DNA of 52,493 nucleotides from Oscillospiraceae bacterium (lineage in GTDB: Bacteria; Bacillota; Clostridia; Oscillospirales; Oscillospiraceae). The first letter of the stretch is position 1, and each line of letters begins with the position of its first letter. Of this stretch, positions 1 to 52,493 are shown one piece after another. Position numbers and translations under genes: made by a program. The notes beneath the pieces were generated by a model. That model was not told the DNA's origin. It did not search any database and saw only the letters and a list, made by a program, of their open reading frames with translations. The stretch lies in assembly GCA_009781855.1 (NCBI GenBank), contig WQUY01000010.1:1-52493 (forward strand), read 5' to 3'.

Positions 1-55
1 GGACTGCTCGAGGTTTCGGACTATCTGTGTCCGCTAAAACATTAACTCTCCCAAC

Positions 56-90
56 AAAAAGCCCACAACGGTTGTAGTTGTAGGCTTTTT
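56..90 (-). terminator. Terminator of the tRNA-Ser transcript
   Basis: An inverted repeat (AAAAAGCC-x-ACAAC paired with GTTGT-x-GGCTTTTT) lies directly 3' of the tRNA-Ser gene on the minus strand and ends in a T run. Its A-rich and T-rich flanks make it look usable in both directions. Bases 1-55 upstream hold no gene that I can recognise. Confidence 0.8.
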
Positions 91-95
91 CGTTT

Positions 96-187
96 TGGCG
101 GAGAAGGAGGGATTTGAACCCTCGCACGCTGTTTACACGCCTACTCCCTTAGCAGGGGAGCCCCTTCGGCCACTTGGGTACTTCTCC
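96..187 (-). tRNA. tRNA-Ser (anticodon GCU)
   Basis: The minus strand folds into a complete class II tRNA. The acceptor stem GGAGAAG pairs with CTTCTCC, followed by discriminator G and an encoded CCA. The anticodon stem CTCCC/GGGAG closes the loop CTGCTAA, giving anticodon GCU, which reads AGC and AGU serine codons. A long variable arm and the T-loop GGTTCAAATCC follow. Length is 92 bases including CCA. A promoter lies upstream and a hairpin terminator directly downstream, so it is probably a single-gene transcript. Confidence 0.97.
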
Positions 188-245
188 ATATCATGCGGAA
201 TCTACAATAGGATGAACTATCAATCAAATACTACACCCGACGGAT

Positions 246-274
246 ATTTTAACGCTCTTTATAATAAATGTCAA
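246..274 (-). promoter_or_regulatory. Sigma-A promoter of tRNA-Ser
   Basis: On the minus strand TTGACA (274-269) and TAAAAT (251-246) are separated by exactly 17 bases. The expected start near 239 gives a 5' leader of about 50 bases before the tRNA. Confidence 0.75.
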
Positions 275-387
275 TAGTTATTGAGTAATATGACTACACA
301 AACTCTGACTATTTTGAATTGAGTTGCTTCCTATAACTGTATTCACAATCTCGGTTACAAATAAATTACAATTTGATTACAACATGG

Positions 388-416
388 TTGACAAATGAAA
401 CCTTTTCTGCTATCAT
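388..416 (+). promoter_or_regulatory. Sigma-A promoter of the triple-SH3 gene
   Basis: TTGACA (388-393), a 17-base spacer and TATCAT (411-416) precede the GTG start at 459, which has an AAGGAG site at 445-450. The rest of 188-458 is AT-rich and holds only this promoter and the divergent tRNA promoter. Confidence 0.8.
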
Positions 417-458
417 AGCGCTATCACTCATTTTGAATCGCAAAAAGGAGATGTATCC

Positions 459-1580
459 GTGAATCGCTATATTCGCAAAATATTTACTATAACAATCTTT
501 ATATGCTTGGTTTTTGCTTTCGCTCAAACTGCAGCTGCCTCTGGTTCAGACAATGTGTTCATTACAACTGAAGGTGTCAACCTGCGCAACGCCCCCTCAA
601 CAGACGGAGGCATAATCACCTCAGTTGCACAGGGCACAGAAATCACCATCCTTAACCACGATCCCGCCGGTTGGTCAAGAGTCCGCCGTAACGGAACAGA
701 AGGTTATATCAGGTCAGATTTTCTTACGTTCCCTTCTAGGAATGCCCCTGCCACATTCAGAACAACAGCAGGCGTTAATATGAGGGCTGCCCCGAATACG
801 GACGCAGAGGTTTTAAGGGTAATAAATGTCGGCACTGAGGTTGAAGTCACTGCACATGATCCGACAGGTTGGTCAAATGTCAGACTAAACGACACGTCCG
901 GCTTCATCAGATCAGATTTATTGATGTTCCCTACCACAACTACAGGCACTCAGCAAACCGCAAGCACTCCAGCAGCCGCACAACCAATTGAAACTTTGCA
1001 AACGGTTGGCGGGGTGAACTTAAGGCAAAGCCCATCAACTGATGCCAGAATCGTTCGCGTACTCAATCCTGGTACCAGAGTCGATATACTGAGTAACGGA
1101 AGCAACGGATGGTCTAATGTTCGCGTAAATGGAGATGCCGGCTACATACGGACTGACCTGCTTGGCTCAGGCCCTAGAACTGTTGAACTTTTGACGTGGG
1201 AACAGGCCAGACGTCTTATCCCTACAGGCGTTGACATCCCAATCACAGATGTCCGCACAGGCAGAACCTTTAACGTTAGAGCCTTTTCAATCGGCAGACA
1301 TGCAGACGTTGACACATCTACTCAAAGAGATACAGATATTAAATTTGATATCCGCGGCGGCACATGGTCTTGGGCAGCCAGACCGGTTTGGGTTCATCTC
1401 AATGGCAGAACTTTGGCCGCCTCAATCAACGGAATGCCTCATGCCGGAAGCGCAGTTTCAGGCAATGGATTAAGCGGTCACTTCTGCTTGCACTTTGCAG
1501 GAACAGTAACCAATAATCAAGGATACCAAACATCTTTAAGGAATGCAGTTCAAGAAGCCTATAATGCTGGCAGGCGCTAA
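459..1580 (+). CDS. Secreted protein with three bacterial SH3 domains
   Basis: This 373-residue protein starts at GTG with AAGGAG eight bases upstream. Residues 1-27 form a signal peptide (basic N-terminus, hydrophobic core, AAA cleavage region). Three SH3b repeats follow at about 34-92, 99-156 and 180-236. Each carries the pattern GVN(L/M)R-x-(A/S)P-x-T-D and a later GWS-x-VR. Such domains usually bind peptidoglycan stem peptides, so a wall-bound location is likely. The C-terminal block, about 245-373, has no recognised enzymatic motif but shows conserved-looking clusters (HADVD, WSWAARPVWV, NGMPHAG, GHFCLHF) with several His and one Cys. I think I have seen this block in other clostridial SH3 proteins, but no function is known to me. 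Its own promoter and terminator make it monocistronic. Confidence 0.85.
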   Translation: MNRYIRKIFTITIFICLVFAFAQTAAASGSDNVFITTEGVNLRNAPSTDGGIITSVAQGTEITILNHDPAGWSRVRRNGTEGYIRSDFLTFPSRNAPATFRTTAGVNMRAAPNTDAEVLRVINVGTEVEVTAHDPTGWSNVRLNDTSGFIRSDLLMFPTTTTGTQQTASTPAAAQPIETLQTVGGVNLRQSPSTDARIVRVLNPGTRVDILSNGSNGWSNVRVNGDAGYIRTDLLGSGPRTVELLTWEQARRLIPTGVDIPITDVRTGRTFNVRAFSIGRHADVDTSTQRDTDIKFDIRGGTWSWAARPVWVHLNGRTLAASINGMPHAGSAVSGNGLSGHFCLHFAGTVTNNQGYQTSLRNAVQEAYNAGRR

Positions 1581-1603
1581 TACATCCATTTTCAGTAAAT
1601 TTA

Positions 1604-1638
1604 AACTCCTCAATGGGTTCTCCACTGAGGAGTTTTTT
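1604..1638 (+). terminator. Rho-independent terminator
   Basis: AACTCCTCA pairs with TGAGGAGTT across a 13-base loop and is followed by TTTTTT, 24 bases after the stop of the SH3 gene. Confidence 0.9.
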
Positions 1639-1639
1639 G

Positions 1640-1668
1640 TTGCGTAAGAATGCCTATTATGTTAGAAT
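1640..1668 (+). promoter_or_regulatory. Promoter of the patatin gene
   Basis: TTGCGT (1640-1645), a 17-base spacer and TAGAAT (1663-1668) start immediately after the preceding terminator and lie 43 bases before the ATG at 1712. Confidence 0.65.
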
Positions 1669-1711
1669 ATGGAATCAAAATAGGTTTGTAAAATATTATG
1701 GAGTCAATTAA

Positions 1712-2563
1712 ATGCCAAACATTGGTCTTGTTCTATCCGGCGGGTTTGCAAAAGGTGCATATCAGGTTGGGGTGTTAAAGGCACTCAATGAATACCTTAA
1801 ACCAGACCAAATCGCATATATTAGCGCTTCATCTATCGGCACCTTAAACGCCTATTGTTTTGTTCAGAACAAACTTGTTGAACTTGATCATTTGTGGCGA
1901 AATCATAATTTTGAAAACATACGTTCTTTCACACATGCATATGTCAGAAATACATATGTACCCGACGCTATCAAGAATGTAACCAAAGAGTATTTACCTT
2001 TCCGCTCAAGTTTATACACTACCCTGCTCAATATCAACACCAGAACACTCAATTATGTTGACTTGAAGGACATAGATCCAGGGATGATTTGGGGGTATCT
2101 TCAGGCAAGTGTGTCGCTGCCAATAGTTTCAAAAGTTGTGGCCATTTCAGGAACGAAATATTGCGATGGTGCCTTTGTTGACAACATCCCCGTCAAGCCC
2201 TTGCTTATTAAACCGCTTGACTATGCAATTGTAGTCCACTTTGACCAGAGCAGCTATGCTTTTGAAAATGATCATTTCAACAGCAAACTGATTAAGCTCA
2301 ACTTCATGGATAATAAGGTTGTAAAAGACTCTTTGGCATTTGATGAACAGTCTATTTCATATATGATTAAATCTGGATATGAAGAAAGCCTGTCGATGTT
2401 TGATATGTATTTCAAAAACGGCATTGATGATGTGGACTACATTTACAGCAAAATCAGATATATTGACAACCTGCGCGGCAAACAACATTTCCGCTTGACC
2501 GGAGATGTTGTTGTTAATAACCTGAATAAGGTTCTCAAACGACTTATAAAAACAAAACTTTAA
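1712..2563 (+). CDS. Patatin-like phospholipase
   Basis: This 283-residue protein has the hallmarks of the patatin/RssA serine hydrolase family, which cleaves acyl esters of lipids. The oxyanion-hole block GGFAKGAYQ lies at residues 10-18. The nucleophile elbow at 39-43 reads A-S-S-I-G with Ser41, so Ala replaces the usual first Gly of GxSxG. The catalytic Asp is Asp152 in the DGA motif (152-154), followed by DNIP. No signal peptide or membrane helix is visible, so it is probably cytoplasmic or peripheral. GGAG lies eight bases before the ATG. A small membrane protein gene follows after 15 bases and probably shares the transcript. The natural substrate cannot be read from the sequence. Confidence 0.85.
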   Translation: MPNIGLVLSGGFAKGAYQVGVLKALNEYLKPDQIAYISASSIGTLNAYCFVQNKLVELDHLWRNHNFENIRSFTHAYVRNTYVPDAIKNVTKEYLPFRSSLYTTLLNINTRTLNYVDLKDIDPGMIWGYLQASVSLPIVSKVVAISGTKYCDGAFVDNIPVKPLLIKPLDYAIVVHFDQSSYAFENDHFNSKLIKLNFMDNKVVKDSLAFDEQSISYMIKSGYEESLSMFDMYFKNGIDDVDYIYSKIRYIDNLRGKQHFRLTGDVVVNNLNKVLKRLIKTKL

Positions 2564-2578
2564 TTGGAGGTATTTATC

Positions 2579-2785
2579 GTGAAAAAACTGTTTTGCATCT
2601 TATCTTTGGCTTTGGGGCTTTTGAGCATGATTTTTGGCGCAATTTATATAGTCATGGCGCTCATGGATTTGTATGAAAAATTCACAACCGAGAAGCAAGC
2701 AGCGCTTGAAAAGCTCAGAAACTATATCGCAAAAAAAATGGAAGTTGTTGAAGTCAGCGCTCAGGATGTCGTAGTAAAAGAATAA
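2579..2785 (+). CDS. Small single-helix membrane protein
   Basis: This 68-residue protein starts at GTG with GGAGG eight bases upstream; a TTG 15 bases earlier would overlap that site and is not preferred. Residues 2-30 form one hydrophobic helix and the rest is a charged, probably helical tail (DLYEKFTTEKQAALEKLRNY). I do not recognise the family. Its close spacing to the patatin gene suggests cotranscription, so it may anchor or regulate the lipase, but that is inference. Confidence 0.65.
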   Translation: MKKLFCILSLALGLLSMIFGAIYIVMALMDLYEKFTTEKQAALEKLRNYIAKKMEVVEVSAQDVVVKE

Positions 2786-2814
2786 CATTATAGGCATTGA
2801 AGTTATAATAATGA

Positions 2815-2852
2815 CAAACATCGGCACTTCTTTCTTGAAATGCCGATGTTTG
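2815..2852 (+). terminator. Hairpin after the patatin operon
   Basis: A perfect 12-base inverted repeat (CAAACATCGGCA with TGCCGATGTTTG) closes a 14-base loop. Only short T runs flank it, so termination is plausible but not certain. It lies between convergent genes. Confidence 0.6.
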
Positions 2853-2857
2853 ACTAT

Positions 2858-2902
2858 GGCTGACGAGGGGCGATGTGCGTTCGATTCTCGTCAGCTCTAA
2901 CG
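2858..2902 (+). repeat. T-arm-like dispersed repeat, copy A
   Basis: Forty-five bases with an outer stem GCTGACGAG/CTCGTCAGC enclosing GTGCGTTCGATT, and ending CTAACG. The core matches copies at 6664, 20174, 37216 and 45918. It lies in the intergenic space between convergent genes. Confidence 0.65.
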
Positions 2903-2937
2903 CATTTTGCAACAGCCTACCACTCCCCTGACAGCTT

Positions 2938-4044
2938 CTATGCTTGCAATACTGAAGGGTTATTAAAAATCTGCGAACTGAAAATAAATAATACATCTGA
3001 GCCGGGGGTAAATTCGATAAACTGATCCAGAATTTGAAGATTTATATATCTAAGGTCAATAACCGTTATCGTTGAATAGGCCTCCATCATCAGTGGTGCA
3101 AGGCTGCTGCCAAATGAATCCCGGAATAGATATAGATTGCGCTTCGGAGCCGAATCGTTTTCGATTATAATAAGCGGCTGTGGCCCTCTGAGAAAAACAT
3201 CATAGGGGTCAATCCCTGTAAAACGGCCTAAATCATAGACAGAACCTTCTTCAAATTCCAAGGTTCTCTCATTTAAATAGCGCACAGTAAGTCCCGGCAC
3301 TTCAACTGTCCTGAGCAGGTCAGGCAAAACAGGGAGCGCAAGTTGCCCGGCGTATACTCCCCTCCACTCACCTACCGTATTGATTGGAAAATCGCTTAGA
3401 TGCGCATTCGCTCCCATTGATGTAAGAATATGGCTCGTAACGGCCCTTATCATCGCTTGATCCCAATGTAAATCTGTTTTATAGAATGTTTCAGCACTCA
3501 AACTGTCATACAAGCGGATATACTCGTAATCCCCAAGGACATCAAATAGAATTGACTCAGCAAGCTCAAGATTAAATCCCGGCATAAATCGCTCTGCAAA
3601 AATGCTTTTGTCCGGCACAATGGAGTAGAATATATTCATTTCCTGTCCGTCAAAGATTTGGGCGGCTCTTTTTATTCTTTCGGAGGTCTGCCCAAATGCA
3701 GTGGCATCAACCCTTCGAAACTGCCCCACTCCAACAGCATCGCTGTTGTATATCCCGGATTTGTCATTCATTCTCATAATCTCCAGCACAAAAAATGCTT
3801 TGATTGCTCTAAATGAATCTCTAAACACAAACCGATCGGCAGCATAGTCATCAAACCCTGTCATAAAGGAGCCGGACATTATCGTTTGCACACTGAGTTC
3901 TGGAAAGCGTGCCGGTGAGCGGCGTTCACTGACTAAGACTTCCGGAGGTGGTATTATTAAGTTCAGCAAGAAGAATATGCCAATCATTCCAATGAAGATT
4001 GCACAGGTTACTCGTTCTCTGAATGTCGGTTTTTTCTTATTCAT
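2938..4044 (-). CDS. DHHW family protein (SGNH-like, partner of MBOAT)
   Basis: This 368-residue protein has an N-terminal membrane anchor at about 10-30 and an extracytoplasmic domain of the DHHW/AlgX-AlgJ type. The signature TDLHWDQ lies near residue 190, and a serine block RDSFGSSL near residue 310 corresponds to the GDS-like nucleophile region of SGNH esterases and transferases. Family knowledge links these proteins with MBOAT proteins in O-acetylation of extracellular polysaccharides, where the MBOAT moves acetyl across the membrane and the SGNH-like protein transfers it. The gene lies 61 bases downstream of the MBOAT gene on the same strand. The acceptor polymer cannot be deduced here. 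Confidence 0.8.
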   Translation of the reverse strand: MNKKKPTFRERVTCAIFIGMIGIFFLLNLIIPPPEVLVSERRSPARFPELSVQTIMSGSFMTGFDDYAADRFVFRDSFRAIKAFFVLEIMRMNDKSGIYNSDAVGVGQFRRVDATAFGQTSERIKRAAQIFDGQEMNIFYSIVPDKSIFAERFMPGFNLELAESILFDVLGDYEYIRLYDSLSAETFYKTDLHWDQAMIRAVTSHILTSMGANAHLSDFPINTVGEWRGVYAGQLALPVLPDLLRTVEVPGLTVRYLNERTLEFEEGSVYDLGRFTGIDPYDVFLRGPQPLIIIENDSAPKRNLYLFRDSFGSSLAPLMMEAYSTITVIDLRYINLQILDQFIEFTPGSDVLFIFSSQIFNNPSVLQA

Positions 4045-4105
4045 TGCCCTTACCTCGCTTCACTTGTCGGTATTGTTGCAGCGGATAAAACCCGATGGCC
4101 GAATT

Positions 4106-5512
4106 TTAAAACCTGAAGTATATAAATGGATTAAATGAGCCATCAACCATACTTGCAGTTGACGCAATGAGAATCAACAGCAAAACAACAGGCTCAAGCA
4201 CAGTAGTCAAAGTCCTTTTCTCATTTATCCTCTGCGCTGCCCTAATAACAAGTGGGGTGGAACCAATTATTCCTACAATTAGCGGAAGTGCATAGCTGCG
4301 TAAATAATACATTGATGCATCACTTGCAAACATCCCACCTGCACCAAACATGCGGCCAATCACTGTAAAGGCGGCTTCAAATCCAACTGCATCAAAGAAC
4401 GCCCAGCTTATAAACACGATAAGCATGACGTATACATGCCGCACCACTCTTGGCACGTTGAGTAGCACTTTGCCCAGAAACAGCTTTTCAATCAAAAGCA
4501 CAATTCCAAAATATCCGCCCCAAAGTATAAAGTTCCAGTCTGCACCATGCCAAAAACCGGTCAGCATCCAAACAATCAATATATTGAGCACATACCTCAA
4601 CATTTTAACTCGATTGCCTCCCAAGGGTATGTAAACATAATCTCTAAACCACCCTGATAGCGTCATATGCCAGCGCCTCCAGAAGTTGGTTATGCTGTCG
4701 GCTATATAGGGGTAGTTAAAGTTTTCCGGAAATTTAAATCCAAACACATGTCCAAGTCCGATAGCCATGTCGCTATAGCCGGAAAAGTCAAAGTAAATTT
4801 GCAATGTATATGCAATCAAGTAGAGCCAAACAAACAGCACACTTTCATCGCCGCTTACTTTATAAATTGCAACAAGCTCTCCAAATAAGTTTGCAATCAA
4901 CATCTTTTTGCCAAGCCCGATAATAAAGCGTCTGGAGCCCATTGCAAATTTTGAAAGGCTGTGTGTGCGGTTACTCAACGCTTCTGCAATATCAGTATAT
5001 CTTACAATGGGGCCAGCTATCAGTTGTGGAAACGATGCAACGTAAGTAGAAAAATCCAGAATATTGCGTTGCACAACTATTTGTCCTTTGTATAAGTCCA
5101 CTGTATAACTTATTAATTGGAAAGTATAGAAGCTGATACCGATTGGCATGATTAGTCCGACCAGAGGGATGTTGCTGTTTGTAAAGTTGTTTACATTCGA
5201 TATAAAGAAGTTTGCGTATTTGAAATAAACCAGCCCGGACAGGCTTATGACGACTGATATGAGCATGAATACTTTTGCTGCTTTTTGCCCCTTGTTTTTG
5301 TCTATAAGCAAACTCAATCCCCATGCAAAGACGCACTGGGCAATCATTAAAAATACATATCTTGGTTCACCCCATGCATAGAAAACAAGGCTCATCACAA
5401 GTAGCGTCACATTTCTAAGGCGCGGTGAGCCTTTAGGCATAGGGGTTATGAAATAGAGCACCAATGTAATGGGTAAAAAATAATATAAAAAAGATGGATT
5501 GGAAAATACCAT
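4106..5512 (-). CDS. MBOAT family O-acyltransferase (AlgI/DltB-like)
   Basis: This 468-residue polytopic membrane protein starts at ATG 5512, with AAGGAGG six bases upstream. About ten hydrophobic segments are visible. The MBOAT signature is clear: NFWRRWHMTLSGWFRDYVYIP, then GFWHGADWNFILWGG with the catalytic His. These enzymes carry acyl groups, usually acetyl, from cytoplasmic donors to the outside for transfer to polymers such as alginate or teichoic acid. The DHHW protein downstream and the DUF4358 lipoprotein upstream are its usual companions in clostridia. A dispersed hairpin repeat and a palindromic repeat sit in its 5' region, so these elements are transcribed if the operon is read from the promoter at 6510-6538. 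Confidence 0.9.
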   Translation of the reverse strand: MVFSNPSFLYYFLPITLVLYFITPMPKGSPRLRNVTLLVMSLVFYAWGEPRYVFLMIAQCVFAWGLSLLIDKNKGQKAAKVFMLISVVISLSGLVYFKYANFFISNVNNFTNSNIPLVGLIMPIGISFYTFQLISYTVDLYKGQIVVQRNILDFSTYVASFPQLIAGPIVRYTDIAEALSNRTHSLSKFAMGSRRFIIGLGKKMLIANLFGELVAIYKVSGDESVLFVWLYLIAYTLQIYFDFSGYSDMAIGLGHVFGFKFPENFNYPYIADSITNFWRRWHMTLSGWFRDYVYIPLGGNRVKMLRYVLNILIVWMLTGFWHGADWNFILWGGYFGIVLLIEKLFLGKVLLNVPRVVRHVYVMLIVFISWAFFDAVGFEAAFTVIGRMFGAGGMFASDASMYYLRSYALPLIVGIIGSTPLVIRAAQRINEKRTLTTVLEPVVLLLILIASTASMVDGSFNPFIYFRF

Positions 5513-5533
5513 ACCGCACCTCCTTGTGGGGTG

Positions 5534-5620
5534 GGGCATTTGCAATAATTTTCTCGTTCGCTCAGAACGGGTCTTGTCGCCCTACACTTCGCAAAACAAA
5601 AAACATCAGCCAGCCCCTTG
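5534..5620 (+). repeat. Hairpin repeat with conserved 29-base loop, copy 1
   Basis: The loop at 5562-5590 (TCAGAACGGGTCTTGTCGCC and onward) and the right arm 5591-5620 match the copies at 38406 and 45981. The left arm here is degenerate, keeping GGGGC, TTTT and GTT-x-GC. Similarity to the 38406 copy continues to GCTCTGGG at about 5638. It lies directly upstream of the MBOAT ribosome binding site. Confidence 0.7.
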
Positions 5621-5658
5621 GCGACCTGTGCTCTGGGTTTACGGTGTTGATTCGACCT

Positions 5659-5714
5659 CGTAGGGGACGATGTCCACATCGTCCCGCGGTCTGATGTGGA
5701 CATCAGACCCTACG
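5659..5714. repeat. Four-way-junction-like palindromic repeat
   Basis: The outer stem CGTAGG (5659-5664) pairs with CCTACG (5709-5714). Inside are two perfect 10-base hairpins with two-base loops: GGGACGATGT/ACATCGTCCC (5664-5673 with 5676-5685) and GGTCTGATGT/ACATCAGACC (5688-5697 with 5700-5709). GTAGGG...CCCTAC framed palindromes of this kind are common intergenic repeats in bacterial genomes. Confidence 0.85.
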
Positions 5715-5752
5715 CAGAATATTTATTCCCTTGAAAACTCATATCATCGACT

Positions 5753-6457
5753 TTAGGCTACAACTTCTGGCAAAAGCGCTGCTCCACCCAGGCCTCCTTC
5801 AACATTTGACTGCTCGCCAGTAAACTCCCAGAAAGTAACAACCGTACCAACTGTGCCTGCCATATCTTTAAAGATCGCAATGGCAGCATCGACAACTTCA
5901 TTGTATGATGCAACGAGTAAAACATAGTCGCCAGAGTCTACTACAACGCATCTTTCAGGCCAAACACAAACCCATTTTTGAGGGTCATACCCTCCATTGG
6001 AAGAAATAATCCTTTTTACTTCACCTGCCGCACGCACATCATTCGCTTCAATCAGAACTATTTGGTGCGCAAAAGTACCTATTGCCGCAAGACTATTTGC
6101 AGCAGAAACAACAAGCCTATCAAACTCATCTGTGGTTAAGCCAAGTGTATTATGTGCCAGGTCGGATGTCACATCCATCGGTTCCAGAGACATTGGCATT
6201 TCAACTCCATCTGCTTTAAGGGTCTGAACCAAAGCACTGAGAATTTCCACCGGAGTCCCGGAGAGTTTACTTCCTTCATCTGTTGCAGGTGGCTCTTGGA
6301 CATCGCTGTTTGAACTCCCACCACTATTTGAATTACTGTTTCCATCAGTTGCTCCCGAGCCGCTTCCAGCCGGTGCAGTTGTCCCACCACCGCAGGCAGT
6401 AGCGAATACAATCAGCATTATGGCAAGAAACACACACATAATCCTTCTCATGGTCAT
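5753..6457 (-). CDS. DUF4358-type lipoprotein
   Basis: This 234-residue protein has a lipoprotein signal peptide: basic start, hydrophobic stretch and lipobox FATAC with the lipidated residue Cys22. A Gly/Ser/Asn-rich linker follows to about residue 62. The folded part, about 65-215, resembles DUF4358 proteins, with a repeated pattern of hydrophobic strands ending in GDYVLLVASYNEVVDAA. DUF4358 genes often sit beside MBOAT and DHHW genes in Bacillota, as here, which suggests an envelope-located helper in polymer acylation, but no biochemical role is known to me. It is the first gene of the operon, with a strong promoter at 6510-6538 and GGGGGTG upstream of the ATG. Confidence 0.75.
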   Translation of the reverse strand: MTMRRIMCVFLAIMLIVFATACGGGTTAPAGSGSGATDGNSNSNSGGSSNSDVQEPPATDEGSKLSGTPVEILSALVQTLKADGVEMPMSLEPMDVTSDLAHNTLGLTTDEFDRLVVSAANSLAAIGTFAHQIVLIEANDVRAAGEVKRIISSNGGYDPQKWVCVWPERCVVVDSGDYVLLVASYNEVVDAAIAIFKDMAGTVGTVVTFWEFTGEQSNVEGGLGGAALLPEVVA

Positions 6458-6509
6458 GGTTTACACCCCCAAAATCATCATAATTATGTATAAATCTTGC
6501 ATTACTTCA

Positions 6510-6538
6510 ATTATAGACCTTATACATACACATGTCAA
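6510..6538 (-). promoter_or_regulatory. Consensus sigma-A promoter of the DUF4358-MBOAT-DHHW operon
   Basis: TTGACA (6538-6533), a 17-base spacer and TATAAT (6515-6510) on the minus strand. Both hexamers are perfect matches to consensus. The start is expected near 6503, about 45 bases before the ATG. Confidence 0.9.
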
Positions 6539-6603
6539 GAGAATCATATTACCAAAACTTTAAAACATGTTTCAAAACTCAAAAAATAAATAATAGCGCG
6601 AAA

Positions 6604-6630
6604 AAGCACTCCACCAAATCAAGAGTGCTT
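6604..6630 (-). terminator. Terminator of the ddl-alr-radical SAM operon
   Basis: On the minus strand AAGCACTC pairs with GAGTGCTT around an 11-base loop, followed by TTTC. It lies about 80 bases beyond the radical SAM stop codon. Confidence 0.8.
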
Positions 6631-6663
6631 CTTGCGATTATCATATTAGATTTTGTCCACTTA

Positions 6664-6701
6664 AGCTGCCCAGAGTCGAACCCTCAACGGTTTTACAATT
6701 G
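6664..6701 (-). repeat. T-arm-like dispersed repeat, copy D
   Basis: The minus strand reads GTAAAACCGTTGAGGGTTCG then ACTCTGGGCAGCTTAA. This matches copy B (GGTAAAACCGCTGGGCGTTC then GACTCCCGTCGGCTAA). The outer left arm of the family is lost. It begins about 10 bases after the radical SAM stop codon, in sense orientation. Confidence 0.6.
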
Positions 6702-6710
6702 ATAAAATAA

Positions 6711-8240
6711 TTACTGCGCAGCTTTCCCTGCTGCCCTTCTATCGCGCATTCCTCTAAGTGCCTTATACACAGAAGGCAATAAACGAGAGGCTGCCCATTT
6801 TACTTTAACTTGCGCCCAATGTTTCTGTCTGCGGAATGTGCCGATAAGTGCTCTTGGATGCCCATCGGATAAAATCTTATTGTCCAGTTTGCTAATTTCG
6901 CTTTCAAGGCGCTCACCCGAATGCTCGGTATAAATCTTGCGGTATTGCCTCATCAGCTTCATAAAACTATAGCGGATATAAAACATATCGCTCTTCTTAT
7001 ATCCGGGCATACGTAACTGTACCGGGTCTTTCGGATTGACCGTCGGATCAAGAAAACCGCCTTGCTCCGCAATCTCCCTCAATTTTGTTGACGGATAGGG
7101 CGCAAAAAAGCTCACAACAATATTATCTGTATGCATTCTGGCATTGAGTTTCACGGTTTCAAGCGATAAGCCCAGCGTTTCATGCGGAAGCCCGATTAAA
7201 TTATAAGAATTTACAATAATCCCGGCATTTTTGAGCAGATGTGAAACTTCAACTATATGGTCATTTTTCATTGTGCGGTGCAAATATTTTGTTCTGTATT
7301 CTTCATCGCCACATTCAACACCGATCGTTATCAAATAACAACCGGAATCTGCCAGCTCTTTGACCATTCTCTCATTGAGCAACTCAACTCGCACATTACA
7401 AACGAATTTTTTCTTTATCCTCTGTTTATACAAAGATGTAAACTCATAAAACCACTCTTCGTAAACATTCAATATCGCATCATTAAAGCTAAAACACTCT
7501 ATCTTGGGGTCTTTTTCCAAAACTCTTTCCAGAAGTCTTATCGCATTTTCCGGACTGCGAAAACGCGCATATCCTTTTTTTTCTGGATATATATTTCTAA
7601 GCTGAGCATTGGCGCAATATGTACAGGAATATATACAACCTCTGCTCAAAATTACCTCAGCAGTATGCTGTCGTACATTACTTCTCAGATTTTTATAATC
7701 AAAAATCTCCAAATCCGGAAAAGGGAGTTCATCAAGGTCTGTGATGAAAGGTCTGATTGGGTTTTTGTGGACTACACCTGCCTGATCTTTAATCCAAAAA
7801 CTGTCGGCAGATACATCCAGCTGGCCAAACTCGGCAAAATGGTTTACAAAATCCAAACAAACATGCTCGCCTTCACCAATACATACCGCGTCTATGCCTT
7901 GAAGCGAAATCACTTCTTCAGGCGCAAGTGATGCATGATACATCCCTGCCCACACATAGATATCCGGAATACTCTCGTCCAGCCACTGCGCCATTTCTTT
8001 TGCAAAACTCAGCGCACTGGTTCTTATACTGATGCCTATGATATCAGGAGCATAACTCCTTACTGTGTTCAGAAACTCCTGCTTATCAGGCATATAGAGC
8101 TGATGATATAAATGCACATCATGCCCGGCTTGCTTCAAAACCGCCGAAATCGAAGCGAGCCCCTCGCTGTAGTTCCCAGGAATATTTTTTACAAACTTTG
8201 TTGCTTCCAAAAAATCAGGATAAATCAATAAAACCTTCAT
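6711..8240 (-). CDS. B12-binding domain radical SAM protein
   Basis: This 509-residue protein has an N-terminal Rossmann-like cobalamin-binding region at about 1-140 (MKVLLIYPDF, then GLASISAVLKQAGHDVHLY and IIGISIRTSA). The radical SAM core starts near 195, with the cluster-binding motif C202-x3-C206-x2-C209 and later conserved patches (TIGVECGDEEYR, GLPHET). Family members perform methylations, methylthiolations or rearrangements, often in lipid, cofactor or natural-product pathways; the substrate here is unknown. It is the last gene of the ddl-alr operon, 22 bases after the small unknown gene. The cobalamin-binding DxHxxG motif typical of methyltransferases is not obvious, so B12 may not be bound. 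Confidence 0.85.
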   Translation of the reverse strand: MKVLLIYPDFLEATKFVKNIPGNYSEGLASISAVLKQAGHDVHLYHQLYMPDKQEFLNTVRSYAPDIIGISIRTSALSFAKEMAQWLDESIPDIYVWAGMYHASLAPEEVISLQGIDAVCIGEGEHVCLDFVNHFAEFGQLDVSADSFWIKDQAGVVHKNPIRPFITDLDELPFPDLEIFDYKNLRSNVRQHTAEVILSRGCIYSCTYCANAQLRNIYPEKKGYARFRSPENAIRLLERVLEKDPKIECFSFNDAILNVYEEWFYEFTSLYKQRIKKKFVCNVRVELLNERMVKELADSGCYLITIGVECGDEEYRTKYLHRTMKNDHIVEVSHLLKNAGIIVNSYNLIGLPHETLGLSLETVKLNARMHTDNIVVSFFAPYPSTKLREIAEQGGFLDPTVNPKDPVQLRMPGYKKSDMFYIRYSFMKLMRQYRKIYTEHSGERLESEISKLDNKILSDGHPRALIGTFRRQKHWAQVKVKWAASRLLPSVYKALRGMRDRRAAGKAAQ

Positions 8241-8262
8241 GCCTGGCTCCAGTCCTCTTTCG

Positions 8263-8685
8263 CTAACGCTTTTTATTTGTTCTCAATGCCTGTAAAATGT
8301 CTATTCGTCTGCGCATTTCTTCTGCGTTCGGATATGCACAATGCTCATCGACTTCCAAATCCGCCATGACCAGCGCAACATAACCAGGCATCTCATTTTT
8401 TTTGATAATGTTCTTATACTTTTTTTCTTTATTCACAAGATATTCCGCAGTAAATTCACTGGACTCAAACTGCTTTAAATATCTTTCATAGAGCTCTTTG
8501 CATGTCAAAAATCCCATCATCAAAAATGGCATTTGTTCCTTTGGAAAAAGCTCACTCATAAGCTTTTCAAGATTTTCACGCTGCTTGGGCCCATGAGGAA
8601 ATGCCCATTGGGCGTACTCTTGCTCTTCCCTCTCCCTTTGCTCTTTGTTCTTCCATGAAAATATGTTAAAACTTCCAAGCGCCAT
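8263..8685 (-). CDS. Hypothetical protein, 140 residues
   Basis: I do not recognise a named family. The start is ATG 8685, four bases beyond the alr stop, with GGTGGAGG inside the alr tail as ribosome binding site. The protein is hydrophilic, rich in Lys and Glu and mostly helical by composition. It has a conserved-looking segment EYAQWAFPHGPKQRENLEKL near the N-terminus and GYVALVMADLEVDE near residue 105. No signal peptide or membrane segment is visible, so it is probably cytoplasmic. Its position between alr and the radical SAM gene suggests cotranscription, with no functional inference possible. Confidence 0.7.
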   Translation of the reverse strand: MALGSFNIFSWKNKEQREREEQEYAQWAFPHGPKQRENLEKLMSELFPKEQMPFLMMGFLTCKELYERYLKQFESSEFTAEYLVNKEKKYKNIIKKNEMPGYVALVMADLEVDEHCAYPNAEEMRRRIDILQALRTNKKR

Positions 8686-8689
8686 ATTT

Positions 8690-9850
8690 TTAACCTCCAC
8701 CCTCATCGCCGCATAGATATATCCTCGGCAAGCGTCCACCCAGGCGGCATAGTATGTCATTTGTGATTGTATTGGAAGCTGCTGCAAGGTCTTCACACAA
8801 CACAACTTCATCCCCATCACGGCCTATAAAGGTCACAATATCTCCGGTTTTGACATCATCGGCCTCCGTGACATCTATCATAAGCATATCCATACAAATC
8901 CTACCGATGATAGGAACTTTTTTTCCGTTAACAATCACCATCGCATCCTTACCCGACATCTGCCTCGGAACACCATCGGCATAACCAATGCTCACTGTTG
9001 CGACTTTTGTCGGACTTTCTGCTTTGAAGGTTCGTCCGTAACTGACACTCTTTCCTGAATCTACCCAGCGCACCTGAGCAACTATTGCACGCAACGAAAG
9101 CACCTGACGTAAGTTCGGTCTTACCAGCACTTCATTATCATTACCTAAAGCTCCATACAGCGCTATTCCGGCACGGACATAGTCACATTTTATATTTGGC
9201 AGATTAAAAATACCATAGCTCGCTTGCATATGCAGCTTGCCAACATCATGTCCTTTGCTTCGTAATGACTCAACTACTGAATAATAACTATCTATTTGTG
9301 ATTTTGTAAATGCAACATCTGCCTTATCAAGGCTATCGGCAACAGCAAAATGCGTTGCAATCCCATCAACTATGAGGTTTTTTCGAGAAAAGACACTTTC
9401 GATCTCCCCGAGATTTTGTGCTAGTATGCCCAGTCTGCACATACCGGTGTCGATACCTATATGTACCCGTAGCGCAAAACCTTTTTCGTCCAATTCCTTT
9501 GCGTGTGCACCATCAACGATAATCTGTGACAACCTGTATGTATGCAGAAAATGAGCATCTTTAGGGTGTGTATAGCCCAAAACAAGGATCTCTATGTCGG
9601 AAAATGATTCCCTGAGCAAAACCCCTTCCATGACCGTTGCGACAGCAAATTCATCGATACCCTCTTCATGCAAACGCGCGACACATTTTATCATGCCATG
9701 TCCATATGCATTAGTCTTTATGACCGCCATCAACTTGCATCCATCCGGCAAATATGAGCGAATTTCAGCCGCATTAAAAGCCAACGCATCCAAGTCTATT
9801 TCAATCCATGCACGCCCTCCGTACTCTGGCGGCATATTCAAATTGTTCAT
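8690..9850 (-). CDS. alr: Alanine racemase
   Basis: This 386-residue PLP enzyme converts L-alanine to D-alanine for peptidoglycan. The PLP-binding Lys45 lies in AVIKTNAYGHG. The C-terminal beta domain holds VSIGYADGVPR with the catalytic Tyr, and GRICMDMLMIDVT. The length matches the family. I chose ATG 9850, with GAGGA seven bases upstream, over an ATG 36 bases earlier that lacks a site. It follows the D-Ala-D-X ligase gene by 74 bases on the same strand, so substrate and product enzymes of the same pathway are cotranscribed. No membrane domain of the VanT type is present. Serine racemase activity cannot be excluded by eye, given the VanG-like ligase. Confidence 0.93.
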   Translation of the reverse strand: MNNLNMPPEYGGRAWIEIDLDALAFNAAEIRSYLPDGCKLMAVIKTNAYGHGMIKCVARLHEEGIDEFAVATVMEGVLLRESFSDIEILVLGYTHPKDAHFLHTYRLSQIIVDGAHAKELDEKGFALRVHIGIDTGMCRLGILAQNLGEIESVFSRKNLIVDGIATHFAVADSLDKADVAFTKSQIDSYYSVVESLRSKGHDVGKLHMQASYGIFNLPNIKCDYVRAGIALYGALGNDNEVLVRPNLRQVLSLRAIVAQVRWVDSGKSVSYGRTFKAESPTKVATVSIGYADGVPRQMSGKDAMVIVNGKKVPIIGRICMDMLMIDVTEADDVKTGDIVTFIGRDGDEVVLCEDLAAASNTITNDILCRLGGRLPRIYLCGDEGGG

Positions 9851-9924
9851 AATGTTATCCTCAAATGATGCCTGTTTGGGCATCAATGCCTATATCATTT
9901 GCATTCGTGCGTAGCGACACTTTC

Positions 9925-10980
9925 TTAATTCCTGATCTCCAGGCTCAAATCAATCAGCATATCAACCAGCTCAGGATACTCTATGCCAATCCCTTTCATC
10001 ATCTTTGGAAAACGGCTTTTTGCCGTAAATCCCGGGATTGTATTGGCTTCGTTAAAAACGATTTGTTTATCCTTTGTAAGGAAAATATCTACTCGGCAAT
10101 AGCCTCTGCAACCTAGTGTTTTGTAGATAATCTTTGCCGCCTCTTGCAATCTCGATTCCAACGCTGCATCAATACGCGCCGGCATGTGAATTTCAGATGT
10201 TTTTAGAGTATATTTTTCTTCATAAGTGAAAAAACCATCAGACAATTCAATTTCATCGACCCTGCCGACGGTAAGCTCATGGTTTCCCACAACTGCGCAA
10301 CCGGTCTCAATACCATCAATGCCTTCCTCAATAATCACTGCATCATCGAAACTAAAAGCCTCTCTTACAGCTGCAGTCAGGCAATCAAGGCTATGCACTT
10401 TGGTAATACCGAAAGACGACCCCGCTTTTACAGGCTTTACAAACATAGGCAAAGCCAGCTCGCTTACCGCAGAAATAACTTCATCATCAGACGGTACATA
10501 TTCAAAACAAACCGACTTGGGTACAGATATGCCTGCAAAAGAGACGAGTTTATGTGCCCTATCCTTATCCATACACAGTGCCGATGCTGCAGCGCCTGCA
10601 CCTACGAGCGGAATCCCAGAGAGCTCACATAAACCCTGGATTGTGCCATCTTCACCAAATCTGCCATGCAAAACAGGAAAAACGACATCAACCGCAATCG
10701 AAGTTGTAATATCGTTTTTTACTTCCAGCAGCCCACCGCCGCGCTCGGGGGAAATAAACGCTCTGGTCAAAAGCGCATCATCATCCTGCCATTTATCTTC
10801 TAAAATAGCCTGAGCAGCGCCATTGAAGCGAAACCACAGACCTTGTTTTGTTATCCCAATAAGAATCACATCATATTTATCTCGATTGATTGCATTGATG
10901 ATTGAAAAAGATGACATAAGCGAAACCGGATACTCAGGTGAGCACCCGCCAAAAATAACCGCAACTACTTTCTTGTTCAT
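9925..10980 (-). CDS. ddl: D-alanine-D-alanine (or D-serine) ligase, VanG-like
   Basis: This 351-residue ATP-grasp ligase makes the D-Ala-D-X dipeptide for the peptidoglycan stem. Visible motifs are GGCSPEYPVS with Glu16, VLHGRFGEDGTIQG (103-116), the ATP-binding KPVKAGSSFG (182-191) and FNEANTIPGF near the metal site. From memory it reads closer to VanG and VanC type ligases than to classic Ddl: the long LCMDKDRAHKLVSFAGISVP segment and the omega loop GFFTYEEKYTLKTSEI (249-264) lack the classic Y-x-A-K-Y-L-S pattern. The C-terminal dipeptide product may therefore be D-Ala-D-Ser, but many clostridial housekeeping ligases share this look. No vanXY, vanT or vanRS genes are in the window. Confidence 0.88.
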   Translation of the reverse strand: MNKKVVAVIFGGCSPEYPVSLMSSFSIINAINRDKYDVILIGITKQGLWFRFNGAAQAILEDKWQDDDALLTRAFISPERGGGLLEVKNDITTSIAVDVVFPVLHGRFGEDGTIQGLCELSGIPLVGAGAAASALCMDKDRAHKLVSFAGISVPKSVCFEYVPSDDEVISAVSELALPMFVKPVKAGSSFGITKVHSLDCLTAAVREAFSFDDAVIIEEGIDGIETGCAVVGNHELTVGRVDEIELSDGFFTYEEKYTLKTSEIHMPARIDAALESRLQEAAKIIYKTLGCRGYCRVDIFLTKDKQIVFNEANTIPGFTAKSRFPKMMKGIGIEYPELVDMLIDLSLEIRN

Positions 10981-11010
10981 TATTACCCTGCCTTATATAA
11001 TTTAACGATT

Positions 11011-11039
11011 AATATAACACATAACTGCACTTTTCACAA
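11011..11039 (-). promoter_or_regulatory. Promoter of the ddl-alr operon
   Basis: TTGTGA (11039-11034), a 17-base spacer and TATATT (11016-11011) on the minus strand lie 31 bases before the ddl ATG. The -35 overlaps a 7-base hairpin (TGCACTT/AAGTGCA, 11026-11044) that may end the mutS2 transcript. Confidence 0.6.
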
Positions 11040-11053
11040 GTGCACGGCATGAG

Positions 11054-13435
11054 TTACAATTCAACAATGGTAACTCCGTCTTCGCCCTCTCCATATCGTC
11101 CGAGGCGAAACGACTTTATCCCTTTCTGCTCCCGCCTAAGACTTTGATGCACTGACTGCCTGAGCGCCCCAGTACCTTTTCCGTGAATAATAGTTACAGA
11201 CGTGAGCTTTGCCATGCGGGCACTGTCCAGAAACCGTTCCAAAACAGGTATTGCTTCATCAGTGAGCATACCACGCAAATCAAGTTCCGGCTTAGCCTGA
11301 AGTGCTTTCAATTTTGTTTCAGATTTTGCAATCTGCTTTTTGACCTCCGGCTGTTGCTCAGGTGAAACAAGACTGACTTCATCTTTGTTTGCCGTGATTT
11401 TCATTATACCTGCCTGAAGAGACAACATTCCGTCATTGTTGACTGAGACAACCTCAGCAATTGTCCCTAGAGATCTCAGGCGAACCTTATCTCCAGCAAC
11501 AAGCGCTCTCGACAGCGGCTCATAATCATCTACACCAAGCTGCGCTCCCAATCCGTGTTCAGCTTCATTCAACGTACGGAAAATGTCGGATTTCTGATCG
11601 TTTATTTGCATGTTGCTGTTGTTCGCTGCTTTGCGCCGCAACTCTTGCAACTCTTCCATGACCAATTCCGCTGTTGCACGCGCATTATTTATTATCTGCG
11701 CTGCTTCACGTTTGGCGATTTCTGCGGCCTTTTCACGCTGCTGATCAATCTTGCTCTTGTAAACTTCCGCCTGCTTGCGATCCTCCAATGCGTCACGCAA
11801 CAATTTTCCGGCTTCATCCCGGTCTGCCTCAAGAGAAAGCCGGGCGTTTTCCAAGCTGGCCAATGCATCTTCAAATGCGGCATTTTCCGTATTGACCCTA
11901 TTTTTGGCATCCTCTATAATCTGTTCCGGCAGACCCAGGCGTTTGGATATCGCAAAAGCATTGGATTTGCCGGGGATGCCTATGATTAGCTTATATGTCG
12001 GTCTGAGTGTTTCTATATCAAACTCACAGGAAGCATTTGCAACGCCTTCTGAATTCAGAGCATAAGTCTTCAGCTCCGCATAATGCGTTGTAGCCCCGAT
12101 CAGCGAGCCTCTGCTGCGTGCATGTTCTATAATAGATATTGCAAGCGCCGCACCTTCAACAGGGTCTGTTCCTGCACCTAACTCATCAAAAAGCAACAGT
12201 GATTTAAAATCGCATTCACTCAAAATCCCTACGATATTAGTCATATGGGACGAAAATGTTGATAACGACTGTTCTATCGACTGTTCGTCACCCATATCAG
12301 CCAAAATCCTTTCAAAAACCGGCACTTTGCTGCCATCTCTGACCGGAATATGCAGCCCACACTGAGCCATAGCGCAGAGCAATCCAAGCGTTTTCATTGT
12401 AACCGTTTTTCCGCCCGTATTGGGGCCGGTAATCACAAGGGTATCAAATTCATCGCCGAGCCTAACATCTATCGGGACTACTGTATTTTTCGATAACAGT
12501 GGATGTCGGGCATGGTTTAGTTTTATCTGCATTTGCTCAGATACTTCCGGTTCGGTGGCATCCAACTTGTATGACAGCTTTGCTTTTGCAAAAATCAAAT
12601 CCAGTGCTACAAGCACCTCAAAGTCGCTGCTGATATCCTCCGCAAACCCCGCAACATCGGCCGAGAGCTCACTGAGTATCCTTTCTATTTCCTGCTTTTC
12701 CTTTGCGTGCAGCTCTCTCAATTCATTATTTATCTCAACCACAGCCATAGGTTCGATAAATTGCGTTGCTCCGGATGATGAAATTTCATGTACGAGTCCG
12801 GGCACAGCACTTTTTTGATCGCTCTTGACAGGTACGACATATCTTCCGTTTTTCATTGTAATTATCGGTTCTTGTAGCGCTTTGGAATAGGTAGGTGAAG
12901 TTATTATCCTGTTGAGCGTTTGGCGGATCTTATCTCCGGAAAGTCTAATATATCGCCGGATGTCCGAGAGTTCCTTGCTTGCATTATCTGATATCTCTTC
13001 TTCCGCGATTATCGCAGTGGAAATTTTATTTTCAAGAAACTTGTTTGAATTCAGCGCTAAAAAGAGATAGTCGATTGCTGTCTTTTCTTCCCCTTTATCT
13101 CCTGAATAGAAAGAAATAGATGCCCCAGACGCACGAAGCAGCGCCGCGACATCAAGCAATTCTCTTGTATTGAGCATGCCGCCCATGTTTGCACGCTTGA
13201 GTGAACCTCTAACATCCTTAATTCCTGAAAATGGTGGTGCACTTTTGAGCGTCATCATATGCTTTGCCGCACTCGTTTCTGAAAGCAGGGCTTTTACCAT
13301 GCTGACATCAGAAGAAGGATGCAAAGTTAACGAAGCTTCTTTTGCAGCTTCGCTGATTGCTTCACCTGCCAGAAGCTCTAGAATTGCCGGCATTTCCAGC
13401 ACCTTTAATGATCTTTGAAAAAGTGTCGTTGTCAT
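11054..13435 (-). CDS. mutS2: MutS2 family ATPase/endonuclease with Smr domain
   Basis: This 793-residue protein has MutS core and lever regions at about 1-310 and the ABC-type ATPase at about 315-530 with Walker A TGPNTGGKT, Walker B LLLFDELGAGTDP and the ATTHYAELK segment. A coiled-coil clamp region covers about 530-625, and a C-terminal Smr domain (LDLRGML near 722, then HGKGTGALR) ends at GVTIVEL. Length fits the family. In Bacillus subtilis MutS2 acts on collided ribosomes; in other bacteria it suppresses recombination. Here it shares an operon with rqcH and mrnC, which fits ribosome rescue. It lies five bases after recO. Confidence 0.95.
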   Translation of the reverse strand: MTTTLFQRSLKVLEMPAILELLAGEAISEAAKEASLTLHPSSDVSMVKALLSETSAAKHMMTLKSAPPFSGIKDVRGSLKRANMGGMLNTRELLDVAALLRASGASISFYSGDKGEEKTAIDYLFLALNSNKFLENKISTAIIAEEEISDNASKELSDIRRYIRLSGDKIRQTLNRIITSPTYSKALQEPIITMKNGRYVVPVKSDQKSAVPGLVHEISSSGATQFIEPMAVVEINNELRELHAKEKQEIERILSELSADVAGFAEDISSDFEVLVALDLIFAKAKLSYKLDATEPEVSEQMQIKLNHARHPLLSKNTVVPIDVRLGDEFDTLVITGPNTGGKTVTMKTLGLLCAMAQCGLHIPVRDGSKVPVFERILADMGDEQSIEQSLSTFSSHMTNIVGILSECDFKSLLLFDELGAGTDPVEGAALAISIIEHARSRGSLIGATTHYAELKTYALNSEGVANASCEFDIETLRPTYKLIIGIPGKSNAFAISKRLGLPEQIIEDAKNRVNTENAAFEDALASLENARLSLEADRDEAGKLLRDALEDRKQAEVYKSKIDQQREKAAEIAKREAAQIINNARATAELVMEELQELRRKAANNSNMQINDQKSDIFRTLNEAEHGLGAQLGVDDYEPLSRALVAGDKVRLRSLGTIAEVVSVNNDGMLSLQAGIMKITANKDEVSLVSPEQQPEVKKQIAKSETKLKALQAKPELDLRGMLTDEAIPVLERFLDSARMAKLTSVTIIHGKGTGALRQSVHQSLRREQKGIKSFRLGRYGEGEDGVTIVEL

Positions 13436-13440
13436 TGTCT

Positions 13441-14181
13441 TTACTTAATTCCCTCTATTTTATGGTAATAATCTAATGTACGGAAGTTTCTGTCCAGATG
13501 CGCAAGCAAGTATCTTTCAGCCATTATGGCAAGTTCCCGCTGCGCCGAATCCGACAGCGAAAACGAAAACAGCTTTTTTGAGTCGCAATTGATTATGTAT
13601 CTGATGGCTTTGAGTGTGCCGATTCCTAAAGCATTTGCATTTGCGTTGCAAGCAACGCAAGTTAGCGTCCCACCTGAAAGGTCAATATCCGATCGCTCAG
13701 GTTGCTCGTTTCCGCAGACACAGCAGCACGCAACACGCGGCGAAAATCCAGATATCGCCATGAGGCGAAATTCAAATGCGGGCTTTACAAAAGCAGGCGT
13801 TTTCAGCCCTTCGCTGAGCGCATAAAGTGCATTTAAGCACAGCGGCAGCAGCTGCTCGTTTGGGCTGTCTTCATCAGCCACTGCTTCAGCCAGTTCAGCA
13901 AAATACGCACTAAGCGATAGCAAACTTATATCTGCGCGCAGGCCGATGAATTGTTCTACGCTACGCGCTTCAGAAAGCGTCCACCTGTTGCGATTTGAGT
14001 ATAGGGTCATTTCTGAAAAGGCTAGAGCCTGAGTTGCCCCCGCCATTTTGCTATTTTTTCTCAGTGCGCCATGAGCTGATGCGGTCAACTTACCTTCGTG
14101 TGCAGTGAGAATTGTCAGGATTTTGCTTGAATCTTTATATGGTGTTTCGCGAAGAACAAGACCCGATGTGTTCACATACAT
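13441..14181 (-). CDS. recO: DNA repair protein RecO
   Basis: This 246-residue protein has an N-terminal OB-fold (TSGLVLRETPYKDSSKILTILT) and a helical C-terminal domain with the zinc-binding cluster CCVCG near 153, paired with CVAC near 180. RecO loads RecA on SSB-coated DNA with RecR during gap repair. It lies in the era-recO-mutS2 order typical of Bacillota, 12 bases after era, with AGGA upstream of the ATG. Confidence 0.95.
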   Translation of the reverse strand: MYVNTSGLVLRETPYKDSSKILTILTAHEGKLTASAHGALRKNSKMAGATQALAFSEMTLYSNRNRWTLSEARSVEQFIGLRADISLLSLSAYFAELAEAVADEDSPNEQLLPLCLNALYALSEGLKTPAFVKPAFEFRLMAISGFSPRVACCCVCGNEQPERSDIDLSGGTLTCVACNANANALGIGTLKAIRYIINCDSKKLFSFSLSDSAQRELAIMAERYLLAHLDRNFRTLDYYHKIEGIK

Positions 14182-14193
14182 TTTTTGTAAATC

Positions 14194-15084
14194 CTATTTT
14201 ATATAGCCAAAGTTTTTCATCATCATCTGGCTGTCACGCCAGTTTTCTTTTACTTTGACCCATGTTTGCAAAAAGCACTTAACACCCATAAAGCGCTCAA
14301 TGTCTTCTCTGGCCATCTGCCCGATTCTCTTTAGCATTGCTCCATTTTTGCCGATTATCATGCCCTTGTGACTTGTCTTTTCACAATAGATTGTTGCGTC
14401 TACATCTATAATGTCTTCGCCTTCCCTCTCGGAAAATTTTGTGATTTCTACAGCCGTTCCGTGCGGAATCTCACGATCCATACATATAAGCAATTTTTCA
14501 CGAATAATCTCGGCAATCACTTGTTTTTCGGGTTGATCGGTTGTCATTCCATCAGGAAAAAGTTGCGGCCCTTTTTTTGAATGTTTATCAAAAACTTCAA
14601 GAAGTCCTGTGACTCCCATGTCTTTTCTTGCAGATATAGGGACAATAGCATCAAAATTAAATCTGTTTGAATAAAGCTCGATTATAGGCAGAACCATGTC
14701 TACCTGAATAGTATCTATTTTATTTATAATCAGAATCGCCGGTACGCCTGACTTGCTTATATGCTCAATAAGCATCTCTTCCTGCGTGCCAATATTAGCT
14801 ATTGGTTCCACTACAAGCGCTACGGCATCAACATCTGCAACACTTTCTTTAACAACACCAACCATGTAGTCACCCAATCTTGTTTTTGCCTTGTGGAAAC
14901 CGGGCGTATCCAAAAGAATCATTTGCGTATCTCCAAATGTAAAAACGCCAAAAATTCTGTTTCTTGTGGTTTGGGGCTTTGGGGTCACTATGGCTACCTT
15001 ATCTCCAGTCAATAAATTGGTAAGCGTGGATTTACCAACATTTGGCCTGCCTATTATGGCTATCATAGCAGTTTTGTTAATCAT
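14194..15084 (-). CDS. era: GTPase Era
   Basis: This 296-residue GTPase assists 16S rRNA maturation and 30S assembly. The G1 motif GRPNVGKS, G3 DTPGFH and G4 NKID are present, and the C-terminal KH domain contains GMIIGKNGAMLKRIG. I chose ATG 15084, preceded by GGGGGA. The reading frame is open a further 66 bases upstream, but that part would overlap ybeY deeply. As chosen, the start overlaps the ybeY end by eight bases, which suggests translational coupling. Confidence 0.96.
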   Translation of the reverse strand: MINKTAMIAIIGRPNVGKSTLTNLLTGDKVAIVTPKPQTTRNRIFGVFTFGDTQMILLDTPGFHKAKTRLGDYMVGVVKESVADVDAVALVVEPIANIGTQEEMLIEHISKSGVPAILIINKIDTIQVDMVLPIIELYSNRFNFDAIVPISARKDMGVTGLLEVFDKHSKKGPQLFPDGMTTDQPEKQVIAEIIREKLLICMDREIPHGTAVEITKFSEREGEDIIDVDATIYCEKTSHKGMIIGKNGAMLKRIGQMAREDIERFMGVKCFLQTWVKVKENWRDSQMMMKNFGYIK

Positions 15085-15571
15085 ATTCGATTTCCCCCAA
15101 TATCTCTTTTTCGCGTTCCCGCATCTGCTTTTTCCCTTTGGCTTCGTCAAGATGATCGTAGCCTAGCAAGTGCAAAACGCTGTGGATGGTAAGATAAGCT
15201 GTTTCACGCTCAACTGTTTGATTATATAAATGCGCTTGCTTCTTGACCTTTTCTGCCGATAATACTATTTCTCCCAATGCAATCAATCCTGTTTCTGGAT
15301 CGACCGCATGAAAACCCGGATCTGTCCATCCCGGAGGTGAAAATTCCAACATGGGAAAGGACAGTACATCTGTCGCTTTATCAATGTTTCGAAATTCAAG
15401 GTTTATTTTACGAATGCTTTCGTCATCTGTAATCAACACACTAACTTCACAGGGTGTCTCTACGCCCTCGCTGTTTAGTGCAGTTATGACACAAGTTTTT
15501 ATTAACTTTATGCAAAGCCTGTCCTTCGCGCTCACCCGGCTATGCTGTGCATATACTTTGTGTTTTATCAA
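15077..15571 (-). CDS. ybeY: Endoribonuclease YbeY
   Basis: This 164-residue metalloprotein contains the zinc-binding motif H-S-V-L-H-L-L-G-Y-D-H near residues 129-139. It acts in 16S rRNA 3' maturation and 70S quality control, matching its neighbour era. The start appears to be TTG 15571, with GAGG nine bases upstream. The TTGA shares bases with the phoH stop, giving a 4-base overlap. Confidence 0.93.
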   Translation of the reverse strand: MIKHKVYAQHSRVSAKDRLCIKLIKTCVITALNSEGVETPCEVSVLITDDESIRKINLEFRNIDKATDVLSFPMLEFSPPGWTDPGFHAVDPETGLIALGEIVLSAEKVKKQAHLYNQTVERETAYLTIHSVLHLLGYDHLDEAKGKKQMREREKEILGEIEYD

Positions 15572-16533
15572 TGTTTCTTTCCTCTATTTTCCCGTTTGTC
15601 ATATGCATCAATGATTCGAGAAACAAGCTCATGTCTCACAACATCTTTTGCTGAAAGAGCGCATATTGCAATATCTGGCACACCCTCCAATATACGCATA
15701 GCATCTCGTAGCCCACTTGTCTTATCTGGCGGCAAATCTATCTGCGTGATGTCACCGGTAATGACTATTTTCGAACCAAAACCAAGACGTGTTAGAAACA
15801 TTTTCATTTGCTCGCGCGAAGTATTCTGCGCCTCATCAAGTATTATAAAAGAGTCGTCTAATGTTCTGCCGCGCATATATGCCAGCGGTGCAACTTCAAT
15901 ATTTCCACGCTCAAAATATTTATTATAGGCCTCAGCGCCCAGCAATTCAAACAGCGCATCATACAAAGGACGCAGATATGGATCTACTTTACTTTGCAAG
16001 TCACCGGGAAGAAAACCCAAGCGCTCCCCTGCTTCCACAGCAGGCCTTGTGAGTATTATTCTATTAATAGATTTTGATCGAAACGCTGCAACAGCGGCTG
16101 CCACGGCAAGGTAGGTCTTTCCGGTTCCGGCAGGGCCTATTGACAGCGTCACCGTATTATTCATAATCGCATCTATGTATTTTTTCTGCCCCAATGTCTT
16201 TGCTTTGACTGGTTTGCCTTTTGCAGAAATACATACGATATCTCGGGTAATTTCGCCGATTTTGTTTTCTTGCCCATCCTTAACCAAACCAATGATATAT
16301 CGAACATTCCGTGAGTCAATCGCTTCACCTTTTGCTGCAAGCATAAGCAGACCGTTTATAGCTTTCTCCGCATAATATACATTTTCTTCAGATCCGGAAA
16401 TGTTCAGTTCAGAATTTCTGTCAGTGATACTTACACCAAGCTCATCTTCTATAAGCCTGAGATTTTCGTCAAATGAGCCAAACACGCTGATTATGTTTTC
16501 AAGCCTGTCCACACTCATGGTCTTTTCACCCAT
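15568..16533 (-). CDS. phoH: PhoH-like ATPase
   Basis: This 321-residue protein has a small N-terminal KH-like region at about 10-70 and the PhoH ATPase with Walker A GPAGTGKT near 118, Walker B FIILDEAQNT and the VITGDITQIDLP segment. These proteins are ATPases of unclear cellular role, probably RNA-linked. In Bacillota phoH commonly precedes ybeY and era, as here. GGGAG precedes the ATG. Confidence 0.93.
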   Translation of the reverse strand: MGEKTMSVDRLENIISVFGSFDENLRLIEDELGVSITDRNSELNISGSEENVYYAEKAINGLLMLAAKGEAIDSRNVRYIIGLVKDGQENKIGEITRDIVCISAKGKPVKAKTLGQKKYIDAIMNNTVTLSIGPAGTGKTYLAVAAAVAAFRSKSINRIILTRPAVEAGERLGFLPGDLQSKVDPYLRPLYDALFELLGAEAYNKYFERGNIEVAPLAYMRGRTLDDSFIILDEAQNTSREQMKMFLTRLGFGSKIVITGDITQIDLPPDKTSGLRDAMRILEGVPDIAICALSAKDVVRHELVSRIIDAYDKRENRGKKH

Positions 16534-16545
16534 ATAATACTCCCT

Positions 16546-18315
16546 TTATTTTAAGTAAATGCGTAGCCTCTCAACAGTCGCCTCATCCGGAATTGCAATT
16601 ATTGTCTTAAATCCCGAATATGTGACCATTCCCGGTCGGCCGCCAGGTTGTTTTTTCACATTCCTGACCGATGTAAAATCGACTGGAACTTTGCCGCTCA
16701 ACCTTGCCGAAGAATAATATGCTGCAATCGCCGCTGCCTCGCTTAACGTTGTTTCGTCAGGCTCTGAGCCTCCGCAAGATATGATAACATGTGCACCGTG
16801 GATTTTCTGCGCATGAAGCCAAATATCTGATCTGGCCGCTATTTTCATAGTCAAATTATCGTTTTGGATATTGTTTCTTCCGGCAAGTATTTGCATTCCC
16901 GTTGAAGACATAAACTTGAGCGGCAGTGCTGCTGATGGCTTTTTCACTTTCGCGCCCTTTTGGCTTTTCTCCTTAACAAACCCCATTTGCACAAGTTCTT
17001 GGCGGATTTCGTTTATGTCTGTCTCGCTTTCAGCCATTGCAATAGCTTCCAACACGCTTTCCAAATATTCAACTTCAACGGTGCCGCTTTGCACCTGCTG
17101 CATCAAATATTTCTCTGCGGTTTTTGCCTTAGTATAACCCTTATAATACTTTGCCGCATTCTGCTGCGGAGTTTTCAGTGGGTCAAGCGCTATGCGTCTT
17201 TCGCCCTCTGCAAAAAAATCCTGAGCAGTAAGCACAAGCTGCCCTTTTTTCATAAGATGAAAATTTGCGGTTATAATGTCACCGCATTCTCTAAGATAAT
17301 CACGTTCGGCCGACTTTTCCAGATCAGCCTTTTGAGTGATCAGCTTACGCTGTATTCTATCTCGTGCTGTCTTTACAGTTTTAGTCATCGAAGATGCACG
17401 TTGCCGCAAACGTTCGGATTGTGCAGCGCGTGTATAGTGAGCATCTAGCATCTCTGAGAAGCTCTCTGCGCGCAAAACATCTAAAGTTCCTTCATGCTGC
17501 ATGATCTGAGTATAAGAAAAATCGCGCGGCCTATTATGCTCATCGTTTATACTCCACGGTTCAAACCCACTGTTTCTTGCGGTTAGGGCAATTGAAAACA
17601 ATTCGCGTTTGAGGGCAGCTCCACCATCACAAATATCGTTTAGCTTAATGTCGCAAGCCCCATAAGCCCTCCAAGCAATTTCACGACAAATCAGCGGTGA
17701 CAAGGCTGAAAATGTCGATAGAAGCCATTTATCGACCGAGCTTTCAGGTTTGTTTGATGCAAAAATCTCGTCCCATTGTGAGGTTGTCAAATCCAGCGGG
17801 TCAGTTTTTCCCTCTTGCACAGGCGGCTTCTTGTATTTTAGCCCCGGTTGCACCGATCGTTTTTCCGAAAGGTCACCCCCAACACGACGAAGGCAATCAA
17901 TAATAATGCCTTCATTATCAACGAGGATTATGTTTGTTGACTTTGCTATCAACTCAACAACAAGTCGCTTTTCAGATGTCACACCAAAAGCGTCAGGGGC
18001 ATCCAGAACAAACTCCAAAATGCGCTCTGCCGGTGGTTGGGATATAGAAAGTAGCCTTGCACCGGTGAGGTGTTTTCGAAGAAGCATACAAAACATCGGT
18101 GGGGTGATTGGGTTTTCACTACGGTGCTGTGTCAAATGCACACGCATATCTGCCGACCCCGCCGAAATCAAAAGGCGAAATGCTTCGTTACGTCCGCGCA
18201 AATTAAGTATAAGGACATCTCGTTCAGGTTGCAGCACCTTATCAATTTTTGTACCGACTATTTGCCCGGATAACTCTTCCCTGACAGCAGAAATACATAG
18301 CGCATCTAACGGCAT
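16546..18315 (-). CDS. rqcH: RqcH (NFACT family ribosome quality control factor)
   Basis: This 589-residue protein has the NFACT architecture: an NFACT-N domain at about 1-165, a helix-hairpin-helix region, a coiled coil at about 285-420, and a C-terminal NFACT-R domain (SDIWLHAQKIHGAHVII). RqcH binds obstructed 50S subunits and recruits tRNA-Ala to add C-terminal alanine tails to stalled chains. The DR pair known in Bacillus subtilis RqcH as Asp97-Arg98 reads Glu97-Arg98 here, a conservative change at a position reported as important for tailing. It lies between mrnC and phoH and shares an operon with mutS2, another stalled-ribosome factor. Confidence 0.93.
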   Translation of the reverse strand: MPLDALCISAVREELSGQIVGTKIDKVLQPERDVLILNLRGRNEAFRLLISAGSADMRVHLTQHRSENPITPPMFCMLLRKHLTGARLLSISQPPAERILEFVLDAPDAFGVTSEKRLVVELIAKSTNIILVDNEGIIIDCLRRVGGDLSEKRSVQPGLKYKKPPVQEGKTDPLDLTTSQWDEIFASNKPESSVDKWLLSTFSALSPLICREIAWRAYGACDIKLNDICDGGAALKRELFSIALTARNSGFEPWSINDEHNRPRDFSYTQIMQHEGTLDVLRAESFSEMLDAHYTRAAQSERLRQRASSMTKTVKTARDRIQRKLITQKADLEKSAERDYLRECGDIITANFHLMKKGQLVLTAQDFFAEGERRIALDPLKTPQQNAAKYYKGYTKAKTAEKYLMQQVQSGTVEVEYLESVLEAIAMAESETDINEIRQELVQMGFVKEKSQKGAKVKKPSAALPLKFMSSTGMQILAGRNNIQNDNLTMKIAARSDIWLHAQKIHGAHVIISCGGSEPDETTLSEAAAIAAYYSSARLSGKVPVDFTSVRNVKKQPGGRPGMVTYSGFKTIIAIPDEATVERLRIYLK

Positions 18316-18332
18316 TTGGACTTTCCTTCCAC

Positions 18333-18767
18333 TTAATCTTGCTCTGGCTGCTGGGATTCGTCTCCCTGCGGCCGATCAATAACATATTCAAACAACTCGC
18401 TCAATCTCTCAACGTTGCCACTCAGATAAAGATGGCCAAACAACGCTTCAAGCCCTGTAGCTGCATGATACTCCTTATGTGATGAGCTTCTCGGAACCGA
18501 ATTTATATAAGCATTCCGTCCGCGTTTATACACGTCAAATTCATGCTCAGTCAACAAAGGCTTTATCCTTTGAAAAGCTTCCGACTGGGCTTTTGCCGAA
18601 ACATATGAAACTGCCCCGCTGTGCAAGTTTTTGGCAGTCGTTGTTCCGGACGTACATAACCATGTCCTGACCATGAGTTCGAAAACCGCATCACCGACAT
18701 GCGCCAAACCCAGCACAGACACTTCACGCAATCCTTTACTCATTTCCGGTCTCAAATATTCTGTCAA
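18333..18767 (-). CDS. mrnC: Mini-ribonuclease 3 (MrnC)
   Basis: This 144-residue protein is an RNase III catalytic domain without the dsRNA-binding domain. The motif LAHVGDAVFELMVR (about 20-33) carries the metal-binding Asp, and ATGLEALFGHLYL (about 103-115) is the second conserved block. It matures 23S rRNA ends in Bacillota. The start is TTG 18767, with GGAGA about nine bases upstream. It is the first gene of the operon after the ftsZ terminator. I see no clear promoter in the short gap, so read-through from the dcw operon is possible. Confidence 0.9.
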   Translation of the reverse strand: MTEYLRPEMSKGLREVSVLGLAHVGDAVFELMVRTWLCTSGTTTAKNLHSGAVSYVSAKAQSEAFQRIKPLLTEHEFDVYKRGRNAYINSVPRSSSHKEYHAATGLEALFGHLYLSGNVERLSELFEYVIDRPQGDESQQPEQD

Positions 18768-18806
18768 ATAATCATCTCCAGCTCAGATTAGGCTACCGGT
18801 AAGCCC

Positions 18807-18840
18807 AAAAGCGGCGGGGGTTTTCACTCCCCTCGCCGCC
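18807..18840 (-). terminator. Terminator of the dcw operon
   Basis: On the minus strand GGCGGCGAGGGG pairs with CCCCCGCCGC around AGTGAAAA and is followed by TTTT. It starts about 20 bases after the ftsZ stop codon. Confidence 0.9.
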
Positions 18841-18860
18841 TTAATGAATTCAGTCAATAG

Positions 18861-19994
18861 TTATTTAGAATTAAAAATCTTGAATATTGTATCAAATGGA
18901 TCTTCCTCAACAGGCGGCGGTGGTGGTGGCGGCGGCTCAACAGCAACAGCCGGTGTTTTGATTGGAGCCTCCAAATCAATACCTGCAAACCTGTCACCAA
19001 ATACATCTGCTTTCTTCTCTGGCACTTCAGCTTTTTGTGCATCAGCAAATCGTGTTGCAATAACAACAACTCTTATCTCGTCTTCCATATCCTCGTCAAA
19101 CGATGCACCAAAGATAATATTAGCATCAGGATGTGCGGCTTCCTGCACCAAACTTGCGGCAGCCTCTACATCATCAAGCCCTATATCGAGTGAGCCGGTA
19201 ATATTTATAAGGATTCCACGAGCCCCATCAATTGAGGTCTCCATAAGCGGGCTGGTGACAGCAGCACGTGCAGCTTCTTCCGCCTTGCCCTTGCCTGCTG
19301 CATGACCGACACCCATATGCGCATATCCAGCATCTTTCATAATGGACGTGACATCAGCAAAGTCAAGATTTATGAACCCTGTATTCTTGATTAGCTCTGC
19401 TATGCTGACTACTGCCTGATGAAGTACTGAGTCAGCTATTTCGAAAGCATTGGCAAACGTCAGCTTTTGCTCTGAAACATTTTTCAGGCGGTCATTGGGT
19501 ATGACCAAAAGTGAATCCACCTTACCCAGAAGGCTCTTTATACCCTCTTCGGCCTGTGCCATCCTGCGTTTGCCTTCAAAGCTAAACGGCTTAGTGACAA
19601 CACCCACGGTAAGCGCACCCGCTTCTCTGGCAATATCGGCAACGACCGGAGATGCACCGGTACCGGTTCCTCCACCCATTCCACCTGCAATAAATACCAA
19701 GTCCGTACTCTCGATGGACTTTGCAATACTGTTACGGCTTTCCTCGGCAGCTTTCTTACCGATTTCAGGATTTGCTCCTGCACCCTGCCCGGCGGTCAAT
19801 TTCTCTCCGATTTGGACTTTTGTGTCCGCATTCGAAACTGCCAGTGCAGGTTTATCAGTGTTTACCGCGATAAATTCGACACCTTGCGTTCCTGCGGAGA
19901 CCATCCTGTTGACAACGTTATTCCCCGCGCCCCCAATTCCGGCAACCTTGATTACCACAACATTGTCAGGACCGCTTTCCATTGAAAACGACAT
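18861..19994 (-). CDS. ftsZ: Cell division protein FtsZ
   Basis: This 377-residue tubulin homologue forms the Z ring. The GTP-binding signature GGMGGGTGTGASP (about 104-116) and the T7-loop region NLDFAD are intact. A short linker from about residue 320 contains a run of prolines and ends in the tail EEDPFDTIFKIFNSK. That tail differs from the common D-x-P-x-F-L-R peptide that binds FtsA, SepF and ZapA-type partners; only D-P and the aromatic spacing are recognisable. It is the last gene of the cluster and has its own promoter at 20051-20079. No ftsA or sepF lies nearby. Confidence 0.97.
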   Translation of the reverse strand: MSFSMESGPDNVVVIKVAGIGGAGNNVVNRMVSAGTQGVEFIAVNTDKPALAVSNADTKVQIGEKLTAGQGAGANPEIGKKAAEESRNSIAKSIESTDLVFIAGGMGGGTGTGASPVVADIAREAGALTVGVVTKPFSFEGKRRMAQAEEGIKSLLGKVDSLLVIPNDRLKNVSEQKLTFANAFEIADSVLHQAVVSIAELIKNTGFINLDFADVTSIMKDAGYAHMGVGHAAGKGKAEEAARAAVTSPLMETSIDGARGILINITGSLDIGLDDVEAAASLVQEAAHPDANIIFGASFDEDMEDEIRVVVIATRFADAQKAEVPEKKADVFGDRFAGIDLEAPIKTPAVAVEPPPPPPPPVEEDPFDTIFKIFNSK

Positions 19995-20050
19995 GTTTCA
20001 TTCCCTCCGTAATAAATAGAATTAACCAATTACTCCGCATAACACATGAC

Positions 20051-20079
20051 ATTCTATCCTTATTTTTAGCTCAGGTCAA
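20051..20079 (-). promoter_or_regulatory. Internal promoter of ftsZ
   Basis: TTGACC (20079-20074), a 17-base spacer and TAGAAT (20056-20051) on the minus strand lie in the 214-base gap between ftsQ and ftsZ, giving ftsZ expression independent of the mraZ promoter. GGAGGGA precedes the ATG. Confidence 0.8.
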
Positions 20080-20173
20080 TAGTTTATGCAATTTTTTCCA
20101 ATTCATACCAATTGTTTGGCTTTGTTTTGTTCGGTTTTAGACCATTTGATATGTATATTGTATACAAAGTTTT

Positions 20174-20207
20174 GCTGGACGTCGAATCCCATCGTCTGGC
20201 GACAGCC
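20174..20207 (-). repeat. T-arm-like dispersed repeat, copy E
   Basis: The minus strand reads GGCTGTCGCCAGACGATGGG then ATTCGACGTCCAGC. It aligns with copy A through the end GGCTG-x-CG, the CGATG block, the TTCGA core and the terminal CAGC. It starts one base after the ftsQ stop codon, in sense orientation. Confidence 0.5.
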
Positions 20208-20208
20208 T

Positions 20209-20973
20209 TTACGCACGTGGGTCAAACCTTACACGCCCGGTCGGGTCTGTCAAATCAATAACGCCTCTTACATCTTCGCCAGATCTTTCATCTATAGTGA
20301 CAATTGCCTCTGGCAGCGCATTAAGCTTCTGTCTCAGATTGCTTGGATCACCGAGCAACACTCTGAATCTCCCCATATATCCGAAACTTATTTGAGAGAC
20401 ATGTGTCATGTCGAGATAGTAAACGTCTCTCGCCATGCCCTCTCTTTCAAATGCAGTCAAAATATCCCTCATATGCTGTAATTGCATATCACCACCTATC
20501 TCTGCTCTGAGCTGTCTGCCTTCTATTGCTTCGGCAGGTGAAACCCCTCTGACCTCTAACAATCCATAGGGTATAAAGTCAATTGTTTGCAAGACTCTGG
20601 CAGTTATATCAATAACAATAATTTCATCATCAGATATTTCAATCCAGGCAATGGGGGTACTCTCATAAACTTCTATCAGCAGCTTGTCCGGTAGCATCCG
20701 CGAAATCGTTGCTTCCCTAACAAATGGGATTGCAGCAGTTATTCTACGCTCCGCTGCCTCTGTATCCAAAAACAGCAGATTGTCTCCCACACTTATTCCG
20801 GATGCGTATATTATCTCGTCTGCCGTGTAACCGGCAGCGCCTTCAACTTCTATATCCATTATGCTCAAAAAGCTGCTGATACCCAATAGTGTAAATGCAA
20901 CAACCAAGAGAACGCCAATAGGAATATAAATTGCAGCGCTTTTACTTACTCGTCTTTGACTTCCGAATTCCAT
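20209..20973 (-). CDS. ftsQ: Cell division protein FtsQ/DivIB
   Basis: This 254-residue protein starts at ATG 20973 with a GGGGGGAG site. It has a short cytoplasmic tail, one membrane helix at about 13-38 (YIPIGVLLVVAFTLLGISSF) and a POTRA domain (MDIEVEGAAGYTADEIIYASGIS) followed by a beta domain. FtsQ joins FtsL and FtsB/DivIC in the divisome and controls FtsW-FtsI activity. It lies 64 bases after murG and before ftsZ, the usual place. Confidence 0.92.
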   Translation of the reverse strand: MEFGSQRRVSKSAAIYIPIGVLLVVAFTLLGISSFLSIMDIEVEGAAGYTADEIIYASGISVGDNLLFLDTEAAERRITAAIPFVREATISRMLPDKLLIEVYESTPIAWIEISDDEIIVIDITARVLQTIDFIPYGLLEVRGVSPAEAIEGRQLRAEIGGDMQLQHMRDILTAFEREGMARDVYYLDMTHVSQISFGYMGRFRVLLGDPSNLRQKLNALPEAIVTIDERSGEDVRGVIDLTDPTGRVRFDPRA

Positions 20974-21036
20974 GCTAACGCTCCCCCCGTAAAATATTAT
21001 GCAAGCCACAATCCCTCATGCACTTGCTTTTGCAAA

Positions 21037-22158
21037 CTACAGTCTGCTTTCAACCAGCTCCAGAACAATATCTGCGATTTTCTCCGCCGCATTCGGAGTC
21101 GCAAGCGACCTTTGGGCATATGACATACGCGTCAATCTTTCTTTATCTGACAAAAGGTTGCATACTAAATCATACAACTTTTCACTTGTGCAATCTTTTT
21201 CTGTTAGCACCACTGCCCCACCGGCTTTTTCTAATTGTCTTGCATTTTCTTCTTGATGATTATTGGTAACATAAGGAGAAGGTACAAGTACAGCAGGCTT
21301 GCCTAAAGCTGTAAGTTCAGCTATTGTTGATGCACCTGCCCGGCATATGGCCAAATCTGCTGAGGCCATGATTGCAGGCATATCGTCTATATATTCTTTA
21401 ATCGTAATGCCCTTTGGCAGAGGCATATGCACACCCTGTCTTTCGAGCCGCGTTTTCATTATTTCCAGGCCATTTTTGCCTGTTGCGTGGATATGATCAA
21501 AGATATGGTTATTTGCATTTTGTTTGATAAACTCAGACATCATCTCGTTCATGCACTCGGCTCCAAGTGAGCCCCAAAATGACACAACCATTGGTCTGTC
21601 AGGCCGCACAGGAACTTCCTGATTTTCCGAACACACTGAAAAATCTGTCCGCACCGGAGTGCCGGTAAAAACGACTCGCTCAGGTTTTCTGTAAAGTTTT
21701 TCCAGTCCCGGAAATGACACTAAAACCTTATCAGCTGTCGCACTGAGCATCTTTGTTGTCAGACCCGGCACTGCATCTGAGCCGTGAATCACCGTTGGTA
21801 TCCCCATCTGCGCCGCTTTCTTCAAAATCGGATAACATATATAACCACCTGTACCTATGACCGCTGCGGGCTTAAACCTTGAAATGAGCTTTTCAGCCTT
21901 TATCCCGGCAGTTGTAAGGTTTCTTACGGTGTTCAGATTATAAAATATATCATCGGGCGACAGACTGCGCCTCAAACCACTCATGCGGATGTTTACTATG
22001 TGATATCCTGCTGCGGGAATCAGTTTATTTTCAAGTTCTTTTCCTGCCCCGACAAAAAGAATCTTGGCATCCTCACTCTTGCTGCGCAGCATTGAGGCAA
22101 TTGCCAATGCGGGATTTATATGTCCGGCAGTGCCTCCGCAGACAAGAAGAAAATTCAT
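21037..22158 (-). CDS. murG: MurG (lipid II synthase, GlcNAc transferase)
   Basis: This 373-residue GT28 glycosyltransferase adds GlcNAc from UDP-GlcNAc to lipid I. The N-terminal glycine-rich loop GGTAGHINPALAIA and the C-terminal donor-binding segment CRAGASTIAELTALGKPAVLVPSPYVTNNHQ are intact. Length is typical. GGAGG precedes the ATG, and the ATGA overlaps the ftsW stop, indicating translational coupling. Confidence 0.97.
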   Translation of the reverse strand: MNFLLVCGGTAGHINPALAIASMLRSKSEDAKILFVGAGKELENKLIPAAGYHIVNIRMSGLRRSLSPDDIFYNLNTVRNLTTAGIKAEKLISRFKPAAVIGTGGYICYPILKKAAQMGIPTVIHGSDAVPGLTTKMLSATADKVLVSFPGLEKLYRKPERVVFTGTPVRTDFSVCSENQEVPVRPDRPMVVSFWGSLGAECMNEMMSEFIKQNANNHIFDHIHATGKNGLEIMKTRLERQGVHMPLPKGITIKEYIDDMPAIMASADLAICRAGASTIAELTALGKPAVLVPSPYVTNNHQEENARQLEKAGGAVVLTEKDCTSEKLYDLVCNLLSDKERLTRMSYAQRSLATPNAAEKIADIVLELVESRL

Positions 22159-23504
22159 GATAATGCCTCCATGTCCTCATCGGGCTCATCTTTTTTAATC
22201 AGTGGTATCTCACGTGAAACTGCAAGAACAATGCCCATTTGCACGAGTTGTATCCACAACGCTGTGCCACCATAGCTGAAAAGCGGCAAAGGAATGCCTG
22301 TAGCCGGGATAAGATTTGTAACAACAGCTACATTAAAAAACACCTGAATGGCCATAAGGCTGGTTATACCTATTACAACTAATGCGCTAAATCTGTCTTT
22401 TGCATTAAGCGCAAGCCAGTAACCGCGAATAACTAACAACGCAAACAGCATTAAAATCAGCATCGCTCCAACAAAACCCAACTCTTCACTGATAATTGCA
22501 AATATAAAGTCATTGTGCTCTTCCGGAAGGTATTGATGTTTTTGCCTACTCTGACCAAGACCTTGCCCCAAAAGTCCACCCGAACCAATTGCATTGAGAG
22601 ATTGACGTGTTTGAAATCCACCTCCGAGTGGGTCTGCATCAGGATCCAACCAAATATCAATCCTTCTGCCCCAGTGCCCCATTCCACTAAAATCAAGCTG
22701 CGGATTTTCCACCTCTGTTGCTATGCCTTGTACACCACTATCTCTGACCGAGCTAACCAAGTTAGGAAGCATTACAATCGCTGCCAAAAAAGCAGCGCCG
22801 ATTATGGCAAGCAGGAAGTATCTGAGCCTTGTTCCTCCTGCAAACATCATAATCGCAGCGGTTACTGCTATGATGATAATTGCTGAAACATGTGGTTGGA
22901 AATAAAGTAAAATCACTATTGTTGCAGTCAGGACAACAAATGGTAAAACGCCGTACTTGAAAGTCCGCATTCTGGAAACTCCGAATTTACATGCCATTTG
23001 CGCAAAAGAAAGAATAACTGCAAGTTTTGCAATCTCCGATGGCTGAAAGCTAAACGAGCCGGTTCCTTCACCGATTGACAGCCATCTCGTTGCTCCATTA
23101 ACCCTAATCCCTATAAGCAAAACCAGAATTAAAAGGGTGATTGAACCAAAAAGCAGCGCGGTTGACCAACGGCTGATAAACCTGACGCTTATGCGCGACA
23201 CAACCAGCATCAATGCCACGCCGCTTACAGCAAACATGGCCTGACGCATAAAAAATCCCAGAGGATCACCAGTCATATAGCTGGCACTTACAAAACTGGC
23301 AGAAAGAACCATAATAAGGCCAATCGTCAACAACACAAGAGTGATAACAAGAAAAGGTTTGTCAACACCCGGCCCTTTTTCTACATCATCAACGGTTTCG
23401 GATGATAACTCACGATCTTTCCACGTAGGCATACCATCCAAAATGACACCGGCATGTATATCTTCAAACTCATCTATTTGATTTTGAACAGTTCGTCGAT
23501 CCAT
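22155..23504 (-). CDS. ftsW: FtsW/SpoVE lipid II polymerase
   Basis: This 449-residue SEDS glycosyltransferase starts at ATG 23504 with AGAGAGGG upstream. After a hydrophilic tail of about 50 residues come ten membrane segments. Signature blocks are SFQPSEIAKLAVILSFAQM, LPEEHNDFIFAIISEELGF and PLPLFSYGGTALW. It polymerises glycan strands together with the transpeptidase encoded upstream. Whether the division (FtsW) or sporulation (SpoVE) role applies cannot be told from this window. Confidence 0.93.
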   Translation of the reverse strand: MDRRTVQNQIDEFEDIHAGVILDGMPTWKDRELSSETVDDVEKGPGVDKPFLVITLVLLTIGLIMVLSASFVSASYMTGDPLGFFMRQAMFAVSGVALMLVVSRISVRFISRWSTALLFGSITLLILVLLIGIRVNGATRWLSIGEGTGSFSFQPSEIAKLAVILSFAQMACKFGVSRMRTFKYGVLPFVVLTATIVILLYFQPHVSAIIIIAVTAAIMMFAGGTRLRYFLLAIIGAAFLAAIVMLPNLVSSVRDSGVQGIATEVENPQLDFSGMGHWGRRIDIWLDPDADPLGGGFQTRQSLNAIGSGGLLGQGLGQSRQKHQYLPEEHNDFIFAIISEELGFVGAMLILMLFALLVIRGYWLALNAKDRFSALVVIGITSLMAIQVFFNVAVVTNLIPATGIPLPLFSYGGTALWIQLVQMGIVLAVSREIPLIKKDEPDEDMEALS

Positions 23505-23547
23505 AATACCCTCTCTAAACACAGCTTTCGTTTTTGCAATATGAGCT

Positions 23548-24543
23548 CTATGCAAACCTACCCAATACACCAAAATATGAAATCACAGCAAATATCGCTG
23601 ATACTGTTGTGAATACTGCAAATAATTTATACTCACTCCACCCACACATTTCAAAATGATGGTGAATAGGTGCCATTTTAAAGACACGTTTGCCTTTGGT
23701 TATCTTAAAGTACGAGATTTGAATGATGTCAGATAAGGTTTCTACAAAATATACTATTCCCAAAGGTATCAAAATGAGCGGCAAATCCAATGCAAAGGCC
23801 ATCGCACACACTGCTCCGCCCAGAAATAGTGACCCTGTATCTCCCATAAATACTTTTGCCGGGTGAAAATTGTAAAACAGAAATGCAATCAGCCCTCCGG
23901 CCAGCGCCGCTGCAAACACACCCAAACTCAAATATCCCAATATTCCTGCTACTGTACCAAACCAGATGGCTACCGGCAATGTCACTCCGCTTGCCAGTCC
24001 GTCAACACCATCTGTTATATTTACGGCATTGACAGTTCCCACCGCCACAAATGCCGCAAAAACAATATATATCGGCTCAGGTATAGACGCAGAGATATCA
24101 AAGAATGGAATATATAAGCTTGATGACAGATTGCCCGTCAGTCGCATTAATGCAACAAAGGCTAATGAAACAATGAGTTGCAACAAAAATTTTTGCTTTA
24201 CTTTAAGCCCTAGATTTTGTTTTTTCCTGAGCTTCTCATAGTCATCTAAAAATCCGATTGCCGCAAAAACGAGCGCAAAAGTGAGTATGAATATATGCCT
24301 GAAATCGCCTGCCAACATAGAACGAAAACCAACAACAAGACAGGTAATCGTAATTCCAGCAATGAACATTAAACCACCCATTATGGGTGTACCTTGCTTC
24401 CCACTATGCCAAATCGGTCCATCCTGACGAATTGACTGGCCTGCCTTAGCACGTGAAAGCGCAGGCACAAGAAAATACCCCACGGCTGCTGTCACTATCA
24501 GCGATACTATGAATGCTATTAATAGTTGCAAAATCATCTTCAT
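23548..24543 (-). CDS. mraY: MraY (phospho-MurNAc-pentapeptide translocase)
   Basis: This 331-residue polytopic enzyme transfers phospho-MurNAc-pentapeptide to undecaprenyl phosphate, making lipid I. The catalytic Asp pair lies in FLDDYEKLRKK, followed by the NITDGVDGLASG and MGDTGSLFLGG loops and the late MAPIHHHFEMCGW block. It follows murE by 88 bases. The murF gene that usually lies between them is absent. Confidence 0.97.
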   Translation of the reverse strand: MKMILQLLIAFIVSLIVTAAVGYFLVPALSRAKAGQSIRQDGPIWHSGKQGTPIMGGLMFIAGITITCLVVGFRSMLAGDFRHIFILTFALVFAAIGFLDDYEKLRKKQNLGLKVKQKFLLQLIVSLAFVALMRLTGNLSSSLYIPFFDISASIPEPIYIVFAAFVAVGTVNAVNITDGVDGLASGVTLPVAIWFGTVAGILGYLSLGVFAAALAGGLIAFLFYNFHPAKVFMGDTGSLFLGGAVCAMAFALDLPLILIPLGIVYFVETLSDIIQISYFKITKGKRVFKMAPIHHHFEMCGWSEYKLFAVFTTVSAIFAVISYFGVLGRFA

Positions 24544-24631
24544 ATCTCTCTATCCGGCACATCAGGTCATCGCAATATACACACAGCGTCTCCCCGGCCT
24601 TAAACTATAACTTGTCCTCTATGTGAGCGCC

Positions 24632-26080
24632 TCACCCAACCTGCGCAAAGAATTCTGCGACAATCTCACGTTCATCAAAATGGTTCTTTTCTTTGCCTAT
24701 GATTTGATAGGTTTCGTGGCCTTTTCCTGCCAGAATCAGCATATCTCCCGGTTGCGCGTTTTCCAAAGCCCAAAAAATCGCTTGTTTGCGGTTTTCTATC
24801 ACCCGGTATTTCGACTCCATTCCTTTCATTGCAAAAGTAATCTCGTCAATGATATCCCCCGGATTTTCTGTACGTGGATTGTCAGATGTAACTATGACAA
24901 AATCTGAATGTTCCACTGCAACTGCTCCCATAATCGGACGCTTTTTATTATCACGATCACCGCCACATCCAAACAGCGTTACAACCCTGCCTTTTGCACT
25001 GCCACGAATTGCCAAGATTATCTTTAAGAGTGCATCCGGTGTATGTGCATAATCAATTATGACTGTAAAGTCTTTGCCTATCGGCACAACCTCTGCCCTA
25101 CCCTTAACGCCTTTGCAAGACGGTAGCGCCTCTGTAACCATATCTATATCCAGACCCAAAAGTATAGCCGCCGAAACCACCGAAAGTGCATTGTACACGG
25201 AAAACATTCCGGGGATTTGGAGTTCTACTCTTATGAGGCTACCAATCGTCAGGGCACAAAACGAGACTGAGTCAGAGTTAAGCTTTACGCTCTTTCCAAC
25301 CAAGTCTGCTTTATCATCGTTTACCGCATATGTAAACACCGTTCCGGTAGCATGACTTATCATAATCTCCGCAAACTCATCATCGATGTTGATTGCGGAC
25401 TTCTTGCTGTTTTCGAAAAGCATTGCTTTTGCCTGCGCATAAGCTTCCATCGTACCATGAAAATCCAAGTGGTCTTGCGACAGATTGGTAAATACCCCTA
25501 CTTCAAACTCTATTCCAAAAACTCGGTGTAAAAACAATGCATGTGAAGAAACCTCCATGACAGCGAATTTACATCCTTCTTTCACCATTTCCGCAAGCAA
25601 CTCTTGCATCTCATAAGACTCCGGAGTTGTATATTCTGCTTGCAGAAATCTATCTCCAATCATGTTGCCGCTGGTACCTATGAGTCCTGCTTTGTCTCCT
25701 GTGCATTTTTCAATAACCTGCTTTAAAATGGTTGTTACCGTGGTCTTTCCGTTAGTACCGGTTACGCCAATTACTCTAAGCTTTTTTGCGGGCTGGCCAA
25801 ACCATTCAGACGAAACCACTGCAAGCGCTTTACGCGAATCTTTGACGATTACAAATGGCACAGACAATCCGGGATTTTTTTCACATACAACGCATACTGC
25901 GCCTTTTTCTAACGCGGTACAAATATAATCATGGCCATCAGATTCATAACCTTTGACCGCTACGAACAAATCACCCGGCTTAGTCTTTCTTGAATCATAG
26001 CTCACGCCGCTGACCTCAAGGTCAAGACTTGTGGCAAGTTCCGTAATATCTACATTTTCAAGCAAGTCTTTTAGCAGCAT
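24632..26080 (-). CDS. murE: MurE (UDP-MurNAc-tripeptide ligase, meso-DAP type)
   Basis: This 482-residue Mur ligase adds the third stem residue to UDP-MurNAc-L-Ala-D-Glu. The ATP loop GTNGKTT spans 108-114, and the carbamylated-Lys region and YAHTPDAL block are present. The specificity motif is Asp400-Asn-Pro-Arg403; DNPR is the hallmark of meso-diaminopimelate ligases, as opposed to DNPA-type lysine enzymes. The wall is therefore predicted to be of the mDAP type. It sits 38 bases after the penicillin-binding protein gene. Confidence 0.96.
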   Translation of the reverse strand: MLLKDLLENVDITELATSLDLEVSGVSYDSRKTKPGDLFVAVKGYESDGHDYICTALEKGAVCVVCEKNPGLSVPFVIVKDSRKALAVVSSEWFGQPAKKLRVIGVTGTNGKTTVTTILKQVIEKCTGDKAGLIGTSGNMIGDRFLQAEYTTPESYEMQELLAEMVKEGCKFAVMEVSSHALFLHRVFGIEFEVGVFTNLSQDHLDFHGTMEAYAQAKAMLFENSKKSAINIDDEFAEIMISHATGTVFTYAVNDDKADLVGKSVKLNSDSVSFCALTIGSLIRVELQIPGMFSVYNALSVVSAAILLGLDIDMVTEALPSCKGVKGRAEVVPIGKDFTVIIDYAHTPDALLKIILAIRGSAKGRVVTLFGCGGDRDNKKRPIMGAVAVEHSDFVIVTSDNPRTENPGDIIDEITFAMKGMESKYRVIENRKQAIFWALENAQPGDMLILAGKGHETYQIIGKEKNHFDEREIVAEFFAQVG

Positions 26081-26118
26081 CGTCCGATTCCTCTTATTCC
26101 CTCGCGTTTTGTGCAGCG

Positions 26119-28428
26119 TTAATGCATTAACTCAATTACTTCTTTATCTATCAAAGTCACTTCTATGACTGTTCCATGTGGAACTCCAGCTCCTGCGGAA
26201 ACTGATTGAACCGAAACCCTTGCTCTTACATCCGACATAGGCACACCGGTTGTCCTTATGAATAACCCTCGGTTTTCCAGCGCACGTCTTGCACCTTCAA
26301 ATGTCATACCCGACAAGTTTGGAACGGTAACCTCGCTATCATGTGCATCCACACCTGCAAACACTAACACTGCCGTACCCGGCGCAACTTGTGCGTTCGG
26401 TGCGGGAAGCTGCGCTGTAACGCTGTTGCCATCACCGACTATTGTATATGTCAACCCAACGCTTCTAAGCCTTCCTATGGCATTACCTACATACCCTTCG
26501 GTAACACGCGGTACAATAATGCTTAAGTCTTGCATCTGATCCTCAGAATATTGCGGCATTATCCCTAGTGCAAGCGGTAGAATATCCGCAAGCATGTTTC
26601 CTACTACCGGAGCTGCCATTGCACCGCCCGTTACGGACAATCCGGTGCTGTGACAAGGTGTGTCCAAAAGTAGCAAAATAACTATTTCCGGATCATCAGC
26701 CGGAGCAAATCCTACAAAGGACGCGGTCAAGTCTTTTAACGCTCCGTCTCCGCTTGTGACAATTTGCACAACATTTTCTGACGTTCCTGTTTTCCCTCCG
26801 ACCCTGTACCCTATTACCTGAGCATTTCTGCCGGTTCCGGTTTCAACAACATTTTCAAGTGTTTCCCTCATCATCGCGGATGTTCCTGCGCTGATGACTT
26901 GCCGGATCACGGTAGGCTCTTGTTCTCTTATGATATTACCGTTACTGTCCGTAATGCTTTGCACAATATGTGGTTGCATGAGATAACCGCCGTTTATCGT
27001 CGCCGAAACCGCAGAAATCATCTGTATTGGCGTTACGTTAAATGTCTGCCCTATTGATGCAGCCGCCAATTGAGAATGGTTGTGCCTGTTGAAGAACAAG
27101 TTCTCATCCCACCAGAGACTCCTTGATTCAGACGCATTGTCAATTCCAGTTCTTTCAAACAGACCAAATGCATCAATATAGCTATAAAATCTTCTTGCCC
27201 CAAGTCTTACAGCAAGATCAACAAACACTACATTGCATGAGTTTTGCATAGCCTGATCGAACGTCTGTGTTCCATGCCCTCTTCTTCTCCAACAGTTGAG
27301 CCTCAAAGGATTCTGGTTGCGATCAACACGCCCCAATACCGATATCGAGCCGTGGCAATCAAAATAAGTGTTGAGGTTTGCCAAGTTTTCTTCAAGCGCC
27401 ATGGCCATTGTTATAATTTTAAATACGGATCCCGGTTCATATGTATCTGTCAAGGCTCTGTTTCGCCATTGCCGAAACTGCGCATCACGCAATGCTGCCC
27501 TGAACTCTTCTTCATCTTCGATTTGTTCCAACCTTTGCATATCTCTGTCACTGACTTGAAGAAATTCGTTTGGGTTAAAATTAGGATAACTTGCCATGGC
27601 AAGAATTGCACCGGTTCTTGGGTTCATCGCAATGCATACCGCCCCGTTTAGCACCGTATATTGGTCGATTGCAGCTTCCAAATGTTTTTCTACCAAATAC
27701 TGAATCGATGCATCAATGGTCAGTGTGATGTCGTGGCCATCCTGTGCCTCGAAAGTGTCCTCAAAGTCCCGAAAGCTAAGCTGAGTGCCTCTGGCGCTTG
27801 TCAGCCTTACATTTCTACCATTGACTCCTGTCAGATATCTTTCATACCTGCGCTCAACACCATCAAGGCCGGTATTGTCGGTACCGACAAATCCAATGAT
27901 TTGACCTGCCAGGCTATCGTTCGGAAAGTATCTTCTTGAATTCGGCTCAAAATGTATGCCTCTGAGCCCATGTTCTCGAATAAACTCACGAACCCCCGCG
28001 ACTTCATCCGCATCGGCTTTGAGCTTGATTATTTGATATTGAGAATTAGTCCTGGATGCTCTTTCGACAATCATATCCCTGTCAACCCCAAGGATTTCAC
28101 TCAGTCCATCGGCGATAAGCCATACATTCTGATTCTCTCTTGCCATTTCAAGTGGGCTGATAAATACATTTTCAACAGCAGCGCTCTTGGCTAATATCTG
28201 GCCACTGGCATCAAAAATCGTCCCTCTGGTGGCAGATATTGTCGAGTGCCGGAGCTGCCCGCTAAGGGCACGCGCATGAAAATAACTATGATTGACTATT
28301 TGCACATCATAAAGCCTGACCGCTAAAGCTACAAATGCAACAATTCCACAAACAGCAAGCAGGAACATCGTACGCACGAGCAGTCCCCGCTTTGACACAT
28401 TTTTTTTACCGTTTTTCCTATGACCCAT
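26119..28428 (-). CDS. ftsI: Division transpeptidase PBP (FtsI/SpoVD type) with PASTA domains
   Basis: This 769-residue protein has a cytoplasmic basic tail, one membrane helix at about 17-42, a dimerisation domain, and a class B transpeptidase domain. The active Ser334 lies in S-V-F-K, the second motif is S-C-N (397-399) and the third K546-T-G. Two C-terminal PASTA repeats follow from about residue 625. It cross-links septal peptidoglycan in complex with FtsW. I prefer ATG 28428, 12 bases after GAGGA, over an ATG only one base after it. The PASTA repeats resemble SpoVD and Gram-positive PBP2x, so a sporulation role is an alternative. Confidence 0.95.
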   Translation of the reverse strand: MGHRKNGKKNVSKRGLLVRTMFLLAVCGIVAFVALAVRLYDVQIVNHSYFHARALSGQLRHSTISATRGTIFDASGQILAKSAAVENVFISPLEMARENQNVWLIADGLSEILGVDRDMIVERASRTNSQYQIIKLKADADEVAGVREFIREHGLRGIHFEPNSRRYFPNDSLAGQIIGFVGTDNTGLDGVERRYERYLTGVNGRNVRLTSARGTQLSFRDFEDTFEAQDGHDITLTIDASIQYLVEKHLEAAIDQYTVLNGAVCIAMNPRTGAILAMASYPNFNPNEFLQVSDRDMQRLEQIEDEEEFRAALRDAQFRQWRNRALTDTYEPGSVFKIITMAMALEENLANLNTYFDCHGSISVLGRVDRNQNPLRLNCWRRRGHGTQTFDQAMQNSCNVVFVDLAVRLGARRFYSYIDAFGLFERTGIDNASESRSLWWDENLFFNRHNHSQLAAASIGQTFNVTPIQMISAVSATINGGYLMQPHIVQSITDSNGNIIREQEPTVIRQVISAGTSAMMRETLENVVETGTGRNAQVIGYRVGGKTGTSENVVQIVTSGDGALKDLTASFVGFAPADDPEIVILLLLDTPCHSTGLSVTGGAMAAPVVGNMLADILPLALGIMPQYSEDQMQDLSIIVPRVTEGYVGNAIGRLRSVGLTYTIVGDGNSVTAQLPAPNAQVAPGTAVLVFAGVDAHDSEVTVPNLSGMTFEGARRALENRGLFIRTTGVPMSDVRARVSVQSVSAGAGVPHGTVIEVTLIDKEVIELMH

Positions 28429-28500
28429 CTTAATGAACATTCCTCTCGTATCTCACTCGGCACAAAACGACCATTAAAACGAATGATCATTTTGCACATC

Positions 28501-28519
28501 ATTTGCGACGCTCGCAAAT
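28501..28519. other. Intergenic hairpin between ftsL and ftsI
   Basis: ATTTGCGA and TCGCAAAT form a perfect 8-base stem with a 3-base loop in the 127-base gap. No T run follows, so it is probably not a terminator; it may stabilise or process the polycistronic mRNA. Confidence 0.4.
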
Positions 28520-28555
28520 TGACGATGTTTCTTCACTTAGATATTCAAACTGACG

Positions 28556-29095
28556 CTACCTGAAATGTGACAGAAGTGATGATAAAAACGAACCAAAGTC
28601 TCGTAATGAATCCTGATCCGGAGGCGCCAACACCTCCGCCCTATCATTTGCAGTGCTTTGAATAACAATCACACCTTCACCGCTTGCAATTGGCCTGGTC
28701 ATACCGAGCACGTCTCTGGCATATCTCTCGATTTCTGTCATATCAATAACAGATTCAAAGGTTATCTCTAGTCTCCTATGCTGCTCATTGAGCGTTAAAA
28801 GCTGTGCATTGAGTCTTGCTGACTCAGCCGCTGTTTCGTTATAGCTGATTTGCGCAAGGATAACAAAAATCATAAGTACGGACACAACGACCATGCCCAC
28901 AATCGCAAACAAGGATACACCCGGCGCGTTCTTTGCATTGGCGGCTGCTTTGGCATTTTGCCGTTGCCTGGCGCGTTGGTGTGAATCCGGAGTTTCCAAT
29001 GGCTGCGGCACTTCTTCGACAAAAACCTCTTTTGCAGGCGCGGCTGATCCGCAGTTATATTTTTCGTAATCCAGAACTCTTGCTGCTTCGGCCAT
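28556..29095 (-). CDS. ftsL: FtsL-like septum formation initiator
   Basis: This 179-residue bitopic protein starts at ATG 29095 with AGAGGAG seven bases upstream. A Pro/Ala/Gln-rich cytoplasmic part of about 60 residues precedes one membrane helix (LFAIVGMVVVSVLMIFVIL). A leucine-zipper-like coiled coil and the segment EIERYARDVLGMTRP, typical of the FtsL/DivIC family, follow. It belongs to the FtsQ-FtsL-FtsB/DivIC subcomplex. Its place between rsmH and the PBP gene is the classic ftsL position. Confidence 0.85.
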   Translation of the reverse strand: MAEAARVLDYEKYNCGSAAPAKEVFVEEVPQPLETPDSHQRARQRQNAKAAANAKNAPGVSLFAIVGMVVVSVLMIFVILAQISYNETAAESARLNAQLLTLNEQHRRLEITFESVIDMTEIERYARDVLGMTRPIASGEGVIVIQSTANDRAEVLAPPDQDSLRDFGSFLSSLLSHFR

Positions 29096-29156
29096 TTCAT
29101 CACTCCTCTTTTGCAATTTTATTTGCGATGTTTATTCTTTATCTCCCACGCAGGGC

Positions 29157-30083
29157 TTATATGCGCTCTGCAATTCTGAGTTTTGCGCTTCTTGAACGCG
29201 GATTTTTATGAAGTTCGTCATTTCCGGGTGTAATTGGTTTTTTTGTTATAAGCTTCAGTGTCGGAGCAAAACCACAGATACAAACCGGAAAATCTCCCGG
29301 GCATGTGCACCCGCTTACCTGGGATGCAAAAAAGCTCTTGACCAGCCTGTCTTCCAAAGAGTGAAAGCTTATGGCACAGATTCTCCCACCCGAATTAAGT
29401 AACTTTGTCACTTGTTGAAGCATTTCAGATATTGATGAAAGTTCATCATTGATTGCTATCCTCAACGCTTGAAAGCATCTTTTTGATGGATGTTGCGGTT
29501 CGCGTCTTGCGGATGCCGGGATTGCAGAAAAAATTATGTTGTTTAAATCAAATGTTGTTTTTATACTGTGTGATTCTCTCTTTTTGACGATGGCTCTCGC
29601 AATCGAGCCGGCGTATCGCTCCTCACCATATTCGGAGAATACTTTCCTAAGTTTTTCTTGCGGCCAGTTATTTACCGCATCATATGCGCTTTCTCCGCAA
29701 CTTCTGTCCATCCGCATATCCAAAGGTGCATCTTGCATATAAGAAAAACCTCGGTCACCATTGTCCAATTGCGGTGATGAAACCCCAAAATCAAAGAGTA
29801 TGCCATCAACATTATTATAGCCGGAGCTCGCCAGAAGCGCTGATATATCGCTGAAATTGCCATGAAGGAAAACTATTTTGTCTTTGTAGTCTGACAACAA
29901 CACACTCGCCTCTTCAAGCGCATCTGCATCACGGTCTATTGCAACGAGCTTTCCAGAACTGAGTTTTTTTGCAATCTGCCCAGAGTGTCCCCCGCGTCCG
30001 AGCGTACCGTCCACATAAGTTCCACTCGGCTTTATTTTCAAACCTTCGATGCACTCATCGAGCAAAACAGGTAAATGCTCCAT
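29157..30083 (-). CDS. rsmH: 16S rRNA m4C1402 methyltransferase RsmH (MraW)
   Basis: This 308-residue SAM-dependent enzyme methylates N4 of C1402 in 16S rRNA. The opening HLPVLLDECIEGL, the SAM loop DGTLGRGGHS, the block FDFGVSSPQLD and the C-terminal ISFHSLEDRLVKSFF are all present. The start overlaps the mraZ stop by one base (TAATG). Confidence 0.97.
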   Translation of the reverse strand: MEHLPVLLDECIEGLKIKPSGTYVDGTLGRGGHSGQIAKKLSSGKLVAIDRDADALEEASVLLSDYKDKIVFLHGNFSDISALLASSGYNNVDGILFDFGVSSPQLDNGDRGFSYMQDAPLDMRMDRSCGESAYDAVNNWPQEKLRKVFSEYGEERYAGSIARAIVKKRESHSIKTTFDLNNIIFSAIPASARREPQHPSKRCFQALRIAINDELSSISEMLQQVTKLLNSGGRICAISFHSLEDRLVKSFFASQVSGCTCPGDFPVCICGFAPTLKLITKKPITPGNDELHKNPRSRSAKLRIAERI

Positions 30084-30502
30084 TAGAAATCAAGTTCTTC
30101 AAGTGCTTCGTTGATACTCTCTGCTGATCTTTCGATATCCTGAATTGGCTTATAAGCTTCAGAATCCCAAATCTGTGCATACAGACCCGTGCCGACTATC
30201 GTCACGTTTTTTGACAGCCCCGCATAATCGCGGAGATCCTGAGGCAGCGGAATACGCCCTTGTCCGTCCGGAACACAATGAGCAGCGCTGGCAAAAAGCT
30301 GGCGAAGGGTTCTCTGGTTTTTCTGCGGCATAGCGCTGAGTTTTTCAAGTGCTCTTTGCCACATTTCAAGCGAGTAAATTTGCAGACATCTTTCGCCGGT
30401 GATCGTCACGTAGAATTCTTCACCAAGTTGCTTGCGAAGCGGAGCAGGCACAAACATTCGACCTTTAGCGTCAACTGTGTGCTGATATGTGCCGATCATC
30501 AT
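30083..30502 (-). CDS. mraZ: Transcriptional regulator MraZ
   Basis: This 139-residue protein has two SpoVT/AbrB-like DNA-binding halves, each with a D-x(2)-G-R signature (DAKGRMFVPAPLR near residue 11 and DGQGRIPLPQDLR near residue 79). MraZ binds direct repeats upstream of its own operon and controls dcw transcription. Such repeats are present directly upstream (30509-30545). Two adjacent ATGs, 30502 and 30499, are possible; GGAGG lies 9 or 12 bases before them. Confidence 0.97.
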   Translation of the reverse strand: MMIGTYQHTVDAKGRMFVPAPLRKQLGEEFYVTITGERCLQIYSLEMWQRALEKLSAMPQKNQRTLRQLFASAAHCVPDGQGRIPLPQDLRDYAGLSKNVTIVGTGLYAQIWDSEAYKPIQDIERSAESINEALEELDF

Positions 30503-30508
30503 TTTGCC

Positions 30509-30545
30509 CCACCTCCCTCAACTTTGCACCACTTTCCACCACTTT
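30509..30545 (-). promoter_or_regulatory. MraZ box (three to four 10-base direct repeats)
   Basis: On the minus strand AAAGTGG (30545-30539), AAAGTGG (30535-30529), AAAGTTG (30525-30519) and a weaker GAGGTGG (30515-30509) recur at exactly 10-base intervals. This matches the AAAGTGG-N3 operator described for MraZ in Mollicutes. The fourth repeat doubles as the ribosome binding site of mraZ. Confidence 0.85.
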
Positions 30546-30555
30546 TATGTAACTG

Positions 30556-30584
30556 ATTATACGTATACACCATCTTGATGTCAA
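30556..30584 (-). promoter_or_regulatory. Consensus promoter of the dcw operon
   Basis: TTGACA (30584-30579), a 17-base spacer and TATAAT (30561-30556). The start near 30549 puts the MraZ boxes at about +4 to +40, so MraZ bound there would block promoter clearance or elongation. Confidence 0.9.
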
Positions 30585-30589
30585 CAGGA

Positions 30590-30638
30590 AAAATAAAAAA
30601 ACACGCACAATTGTAATATTTGTAACCACCATTGTGCG
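30590..30638 (-). terminator. Minus-strand terminator upstream of the mraZ promoter
   Basis: On the minus strand CGCACAAT (30638-30631) pairs with ATTGTGCG (30610-30603), followed by TG and a run of seven T, then ATTTTT. It would stop a leftward transcript starting in the mraZ-cysteine desulfurase gap, yet no recognised gene lies there. Confidence 0.5.
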
Positions 30639-30707
30639 GCAACACCTCCCACTCAACTATATCTTGTGGTTTTTTGCAGTTATTACACAAAAGCAATGCC
30701 CTACATC

Positions 30708-30736
30708 TTGAAATTTTGTTTTTTGTAATGTAGAAT
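30708..30736 (+). promoter_or_regulatory. Promoter of the cysteine desulfurase-mnmA operon (leaderless)
   Basis: TTGAAA (30708-30713), a 17-base spacer and TAGAAT (30731-30736). The predicted start at about 30743-30744 coincides with the ATG at 30744, and no ribosome binding site is visible. Confidence 0.65.
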
Positions 30737-30740
30737 TACA
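30724..30740. promoter_or_regulatory. Palindrome over the -10 region, possible operator
   Basis: TGTAAT-N5-ATTACA is a perfect 6+6 palindrome covering the -10 hexamer of the desulfurase promoter. A repressor bound here would block RNA polymerase. No regulator gene is adjacent, so the assignment is tentative. Confidence 0.4.
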
Positions 30741-30743
30741 TAT

Positions 30744-31880
30744 ATGAATGTATATTTTGACAACGCTGCTTCAACTTTAGTGCGCGACGAAGCCATTGAT
30801 ATTATGGTCGAAGTGATGAGGAAACAATACGGCAATCCTTCCTCCACGCACCACATGGGGCGACAAGCAGCCGGTTTGCTTGAAACTTCGCGCAAAAACA
30901 TAGCGGGTGCGCTAAATGCTGATTCGGAGCACATTTACTTTACATCCGGCGGAACAGAGGCCAACAACTGGGCTGTTTTGGGAGCCGCAGAAGCTCAGGC
31001 ACGCAAAGGCAGACATATCATAACTTCAACTATTGAGCATGATGCTGTTATGGATTCTGTAAAAAAACTCGAGCGTTTGGGTTGGGAGACAACCTATCTC
31101 ATGCCCGATAAAAAAGGCCGCATTTCATTTGGGTCATTTGCAGATGCACTGCGCGAAGACACTGCCCTTGCATCTATAATGTTGGTCAACAACGAGACCG
31201 GCGCTGTAAATCCGGTAAATGAATATGCTCAGGAAATTAAGCGCCGCAAGTTTAAAACACTGCTGCACACTGATGCTGTACAGGCATTTTGCAAAACCGA
31301 TATTTCTGTCAAATCCCTTGGTGCTGACCTCATAGCAGTCAGCGCGCATAAAATCCACGGACCAAAGGGTGTTGGGGCACTATATGTGCGCTCTGGCATA
31401 AATTTCCCACCTGCTTTGCTTGGCGGAATGCAGGAACACGGAAAAAGGCCGGGTACAGAGGCGCTACCTGCAATTGTCGCATTTGGCGAAGCCGCCCGGC
31501 TGGGGCATATGGAATTAACGCATACCAGTCAGGCTGTACAAACACTGCGCGACCATGCTGTTTTGCGACTTAAAAATGATATCCCAGAGGCTGTCCTGAT
31601 AGGAGACGGAGATTCCCCCTACTTGCTCAGCCTGTCGCTGCCGGGTTATAAGAGCGAAGTTCTGATGAGCTTTTTGGATTCCGAAGGTATTTGCGTTTCA
31701 AAGAGTTCTGCATGTAAAAAGGGGGCGCGCAGTCGTGTACTTGAGTCCATGCAGCTCAAAAATGATATAATTGATGGTGCCATTCGGGTAAGTTTTTCAC
31801 GATACAACACCATTGAGGAAGTCGAATATTTTGCAACCGTGTTAAAGCGGGCTTCCGAAACGATTTTTAAAACACTATAA
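30744..31880 (+). CDS. Cysteine desulfurase (NifS/IscS family)
   Basis: This 378-residue PLP enzyme takes sulfur from L-cysteine as a persulfide. The PLP Lys203 lies in AVSAHKIHGPKGVG and the persulfide-forming Cys324 in SKSSACKKGAR. The substrate-binding start YFDNAAST and the block FTSGGTEANN are intact. Because mnmA follows after 20 bases, this copy probably feeds tRNA 2-thiouridine synthesis, like YrvO of Bacillus subtilis, rather than a general Fe-S cluster system; no iscU or sufU is nearby. The ATG lies at the predicted transcription start without a Shine-Dalgarno sequence. Confidence 0.93.
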   Translation: MNVYFDNAASTLVRDEAIDIMVEVMRKQYGNPSSTHHMGRQAAGLLETSRKNIAGALNADSEHIYFTSGGTEANNWAVLGAAEAQARKGRHIITSTIEHDAVMDSVKKLERLGWETTYLMPDKKGRISFGSFADALREDTALASIMLVNNETGAVNPVNEYAQEIKRRKFKTLLHTDAVQAFCKTDISVKSLGADLIAVSAHKIHGPKGVGALYVRSGINFPPALLGGMQEHGKRPGTEALPAIVAFGEAARLGHMELTHTSQAVQTLRDHAVLRLKNDIPEAVLIGDGDSPYLLSLSLPGYKSEVLMSFLDSEGICVSKSSACKKGARSRVLESMQLKNDIIDGAIRVSFSRYNTIEEVEYFATVLKRASETIFKTL

Positions 31881-31900
31881 TTGAGATTAGAGAAGAATCA

Positions 31901-32971
31901 ATGAATTTTGAAAATACAGAAAAAGAAATAATACAAAAGCCGAAAAGCGCCCTAATCGCTATGAGCGGAGGCGTTGACAGCACGGTTTCAGCTATGCTTA
32001 TGTTAAATGAAGGCTTTGATTGCGCAGGGGCAATAATGAAATTGCATCCTTGTGTTAAGGATGCGGAACCTGATGCTCGCAGCGCCGCACAGAAGCTTGG
32101 CATCCCCTTTTATTCTATAGATTTTTCAAGTGCATTTAACGAGCAGGTTATCTCTCGCTTTATTTCTGCTTATGAGCAAGGGCGCACACCAAATCCATGC
32201 GTGGATTGTAACAGGCATATAAAGTTCGGCAGGCTCTTGGATAAGGCTCACGAACTTGAAAAGGACTTGCTTGTTACCGGGCACTATGCACAGGTCATAC
32301 AAGATACTTCAGGCAGATATCTTCTCAAAAAGGGCGCTGACAAATCGAAAGATCAGAGTTATGTTTTGTATTCGCTGACACAAAACCAGCTCGCGCACAT
32401 TCACTTCCCATTAGGACGCTTTACAAAAGTCGAGGTTCGACTTTTGGCCGAGAAAGCAAATCTGAGCGCCGCAAAACGCAAAGAAAGCCAGGATATCTGC
32501 TTTGTTCCGGACGGTGATTATGCTCATTTTATTTTGCAATGTACCGGAAAGCAGCCTGAAAAAGGACGTTTTGTTGACGTTTTGGGTAATGATCTCGGCG
32601 AAACTAAAGGGCTGATACATTACACAATCGGCCAACGCAAAGGATTGGGGCTTTCTATGCCACATCCACCGTATGTGGTGAAAATAAACCCCGAAGCCAA
32701 TACCGTTGTTATCGGCAAAAATGAGATGCTCTTTTCGAAATCTCTTACTGTACAAGATATTAATCTGATTTCGGTCGATAAGCTTGATTCACCTATCAGA
32801 GCTAAAGTCAAAATAAGATACACGCAGGCAGAGCAACCAGCAATGATACATCAAACAGGCATGGATTCCCTTGTAATTGAGTTTGACGAACCACAAAGGG
32901 CTATTACAAGCGGTCAGGCAGCTGTGATTTACGACGGTGAATTTGTGCTTGGTGGCGGAACCATCTGTTAA
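31901..32971 (+). CDS. mnmA: tRNA-specific 2-thiouridylase MnmA
   Basis: This 356-residue PP-loop enzyme thiolates U34 of tRNA-Lys, -Glu and -Gln. The PP-loop SGGVDST spans 22-28. The two catalytic cysteines are Cys100 in TPNPCVDCN and Cys200 in SQDICF. The block GHYAQV and the C-terminal IGQRKGLGL domain are present. An N-terminal insert of about 13 residues precedes the PP-loop. Activated sulfur would come from the desulfurase encoded directly upstream. The ribosome binding site is weak (AGAGAAG). Confidence 0.95.
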   Translation: MNFENTEKEIIQKPKSALIAMSGGVDSTVSAMLMLNEGFDCAGAIMKLHPCVKDAEPDARSAAQKLGIPFYSIDFSSAFNEQVISRFISAYEQGRTPNPCVDCNRHIKFGRLLDKAHELEKDLLVTGHYAQVIQDTSGRYLLKKGADKSKDQSYVLYSLTQNQLAHIHFPLGRFTKVEVRLLAEKANLSAAKRKESQDICFVPDGDYAHFILQCTGKQPEKGRFVDVLGNDLGETKGLIHYTIGQRKGLGLSMPHPPYVVKINPEANTVVIGKNEMLFSKSLTVQDINLISVDKLDSPIRAKVKIRYTQAEQPAMIHQTGMDSLVIEFDEPQRAITSGQAAVIYDGEFVLGGGTIC

Positions 32972-33063
32972 ACAGGAGTCGCACAACATGCAACATATCA
33001 CCCTGCCAAACCTCCCCCAAGCGTCGTCACCACCATTCGCTTTGTTTTGCTTTGATTATATTT

Positions 33064-33081
33064 TCGTGACATTCTCGTGAC
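33064..33081 (+). promoter_or_regulatory. 11-base-spaced direct repeat
   Basis: TCGTGAC occurs twice, at 33064-33070 and 33075-33081, one helical turn apart, about 90 bases before the transglutaminase gene. Such spacing fits OmpR/PhoB-type response regulators, but no such regulator is nearby. The rest of the 201-base gap 32972-33172 shows no other feature and no clear promoter. Confidence 0.3.
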
Positions 33082-33172
33082 GCTGATTTTGTAAAATGTT
33101 GAATGTAATTGCAAAGTGTATAAACTTGTTTTAATAAGCAATGAGTTTTGGATTGTACACAGGAGGTATGAA

Positions 33173-34177
33173 ATGAAAAAGCGCAACCGAGTGATTTTCT
33201 TGATGCTCACAGTCATGATGACATTGAGTATTTTTGCCTGTAGCAACCCCGACATCATCACAATAGCAATGCCCGAAGACAATTTATCTGTTGAAGAATT
33301 TGTATACATGGATTTGGCCGCTGAACTCATTCCGCTCACTGCCTCTCCGAGCGTTTTTACTATTCCGGTACCAACCGCTTCCGGCTCACAGGTCAGTACC
33401 AACGCAAGGGCTTCAATAGATTTTTCAAATGCCCGCGATGGGTATGTCATGATCAGATTTCTTATTCGCACTTCAATGCAACTGAGGGTTCGCATAACCG
33501 GCCCAAGCGGCGTGATATACCAATACAGACTTAATCCTGATGGCCGCTGGGAAGTCTTTCCACTTTCAGATGGCAATGGGCGCTATACCGTTGCTGTGTT
33601 TGAGCAAGTACAGGGCACCAGTTTTGCAACGGTCAACACAACCAGCTTCTCGGTTACACTCAGGGATGAGTTTGCACCTTTTTTGCGTCCCAATCAATTT
33701 GTCAACTTTAGCAAAGACAGCAATGTGACATCAAAGGCTGCTGAACTGACCCGTGGCATCAGCGGTGTTTATCCCAGAGTAGAGGCCATATATAACTTCG
33801 TCATAGGCAATATCTCTTATGATAGGGTCTTTGCTCGTGAAGTTCAACAAGGCCAGCACTCCGGATACGTGCCTGATGTTGATGCGGTATTGGCTCGTGG
33901 AAAAGGCATCTGTTTTGACTATGCGGCACTCATGACTGCAATGCTCCGAAGCCTTGGTATACCAACCCGATTGGTCGTCGGATATGCCGGCGATCAGTAT
34001 CATGCTTGGATAGACGTATTTTCTGAGGCAGATGGTTGGATAAACAACATCATTCACTTTAACGGCAAAGAGTGGAATTTGATGGATCCGACTTTTGCCG
34101 CGACAGGAAATCAAAATGCAGAAGTGATGAGGTTCATAGGAGACGGGAAGAATTATTCTCCCAGATTCCTTTATTAA
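33173..34177 (+). CDS. Transglutaminase-like lipoprotein
   Basis: This 334-residue protein starts at ATG 33173 with AGGAGG upstream. The signal peptide ends in a lipobox SIFAC with Cys23. Residues about 70-170 look like a beta-sandwich domain. The transglutaminase/protease-like domain covers about 185-310 with the triad Cys247 (KGICFDYA), His277 (YHAWIDV) and Asp305 (WNLMDPTF). Such secreted proteins in clostridia are usually peptidases or of unknown substrate. It is anchored outside the membrane. The gap of 201 bases from mnmA suggests a separate transcript. Confidence 0.88.
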   Translation: MKKRNRVIFLMLTVMMTLSIFACSNPDIITIAMPEDNLSVEEFVYMDLAAELIPLTASPSVFTIPVPTASGSQVSTNARASIDFSNARDGYVMIRFLIRTSMQLRVRITGPSGVIYQYRLNPDGRWEVFPLSDGNGRYTVAVFEQVQGTSFATVNTTSFSVTLRDEFAPFLRPNQFVNFSKDSNVTSKAAELTRGISGVYPRVEAIYNFVIGNISYDRVFAREVQQGQHSGYVPDVDAVLARGKGICFDYAALMTAMLRSLGIPTRLVVGYAGDQYHAWIDVFSEADGWINNIIHFNGKEWNLMDPTFAATGNQNAEVMRFIGDGKNYSPRFLY

Positions 34178-34229
34178 ATTGCACAACAAAAATAACCCCA
34201 AATTAGCAGCCTTTTAAACCACAAATAAC

Positions 34230-34258
34230 TTGCCAAATCGGGTTTTAATGGCTATAAT
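34230..34258 (+). promoter_or_regulatory. Promoter of the pilus-like operon
   Basis: TTGCCA (34230-34235), a 17-base spacer and a perfect TATAAT (34253-34258). The start near 34265 gives a 59-base AT-rich leader before the GTG at 34324. Confidence 0.8.
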
Positions 34259-34323
34259 TAAATTGTTAAATAATTATTTACATTTTCGGTTTTTCATTTT
34301 CAATTTAGAAATGAGGTCGTACC

Positions 34324-35370
34324 GTGGGAAAAAGATTATTAACCAACACCTACCTGTCCATGCTTTGCGCCGAGCTTGCAATGCTTCTGGACGCCGGGCT
34401 CACAGTCAGCGATAGTGTCCATGTGTTATTGGACGACGAGCCTGGAAAAGATGGAAAAGAACTCCTTCAAGCCCTAATCAACCAGCTTGAATTGGGCGAG
34501 CAGTTTTCGACTTCTTTGAAGAAATCAGAAGTATTTCCAAAGTATATGGTTCATATGGTGGAAATCGGCGAAAGAACCGGTCGGCTTGTCGAGACGCTCA
34601 AAGCACTGTCCGAATACTACGAAAGGCAGATTCGGCTGTCTGTTACCATAAAAAACTCGATTCTCTACCCTGCCATATTGCTTGTGCTTATGATTGTAGT
34701 GGTTCTTATCCTAATTGTTCAAGTGCTGCCTATATTTAATGATGTGTTTGCCCGACTGGGTACGCAAATGTCACCGCTGGCATCTGCCCTTATGGATTTT
34801 GGTCAGTGGTTGGGCGGCGCTGCTGTCGTAATTGCTGCTATAATCGCTTTGGTATTTATCTTTATCATCTTGGTTGCCGCTGTGCCCTCTCTTCGCACAG
34901 GGTTATTTCGGTCGTTTTCCAATAAATGGGGCAGCCGTGGTGTTTTCGGAAAAATCGCTTCGTCTCGCTTCATTTATGCCATGAGGCTTTCTATGGCAAG
35001 TGGTCTGGACACAGCCGATTCAATTGATTTGGCTGCATCAGTCAGCGGAGGGTCAAGGGCGGTTGATGAAAAACATAGGCGCTGTATCAAACTTATATCC
35101 GAAGGCAAACCGCTTCATGAGGCGCTTTTCGGTGCTGGAATTCTTTCCGGGCAAGATAGCAAAATGCTTTCGATAGGAAGCCGTAGCGGAAAGGCCGATC
35201 AGGCAATGGCTGAAATTGCCAGAAGAAACGATTTGGATGTTCAGGATCATATCGATCGGTTGGTAGGGCGAATTGAGCCTGCGTTAGTAATCATTTCCTC
35301 GGTTATTGTCGGTGTCATATTGCTTTCTGTTATGCTTCCGCTTATGGGCATAATGACCGCAATAGGTTAA
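34324..35370 (+). CDS. Type II secretion/type IV pilus inner-membrane platform protein (GspF/PilC family)
   Basis: This 348-residue protein starts at GTG with GAGGT upstream. Two T2SSF domains are recognisable: the first at about 8-125 (LCAELAMLLDAGLTVSDSV and VEIGERTGRL) and the second at about 210-330 (FIYAMRLSMASGLDTADSI and LSIGSRSGKAD). Three hydrophobic helices lie near 107-133, 155-183 and 315-345. It would anchor the assembly ATPase and gather pilin subunits. It heads an operon of small one-helix proteins ending in pilT. Confidence 0.9.
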   Translation: MGKRLLTNTYLSMLCAELAMLLDAGLTVSDSVHVLLDDEPGKDGKELLQALINQLELGEQFSTSLKKSEVFPKYMVHMVEIGERTGRLVETLKALSEYYERQIRLSVTIKNSILYPAILLVLMIVVVLILIVQVLPIFNDVFARLGTQMSPLASALMDFGQWLGGAAVVIAAIIALVFIFIILVAAVPSLRTGLFRSFSNKWGSRGVFGKIASSRFIYAMRLSMASGLDTADSIDLAASVSGGSRAVDEKHRRCIKLISEGKPLHEALFGAGILSGQDSKMLSIGSRSGKADQAMAEIARRNDLDVQDHIDRLVGRIEPALVIISSVIVGVILLSVMLPLMGIMTAIG

Positions 35371-35428
35371 TCACTGCCGGGATGCACTCTGTACATTGTA
35401 TTTAGAATGCTAAGGAATGGTCATTAAT

Positions 35429-35755
35429 ATGAAAAAAAGCATTTACAAAAAAAGCGGTTGGGATGTTTTGCGCAGTGCGGTTTTGCCACTGCTTTTTACG
35501 GTCGCGGTAATGCTGGTGATTGTCTATGGGCTGCATCAAACCGAGCAGTCCGGCAGAGCAGAGGCAAAAAGAGTTCTGGAGGATAGCATCCGCCGTGCTG
35601 TAGTTACGGCTTATGCAATTGAAGGCCGATACCCGGAAAGCATAGCATATATAGAAGAGCACTTTGAAATCCATATCGACTGGTCAAGATTTATAGTGCA
35701 CTATCATATTTTTGCTTCAAATGTTTTCCCCGATATAGCGGTGATTGAATTATGA
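35429..35755 (+). CDS. Small bitopic protein of the pilus-like operon
   Basis: This 108-residue protein has a basic N-terminus, one membrane helix at about 12-37 and a soluble part ending ESIAYIEEHFEIHIDWSRFI-VHYHIFASNVFPDIAVIEL. I believe the YIEE...ASN-PDI pattern recurs in proteins of this operon type in other clostridia, but no function is known to me. I prefer ATG 35429, 12 bases after AAGGA, over an ATG only one base after it. The gene overlaps the next by four bases. Confidence 0.7.
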   Translation: MKKSIYKKSGWDVLRSAVLPLLFTVAVMLVIVYGLHQTEQSGRAEAKRVLEDSIRRAVVTAYAIEGRYPESIAYIEEHFEIHIDWSRFIVHYHIFASNVFPDIAVIEL

Positions 35756-36267
35756 AAATACGACATGGAAGGCAGAGAATAGACACCGTTTTTGTATTGA
35801 TTATTTTCTGTATTTTTGCGGTTTCTGTGCTCATCGTCCTTATGCTTGGCGCAACCATTTATCAGAATATGACCGAAATCTCTCGGGAGGAGCAAGAGGA
35901 GCGCACCGCCCTTTCCTACATTCGAACAAAAATCAGAAATAATGATGAGTCCGGGCGCATTTCCGTTGGAGAATTTGACGGTTTGCCAGCGCTTTTCTAT
36001 GATGAATTATTTTTTGGTACGCAGTTTCGTACGGTTATTTACCATAATGACGGCTGGATTTATGAGCTTTTTAGCGATGTTGAGCTTGGGTTGTCGCCTG
36101 AGGATGGTGTTCGGATTCTACCTCTTTCCAGCATTGAGTTTGAAGAGCTGGAAAATGGCTTGATTAGAATTTCATCCGGCACAAAAATCCTGTTGTTGTT
36201 TCCGCGCACCGGCAATCAACATCTGCAGCCAAGCAGCTATCTTTCCGAGGAGGTGACCCTTGGATGA
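35752..36267 (+). CDS. DUF4860-like protein of the pilus-like operon
   Basis: This 171-residue protein has one N-terminal membrane helix at about 12-36 (TVFVLIIFCIFAVSVLIVLML). It is followed by a soluble domain with RTALSYIRTKIRNND and YHNDGWIYELF, the pattern I associate with DUF4860. Such proteins accompany GspF and PilT genes in clostridia and probably act as pseudopilin-like or assembly components. The start overlaps the preceding stop by four bases (ATGA), and the same holds at the next junction, so translation is coupled. Confidence 0.7.
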   Translation: MKIRHGRQRIDTVFVLIIFCIFAVSVLIVLMLGATIYQNMTEISREEQEERTALSYIRTKIRNNDESGRISVGEFDGLPALFYDELFFGTQFRTVIYHNDGWIYELFSDVELGLSPEDGVRILPLSSIEFEELENGLIRISSGTKILLLFPRTGNQHLQPSSYLSEEVTLG

Positions 36268-36701
36268 GAACACGATCTAAGTCAACACTATTTTTAATTG
36301 AGCAACTGATTGTGATTGCAGTTTTTGCCATCTGTGCTGCTGCTTGTATCAGCATCCTTGCTAATGCTTTTTTCCTCGCAAGAGATTCACGAGATGTTAG
36401 CAACGCTTTGCTTGTTGCAGAGCGTGTAGCCGAGAGTTTCAAGGCTTTTGCTGGCGATTTTGAAAAAACCGCAGAAATGTCCGGCGGTACTAGGGCTGTC
36501 TTGGAGGATGGCTCTGAGGTTGTGCTTGTATTTATAAACGAGCAATGGCAGGTGTCTGATGAGGCCGACGCGCATTTCTTTCTTAAATTATCCGGTGACT
36601 ATGATTTTGCGCTGTCGAATCTCCTGAGCAGTGAGCTGTCGGTAGTTCGAATGGCTACGGGAGAAAGCTTGGTGGCCTTCCCTGTCGCTGTCAGGAGGTA
36701 G
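36264..36701 (+). CDS. Pseudopilin-like protein
   Basis: This 145-residue protein has a type IV pilin-like N-terminus. A short basic leader is followed by STLFLIEQLIVIAVFAICAA, which resembles the F-T-L-I-E-L-L-V-V-I-A segment with Glu at the position used for subunit docking. The Gly normally preceding the cleaved Phe is replaced by Leu, so processing by a prepilin peptidase is uncertain. The rest is a small soluble domain. The ribosome binding site GAGGAGG lies inside the upstream gene. Confidence 0.7.
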   Translation: MRTRSKSTLFLIEQLIVIAVFAICAAACISILANAFFLARDSRDVSNALLVAERVAESFKAFAGDFEKTAEMSGGTRAVLEDGSEVVLVFINEQWQVSDEADAHFFLKLSGDYDFALSNLLSSELSVVRMATGESLVAFPVAVRR

Positions 36702-36705
36702 CAGG

Positions 36706-37191
36706 ATGAATAAGGGTGGAATTGGCGTTGGAAGCGCCTCAATAGTGCTGGTATTTGCCGTGCTTTGCCTGACTGTGTTTTCCCTAATTACCTTTGTTGT
36801 CGCCTCGAATGATAAAACCCTAGTGGAAAGAGAAGCCGCGCTTGTCTCTGGATTCTTTGAGGCTGATGCACTTGCAGAGGGCATTGTCGCCGAAATGCTC
36901 ATCAGCGACACCATACCAACGATTGTCCAGGGTATCGATATTCATACTGAATTAGATTTTTATACTGATGCTCAAATCGTTGCATTTTCAGTACCGGTAA
37001 TTGATGAGTTAGCGATTTTTGTCCGTTTGATGATTTACTTTGACACTTACGAAATTCTCAACTGGCACATGTATAACTTGGCCGACTGGACGTATGATGG
37101 TGGGCTCAATGTCTGGGCAGGGCCTCCCGGAATTGATTTGGGTGATGATGGTTTTGGGTTTGGATCCGGAAACCCGTGGGAGGCCAGATAA
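36706..37191 (+). CDS. Small bitopic protein of the pilus-like operon
   Basis: This 161-residue protein starts with GGAGG upstream. One membrane helix lies at about 11-33 (SASIVLVFAVLCLTVFSLIT). The soluble region is acidic and ends in a Gly/Asp/Trp-rich tail (GIDLGDDGFGFGSGNPWEAR). Placement and topology suggest a minor pseudopilin of the PilX type, but sequence motifs do not prove it. Confidence 0.65.
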   Translation: MNKGGIGVGSASIVLVFAVLCLTVFSLITFVVASNDKTLVEREAALVSGFFEADALAEGIVAEMLISDTIPTIVQGIDIHTELDFYTDAQIVAFSVPVIDELAIFVRLMIYFDTYEILNWHMYNLADWTYDGGLNVWAGPPGIDLGDDGFGFGSGNPWEAR

Positions 37192-37215
37192 GCGCTGATT
37201 ATATCCACCCTGTAA

Positions 37216-37260
37216 AGCTGGCGGTAAAACCGCTGGGCGTTCGACTCCCGTCGGCTAACG
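37216..37260 (+). repeat. T-arm-like dispersed repeat, copy B
   Basis: The outer stem AGCTGGCGG pairs with CCGTCGGCT using two G-U pairs. An inner GCGG-taaaa-CCGC hairpin overlaps it. The core GGGCGTTCGACTCCC is shared with copies C and D, and the end CTAACG with copy A. It lies in the 109-base gap before pilT. Confidence 0.75.
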
Positions 37261-37300
37261 TGTGAGGTATCAGTGTTTGTATCTTGAAGGAGGGATTAAA

Positions 37301-38359
37301 TTGGTAATTGACTGGTTAAGACGCGCTGTGGAAGATGGCGCTTCCGATATATTTATCGGAGCCGGCCGCGGAATCTCTATTAAGAAAAACGGGCGTATCG
37401 TCGCTGAAGAGGATAGTATCATACAGCCATCTGAAGCCGAAGTCCTCATAACCGGTCTATATGAGCTGGGCAATCGCTCAATGAAAAAATACCTTGAAAC
37501 CGGCGACGATGATTTCCCAATAACTGTGCCCGGACTTGCCAGATTCAGGGTCAACACATATAGGCAGCGCAGCACATTCGCTGCGATTATTCGTATTGTT
37601 TTGTTCAACATTCCGGACTATAAAGACCTACTCATACCGGAAGGCGTTATGAGAATTGCATCTGAGAGTCATGGGCTTGTGCTGGTAACCGGCCCTGCCG
37701 GAGGTGGCAAATCTACTACTCTGGCCTGTATCATCGACGCTATAAACAAATCTAGAAACTGCCACATCATCACCTTGGAAGATCCCATTGAGTTTTTGCA
37801 TAGGGATAACATGAGCCTGGTCAGTCAACGCGAGATTTCGACCGACACCGAATCGTATTCTATTGCTTTGCGGGCATGTATGCGCCAGGTGCCGGATATC
37901 ATTTTACTGGGCGAAATGCGTGATTATGAAACCATAAGAACTGCGATTACCGCAGCAGAGACAGGACATCTTGTCATATCAACTTTGCACACTGTGGGCG
38001 CTGCAAACACAATAGACAGGATGATTGATATCTTCCCGCCTGAGCAGCAGCAGCAAATCAGGGTGCAGTTGTCTATGGTGCTTCGCATGGTTGTTTCTCA
38101 AAGATTAATGCCCAATTTAAATGGTGAGTCAGTTCCTGCATTTGAAATCATGCGTGTCAATAATGCCATAAGTAATATTATCCGAGAGGCCAAAACACAT
38201 CAAATTGATAGTGTTATTCAAACTTCGTCTCACGATGGTATGGTGTCTATGGATGCATATATCCTGAAGTTGTTCAAAAATGGGGAAATCACCAAAGAAA
38301 CCGCACTCAAAAATGCTTCGAACTATGAGCAGCTCAGCAGACACTTGGGGAATCTGTAA
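37301..38359 (+). CDS. pilT: PilT-like twitching ATPase
   Basis: This 352-residue hexameric secretion ATPase starts at TTG 37301 with AAGGAGG seven bases upstream, a better start than an in-frame ATG 39 bases earlier without a site. Walker A GPAGGGKST spans 131-139, the Asp box EDPIEF 160-165, Walker B ILLGEMRD follows, then the His box TGHLVISTLHT. PilT normally powers pilus retraction. Here it is the only ATPase in the operon, with no PilB, so it may drive assembly, or an unlinked PilB exists. It closes the operon started by the GspF-like gene. Confidence 0.92.
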   Translation: MVIDWLRRAVEDGASDIFIGAGRGISIKKNGRIVAEEDSIIQPSEAEVLITGLYELGNRSMKKYLETGDDDFPITVPGLARFRVNTYRQRSTFAAIIRIVLFNIPDYKDLLIPEGVMRIASESHGLVLVTGPAGGGKSTTLACIIDAINKSRNCHIITLEDPIEFLHRDNMSLVSQREISTDTESYSIALRACMRQVPDIILLGEMRDYETIRTAITAAETGHLVISTLHTVGAANTIDRMIDIFPPEQQQQIRVQLSMVLRMVVSQRLMPNLNGESVPAFEIMRVNNAISNIIREAKTHQIDSVIQTSSHDGMVSMDAYILKLFKNGEITKETALKNASNYEQLSRHLGNL

Positions 38360-38405
38360 TTTACCTTTTACTTGCTCTTAAAAACTCACGTTCTGGAGTG
38401 CGGGA

Positions 38406-38486
38406 GGCTGACTAATGATTTTGTTGTTTTGCTCGGAACGGGTCTCGTCGCCCTACACTTCGCAAAACAGAAAACCATCAGCCAGC
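38406..38486 (+). repeat. Hairpin repeat with conserved 29-base loop, copy 2
   Basis: The left arm 38406-38432 (GGCTGACTAATG... to GTTTTGC) pairs imperfectly but along its whole length with the right arm 38462-38486 (GCAAAAC... to CAGCC). The loop 38433-38461 matches copies at 5562 and 46006. Similarity to copy 1 continues to GCTCTGGG at about 38509. It fills the gap between the convergent pilT and rhodanese-TtcA genes. Confidence 0.8.
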
Positions 38487-38528
38487 CCCTTGACGGTCTG
38501 CGCTCTGGGATGCGTGGGGTTTTCAGCC

Positions 38529-39638
38529 CTAATACTCATCAAGAAAGTGTATTTTTTTCCCATCCTTTTTATAAGCAATAACAGCCCCCAGATGCACATT
38601 TTCCACACTGCTGAAAATATGGCTCTCCACACCGGGATTTGTCTTTTTTAACTCAGCAATAAGCTGCTTTATCTCAGTCCTCTTTGACGCCATGCTGCCA
38701 TCCACACTGCACGCATCAGTAAAGCGACAGGCACATTGCAAAAAGTGCAAATCATGATAGTCCCTAAAACGCTTAATATCCGCCTCACGTACAAAATACA
38801 TGGGGCGGATTAGTTCCATGCCCTCAAAATTATCACTTTTGAGCTTAGGCATCATCGTCTGTATCTGCGCACCCCAAAGCATACCCATTAAAATTGTCTC
38901 AATCACATCATCATAATGATGCCCCAAGGCTATTTTGTTGCATCCCAGAGCCTTTGCCTGACTATATAAATGCCCTCGTCTCATCCTTGCACACAGATAA
39001 CAGGCCGACTTGGGAATATTTACCACGCTTTCAAAAATATCTGTCTCAAAAACAGTGATTGGAACACCCATAATACGTGCATTGCGCTCAATCAAAGCGC
39101 GATTTTCCGGCGCATATCCTGGATCCATAACTAAAAAGACAAGCTCAAAAGGCGCTTGTCTATGTTTCTTCAGCTCCTGAAATAACTTTGCCATAAGCAT
39201 GGAGTCTTTGCCACCGGATATACACACAGCAATCCTATCCCCTGCTTGCACAAGATCATATGTGCGAATGCTTTTGGTAAATCTGCTGAATATTGATTTT
39301 CGAAACTTCTTAGAAATACTGTTTTCAATATCCTGAGCTTTTTCCTCTTCCCGGACACGCTCTAAAAGCCACGCGACATACCCGCCGCCTAGGTGGCGGG
39401 CATCAAAACCTAACGCACCTAACTCCAATGCAACATCTGCACTGATAAGCCCTTTCCTACAATAGATGACGATTAGCTTTTCACGAGGCAATTCGTGCTC
39501 TAAATCTTCACGTAGCTTAAACAGCGCACCTGGAAGCGCCCCATTTTGATGCTCCCATTCGCTTCGTATATCAATCAGAACATAGTCGTCCGGATTCATT
39601 TGCTCCAGCTCGCGTACTGTAATCTCCATATTAAGCAT
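38529..39638 (-). CDS. Rhodanese domain fused to TtcA-like PP-loop enzyme
   Basis: This 369-residue protein combines two sulfur-transfer modules. Residues about 3-98 form a rhodanese domain with active Cys60 in YCRKG. Residues about 125-360 form a PP-loop ATPase of the TtcA/TilS group with SGGKDS at 141-146, GHHYDDVIETIL at 240-251 and conserved cysteines Cys213-x2-Cys216, Cys302, Cys304 and Cys310. TtcA makes 2-thiocytidine at tRNA position 32 using a [4Fe-4S] cluster. The fused rhodanese suggests persulfide delivery within one chain. It shares a 1-base TAATG overlap with the MFS gene, so the two are coupled. The exact tRNA target is uncertain. Confidence 0.85.
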   Translation of the reverse strand: MLNMEITVRELEQMNPDDYVLIDIRSEWEHQNGALPGALFKLREDLEHELPREKLIVIYCRKGLISADVALELGALGFDARHLGGGYVAWLLERVREEEKAQDIENSISKKFRKSIFSRFTKSIRTYDLVQAGDRIAVCISGGKDSMLMAKLFQELKKHRQAPFELVFLVMDPGYAPENRALIERNARIMGVPITVFETDIFESVVNIPKSACYLCARMRRGHLYSQAKALGCNKIALGHHYDDVIETILMGMLWGAQIQTMMPKLKSDNFEGMELIRPMYFVREADIKRFRDYHDLHFLQCACRFTDACSVDGSMASKRTEIKQLIAELKKTNPGVESHIFSSVENVHLGAVIAYKKDGKKIHFLDEY

Positions 39639-40852
39639 TACCCGCTGACACTATGTTCCGAACGTTCTGGGATGCGTATGGCGTTTGCAAGAAGCATACA
39701 GACTATTGAAATGACCGCACCCACCAAAAACACATAGATGTACCCTGTTTCAGCGTTCCACTCCCAGAGCATCCCTACAAAAAACGGCAAGGACATGGTC
39801 AGCACATGGTCAAGCGAAATGCTAAACGACAGTGTGCCGGACACCTCATTTTGATTGTCTGCAAGCTTTCTCACATAGGTTGTCCGAGCCATCTGTGCGC
39901 CCACAGAAAAAAGATTGTCTATCACAAAGCAGATGCCTACTACGACTAAGGCAACTGAAGGTGAAAACAGGACTTTTGCAAATGCAAATCCAAAGCATGA
40001 CAGAAGTAAAAGTCCGCCTTCAAAAACCAACACAAACCGCTCTCCCAATTTGTCAATAAAAATCCCCAGTATTGGGCGAAAGAATATGCTGATAACATTG
40101 GTTATAAAAAAGAGTATGACAAAGGTCTGGACAGGTTGGTTGTAGATTGTGGCGATCAACCATGTTACAAATGTAAAAGTGATTTGCCTGCGTGCACCAA
40201 AAAACAATGCCAGAACATAAAAAAGCGAATATTTCTTTTTTACTACGAAGCGTTCTTTTTTTGGCTTTTTCTCCCCGGGGCTCATAAACAAAAGTACCAC
40301 TCCGGCGAGTACCATGGCGACTGCGCCAAAGGAAAAGGCCACACTGAACGACATATCCAAAAAGTGGTAGAGCAGATATAACACCGCCGCCGTCACAATG
40401 AGCATTGCCGTGTTGACGGCCTGTATCTCTCCTAGTCTGCGACCAAGGTTATCTTTTTTCGCAAAGGTCATACTTATCGCTCCGGAAAGAGGCAAGTAAA
40501 TATGCTGACCCATGCTAAATATCATCATTGTGACAACAACCGGCCAAAATCCATACGGAACCAGGCCAAAAGCAAAAAGCCCAATTCCTCCGACTATATT
40601 ACCAACCGCCGCTGTCCGGATATCGCCCAAAAAACCAAGTGCGCCTATAATAAATACGACCAAAAGCCCCGGCAACTCCCGAGGAAATTCAAGAAATGCC
40701 CTCATTTGCATATCAAAATTAAGATCCTCGATTAGCCTGTTTGCAAAAGAGGTGCTTTCCACTGCCACAGCGATGCCTAAAAGGGCATTTGCAATCAAAA
40801 ATAATAAAAAGTCCCGGGAAATGACTTTCGAGCCAATCCGGATTTCGTTCAT
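39638..40852 (-). CDS. Major facilitator superfamily transporter
   Basis: This 404-residue protein has about twelve membrane helices in two halves with a basic central loop (SPGEKKPKKERFVVKKKYS). Loop residues between helices 2 and 3 (GFLGDIRTAAVG) and the mirrored FRPILGIFIDKLGERFV in the second half fit the MFS fold. I chose ATG 40852 with GGAGA upstream. The substrate is not deducible. Coupling with the rhodanese-TtcA gene may be accidental or hint at a sulfur or thiol-linked substrate. Confidence 0.85.
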   Translation of the reverse strand: MNEIRIGSKVISRDFLLFLIANALLGIAVAVESTSFANRLIEDLNFDMQMRAFLEFPRELPGLLVVFIIGALGFLGDIRTAAVGNIVGGIGLFAFGLVPYGFWPVVVTMMIFSMGQHIYLPLSGAISMTFAKKDNLGRRLGEIQAVNTAMLIVTAAVLYLLYHFLDMSFSVAFSFGAVAMVLAGVVLLFMSPGEKKPKKERFVVKKKYSLFYVLALFFGARRQITFTFVTWLIATIYNQPVQTFVILFFITNVISIFFRPILGIFIDKLGERFVLVFEGGLLLLSCFGFAFAKVLFSPSVALVVVGICFVIDNLFSVGAQMARTTYVRKLADNQNEVSGTLSFSISLDHVLTMSLPFFVGMLWEWNAETGYIYVFLVGAVISIVCMLLANAIRIPERSEHSVSG

Positions 40853-40890
40853 GTGTCTCCAACCTCTCTGTTGTCTGCTCATCATTTTTC

Positions 40891-40922
40891 GGGCTGCGAC
40901 ACTTTCGTCAGTGCCGCAGCCC
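40891..40922. terminator. Strong intergenic hairpin between coiled-coil and MFS genes
   Basis: GGGCTGCGACACT pairs with AGTGCCGCAGCCC (one mismatch) around a 6-base loop. Read on the minus strand no T run follows, so it may be a partial terminator or RNA-processing stem; on the plus strand TTTCTG follows. Confidence 0.45.
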
Positions 40923-40990
40923 TTTCTGTGTTTGCTCGGCTGGTGTAGCGTTTACTGAACTGGGTTCATTTGCTGCACTATCGCCGGAGA

Positions 40991-41506
40991 TTATTCTTCA
41001 ATATCCAGCTCCGGAGGTAAAGACGATGGAACCGGTGCTTGATCTGCATTCCGTGCCGCCTGTCTGAACTTCACTCTCGATTGCTTGATTTCTTCCAGTG
41101 CAGATGTCAGCGCTTCCTCAGTACGTTTCATCGCATCGTCAACATACTCGTTGGCTACCCTGCGCAGTTCTGTTGTCGTTGATTCGGCATAAGAGAGCAT
41201 TTCATTGCTCTTTGTCTTTGAAACCTTTATGATTTCCTGTTCATCGATCATTTGTCTTGCGCGTTCTTCAGCTGTCTTGCGCACTGCTTCAGCTTCTCTT
41301 TTTGCATTAGCAATGAAATCAGCCCTGGCATCGAGCAATCTTTTTGCTTCCGCTATTTCGGTCGGAAACTGTGCCCTGATTTCGTCAAGCAGGTCGAGCG
41401 CTTTGTCCCGCTCAATAATGCATTTCTCTGCACCCAGCGGCAACGCCCACGCCTCAGTTATCATTGCATGTAGCATTTCCAATAATTCCGGAATTCTGCT
41501 GCTCAT
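40991..41506 (-). CDS. Coiled-coil protein of unknown function
   Basis: This 171-residue protein starts at ATG 41506, with GGTGGAGA overlapping the coaD stop region. It is mostly a long charged coiled coil, about 60-150 (AKREAEAVRKTAEERARQMI and similar heptads). The N-terminal block is conserved-looking (AWALPLGAEKCIIERDKALD-LLDEIRAQFPTEIAEAK), and the C-terminus is Pro-rich and acidic. I associate this gene with the position after coaD in many clostridia. It is sometimes labelled DivIVA-like or ATP synthase b-like, but I see no DivIVA membrane-binding motif and no transmembrane helix. Confidence 0.75.
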   Translation of the reverse strand: MSSRIPELLEMLHAMITEAWALPLGAEKCIIERDKALDLLDEIRAQFPTEIAEAKRLLDARADFIANAKREAEAVRKTAEERARQMIDEQEIIKVSKTKSNEMLSYAESTTTELRRVANEYVDDAMKRTEEALTSALEEIKQSRVKFRQAARNADQAPVPSSLPPELDIEE

Positions 41507-41510
41507 ATGA

Positions 41511-42002
41511 TTATCTCCACCCTTCGCTTTCAACTTTCCTGATTACATCATCTATTATTTCCATCGGCACAAACGTCCGTAGATCCGCGCCGTATCTTGC
41601 CATTTCTTTGACCGCAGTCGAGCTTAAATATGTATACTTTTCACTTGATGGCATAAATAATGTTTCGATACCATCATCGAGTTTTCTGTTGATTAAGGCA
41701 ATCTGAAACTCTCGATCAAAATCTGAAACTGCCCTCAGTCCTTTAATGATAACCTTTGCTCCGCGTTCTTTCATCAGCTCAACAAGCAACTTTGATGAAC
41801 ACTCTACCCTGACATTTGGAAACCGCTCAACAGTCCGCTCTATGAGTTCAACTCTTTCTTCTATATTAAATAACGGGTTCTTGCCGGAGTTTACCATCAC
41901 ACAAACCAGCACCTCATTAAACACTGCTGCTGAGCGCCTTATTATATTGAGATGACCCAGTGTTATCGGATCAAAGCTACCGGGATATACAGCTATACTC
42001 AT
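41511..42002 (-). CDS. coaD: Phosphopantetheine adenylyltransferase CoaD
   Basis: This 163-residue nucleotidyltransferase makes dephospho-CoA from 4'-phosphopantetheine and ATP. The opening PGSFDPITLGH carries the T/HxGH ATP motif, and GLRAVSDFDREFQIALINRKL and SSTAVKEMARYG are family blocks. Length is typical. It follows rsmD by 27 bases, the usual rsmD-coaD pairing of Bacillota, with AGAGAGG upstream. Confidence 0.97.
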   Translation of the reverse strand: MSIAVYPGSFDPITLGHLNIIRRSAAVFNEVLVCVMVNSGKNPLFNIEERVELIERTVERFPNVRVECSSKLLVELMKERGAKVIIKGLRAVSDFDREFQIALINRKLDDGIETLFMPSSEKYTYLSSTAVKEMARYGADLRTFVPMEIIDDVIRKVESEGWR

Positions 42003-42029
42003 ATAAACCTCTCTGAAAGTAATGCTCTT

Positions 42030-42578
42030 TTAATCCGAAAGCGTACGCTCGTAGCGTAATATTTTTACCCTTCCGTATTTGTATTCTTTATGCAGAAAAT
42101 ACGGCGATTTTACATCCGGCGTTACGCTGTCGGCTCTAATTTCACAGATTATTATACCATTGGCATTTAATTTGTCAAATTCAATTATCTTTGCTAGGGT
42201 TTTTTCAATAAGGTCTGAGCCATAAGGCGGGTCTAGAAAAATGATATCAAACTGCTCTTCTCTTTCAAGATAGCGCAGTGCATCAATGGCGAGCACTTTG
42301 GCAGAATCAGAAAACTCGCAGGTGTTTAGATTCGACCAAATCAGCTTCACCGCATCTTGGCTATTGTCCACAAAAACAGCTTCTGAAGCCCCACGTGATA
42401 ACGCTTCAATCCCGAGCTGACCGGTACCGGCAAAAAGATCCAGCACTTTCCTGCCCTCAATGTCGAATTGGATGATATTAAAAACCGATTCTTTGACCAT
42501 GTCACTGGTTGGCCGTGTGGCGCTTCCAATCGGTTCTTTGAGCTTCCTGCCTCTGGCAGTTCCGCTTATGATTCTCAT
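42030..42578 (-). CDS. rsmD: 16S rRNA guanine-N2 methyltransferase RsmD
   Basis: This 182-residue SAM-dependent enzyme methylates G966 of 16S rRNA. MRIISGTARGRKL starts the protein, the SAM-binding block VLDLFAGTGQLGIEALSRGA follows, and the catalytic motif is DIIFLDPPYG. AGGGAGG precedes the ATG. It lies 57 bases after uvrC and 27 before coaD. Confidence 0.95.
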   Translation of the reverse strand: MRIISGTARGRKLKEPIGSATRPTSDMVKESVFNIIQFDIEGRKVLDLFAGTGQLGIEALSRGASEAVFVDNSQDAVKLIWSNLNTCEFSDSAKVLAIDALRYLEREEQFDIIFLDPPYGSDLIEKTLAKIIEFDKLNANGIIICEIRADSVTPDVKSPYFLHKEYKYGRVKILRYERTLSD

Positions 42579-42635
42579 AGTTATCCTCCCTAAAAAGTAA
42601 AATCATTAGAAATACATTGGAAATCTGGGATGCAC

Positions 42636-44447
42636 TTAACTTTTATCATTAAAGTGCGTAAATATGCTGTTTGCCACAGGCTTTGGTACAACCGCAGACA
42701 ACTCCTCGACCGAAGCAGCAGCAATTGCTTTCAAACTGCCAAAGCGCTTTAGCAACTCATTTCGGCGCTTCTCCCCTACACCCTCTATAGCATCAAGCTT
42801 TGACTTATGACTGCCTTTAGAGCGTAAACTTCTATGATACTCAACTGCAAATCTATGCGTCTCTTCCTGAATCGTGCCAATGAGTGCAAACACCGCCGGA
42901 TTAGAAGCAATCCCGATTTCTTCACCCTGCGGAGTCACAAGCGCACGTGTTTTGTGTTTATCATCTTTTACCATGCCAAAAACCGGAATCGCGACTCCGG
43001 ATTCATCCAAAACCTTTAGCGCAACAGCAGCATGAACCGCCCCACCATCAATCAGCATAATATCCGGTAATTTTGAAAACTTTGCATCCTTATCTGTGTA
43101 TCTCGCAATTCTTCTTGAAATGACCTCAGCCATACTCGCAAAATCATTCTGGTCACTCAGAGTCTTTATCTTAAATCTCCTATAATCTTTTTTGTATGGC
43201 TTGCCCTTTTCAAAAACAGTCATTGAGGCAACTATATCAGACTTTCCGGTATTCGAGATGTCGAATGCTTCAATTCTGTTTGGCGTATCGGATAGCTTTA
43301 GTGCTTGCGCAAGCCACTGATGAGTTTTCAGAGTCTTTTCTTCATATGTTGAAGCACGTTCGCTTTCTTCTCTGGCGTTGATGTTAGCTGTCTCTACTAT
43401 TTTTGCTTTATCCCCACGTTGAGGTGATATCACATGTACCTTCCTGCCTGCCTTTTCAGAAAACAGACGCGCCAACAGCTCTGAGTCTGAAGTAACAATC
43501 GGCAAGCATATTGTCTCGGGCAAAAAACCGCGTTTTTCATAATATTGCCGGACAAGCCCCGACACTGCTTCCGCGTCATGTTCAATTGGCGTATCAAAAA
43601 GCTCAAAATCCTTGGAAATCAACTTCCCAGCAATAAAATGCAAAATAGTGAGGCAGCTTTTTGCAGGGCCTCGGAAAAACCCAACGACATCCATGTCTGC
43701 CAGCGAGCCTGCGATGACTAACTGTTTTTTCTGCAGAAATTCGACCGCACGCAGCCTATCTCGCTTTTCCGCAGCAATTTCGAACGAAAGACTTTCGGCA
43801 GCCTCATTCATCTCTTTTGTCAGTTTATCAATCAGCCCTGAAGTTTTTCCTTGAAAAATATCGACAGCTGCCGAAATAAGTTCCCTATATTCTTTATGCA
43901 TCTGTGCGCTCTGGCAGTATGCGCGGCAAGCGCCTATATGAAAATTCAAACAGGGTCTGTCCTTGCCTAAAATCTTGCTGATGTCTTTTCCACATGCAGG
44001 CAGTTTCAACGCTTTGCTCACCGCTACAATGGCTTCAGTCGTTATTGATCGGCCACCATATGGGCCGAGATACAGCGCTCCGTCATTTTCGGGTCTCGAA
44101 ACAACTTTGAATTGAGGGTATGCGCTTTTTAGGTTTACTTTTATGAACGGATATCCTTTGTCATCTCTGAGCATTATATTATATTTGGGCAAGTGGTGCT
44201 TAATGAGTGAGCTTTCAAGAACCAGTGCTTCAAATTCTGTATTTACTATAATTACGTCAAAATCATCTATGCGCAAAACTAAAGATTCGGTCTTTGCATC
44301 ATGAGTTCCGGTAAAGTAGCTGCTGACACGGTTTTTGAGCCGGCCGGCTTTTCCGACGTAAATAACTCCGCCCTGTTTGTCTTTCATTATGTACACGCCC
44401 GGCAGTGCCGGAAGGCCTAACGCCTTTGTTTGTAGTTTAGCTCTCAC
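42636..44447 (-). CDS. uvrC: Excinuclease ABC subunit UvrC
   Basis: This 603-residue nuclease makes both incisions in nucleotide excision repair. The GIY-YIG domain comes first (PGVYIMKDKQGGVIYVGKAGRL, cut here as PGVYIMKD and IYVGKAG), followed by the UVR helix region near 200-235. The RNase H-like domain contains EAFDISNTGKSDIVASM, and a C-terminal HhH region reads LDAIEGVGEKRRNELLKRFG. I chose GTG 44447, five bases after GAGG, over an ATG 21 bases earlier without a site. It is divergent from the DNA ligase gene. Confidence 0.94.
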   Translation of the reverse strand: MRAKLQTKALGLPALPGVYIMKDKQGGVIYVGKAGRLKNRVSSYFTGTHDAKTESLVLRIDDFDVIIVNTEFEALVLESSLIKHHLPKYNIMLRDDKGYPFIKVNLKSAYPQFKVVSRPENDGALYLGPYGGRSITTEAIVAVSKALKLPACGKDISKILGKDRPCLNFHIGACRAYCQSAQMHKEYRELISAAVDIFQGKTSGLIDKLTKEMNEAAESLSFEIAAEKRDRLRAVEFLQKKQLVIAGSLADMDVVGFFRGPAKSCLTILHFIAGKLISKDFELFDTPIEHDAEAVSGLVRQYYEKRGFLPETICLPIVTSDSELLARLFSEKAGRKVHVISPQRGDKAKIVETANINAREESERASTYEEKTLKTHQWLAQALKLSDTPNRIEAFDISNTGKSDIVASMTVFEKGKPYKKDYRRFKIKTLSDQNDFASMAEVISRRIARYTDKDAKFSKLPDIMLIDGGAVHAAVALKVLDESGVAIPVFGMVKDDKHKTRALVTPQGEEIGIASNPAVFALIGTIQEETHRFAVEYHRSLRSKGSHKSKLDAIEGVGEKRRNELLKRFGSLKAIAAASVEELSAVVPKPVANSIFTHFNDKS

Positions 44448-44547
44448 TTCGTCCTCTCGTGCGCGCAAGCTTGCTTGGCGCGACGCTCACTTCGTCTGAT
44501 TATAGTAGCTCTTATTATAACATAAAATTTATAGAAAATCGTAATAA

Positions 44548-44577
44548 TTGTACAAATCTGAAAATTTATAGTACAAT
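44548..44577 (+). promoter_or_regulatory. Promoter of the DNA ligase gene with inverted repeat
   Basis: TTGTAC (44548-44553), an 18-base spacer and TACAAT (44572-44577). The two hexamers lie within an inverted repeat, ATTGTAC (44547-44553) and GTACAAT (44571-44577), which could be an operator or chance. Two minus-strand TATAAT boxes nearby may serve uvrC. Confidence 0.55.
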
Positions 44578-44611
44578 AGCTGAACTAAAAACAAGGGAGC
44601 TATCCGTTAAT

Positions 44612-45919
44612 ATGCAAGACATTATAAAAGACAGGGCGGTCATGGAGCTATTTGTTTTGCTCTCCAAAACAAGCTCGAATAATGCAAAAAAAGATATCAT
44701 TATTGCCAATGCTGAAAACGAGCATTTTCTTAAGTTTCTCGACTATTTGCTCAACCCCTTTCTCATCACAGGCATCTCTACAAAAAAGATAACGAAAGAA
44801 ACCGAAAAAACTTCGACCTCAACAAAGATCTTTGACTCATTTTCTGATTTGATGCAGTACATACTTCAAAACAACACCGGAAATGATGAAGTTATCGCAA
44901 ACATCAGACATTTTTTGTCAACATATGAACAGGATTTGCGTGATTTCTATTCGTCTATCATTACAAAAAGCGCCAAAATCGGCTGCGATATCAAATCTGT
45001 AAATAAAGCGCTGGGACGGGAGTTTATACCGCAATGGGAAGTTCAGCAGGGATATAATATTGAAAAATATCCGTTAAAAGAAGACGAGTGGTTTTCACTC
45101 TCTCAGAAGTTAAACGGCGTTCGTGGCACTTTCTTCGAAGGCAAAATAATCAGCCGTCAAGGCAAGGAGTTTATTGGTCTTGAACATATCATCGAAGACA
45201 TCAATCGACTTTTCCCTGTTTCTGATGACTGGGTACTTGATGGTGAGCTGGTGCGCAACAATACTGAGGGTCTTGCGGATAACGAGAATTTCAGGATAGG
45301 TACAGGACTGCTCAGTCAGGATGATGCCGATAAGCACAGTATGCAATTTATTGTCTTTGATATTTTGCCAAAAGCTGAGTTTGTCGCCGCTGAAAGTGCG
45401 CTTACTTATATGCTTCGCCTAAATGAACTCAGGGAGATTGGCGAAGCGGTGAATCATTTGAATCTAGAGTCCATCAGGCTTGTTGAGATTCTGTATACCG
45501 GTTGCGACCTGTCGATGATTGACCATTTCCTTGATCAAATGGTTAGCCAAGATAAGGAAGGTCTTATGCTCAATCGTGATAAAAAATATTATCGCAAAAG
45601 GCATAATGGCATACTCAAAGTCAAGAGATTTTATACTGTAGATTTGCAAGTTACAGCAACGGAAGAGGGCTCCGGTCGACTGCTCGGCAAGCTTGGCGCT
45701 TTTGTAGTAGCGTATAAAGGTACCGCAGTAAACGTAGGTTCAGGCATGACAGATGAGCAGCGGGATGAGTTCTGGCAAGCACGCGACAGCCTGGTTGGTC
45801 GTGTTATTGAAGTGAAGTATAAGGAAGAAAGCATGGACAAAAAAACCGGCCATTACAGCTTGCAATTTCCTATCTTCATAGCTCTGCGCGAAGAAGGCAA
45901 AGAAGTGAGTATGTATTAG
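44612..45919 (+). CDS. ATP-dependent DNA ligase, phage type
   Basis: This 435-residue protein starts at ATG 44612 with GGGAG about 11 bases upstream. A helical N-terminal domain at about 1-150 ends in CDIKSVNKALGREFIPQW, as in phage ligases. The adenylation domain has motif I K166-L-N-G, where the usual K-x-D-G aspartate is Asn, motif III WVLDGELV (207-214), motif IV EGLMLN and motif V LKVKRF. A C-terminal OB domain follows. It seals nicks in duplex DNA using ATP, beside the normal NAD-dependent LigA. No Ku, LigD polymerase domain or phage gene is adjacent. It could be a domesticated phage gene, or possibly an RNA-repair ligase. Confidence 0.87.
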   Translation: MQDIIKDRAVMELFVLLSKTSSNNAKKDIIIANAENEHFLKFLDYLLNPFLITGISTKKITKETEKTSTSTKIFDSFSDLMQYILQNNTGNDEVIANIRHFLSTYEQDLRDFYSSIITKSAKIGCDIKSVNKALGREFIPQWEVQQGYNIEKYPLKEDEWFSLSQKLNGVRGTFFEGKIISRQGKEFIGLEHIIEDINRLFPVSDDWVLDGELVRNNTEGLADNENFRIGTGLLSQDDADKHSMQFIVFDILPKAEFVAAESALTYMLRLNELREIGEAVNHLNLESIRLVEILYTGCDLSMIDHFLDQMVSQDKEGLMLNRDKKYYRKRHNGILKVKRFYTVDLQVTATEEGSGRLLGKLGAFVVAYKGTAVNVGSGMTDEQRDEFWQARDSLVGRVIEVKYKEESMDKKTGHYSLQFPIFIALREEGKEVSMY

Positions 45920-45963
45920 TTGACGGGAGTCGAACGCCCATCGGTTTGACGCTCGCCAGCTTT
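45918..45963 (-). repeat. T-arm-like dispersed repeat, copy C
   Basis: The minus strand carries AAACCGATGGGCGTTCGACT then CCCGTCAACT, matching copy B almost base for base, with left arm AGCTGGCG. It overlaps the last two bases of the ligase stop codon and lies in antisense orientation to the ligase. Confidence 0.75.
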
Positions 45964-45980
45964 AGTTAGGTTCGAGTTAA

Positions 45981-46059
45981 GTATTGCTAATGTTTTTTGT
46001 TTTGCTCGGAACGGGTCTCGTCGCCCTACACTTTGCAAAACAAAAAACATTGGCAATAC
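45981..46059 (+). repeat. Hairpin repeat with conserved 29-base loop, copy 3
   Basis: The left arm 45981-46005 and right arm 46035-46059 are complementary over 25 bases with a single G-U pair. The loop 46006-46034 is nearly identical to copies 1 and 2. The outer arm bases differ from copy 2 but remain self-complementary. It follows T-arm-like copy C directly. Confidence 0.9.
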
Positions 46060-46120
46060 CTCTGTAATCTCAGATTCCCATATCATAGGCCTCTTGAGGA
46101 GTATTCAAACCCCAATTCAT

Positions 46121-46150
46121 TTGACTAAACAACCGCTTATGTGCTATTAT
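46121..46150 (+). promoter_or_regulatory. Promoter of the SDR/ADH-AOR locus
   Basis: TTGACT (46121-46126), an 18-base spacer and TATTAT (46145-46150), about 41 bases before the SDR ATG. Confidence 0.7.
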
Positions 46151-46190
46151 TTCAAGCACAATAATTTTGTTAATACTGGGAGGAATATAC

Positions 46191-47015
46191 ATGAACGGAC
46201 AACTCAACGGAAAAGTTGCACTGATCACCGGTGGCGGTAGCGGAATAGGCGCTGCAATTGCCAAACGCTTTGTCGCAGAAGGTGCAAAAATAGTTATAAC
46301 AGGCAGACGTAAAGAGGCGCTTGCCGAGACTGTCGCAGCATTGCCTGAAGGTTCTGTGCTGCCCTTTGCCGGAGATATCAGAAATCCCGATGATGCAAAG
46401 GCTATGGTCGAAGCAACAGTCGCGTTTGGCGGCAAAATCGACATCCTTGTTAATAATGCCGCGATAGACCCGCCCGGCACGGTCGTAAATATTTCGGTTG
46501 AGTTGTTCCAAAGTGTTATTGAAACTAATCTGTATGGCCCGTTTTACACTATGAAATATGCTATCCCGTTTATGAAAGACGCTGGCGGCGGCTCTATTGT
46601 TAATATTGCTTCACTTGCCGGACTGCGTCGCATCCCTGCAATGCCCGCATATTGTGCATCTAAGTCGGGTCTTATTGGTTTGTCTCAGACTGTTGCCCTG
46701 GATCATGGCTGTGACGGTATCCGGTGCAATGTTGTTGCGCCCGGTGCAACATCCACTGCTATGCTTGAAAATGCAATGGCCGGGCTGGCAAAGACTCTGG
46801 ACACTGATTCCAAAGGGGCGCTGCTTCATATGACAAGATTTAATCCTATTCCCCGCCCCGCCTCTCCCGAAGAAATCACAGGCGCTGTTGTATTTTTTGC
46901 AAGCGATGATTCCGCAGTCATTACCGGCACTGTCCTGCCTGTTGATTCAGGCTCATGTGTTGTTGACCCTAACGGTGCTGCGCTTGCGGGAATGAACTGG
47001 GGCGACGCTGACTAA
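46191..47015 (+). CDS. Short-chain dehydrogenase/reductase (SDR)
   Basis: This 274-residue classical SDR has the nucleotide motif TGGGSGIG (13-20), NNAA (88-91), and the catalytic tetrad Asn113, Ser141, Tyr154 and Lys158 (Y-C-A-S-K). The two arginines after beta-2 (GRR, 38-40) suggest NADP(H) preference. The C-terminal tail SGSCVVDPNGAALAGMNWGD is longer than usual. The substrate is unknown: a carbonyl or secondary alcohol. The ATG at 46191 has GGGAGGA upstream. The ADH-AOR fusion follows after 109 bases, suggesting a shared redox pathway, possibly with this enzyme modifying the same carbonyl compound. Confidence 0.88.
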   Translation: MNGQLNGKVALITGGGSGIGAAIAKRFVAEGAKIVITGRRKEALAETVAALPEGSVLPFAGDIRNPDDAKAMVEATVAFGGKIDILVNNAAIDPPGTVVNISVELFQSVIETNLYGPFYTMKYAIPFMKDAGGGSIVNIASLAGLRRIPAMPAYCASKSGLIGLSQTVALDHGCDGIRCNVVAPGATSTAMLENAMAGLAKTLDTDSKGALLHMTRFNPIPRPASPEEITGAVVFFASDDSAVITGTVLPVDSGSCVVDPNGAALAGMNWGDAD

Positions 47016-47017
47016 TT

Positions 47018-47099
47018 CTAGTGTAACGAATTCCAAATACGCTACACTAGTACTCCCTTCTCAAAATTTGCAAACTTATTTCAAGAACGAAGTACTAGT
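47018..47099 (+). promoter_or_regulatory. Leader region with two mutually exclusive hairpins
   Basis: CTAGTGTA (47018-47025) pairs with TACACTAG (47043-47050). ACTAGTACT (47046-47054) pairs with AGTACTAGT (47091-47099). Bases 47046-47050 belong to both stems, so only one can form. No T run follows hairpin 1. The second stem ends 10 bases before the GGAG region of the fusion gene. Confidence 0.5.
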
Positions 47100-47124
47100 A
47101 ACAATCAAAAATATGGAGATTCCT

Positions 47125-50100
47125 ATGTTGTTTAAAGTATATTGTAGAGCATTTCAATTTATTATGAAATATGCGGCTTATGTTTTGCCATGGAGAAAAC
47201 CGGTACTTCTTGAGGGTGAGGGCTGTTTGAAAGAGCTGCCCGGACGCATCGAAAAAAAGGGAATCAAGAGCATACTGCTTGTGACAGATAGTACTATTAT
47301 GTCGCTTGGGCTTGCCGATACACTGATCTCCAACTTGATTGATGCCGGTATAGATACCGCTGTATATGACAAAACCGTTCCAAACCCTACAATCATCAAT
47401 ATTGAAGAAGCTCTGACAATGTATCATGAAAACGAATGTAAGGGCATTATTGCATTCGGCGGCGGTTCACCTATGGATTGCGCAAAAGGTGTAGGCGCAC
47501 GTGTGGCGCGACCCACAAAGAGCATCAGGCAAATGAAAGGTCTGCTTAAAGTTATTTTTCGTCTGCCCCCACTCTATGCTGTCGCAACGACGGCAGGAAC
47601 AGGAAGTGAAGCGACCGTCGCAGCAGTCGTTGTCGATAGCGATACTCAGGAAAAGTATGCACTTATGGATCCGGCTCTCATTCCGCACGAGGCCGTTTTA
47701 GATCCTTTGCTGACCGTAGGGCTTCCTCCGATTGTAACCGCAACAACAGGCATGGACGCCCTTACTCACGCCATTGAAGCATATATAGGAAACAGCAATA
47801 CCAACCAAACCCGTGCCATGGCAAAAGAAACAGTTAAGCTTGTGTTTGAAAATCTTTACAAGGCATTCAAAAACGGCAAGAATATAACTGCCCGTGCAAA
47901 CATGCAACGTGCGGCATATTACGGCGGCATCGCTTTTACTCGCGCTTATGTGGGTAATGTACACGCTATCGCACATGCACTTGGCGGTAAGCTGGGCATT
48001 GCACATGGACTTGCGAATGCCGTAGTCTTGCCGTATGTTCTTGACGATTATGGTGCAGCTGTATACAAACCTTTGGCAGAACTTGCTGATCTTTTGGAAA
48101 TCCCCGGCAGTACGGCAGAAAAAAAAGCAAAGGCTTTGATTTCTGAAATTAGCAATTTAAACACCCGCATGGGCATTCCTGAAACATTAGAAGGGATCAG
48201 CGAGGAAGATATTCCGTCCTTGTCAGATCATGCATATAAAGAAGCAAACCCCACTTATCCTGTTCCCGTGATATTTGAACGAGAGGACTTTGCCAGTGTA
48301 TATTACCGTCTTATGGGCAAATCCGGATTCCCCGGCTATACCGGAAAGATTGCAAATATCAACCTTACAACCAGTAAAGTTTCAAAATTCACACTTCAAA
48401 AAGATGATTTGAAAAATTATGTCGGTGGCAAAGGCCTTGCTGCAAAAATAATATATTCCACACTTGACAGTAAGGTTGAAGCATTCTCGGAAGAAAATCC
48501 GATTGTCATAACAACTTCTCCGCTAAACGGCGCTCATGCCCCTAGCTCTTCCCGATTTAATATTTCTACCATCTCACCGCTGACGGGTCTGCTTGTCTCT
48601 TCAAATTGCGGTGGTGACTTTGGGTTGTCGTTACGGCGTGCCGGATACGATGCGCTGATTATCAGTGGCGTATCTTCTAAACCAAAATATATAAAGATAA
48701 ATGATAAAGGTATAAGGCTCTATGATGCCAGTTCCATGTGGGGTAAAAGCACATCTGAAGCTCAAGAGATGATGGGTTTGGGTGGCAAGTTGGTCATTGG
48801 ACAGGCCGGAGAAAACCTTGTAAGGTACGCATGTGTTGCCAGCGCAGAGCGCGTTTCAGGGCGCGGCGGCGTCGGGGCTGTCTTCGGATATAAGAATCTC
48901 AAAGGCATTGTTGCTGACAGTAAATCTACTATTGCAACGATTAGTGACGATTCAAAAGCACTGAATATAAAATGGATATCACATCTACGTAATCATCCGC
49001 TAACCGGCAAGCAACTGCCAAAACTGGGTACGTCCGCACTGGTCAGCATGATGCAATACAATGGGTTGCTTGCAACAAAAAATTACTCTTCCGGGCAATA
49101 TAAAGACTTCGAAAGCATCAGCGGCGAGACATTACTTGAAAATCATCTGGTCAAAAACTCCGGATGTGTGAGTTGCCCTATTCGTTGCGGGCGCGTTGTC
49201 AAACTTGGTGGTGCAGAAGTCAAGGGGCCTGAGCTGGAGACACTGGGGCTTTTGGGTAGCAATCTTTGCAACAATAACATGGATAGCATCATCAAGCTCA
49301 ATTATCTGTGCGATGAGTATGGTATTGATACAATCTCGTTCGGCGGCTCTGTTGGGTTTGCGATGGAGCTTAACGAAAAGAGACTTTGGAATAATGGTTT
49401 GAATTTTGGCGACTCTAGTTCACTTGAAGATTTGCTGAAACTCGTAGCAACTCGTGAGGGCATCGGTAATGATATTGCTGATGGTGTAAAAGAAATGGCA
49501 GAGAAATATGGCGGCCGGGAGTTTGCCATGCATGTTAAGGGCATGGAGCTTGCCGCTTATGATCCACGCGCAGCACAGGGCATGGGGCTTGGTTATGCAA
49601 CGGCAAATCGCGGTGGATGTCATTTAAACGGCGGTTACACAGTAGTTTTGGAAGGACTTGGTTTGAGGGTCAATGGCTCAACAACTATTGGCAAAGCTGC
49701 TTTAACAGTCTTTTTCCAAGACCTCATGGAAGCTGCTTCGGCTGCCGGAAGTTGCTTGTTTACAACCTATGCTGTATTGCCCGCAGCGCTTGTCAAAAAT
49801 CCAAACAAATTCTTTACTCGGGCTGCCTGCTTTTTGCTGCCATATATGGGTGGTCTCCTCCACTTTCTACACAATCATGCCGGCCTTCTTGGGCTCAATC
49901 TTCCACACATGCTTCCGCATCCTTATGCCGTTAAGTTGGCTACCCGCAGAAATATGAATATTGGTCAGTTTATCCGTGCCGGTGAGCGCATATACAACAT
50001 CGAGCGTTTGGTAAACATACGTCAGGGGTTGACTGATGGCGACACTTTGCCTGATCGTCTGAAATCCCCTTTGCGTAATAAGCCCGGTCAAAAATTAGTT

Positions 50101-50202
50101 GCGCTTGATAAGATGCTTAAAAAATACTACAGAATCCGCGGCTGGGATGCACATGGCAAGCCAACAAAACGGAGACTTAAAAAGCTGGGCTTGGAGCAGT
50201 AA
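47125..50202 (+). CDS. Fusion of iron-containing alcohol dehydrogenase and aldehyde ferredoxin oxidoreductase
   Basis: This 1025-residue open frame starts at ATG 47125, six bases after GGAG. Residues about 25-398 are a complete Fe-ADH: GGGSPMDCAKG (112-122), TTAGTGSE (155-162) and metal ligands Asp211, His215, His280 and His294 with the canonical 4- and 14-residue spacings. Residues about 402-1025 are a complete tungsten AOR: an AOR-N domain (NYVGGKGLAAK, SSSRFNIST), then cluster cysteines Cys681-x2-Cys684-x3-Cys688 and Cys877. The tungstopterin-binding part is complete by length. The predicted reaction is alcohol to aldehyde (NAD-linked) and aldehyde to acid (ferredoxin-linked), or the reverse. 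There is no stop or frame change at the junction. The MoaD-like gene follows directly. Confidence 0.9.
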   Translation: MLFKVYCRAFQFIMKYAAYVLPWRKPVLLEGEGCLKELPGRIEKKGIKSILLVTDSTIMSLGLADTLISNLIDAGIDTAVYDKTVPNPTIINIEEALTMYHENECKGIIAFGGGSPMDCAKGVGARVARPTKSIRQMKGLLKVIFRLPPLYAVATTAGTGSEATVAAVVVDSDTQEKYALMDPALIPHEAVLDPLLTVGLPPIVTATTGMDALTHAIEAYIGNSNTNQTRAMAKETVKLVFENLYKAFKNGKNITARANMQRAAYYGGIAFTRAYVGNVHAIAHALGGKLGIAHGLANAVVLPYVLDDYGAAVYKPLAELADLLEIPGSTAEKKAKALISEISNLNTRMGIPETLEGISEEDIPSLSDHAYKEANPTYPVPVIFEREDFASVYYRLMGKSGFPGYTGKIANINLTTSKVSKFTLQKDDLKNYVGGKGLAAKIIYSTLDSKVEAFSEENPIVITTSPLNGAHAPSSSRFNISTISPLTGLLVSSNCGGDFGLSLRRAGYDALIISGVSSKPKYIKINDKGIRLYDASSMWGKSTSEAQEMMGLGGKLVIGQAGENLVRYACVASAERVSGRGGVGAVFGYKNLKGIVADSKSTIATISDDSKALNIKWISHLRNHPLTGKQLPKLGTSALVSMMQYNGLLATKNYSSGQYKDFESISGETLLENHLVKNSGCVSCPIRCGRVVKLGGAEVKGPELETLGLLGSNLCNNNMDSIIKLNYLCDEYGIDTISFGGSVGFAMELNEKRLWNNGLNFGDSSSLEDLLKLVATREGIGNDIADGVKEMAEKYGGREFAMHVKGMELAAYDPRAAQGMGLGYATANRGGCHLNGGYTVVLEGLGLRVNGSTTIGKAALTVFFQDLMEAASAAGSCLFTTYAVLPAALVKNPNKFFTRAACFLLPYMGGLLHFLHNHAGLLGLNLPHMLPHPYAVKLATRRNMNIGQFIRAGERIYNIERLVNIRQGLTDGDTLPDRLKSPLRNKPGQKLVALDKMLKKYYRIRGWDAHGKPTKRRLKKLGLEQ

Positions 50203-50203
50203 C

Positions 50204-50455
50204 GTGGAGATGGCAACTGTGAAAATCAAGTTGTTTGGTTTATTAAGTATCTATGGTGGGCCTCGCACAGTTTCGGTTCAGGCAAACACTGTAGGTGAGG
50301 CACTGAAAATAGCCGGAGCAATGGGTGTTGACAAAAGTCTTCTAAAGGAAGCCTTGATTTTCGTTAATGACCGCCCGGTTCGCAATAGCAGGCGTACATA
50401 CAAGCTCAATGATGGTGATGAGATTGCACTGCTGTCCCCATCCGGAGGCGGATAG
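50204..50455 (+). CDS. MoaD/ThiS-like sulfur carrier protein
   Basis: This 83-residue protein starts at GTG 50204, one base after the fusion gene stop, with GGAG seven bases upstream inside that gene. It has the ubiquitin-like pattern of MoaD: KIKLFGLLSIYGG, then NDRPV and NDGDEIALLSPSGGG. The C-terminal Gly-Gly-Gly ends at the stop, giving the Gly-Gly terminus that is adenylated and thiocarboxylated. MoaD donates sulfur to make the dithiolene of molybdopterin or tungstopterin, the cofactor required by the AOR half of the neighbour. The partner MoaE and MoeB-type activator are not in the window. A carrier dedicated to the tungsten enzyme is likely. Confidence 0.88.
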   Translation: MEMATVKIKLFGLLSIYGGPRTVSVQANTVGEALKIAGAMGVDKSLLKEALIFVNDRPVRNSRRTYKLNDGDEIALLSPSGGG

Positions 50456-50498
50456 CAACAGATTTCAGAATACATTCAAAAAAATTGAAATAATTTGC

Positions 50499-50527
50499 TT
50501 GATATTTGACAAAGAACAATGTATAAT
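50499..50527 (+). promoter_or_regulatory. Promoter of tRNA-Arg
   Basis: TTGATA (50499-50504), a 17-base spacer and a perfect TATAAT (50522-50527), 28 bases before the tRNA. A closer TTGACA at 50506 has only 10 bases of spacing and is not the -35. Confidence 0.75.
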
Positions 50528-50554
50528 TGCTGACGGTCTGAAAATCAGACATAT

Positions 50555-50631
50555 GCGCTTGTAGCTCAGCAGGATAGAGCATCTGCCTTCTAAGCAGAGG
50601 GTCGGGGGTTCGAGTCCCTCCAAGCGTGCCA
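50555..50631 (+). tRNA. tRNA-Arg (anticodon UCU)
   Basis: Acceptor GCGCTTG pairs with CAAGCGT (one G-U), with discriminator G and encoded CCA. D-arm AGCTCAGCAGGATAGAGC, anticodon stem TCTGC/GCAGA with loop CTTCTAA (anticodon UCU, reads AGA and AGG), and T-arm GGGGGTTCGAGTCCCTC are standard. It has its own promoter and terminator. Confidence 0.97.
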
Positions 50632-50646
50632 GTTTGGAAAAGAGGG

Positions 50647-50680
50647 AAAAGCTCATATATTATGAGCTTTTCTTTCTTTT
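50647..50680 (+). terminator. Terminator of tRNA-Arg
   Basis: AAAAGCTCATA pairs with TATGAGCTTTT, followed by CTTTCTTTT, 15 bases after the tRNA. Confidence 0.9.
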
Positions 50681-50710
50681 CAAGTTATTGAGCTGGCAGG
50701 AGGCTATATT

Positions 50711-51721
50711 ATGGAAACAATAATTCTCAATGCAAATGATCCGGAAAGTATCAGTCGCTGTGCCGATGTGATACGAAGCGGTGGATTGGTTGCGATACCA
50801 ACAGAGACCGTTTACGGCCTTGGCGCAAATGCGCTGGACGAAAATGCCGTGGCAGGGATTTTTGCGACAAAAGGACGCCAGCCGGACAATCCACTGATTG
50901 TCCATGTGGCATCTGTTGATGATGTCAAGCCTTTGGTCAGCTTTATTCCCGAGGTGTTTGAGACGCTTGCAAATAAGTTTTGGCCTGGACCGCTGACTTT
51001 AATCATGAAAAAAAGCGATTTGGTTCCGTCCAATGTCACTGCGGGTGGCCATACTGTTGCCATAAGGATTCCGGAGCATTCTGCAGCGCTTTCCCTAATT
51101 CGAGCCTCCGGATGCCCCATTGCCGCACCTTCTGCAAATCCCTCCGGCCAACCAAGCCCTACTAAGGCCATTCATGTAAAAAGCGATCTGGACGGAGTCA
51201 TTCCATATATTTTGGATGGCGGGGATTGCCGAGTAGGTCTTGAGTCTACTGTGTTGGATATTTCGGAGGATGTTCCGCGTATACTCAGACCCGGAGGCGT
51301 AACTTCTGATGAATTGGCGGCGCTTTTGGGTGCTATAGAAATAGATGGTACACTTTCGACTGATGCTCCTCGATCCCCTGGGATGAAGTATCGTCATTAT
51401 GCGCCAAACGCACCGGTCACAGTTGTGTTGGGTGCACCTGATACTACCGCAGATTATATAAGAGAAAATATGTGTGCTGATTTCGCCGCACTCATGTTTG
51501 ATGATTATGCTTTCAATCATCCGAATGTTGTAACATATGGCGACAGTACAGATTATGTAGCGCAGGCCGCCCATTTGTTCGATGCGCTAAGAAAACTGGA
51601 TGATATGAACAGTACTGCGATTTTTGCGCAAGCGCCGCACGAAAATGGTTTGGGGCGAGCCGTGGCAAACAGAATAAAGAAAGCAGCGGGCAATAATATA
51701 GTGGATTTGGGTAAAAAATAG
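50711..51721 (+). CDS. sua5: Threonylcarbamoyl-AMP synthase, Sua5 type
   Basis: This 336-residue protein has an N-terminal YrdC/TsaC domain at about 8-195 with the nucleotide-binding blocks GGLVAIPTETVYGLGANAL, TKGRQPDNPLIVH and PSANPSGQPSPT. A C-terminal Sua5 domain covers about 235-335, with a linker block SPGMKYRHYAP near 224. It makes threonylcarbamoyl-AMP from Thr, bicarbonate and ATP for tRNA t6A37. AGGAGG precedes the ATG. The partner genes tsaB, tsaD and tsaE are not in the window. Confidence 0.96.
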   Translation: METIILNANDPESISRCADVIRSGGLVAIPTETVYGLGANALDENAVAGIFATKGRQPDNPLIVHVASVDDVKPLVSFIPEVFETLANKFWPGPLTLIMKKSDLVPSNVTAGGHTVAIRIPEHSAALSLIRASGCPIAAPSANPSGQPSPTKAIHVKSDLDGVIPYILDGGDCRVGLESTVLDISEDVPRILRPGGVTSDELAALLGAIEIDGTLSTDAPRSPGMKYRHYAPNAPVTVVLGAPDTTADYIRENMCADFAALMFDDYAFNHPNVVTYGDSTDYVAQAAHLFDALRKLDDMNSTAIFAQAPHENGLGRAVANRIKKAAGNNIVDLGKK

Positions 51722-51735
51722 TATTGAGTTCACTC

Positions 51736-51763
51736 TTGTCTTTTGTTTTATCAATGATAAAAT
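51736..51763 (+). promoter_or_regulatory. Weak promoter candidate of the zinc-ribbon gene
   Basis: TTGTCT (51736-51741), a 16-base spacer and TAAAAT (51758-51763), 38 bases before the ATG at 51801. Spacing is short of optimal and the call is tentative. Confidence 0.4.
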
Positions 51764-51800
51764 AGGAGTGATTTCTAATAAAGCTGCCGGGAGGTCAATA

Positions 51801-52331
51801 ATGATTTGTTCATGTGGAGCCAGATATCCTGACACTGATAAGTCTTGCACTTATTGTGGCGCTGCAAATGCTAAATATAAGGCTCCGGAGGCTCATCCTC
51901 CAAGTGATACAAGCGGCGAGCCTGTTGTTCCAAGTAATCCTTGGGATGCATTTCCCGGAAAGCAGCCAAAGCCGGAGCAAGGTTTTGATCAACAACACTC
52001 CAATCAAAGTATGCCTCCTTGGGGGATGGAATATAATGAACAGGAGTTCGAAGAGCGGGTTGAGCGTTCTGCAAGAGTCGCTGCGACTATTTCTTTGATT
52101 TCCGGAATTTTGGGTAATATTGTTGCGGGGCCGATATTCGGAACGATTGCAATTTTGCTTGGCACACGAGCAAAAAGGCTTGGTTATCCGGGAGGCAAGG
52201 CAACAGCAGGTGTGGTGCTTGGGATTATTGCTTTGGTATTTTGGTTTGTCAGTGCTTTCTTATTATTCTATATCATTCCTAGGTTCGCCCCTGAACTTTT
52301 AGTGGTTGTCGAGCATTTGTTTCCGTTTTAG
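51801..52331 (+). CDS. Zinc-ribbon DUF4190-like membrane protein
   Basis: This 176-residue protein starts at ATG 51801 with GGGAGG upstream. The N-terminal zinc ribbon is Cys3-x-Cys5 with a later Cys-x2-Cys (CTYCG). A Pro/Gln-rich linker of about 60 residues precedes two membrane helices (about 95-120 and 135-165) with the glycine-rich loop LGYPGGKATAGVVLGI between them. The helical pair resembles DUF4190, found in many Bacillota membrane proteins of unknown function. A sensor or envelope role is possible but unproven. A hairpin terminator follows. Confidence 0.8.
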   Translation: MICSCGARYPDTDKSCTYCGAANAKYKAPEAHPPSDTSGEPVVPSNPWDAFPGKQPKPEQGFDQQHSNQSMPPWGMEYNEQEFEERVERSARVAATISLISGILGNIVAGPIFGTIAILLGTRAKRLGYPGGKATAGVVLGIIALVFWFVSAFLLFYIIPRFAPELLVVVEHLFPF

Positions 52332-52349
52332 ACACGAGTCGCAAATAAT

Positions 52350-52400
52350 CATTAGTAACACCCCAGCACTCCAAGCTTACAGGGTGTTGCTGATGGTTTT
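52350..52400 (+). terminator. Terminator after the zinc-ribbon gene
   Basis: CATTAGTAACACCC (52350-52363) pairs fully with GGGTGTTGCTGATG (52382-52395) using two G-U pairs, followed by GTTTTG. Confidence 0.75.
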
Positions 52401-52434
52401 GCTGTCGAGGGAATTCCTGACATTTGACTTTATT

Positions 52435-52483
52435 CCCCTCCTTGGAGGGGTGGCAGGCGAAGCCTGACGGGGTGGTCTTTGGG
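52435..52483. repeat. CCCCTCC-type intergenic repeat
   Basis: CCCCTCC-TT-GGAGGGG forms a perfect hairpin, followed by GGCAGGC-GAA-GCCTG and CGGGGTGGTCTTT. This pattern resembles a widespread dispersed intergenic repeat in several bacterial phyla. No gene is visible between the terminator and the window end. Confidence 0.6.
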
Positions 52484-52493
52484 GGCGAGATAA

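Follow-up and report, generated by a model that had tools for sequence, protein, structure and literature searches.

The question raised by this locus is whether an iron-containing alcohol dehydrogenase (ADH) and a tungsten-type aldehyde ferredoxin oxidoreductase (AOR) are genuinely joined in one polypeptide and, if so, how such a fusion arose and what it may do. The window, by which we mean the whole stretch of 52,493 nucleotides analyzed here (contig WQUY01000010.1 from the Oscillospiraceae genome of a gut bacterium, termed G000 below), carries the candidate gene on its forward strand, close to one end.

The fused gene and its two halves

The frame is free of stops for 1025 codons, from 47125 to 50199, and ends with a TAA at 50200-50202, a run for which the chance in random sequence of the same G+C is about 3e-26. 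It extends further in the 5' direction, where a TTG at 47068 provides an earlier possible start. A promoter scan returned more matches than shuffled sequences did, yet none of them is convincing as a promoter of the fusion gene. Four Pfam domains score above their gathering thresholds along the frame, namely Fe-ADH (PF00465, residues 29-194, 144.5 bits versus 31.3), ADH_Fe_C (205-394, 157.2 versus 27), AFOR_N (407-598, 213.9 versus 29.8) and AFOR_C (616-1023, 381.9 versus 27), placing the first half among the iron-containing (group III) ADHs and the second in the AOR/WOR family, with about 10 residues between them (Table 1). The possibility of a separate AOR starting internally at M397 was discarded, since this ATG has no clear ribosome-binding site and one of the other fusions (G002) has CTC at the same place.

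Table 1. Features of the fusion locus, in window coordinates.
Feature	Coordinates	Strand	Basis
GGAG, likely ribosome-binding site, 6 nt 5' of ATG 47125	47115..47118	+	sequence reading
ADH-AOR fusion gene, 1025 aa plus stop	47125..50202	+	open frame, Pfam domains, fused frame in four other genomes
Iron-containing ADH half, residues 1-395	47125..48309	+	Pfam, alignment
Junction, residues 396-406	48310..48342	+	Pfam limits, codon alignment; pLDDT block mean 83 at 401-410
AAA codon (Lys399), same column as the TAG stop of the unfused G1185 tandem	48319..48321	+	alignment
AOR half, residues 407-1025	48343..50199	+	Pfam, alignment
Stretch past the fourth cysteine (about residues 882-947), some 40 residues longer than in AORs outside the branch	49768..49965	+	row comparison
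MoaD/ThiS-like gene, 81 aa, ends SGGG	50210..50455	+	sequence, PF02597, homologues

Residue conservation was assessed in an alignment of five fusions with 28 further ADH rows and 29 further AOR rows, three of these rows being halves of the reversed fusions described below. The ADH half presents the metal ligands D211, H215, H280 and H294 and a GGGS motif at 112-115, as expected of a group III ADH. Three of the ligands (D211, H215 and H294) are found in all five fusions and H280 in four of the five, and all four occur in every one of the 28 other ADH rows. Residue D55 occupies what we take to be the place of the NAD-preferring aspartate (D39 in FucO). The closest solved relatives are 1,3-propanediol, methanol and lactaldehyde/alcohol dehydrogenases, and the best NCBIfam match (NF041833, ErcA) reaches only 282.8 bits against a cut-off of 550, which leaves the ADH half outside that family. 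The N-terminal helix of the ADH was considered as a feature for docking to the AOR and dropped, given that ADH matches begin at positions 2-5 as well in genomes for which no AOR match of the branch was listed.

The [4Fe-4S] ligands of the AOR half are C681, C684, C688 and C877, the four cysteines that define the AOR/WOR family; the first three are present in all five fusions and in all 29 other AOR rows, and C877 in all five fusions and in every other AOR row with a letter at that column. The first-pass annotation had claimed a single frame with a whole Fe-ADH and a whole AOR and had named these eight ligands, and both the domain scores and the alignments, including one to the AOR of Pyrococcus furiosus, bear it out. 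The active-site residues of this half are T636, E703, E705, Y812, H833 and Y838. A review of tungsten enzymes, in the part bearing on this point, lists Thr243, Glu313, Tyr427 and His448 of the P. furiosus enzyme as second-shell residues (PMC12096430); these correspond to T636, E705, Y812 and H833, the residue set of AOR sensu stricto, of which T636, Y812 and H833 are conserved in all five fusions and E705 is replaced by Asn in one (G004). The P. furiosus protein is also the closest solved relative, and both it (1aor) and that of Clostridium autoethanogenum (9g7j) resemble the AOR half in fold (Foldseek TM 0.91 by target length), in sequence (36-37% identity), in the cluster cysteines and in the second shell. 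Unlike them, the window protein has some 40 more residues past the fourth cysteine, an ADH in front, Leu in place of Tyr312 (Leu in 15 and Tyr in 11 of the 29 other rows) and Ser in place of Asp489 (Ser in 25 of 29). The segment from about residue 881 to 948 is 65-72 residues long in 52 of 66 AOR rows, versus 25-29 in seven other AORs, five rows being too incomplete to judge and two giving nothing. In the AOR tree, the branch that holds the window protein is separate from the AOR of Peptoclostridium (P.) acidaminophilum, the sole AOR of a named, studied bacterium among the rows.

An AlphaFold2 model of the window protein built from 61 rows has a mean pLDDT of 93.3, a pTM of 0.87 and no residue below 50, whereas the model of the reversed fusion from genus g102 (59 similar rows) has a pLDDT of 91.8, a pTM of 0.64 and a disordered linker at 640-650. 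Prediction hence gives the window protein, unlike the reversed one, a defined arrangement of its two domains. Foldseek searches with the predicted model recover the same ADH and AOR relatives as sequence comparison, and a viral structure library gave no match at E <= 0.001.

Conservation in the genus and origin of the fusion

A search of 19 genomes of the same genus with a match threshold of E <= 1e-100 identified the complete fused frame in four (G000 itself, G002, G006 and G013) and, in G004, a fused frame running up to the contig end over model positions 2-1002. One further genome (G016) has the AOR half only, entering from the contig start, another (G007) the ADH half only, and the remaining 12 of the 19 gave no match at that threshold. 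The G016 contig is identical to WQRL01000245.1, from a MAG labelled Oscillospiraceae (Co191P1bin31), and Co191 designates the litter-feeding termite Cornitermes sp. in the relevant part of PMC7024585. The four other fused copies are 61-68% identical to the window protein. The annotation was to fall if homologues of the two halves were always separate and the junction that of a chimeric contig, and these copies dispose of that objection. At synonymous sites the copies have diverged to saturation or close to it (pS 0.73-0.92), while pN is similar in both halves (0.15-0.30), from which it follows that purifying selection has acted for a long time on the frame as a whole. The uvrC and ATP-dependent DNA ligase genes of the window have homologues a few kb or less from the fusion in G002, G004 and G006, but none in the G013 stretch.

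Two complete halves in one frame are thus conserved in the genus, with the key residues intact in four of the five fused copies. The fifth, that of G004, carries D55N, G114T, S115F, H280G, H284N and E705N in a frame that is still open. Judged by these substitutions, neither of its halves looks catalytically normal, and activity is therefore not to be assumed in every copy.

The closest unfused pair among the matches listed comes from another class of the phylum (G1185), its ADH and AOR being 57% and 60% identical to the respective halves of the window protein. Its two open reading frames are in the same frame, separated by just one TAG, and the junction (YYKIKE*SAMYAYTGK in G1185 versus YYRLMGKSGFPGYTGK in the window) is of equal length. 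In the column of that stop the fusions have AAA (G000, G013, G006 and G002) or CAA (G004), each one change away from TAA. Trees of 66 AOR and 65 ADH rows, obtained with a quick method and SH-aLRT support only, group the fused halves in one clade (support 100 for AOR, where G016 is included, and 95 for ADH), with G1185 as the next branch in both (100 for AOR; 97 for ADH, where it falls outside G007). The same spacing and the sense codon in the stop column suggest that the fusion originated by loss of the stop codon in a tandem pair, which would be the simplest reading of these sequences. It is true that the assemblies are fragmented and that, with a same-frame tandem like that of G1185, one wrong base could mimic a fusion, but a sense codon at the junction column in five genomes and the shared uvrC and ligase context in four of them (G000, G002, G004 and G006) make an assembly chimera or a miscalled stop exceedingly improbable.

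The ADH of G007 branches outside the fused ADHs (support 95), and its grouping with those of the window and G013 is weakly disfavored (p 0.04) in an AU test for which the groups were chosen after the trees had been seen. Its end, on the other hand, still has the linker residues SG, and the former stop column reads AAC, a sense codon, which looks like the outcome of losing an AOR half. The evidence being split, G007 may be either a relic that lost its AOR half or an early branch.

Neighbouring genes and other ADH/AOR joins

The MoaD/ThiS-like gene (PF02597, 31.1 bits versus a cut-off of 22.5) starts 7 nt past the end of the fusion gene and is probably co-transcribed with it. A homologue is found 3' of the AOR half of G016 and close to the AOR at 13 further loci of the branch (one per genome), and the AOR gene of P. 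acidaminophilum also has a MoaD-like gene after it. No such open reading frame was found beside the fusion in G002, G006 and G013 or beside the G1185 pair, and the G004 sequence stops at the contig edge. This pattern fits a MoaD-like protein that, in the window and in G016, helps to provide the AOR half with a pterin cofactor, and not a fixed operon.

Many unfused relatives in the branch have a gene for a four-cluster polyferredoxin by the AOR, which recalls the polyferredoxin subunit of AorABC and WOR1 as these are presented in the review's main text (PMC12096430). In contrast with those systems, no polyferredoxin or flavin subunit gene lies by the window fusion in the stretches seen. More generally, no electron-carrier gene and no open reading frame with four cluster motifs was found beside the fusions in the stretches seen, which are short for g102; a two-motif Fe-S protein encoded nearby in G013 goes with a second AOR, which is encoded on the opposite strand.

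An architecture search across genomes had been proposed by the first-pass annotation, and it was carried out on same-genus and wider samples of 60, 19, 400, 295, 341 and 348 genomes, with inspection of open reading frames limited to long-frame or high-scoring candidates. Fused homologues do exist, and a second fusion in reversed order came to light, while many other homologues turned out to be unfused tandems. In the related genus g102, four of 10 genomes present a single open reading frame of 1054-1058 aa with the AOR first and the ADH second. Holding both types of fusion together is rejected for the AOR (p 7.7e-33) and for the ADH (p 1.1e-4), under the same grouping after the fact, so that the reversed fusion is independent and drawn from other AOR and ADH lineages. 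On this phylogenetic evidence, the window protein represents one of two independent ADH/AOR fusions with opposite orders. A different join occurs in six genomes (G322, G188, G228, G168, G346 and G354), where a polyferredoxin with four cluster motifs is in one frame with the ADH and the AOR lies upstream; in further genomes, ADH, polyferredoxin and AOR are separate neighbouring genes.

Linkage was counted in 400 genomes of the family, with at most two candidates scored per genome and adjacency judged by eye. A listed match to the C-terminal AOR half reaching at least position 965 is present in 40 of them, and among the matches listed the ADH is fused to it in seven, a neighbour of the AOR on its own contig in 17 (convergent in two of these cases), on another contig in seven and absent in nine. 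A more distant ADH open reading frame adjoins the AOR in four of these nine, leaving five. The AOR half of the window protein is thus a member of a little-studied branch that usually lies beside an ADH in the family sampled. No further single-frame fusion was detected among the candidates inspected (at most two scored per genome) in samples of the order (295 genomes), the class (341) and, among the matches listed, the phylum (348). Eight candidates (G977, G1185, G1270, G1250, G1210, G282, G180 and G251) were rejected as fusions, having at least one in-frame stop between ADH and AOR, and are tandems, and three others (G1056, G1124 and G034) have the two in separate open reading frames. That several tandems lie in a single frame partly reflects how candidates were picked, as an ADH and an AOR in the same frame are scored as one match. 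Among 72,556 plasmid records, only two cover at least 80% of the query, and neither is a fusion: that of Natranaerobius has AOR pieces and ADH pieces in separate open reading frames, and that of Halalkalicoccus has ADH and AOR as separate genes.

Possible functions and meaning of the fusion

The reading we favor, at about even odds, is that the protein is a bifunctional enzyme interconverting acid, aldehyde and alcohol, and comparable in function to AdhE but independent of CoA. What speaks for such a bifunctional enzyme is the set of complete domains and residues, the fused frame kept in five genomes, the repeated linkage and fusion of these lineages, the predicted domain arrangement and the MoaD-like gene behind. 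We infer catalysis, tungsten, the redox partners, aldehyde hand-over and a net acid-to-alcohol direction that would be reversible in principle. The C-terminal tungsten/[4Fe-4S] half would use ferredoxin to turn an unactivated carboxylic acid into its aldehyde or back, maintaining a small standing amount of aldehyde, and the N-terminal iron half, held against the AOR, would interconvert the same aldehyde and the alcohol with NAD(H). Tethered in this way, the two halves would confine an aldehyde that is reactive and thermodynamically scarce, and the step driven by NADH could then pull the ferredoxin-driven one. Aldehyde hand-over and ferredoxin-NAD(H) coupling are well motivated as proposals. 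The full version, in which a single chain turns unactivated acids into alcohols with ferredoxin and NADH and passes the aldehyde across a fixed interface, the pair having been fused twice in the family in opposite orders, is put forward tentatively, as something short of probable.

Separate AOR and ADH proteins are known to form an acid-aldehyde-alcohol pathway in Thermoanaerobacter X514, as set out in the portion of PMC10816221 concerned with it; the two families and the proposed chemistry are the same, whereas here they reside in one polypeptide. In that account, acetaldehyde removal by AdhE doubled acetate reduction by AOR_X514 in vitro, from 7 to 14 mU/mg. The same portion of the paper records no acid reduction with either purified ferredoxin, and ferredoxin-driven acid reduction is hence not secure even for known AORs. 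The fusion or one part of it is present in seven genomes, of which none has AdhE over its cut-off, all seven have RnfC and five have MoaA, the two without MoaA being 64% and 69% complete. This cell context allows ferredoxin/NAD coupling and leaves room for an AdhE substitute. An AdhE-sized frame occurs only in G005 among the same-genus genomes, among the matches listed in a 60-genome search, so the absence of AdhE may simply be common in the genus. We count against the bifunctional reading the residue losses of G004, the lack of a carrier gene beside the fusion and the 12 same-genus genomes without the gene, and likewise the MoaD-like frame missing by the fusion in G002, G006 and G013 and the replacements of Tyr312 by Leu and Asp489 by Ser.

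The same enzyme may instead run in reverse, from alcohol through aldehyde to acid, and yield NADH and reduced ferredoxin for Rnf or a hydrogenase. AOR catalysis is favorable in the oxidizing direction, according to the part of PMC12096430 that treats it, and RnfC is encoded in all seven genomes; direction is not fixed by the sequence, and the tether would bring the larger thermodynamic gain to acid reduction, which renders this reading unlikely, if still appreciable. Both halves could also act on free aldehyde, the AOR forming acid with ferredoxin and the ADH alcohol with NADH, in a detoxifying or dismutating role that needs no hand-over. Plant material in the termite gut gives rise to aldehydes, and the G000 genome has eight AFOR_C matches. 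A detoxifying role for AOR has been proposed, in the part of PMC10816221 that deals with it. Aldehyde removal alone would nevertheless leave the repeated fusion and the predicted fixed arrangement unexplained, and we hold it to be rather improbable. More doubtful in our eyes is a tether that serves expression or assembly only, with the ADH as scaffold, regulator or decaying partner of a working AOR, or vice versa: G004 is without an ADH metal ligand and the NAD-binding GGGS (though also without the AOR Glu), the reversed fusion has a disordered linker and a pTM of 0.64, G007 retains the ADH alone and the NCBIfam family that scores best against the ADH half is that of the regulator ErcA, albeit far below cut-off, but all four ADH ligands persist in four of five fusions and in the 28 other ADH rows, and pN is alike in both halves.

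Returning to the bifunctional reading, its closest parallels are AdhE and BdhE, which also combine two reactions linked by an aldehyde in a single chain, one half of it an iron-type ADH, and which, in the main text of PMC12454647, arose convergently by fusion of neighbouring genes. They differ in that the partner there is a CoA- or NAD-type aldehyde dehydrogenase (ALDH) and here a tungsten AOR, and in the order of domains, ALDH-ADH in those proteins and ADH-AOR in the window protein. The likeness is one of working only, as there is no ALDH match (PF00171) among the five Pfam families. Both enzyme families and their pathway are already known, as is the joining of an ADH of this family to an aldehyde dehydrogenase. 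The covalent ADH-AOR arrangement itself was not known to the first-pass annotation as a described enzyme, and no precedent for it emerged from the open-licence PubMed Central literature: the words fused and fusion are absent from the main text of the tungsten-enzyme review (PMC12096430), and that of the convergent-fusion paper (PMC12454647) does not mention AOR, ferredoxin or tungsten.

In gas fermentation, a route from acids to alcohols by way of AOR and ADH is sought after, and the unfavorable acid step and the loose aldehyde are what limits it. With a natural fusion, a reversed fusion and an unfused tandem of the same spacing at hand, the value of tethering or channelling becomes directly testable. 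The fusion also joins AdhE and BdhE as a third example in which one can ask whether contacts of two enzymes precede or follow the fusion of their genes, and it draws attention to an AOR branch that has been little studied and is associated with genes for ADH, polyferredoxin and MoaD-like proteins.

Frames joining ADH to other partners

Two further genomes encode, in one frame and in the order ADH-ALDH, an ADH of the same subfamily as that of the window's ADH-AOR fusion together with an aldehyde dehydrogenase (ALDH), and in one of them (G865) a YhhN match lies ahead of the ADH. PMC12454647 counts just five ADH-ALDH proteins in InterPro. In six stretches (L067, L068, L069, L123, L124 and L125) the N-terminus of ADH shares a frame with a four-motif polyferredoxin, upstream of which lie AOR and a MoaD-like ORF. 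A frame of at least 1125 codons in genome G245, open to the edge of the stretch examined, also contains ADH, preceded by more than 700 codons without a Pfam match. The window's own genome (G000) holds eight matches to the AOR-family domain AFOR_C, among them a divergent AOR-family protein of 898 aa, the frame of which adjoins a four-motif Fe-S ORF.

Surroundings of the fusion and its copy in G004

Homologues of uvrC and the ATP-dependent DNA ligase also occur together near the fusion in the same-genus genomes G002, G004 and G006. In the fused G004 copy the frame is still open; missing from it are one of the ligands of the ADH metal, the GGGS that binds NAD and the Glu of the AOR half. The copy looks like an enzyme in decay or one that has been repurposed.

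Coordinates of the features discussed
Feature	Genome	Stretch	Position
uvrC and ATP-dependent DNA ligase (neighbouring, opposite strands)	G000	window	42636-45919
tRNA-Arg, anticodon tct (shortly after MoaD-like gene)	G000	window	50555-50631
ADH-ALDH frame	G865	L112	919-4203
ADH-ALDH frame	G401	L127	1490-4219
Long ADH-containing frame	G245	L126	1126-4500
Divergent AOR-family frame	G000:C13	L003	1411-4104
Four-motif Fe-S ORF		L132	10600-11031
Fused copy	G004	L015	1498-4497
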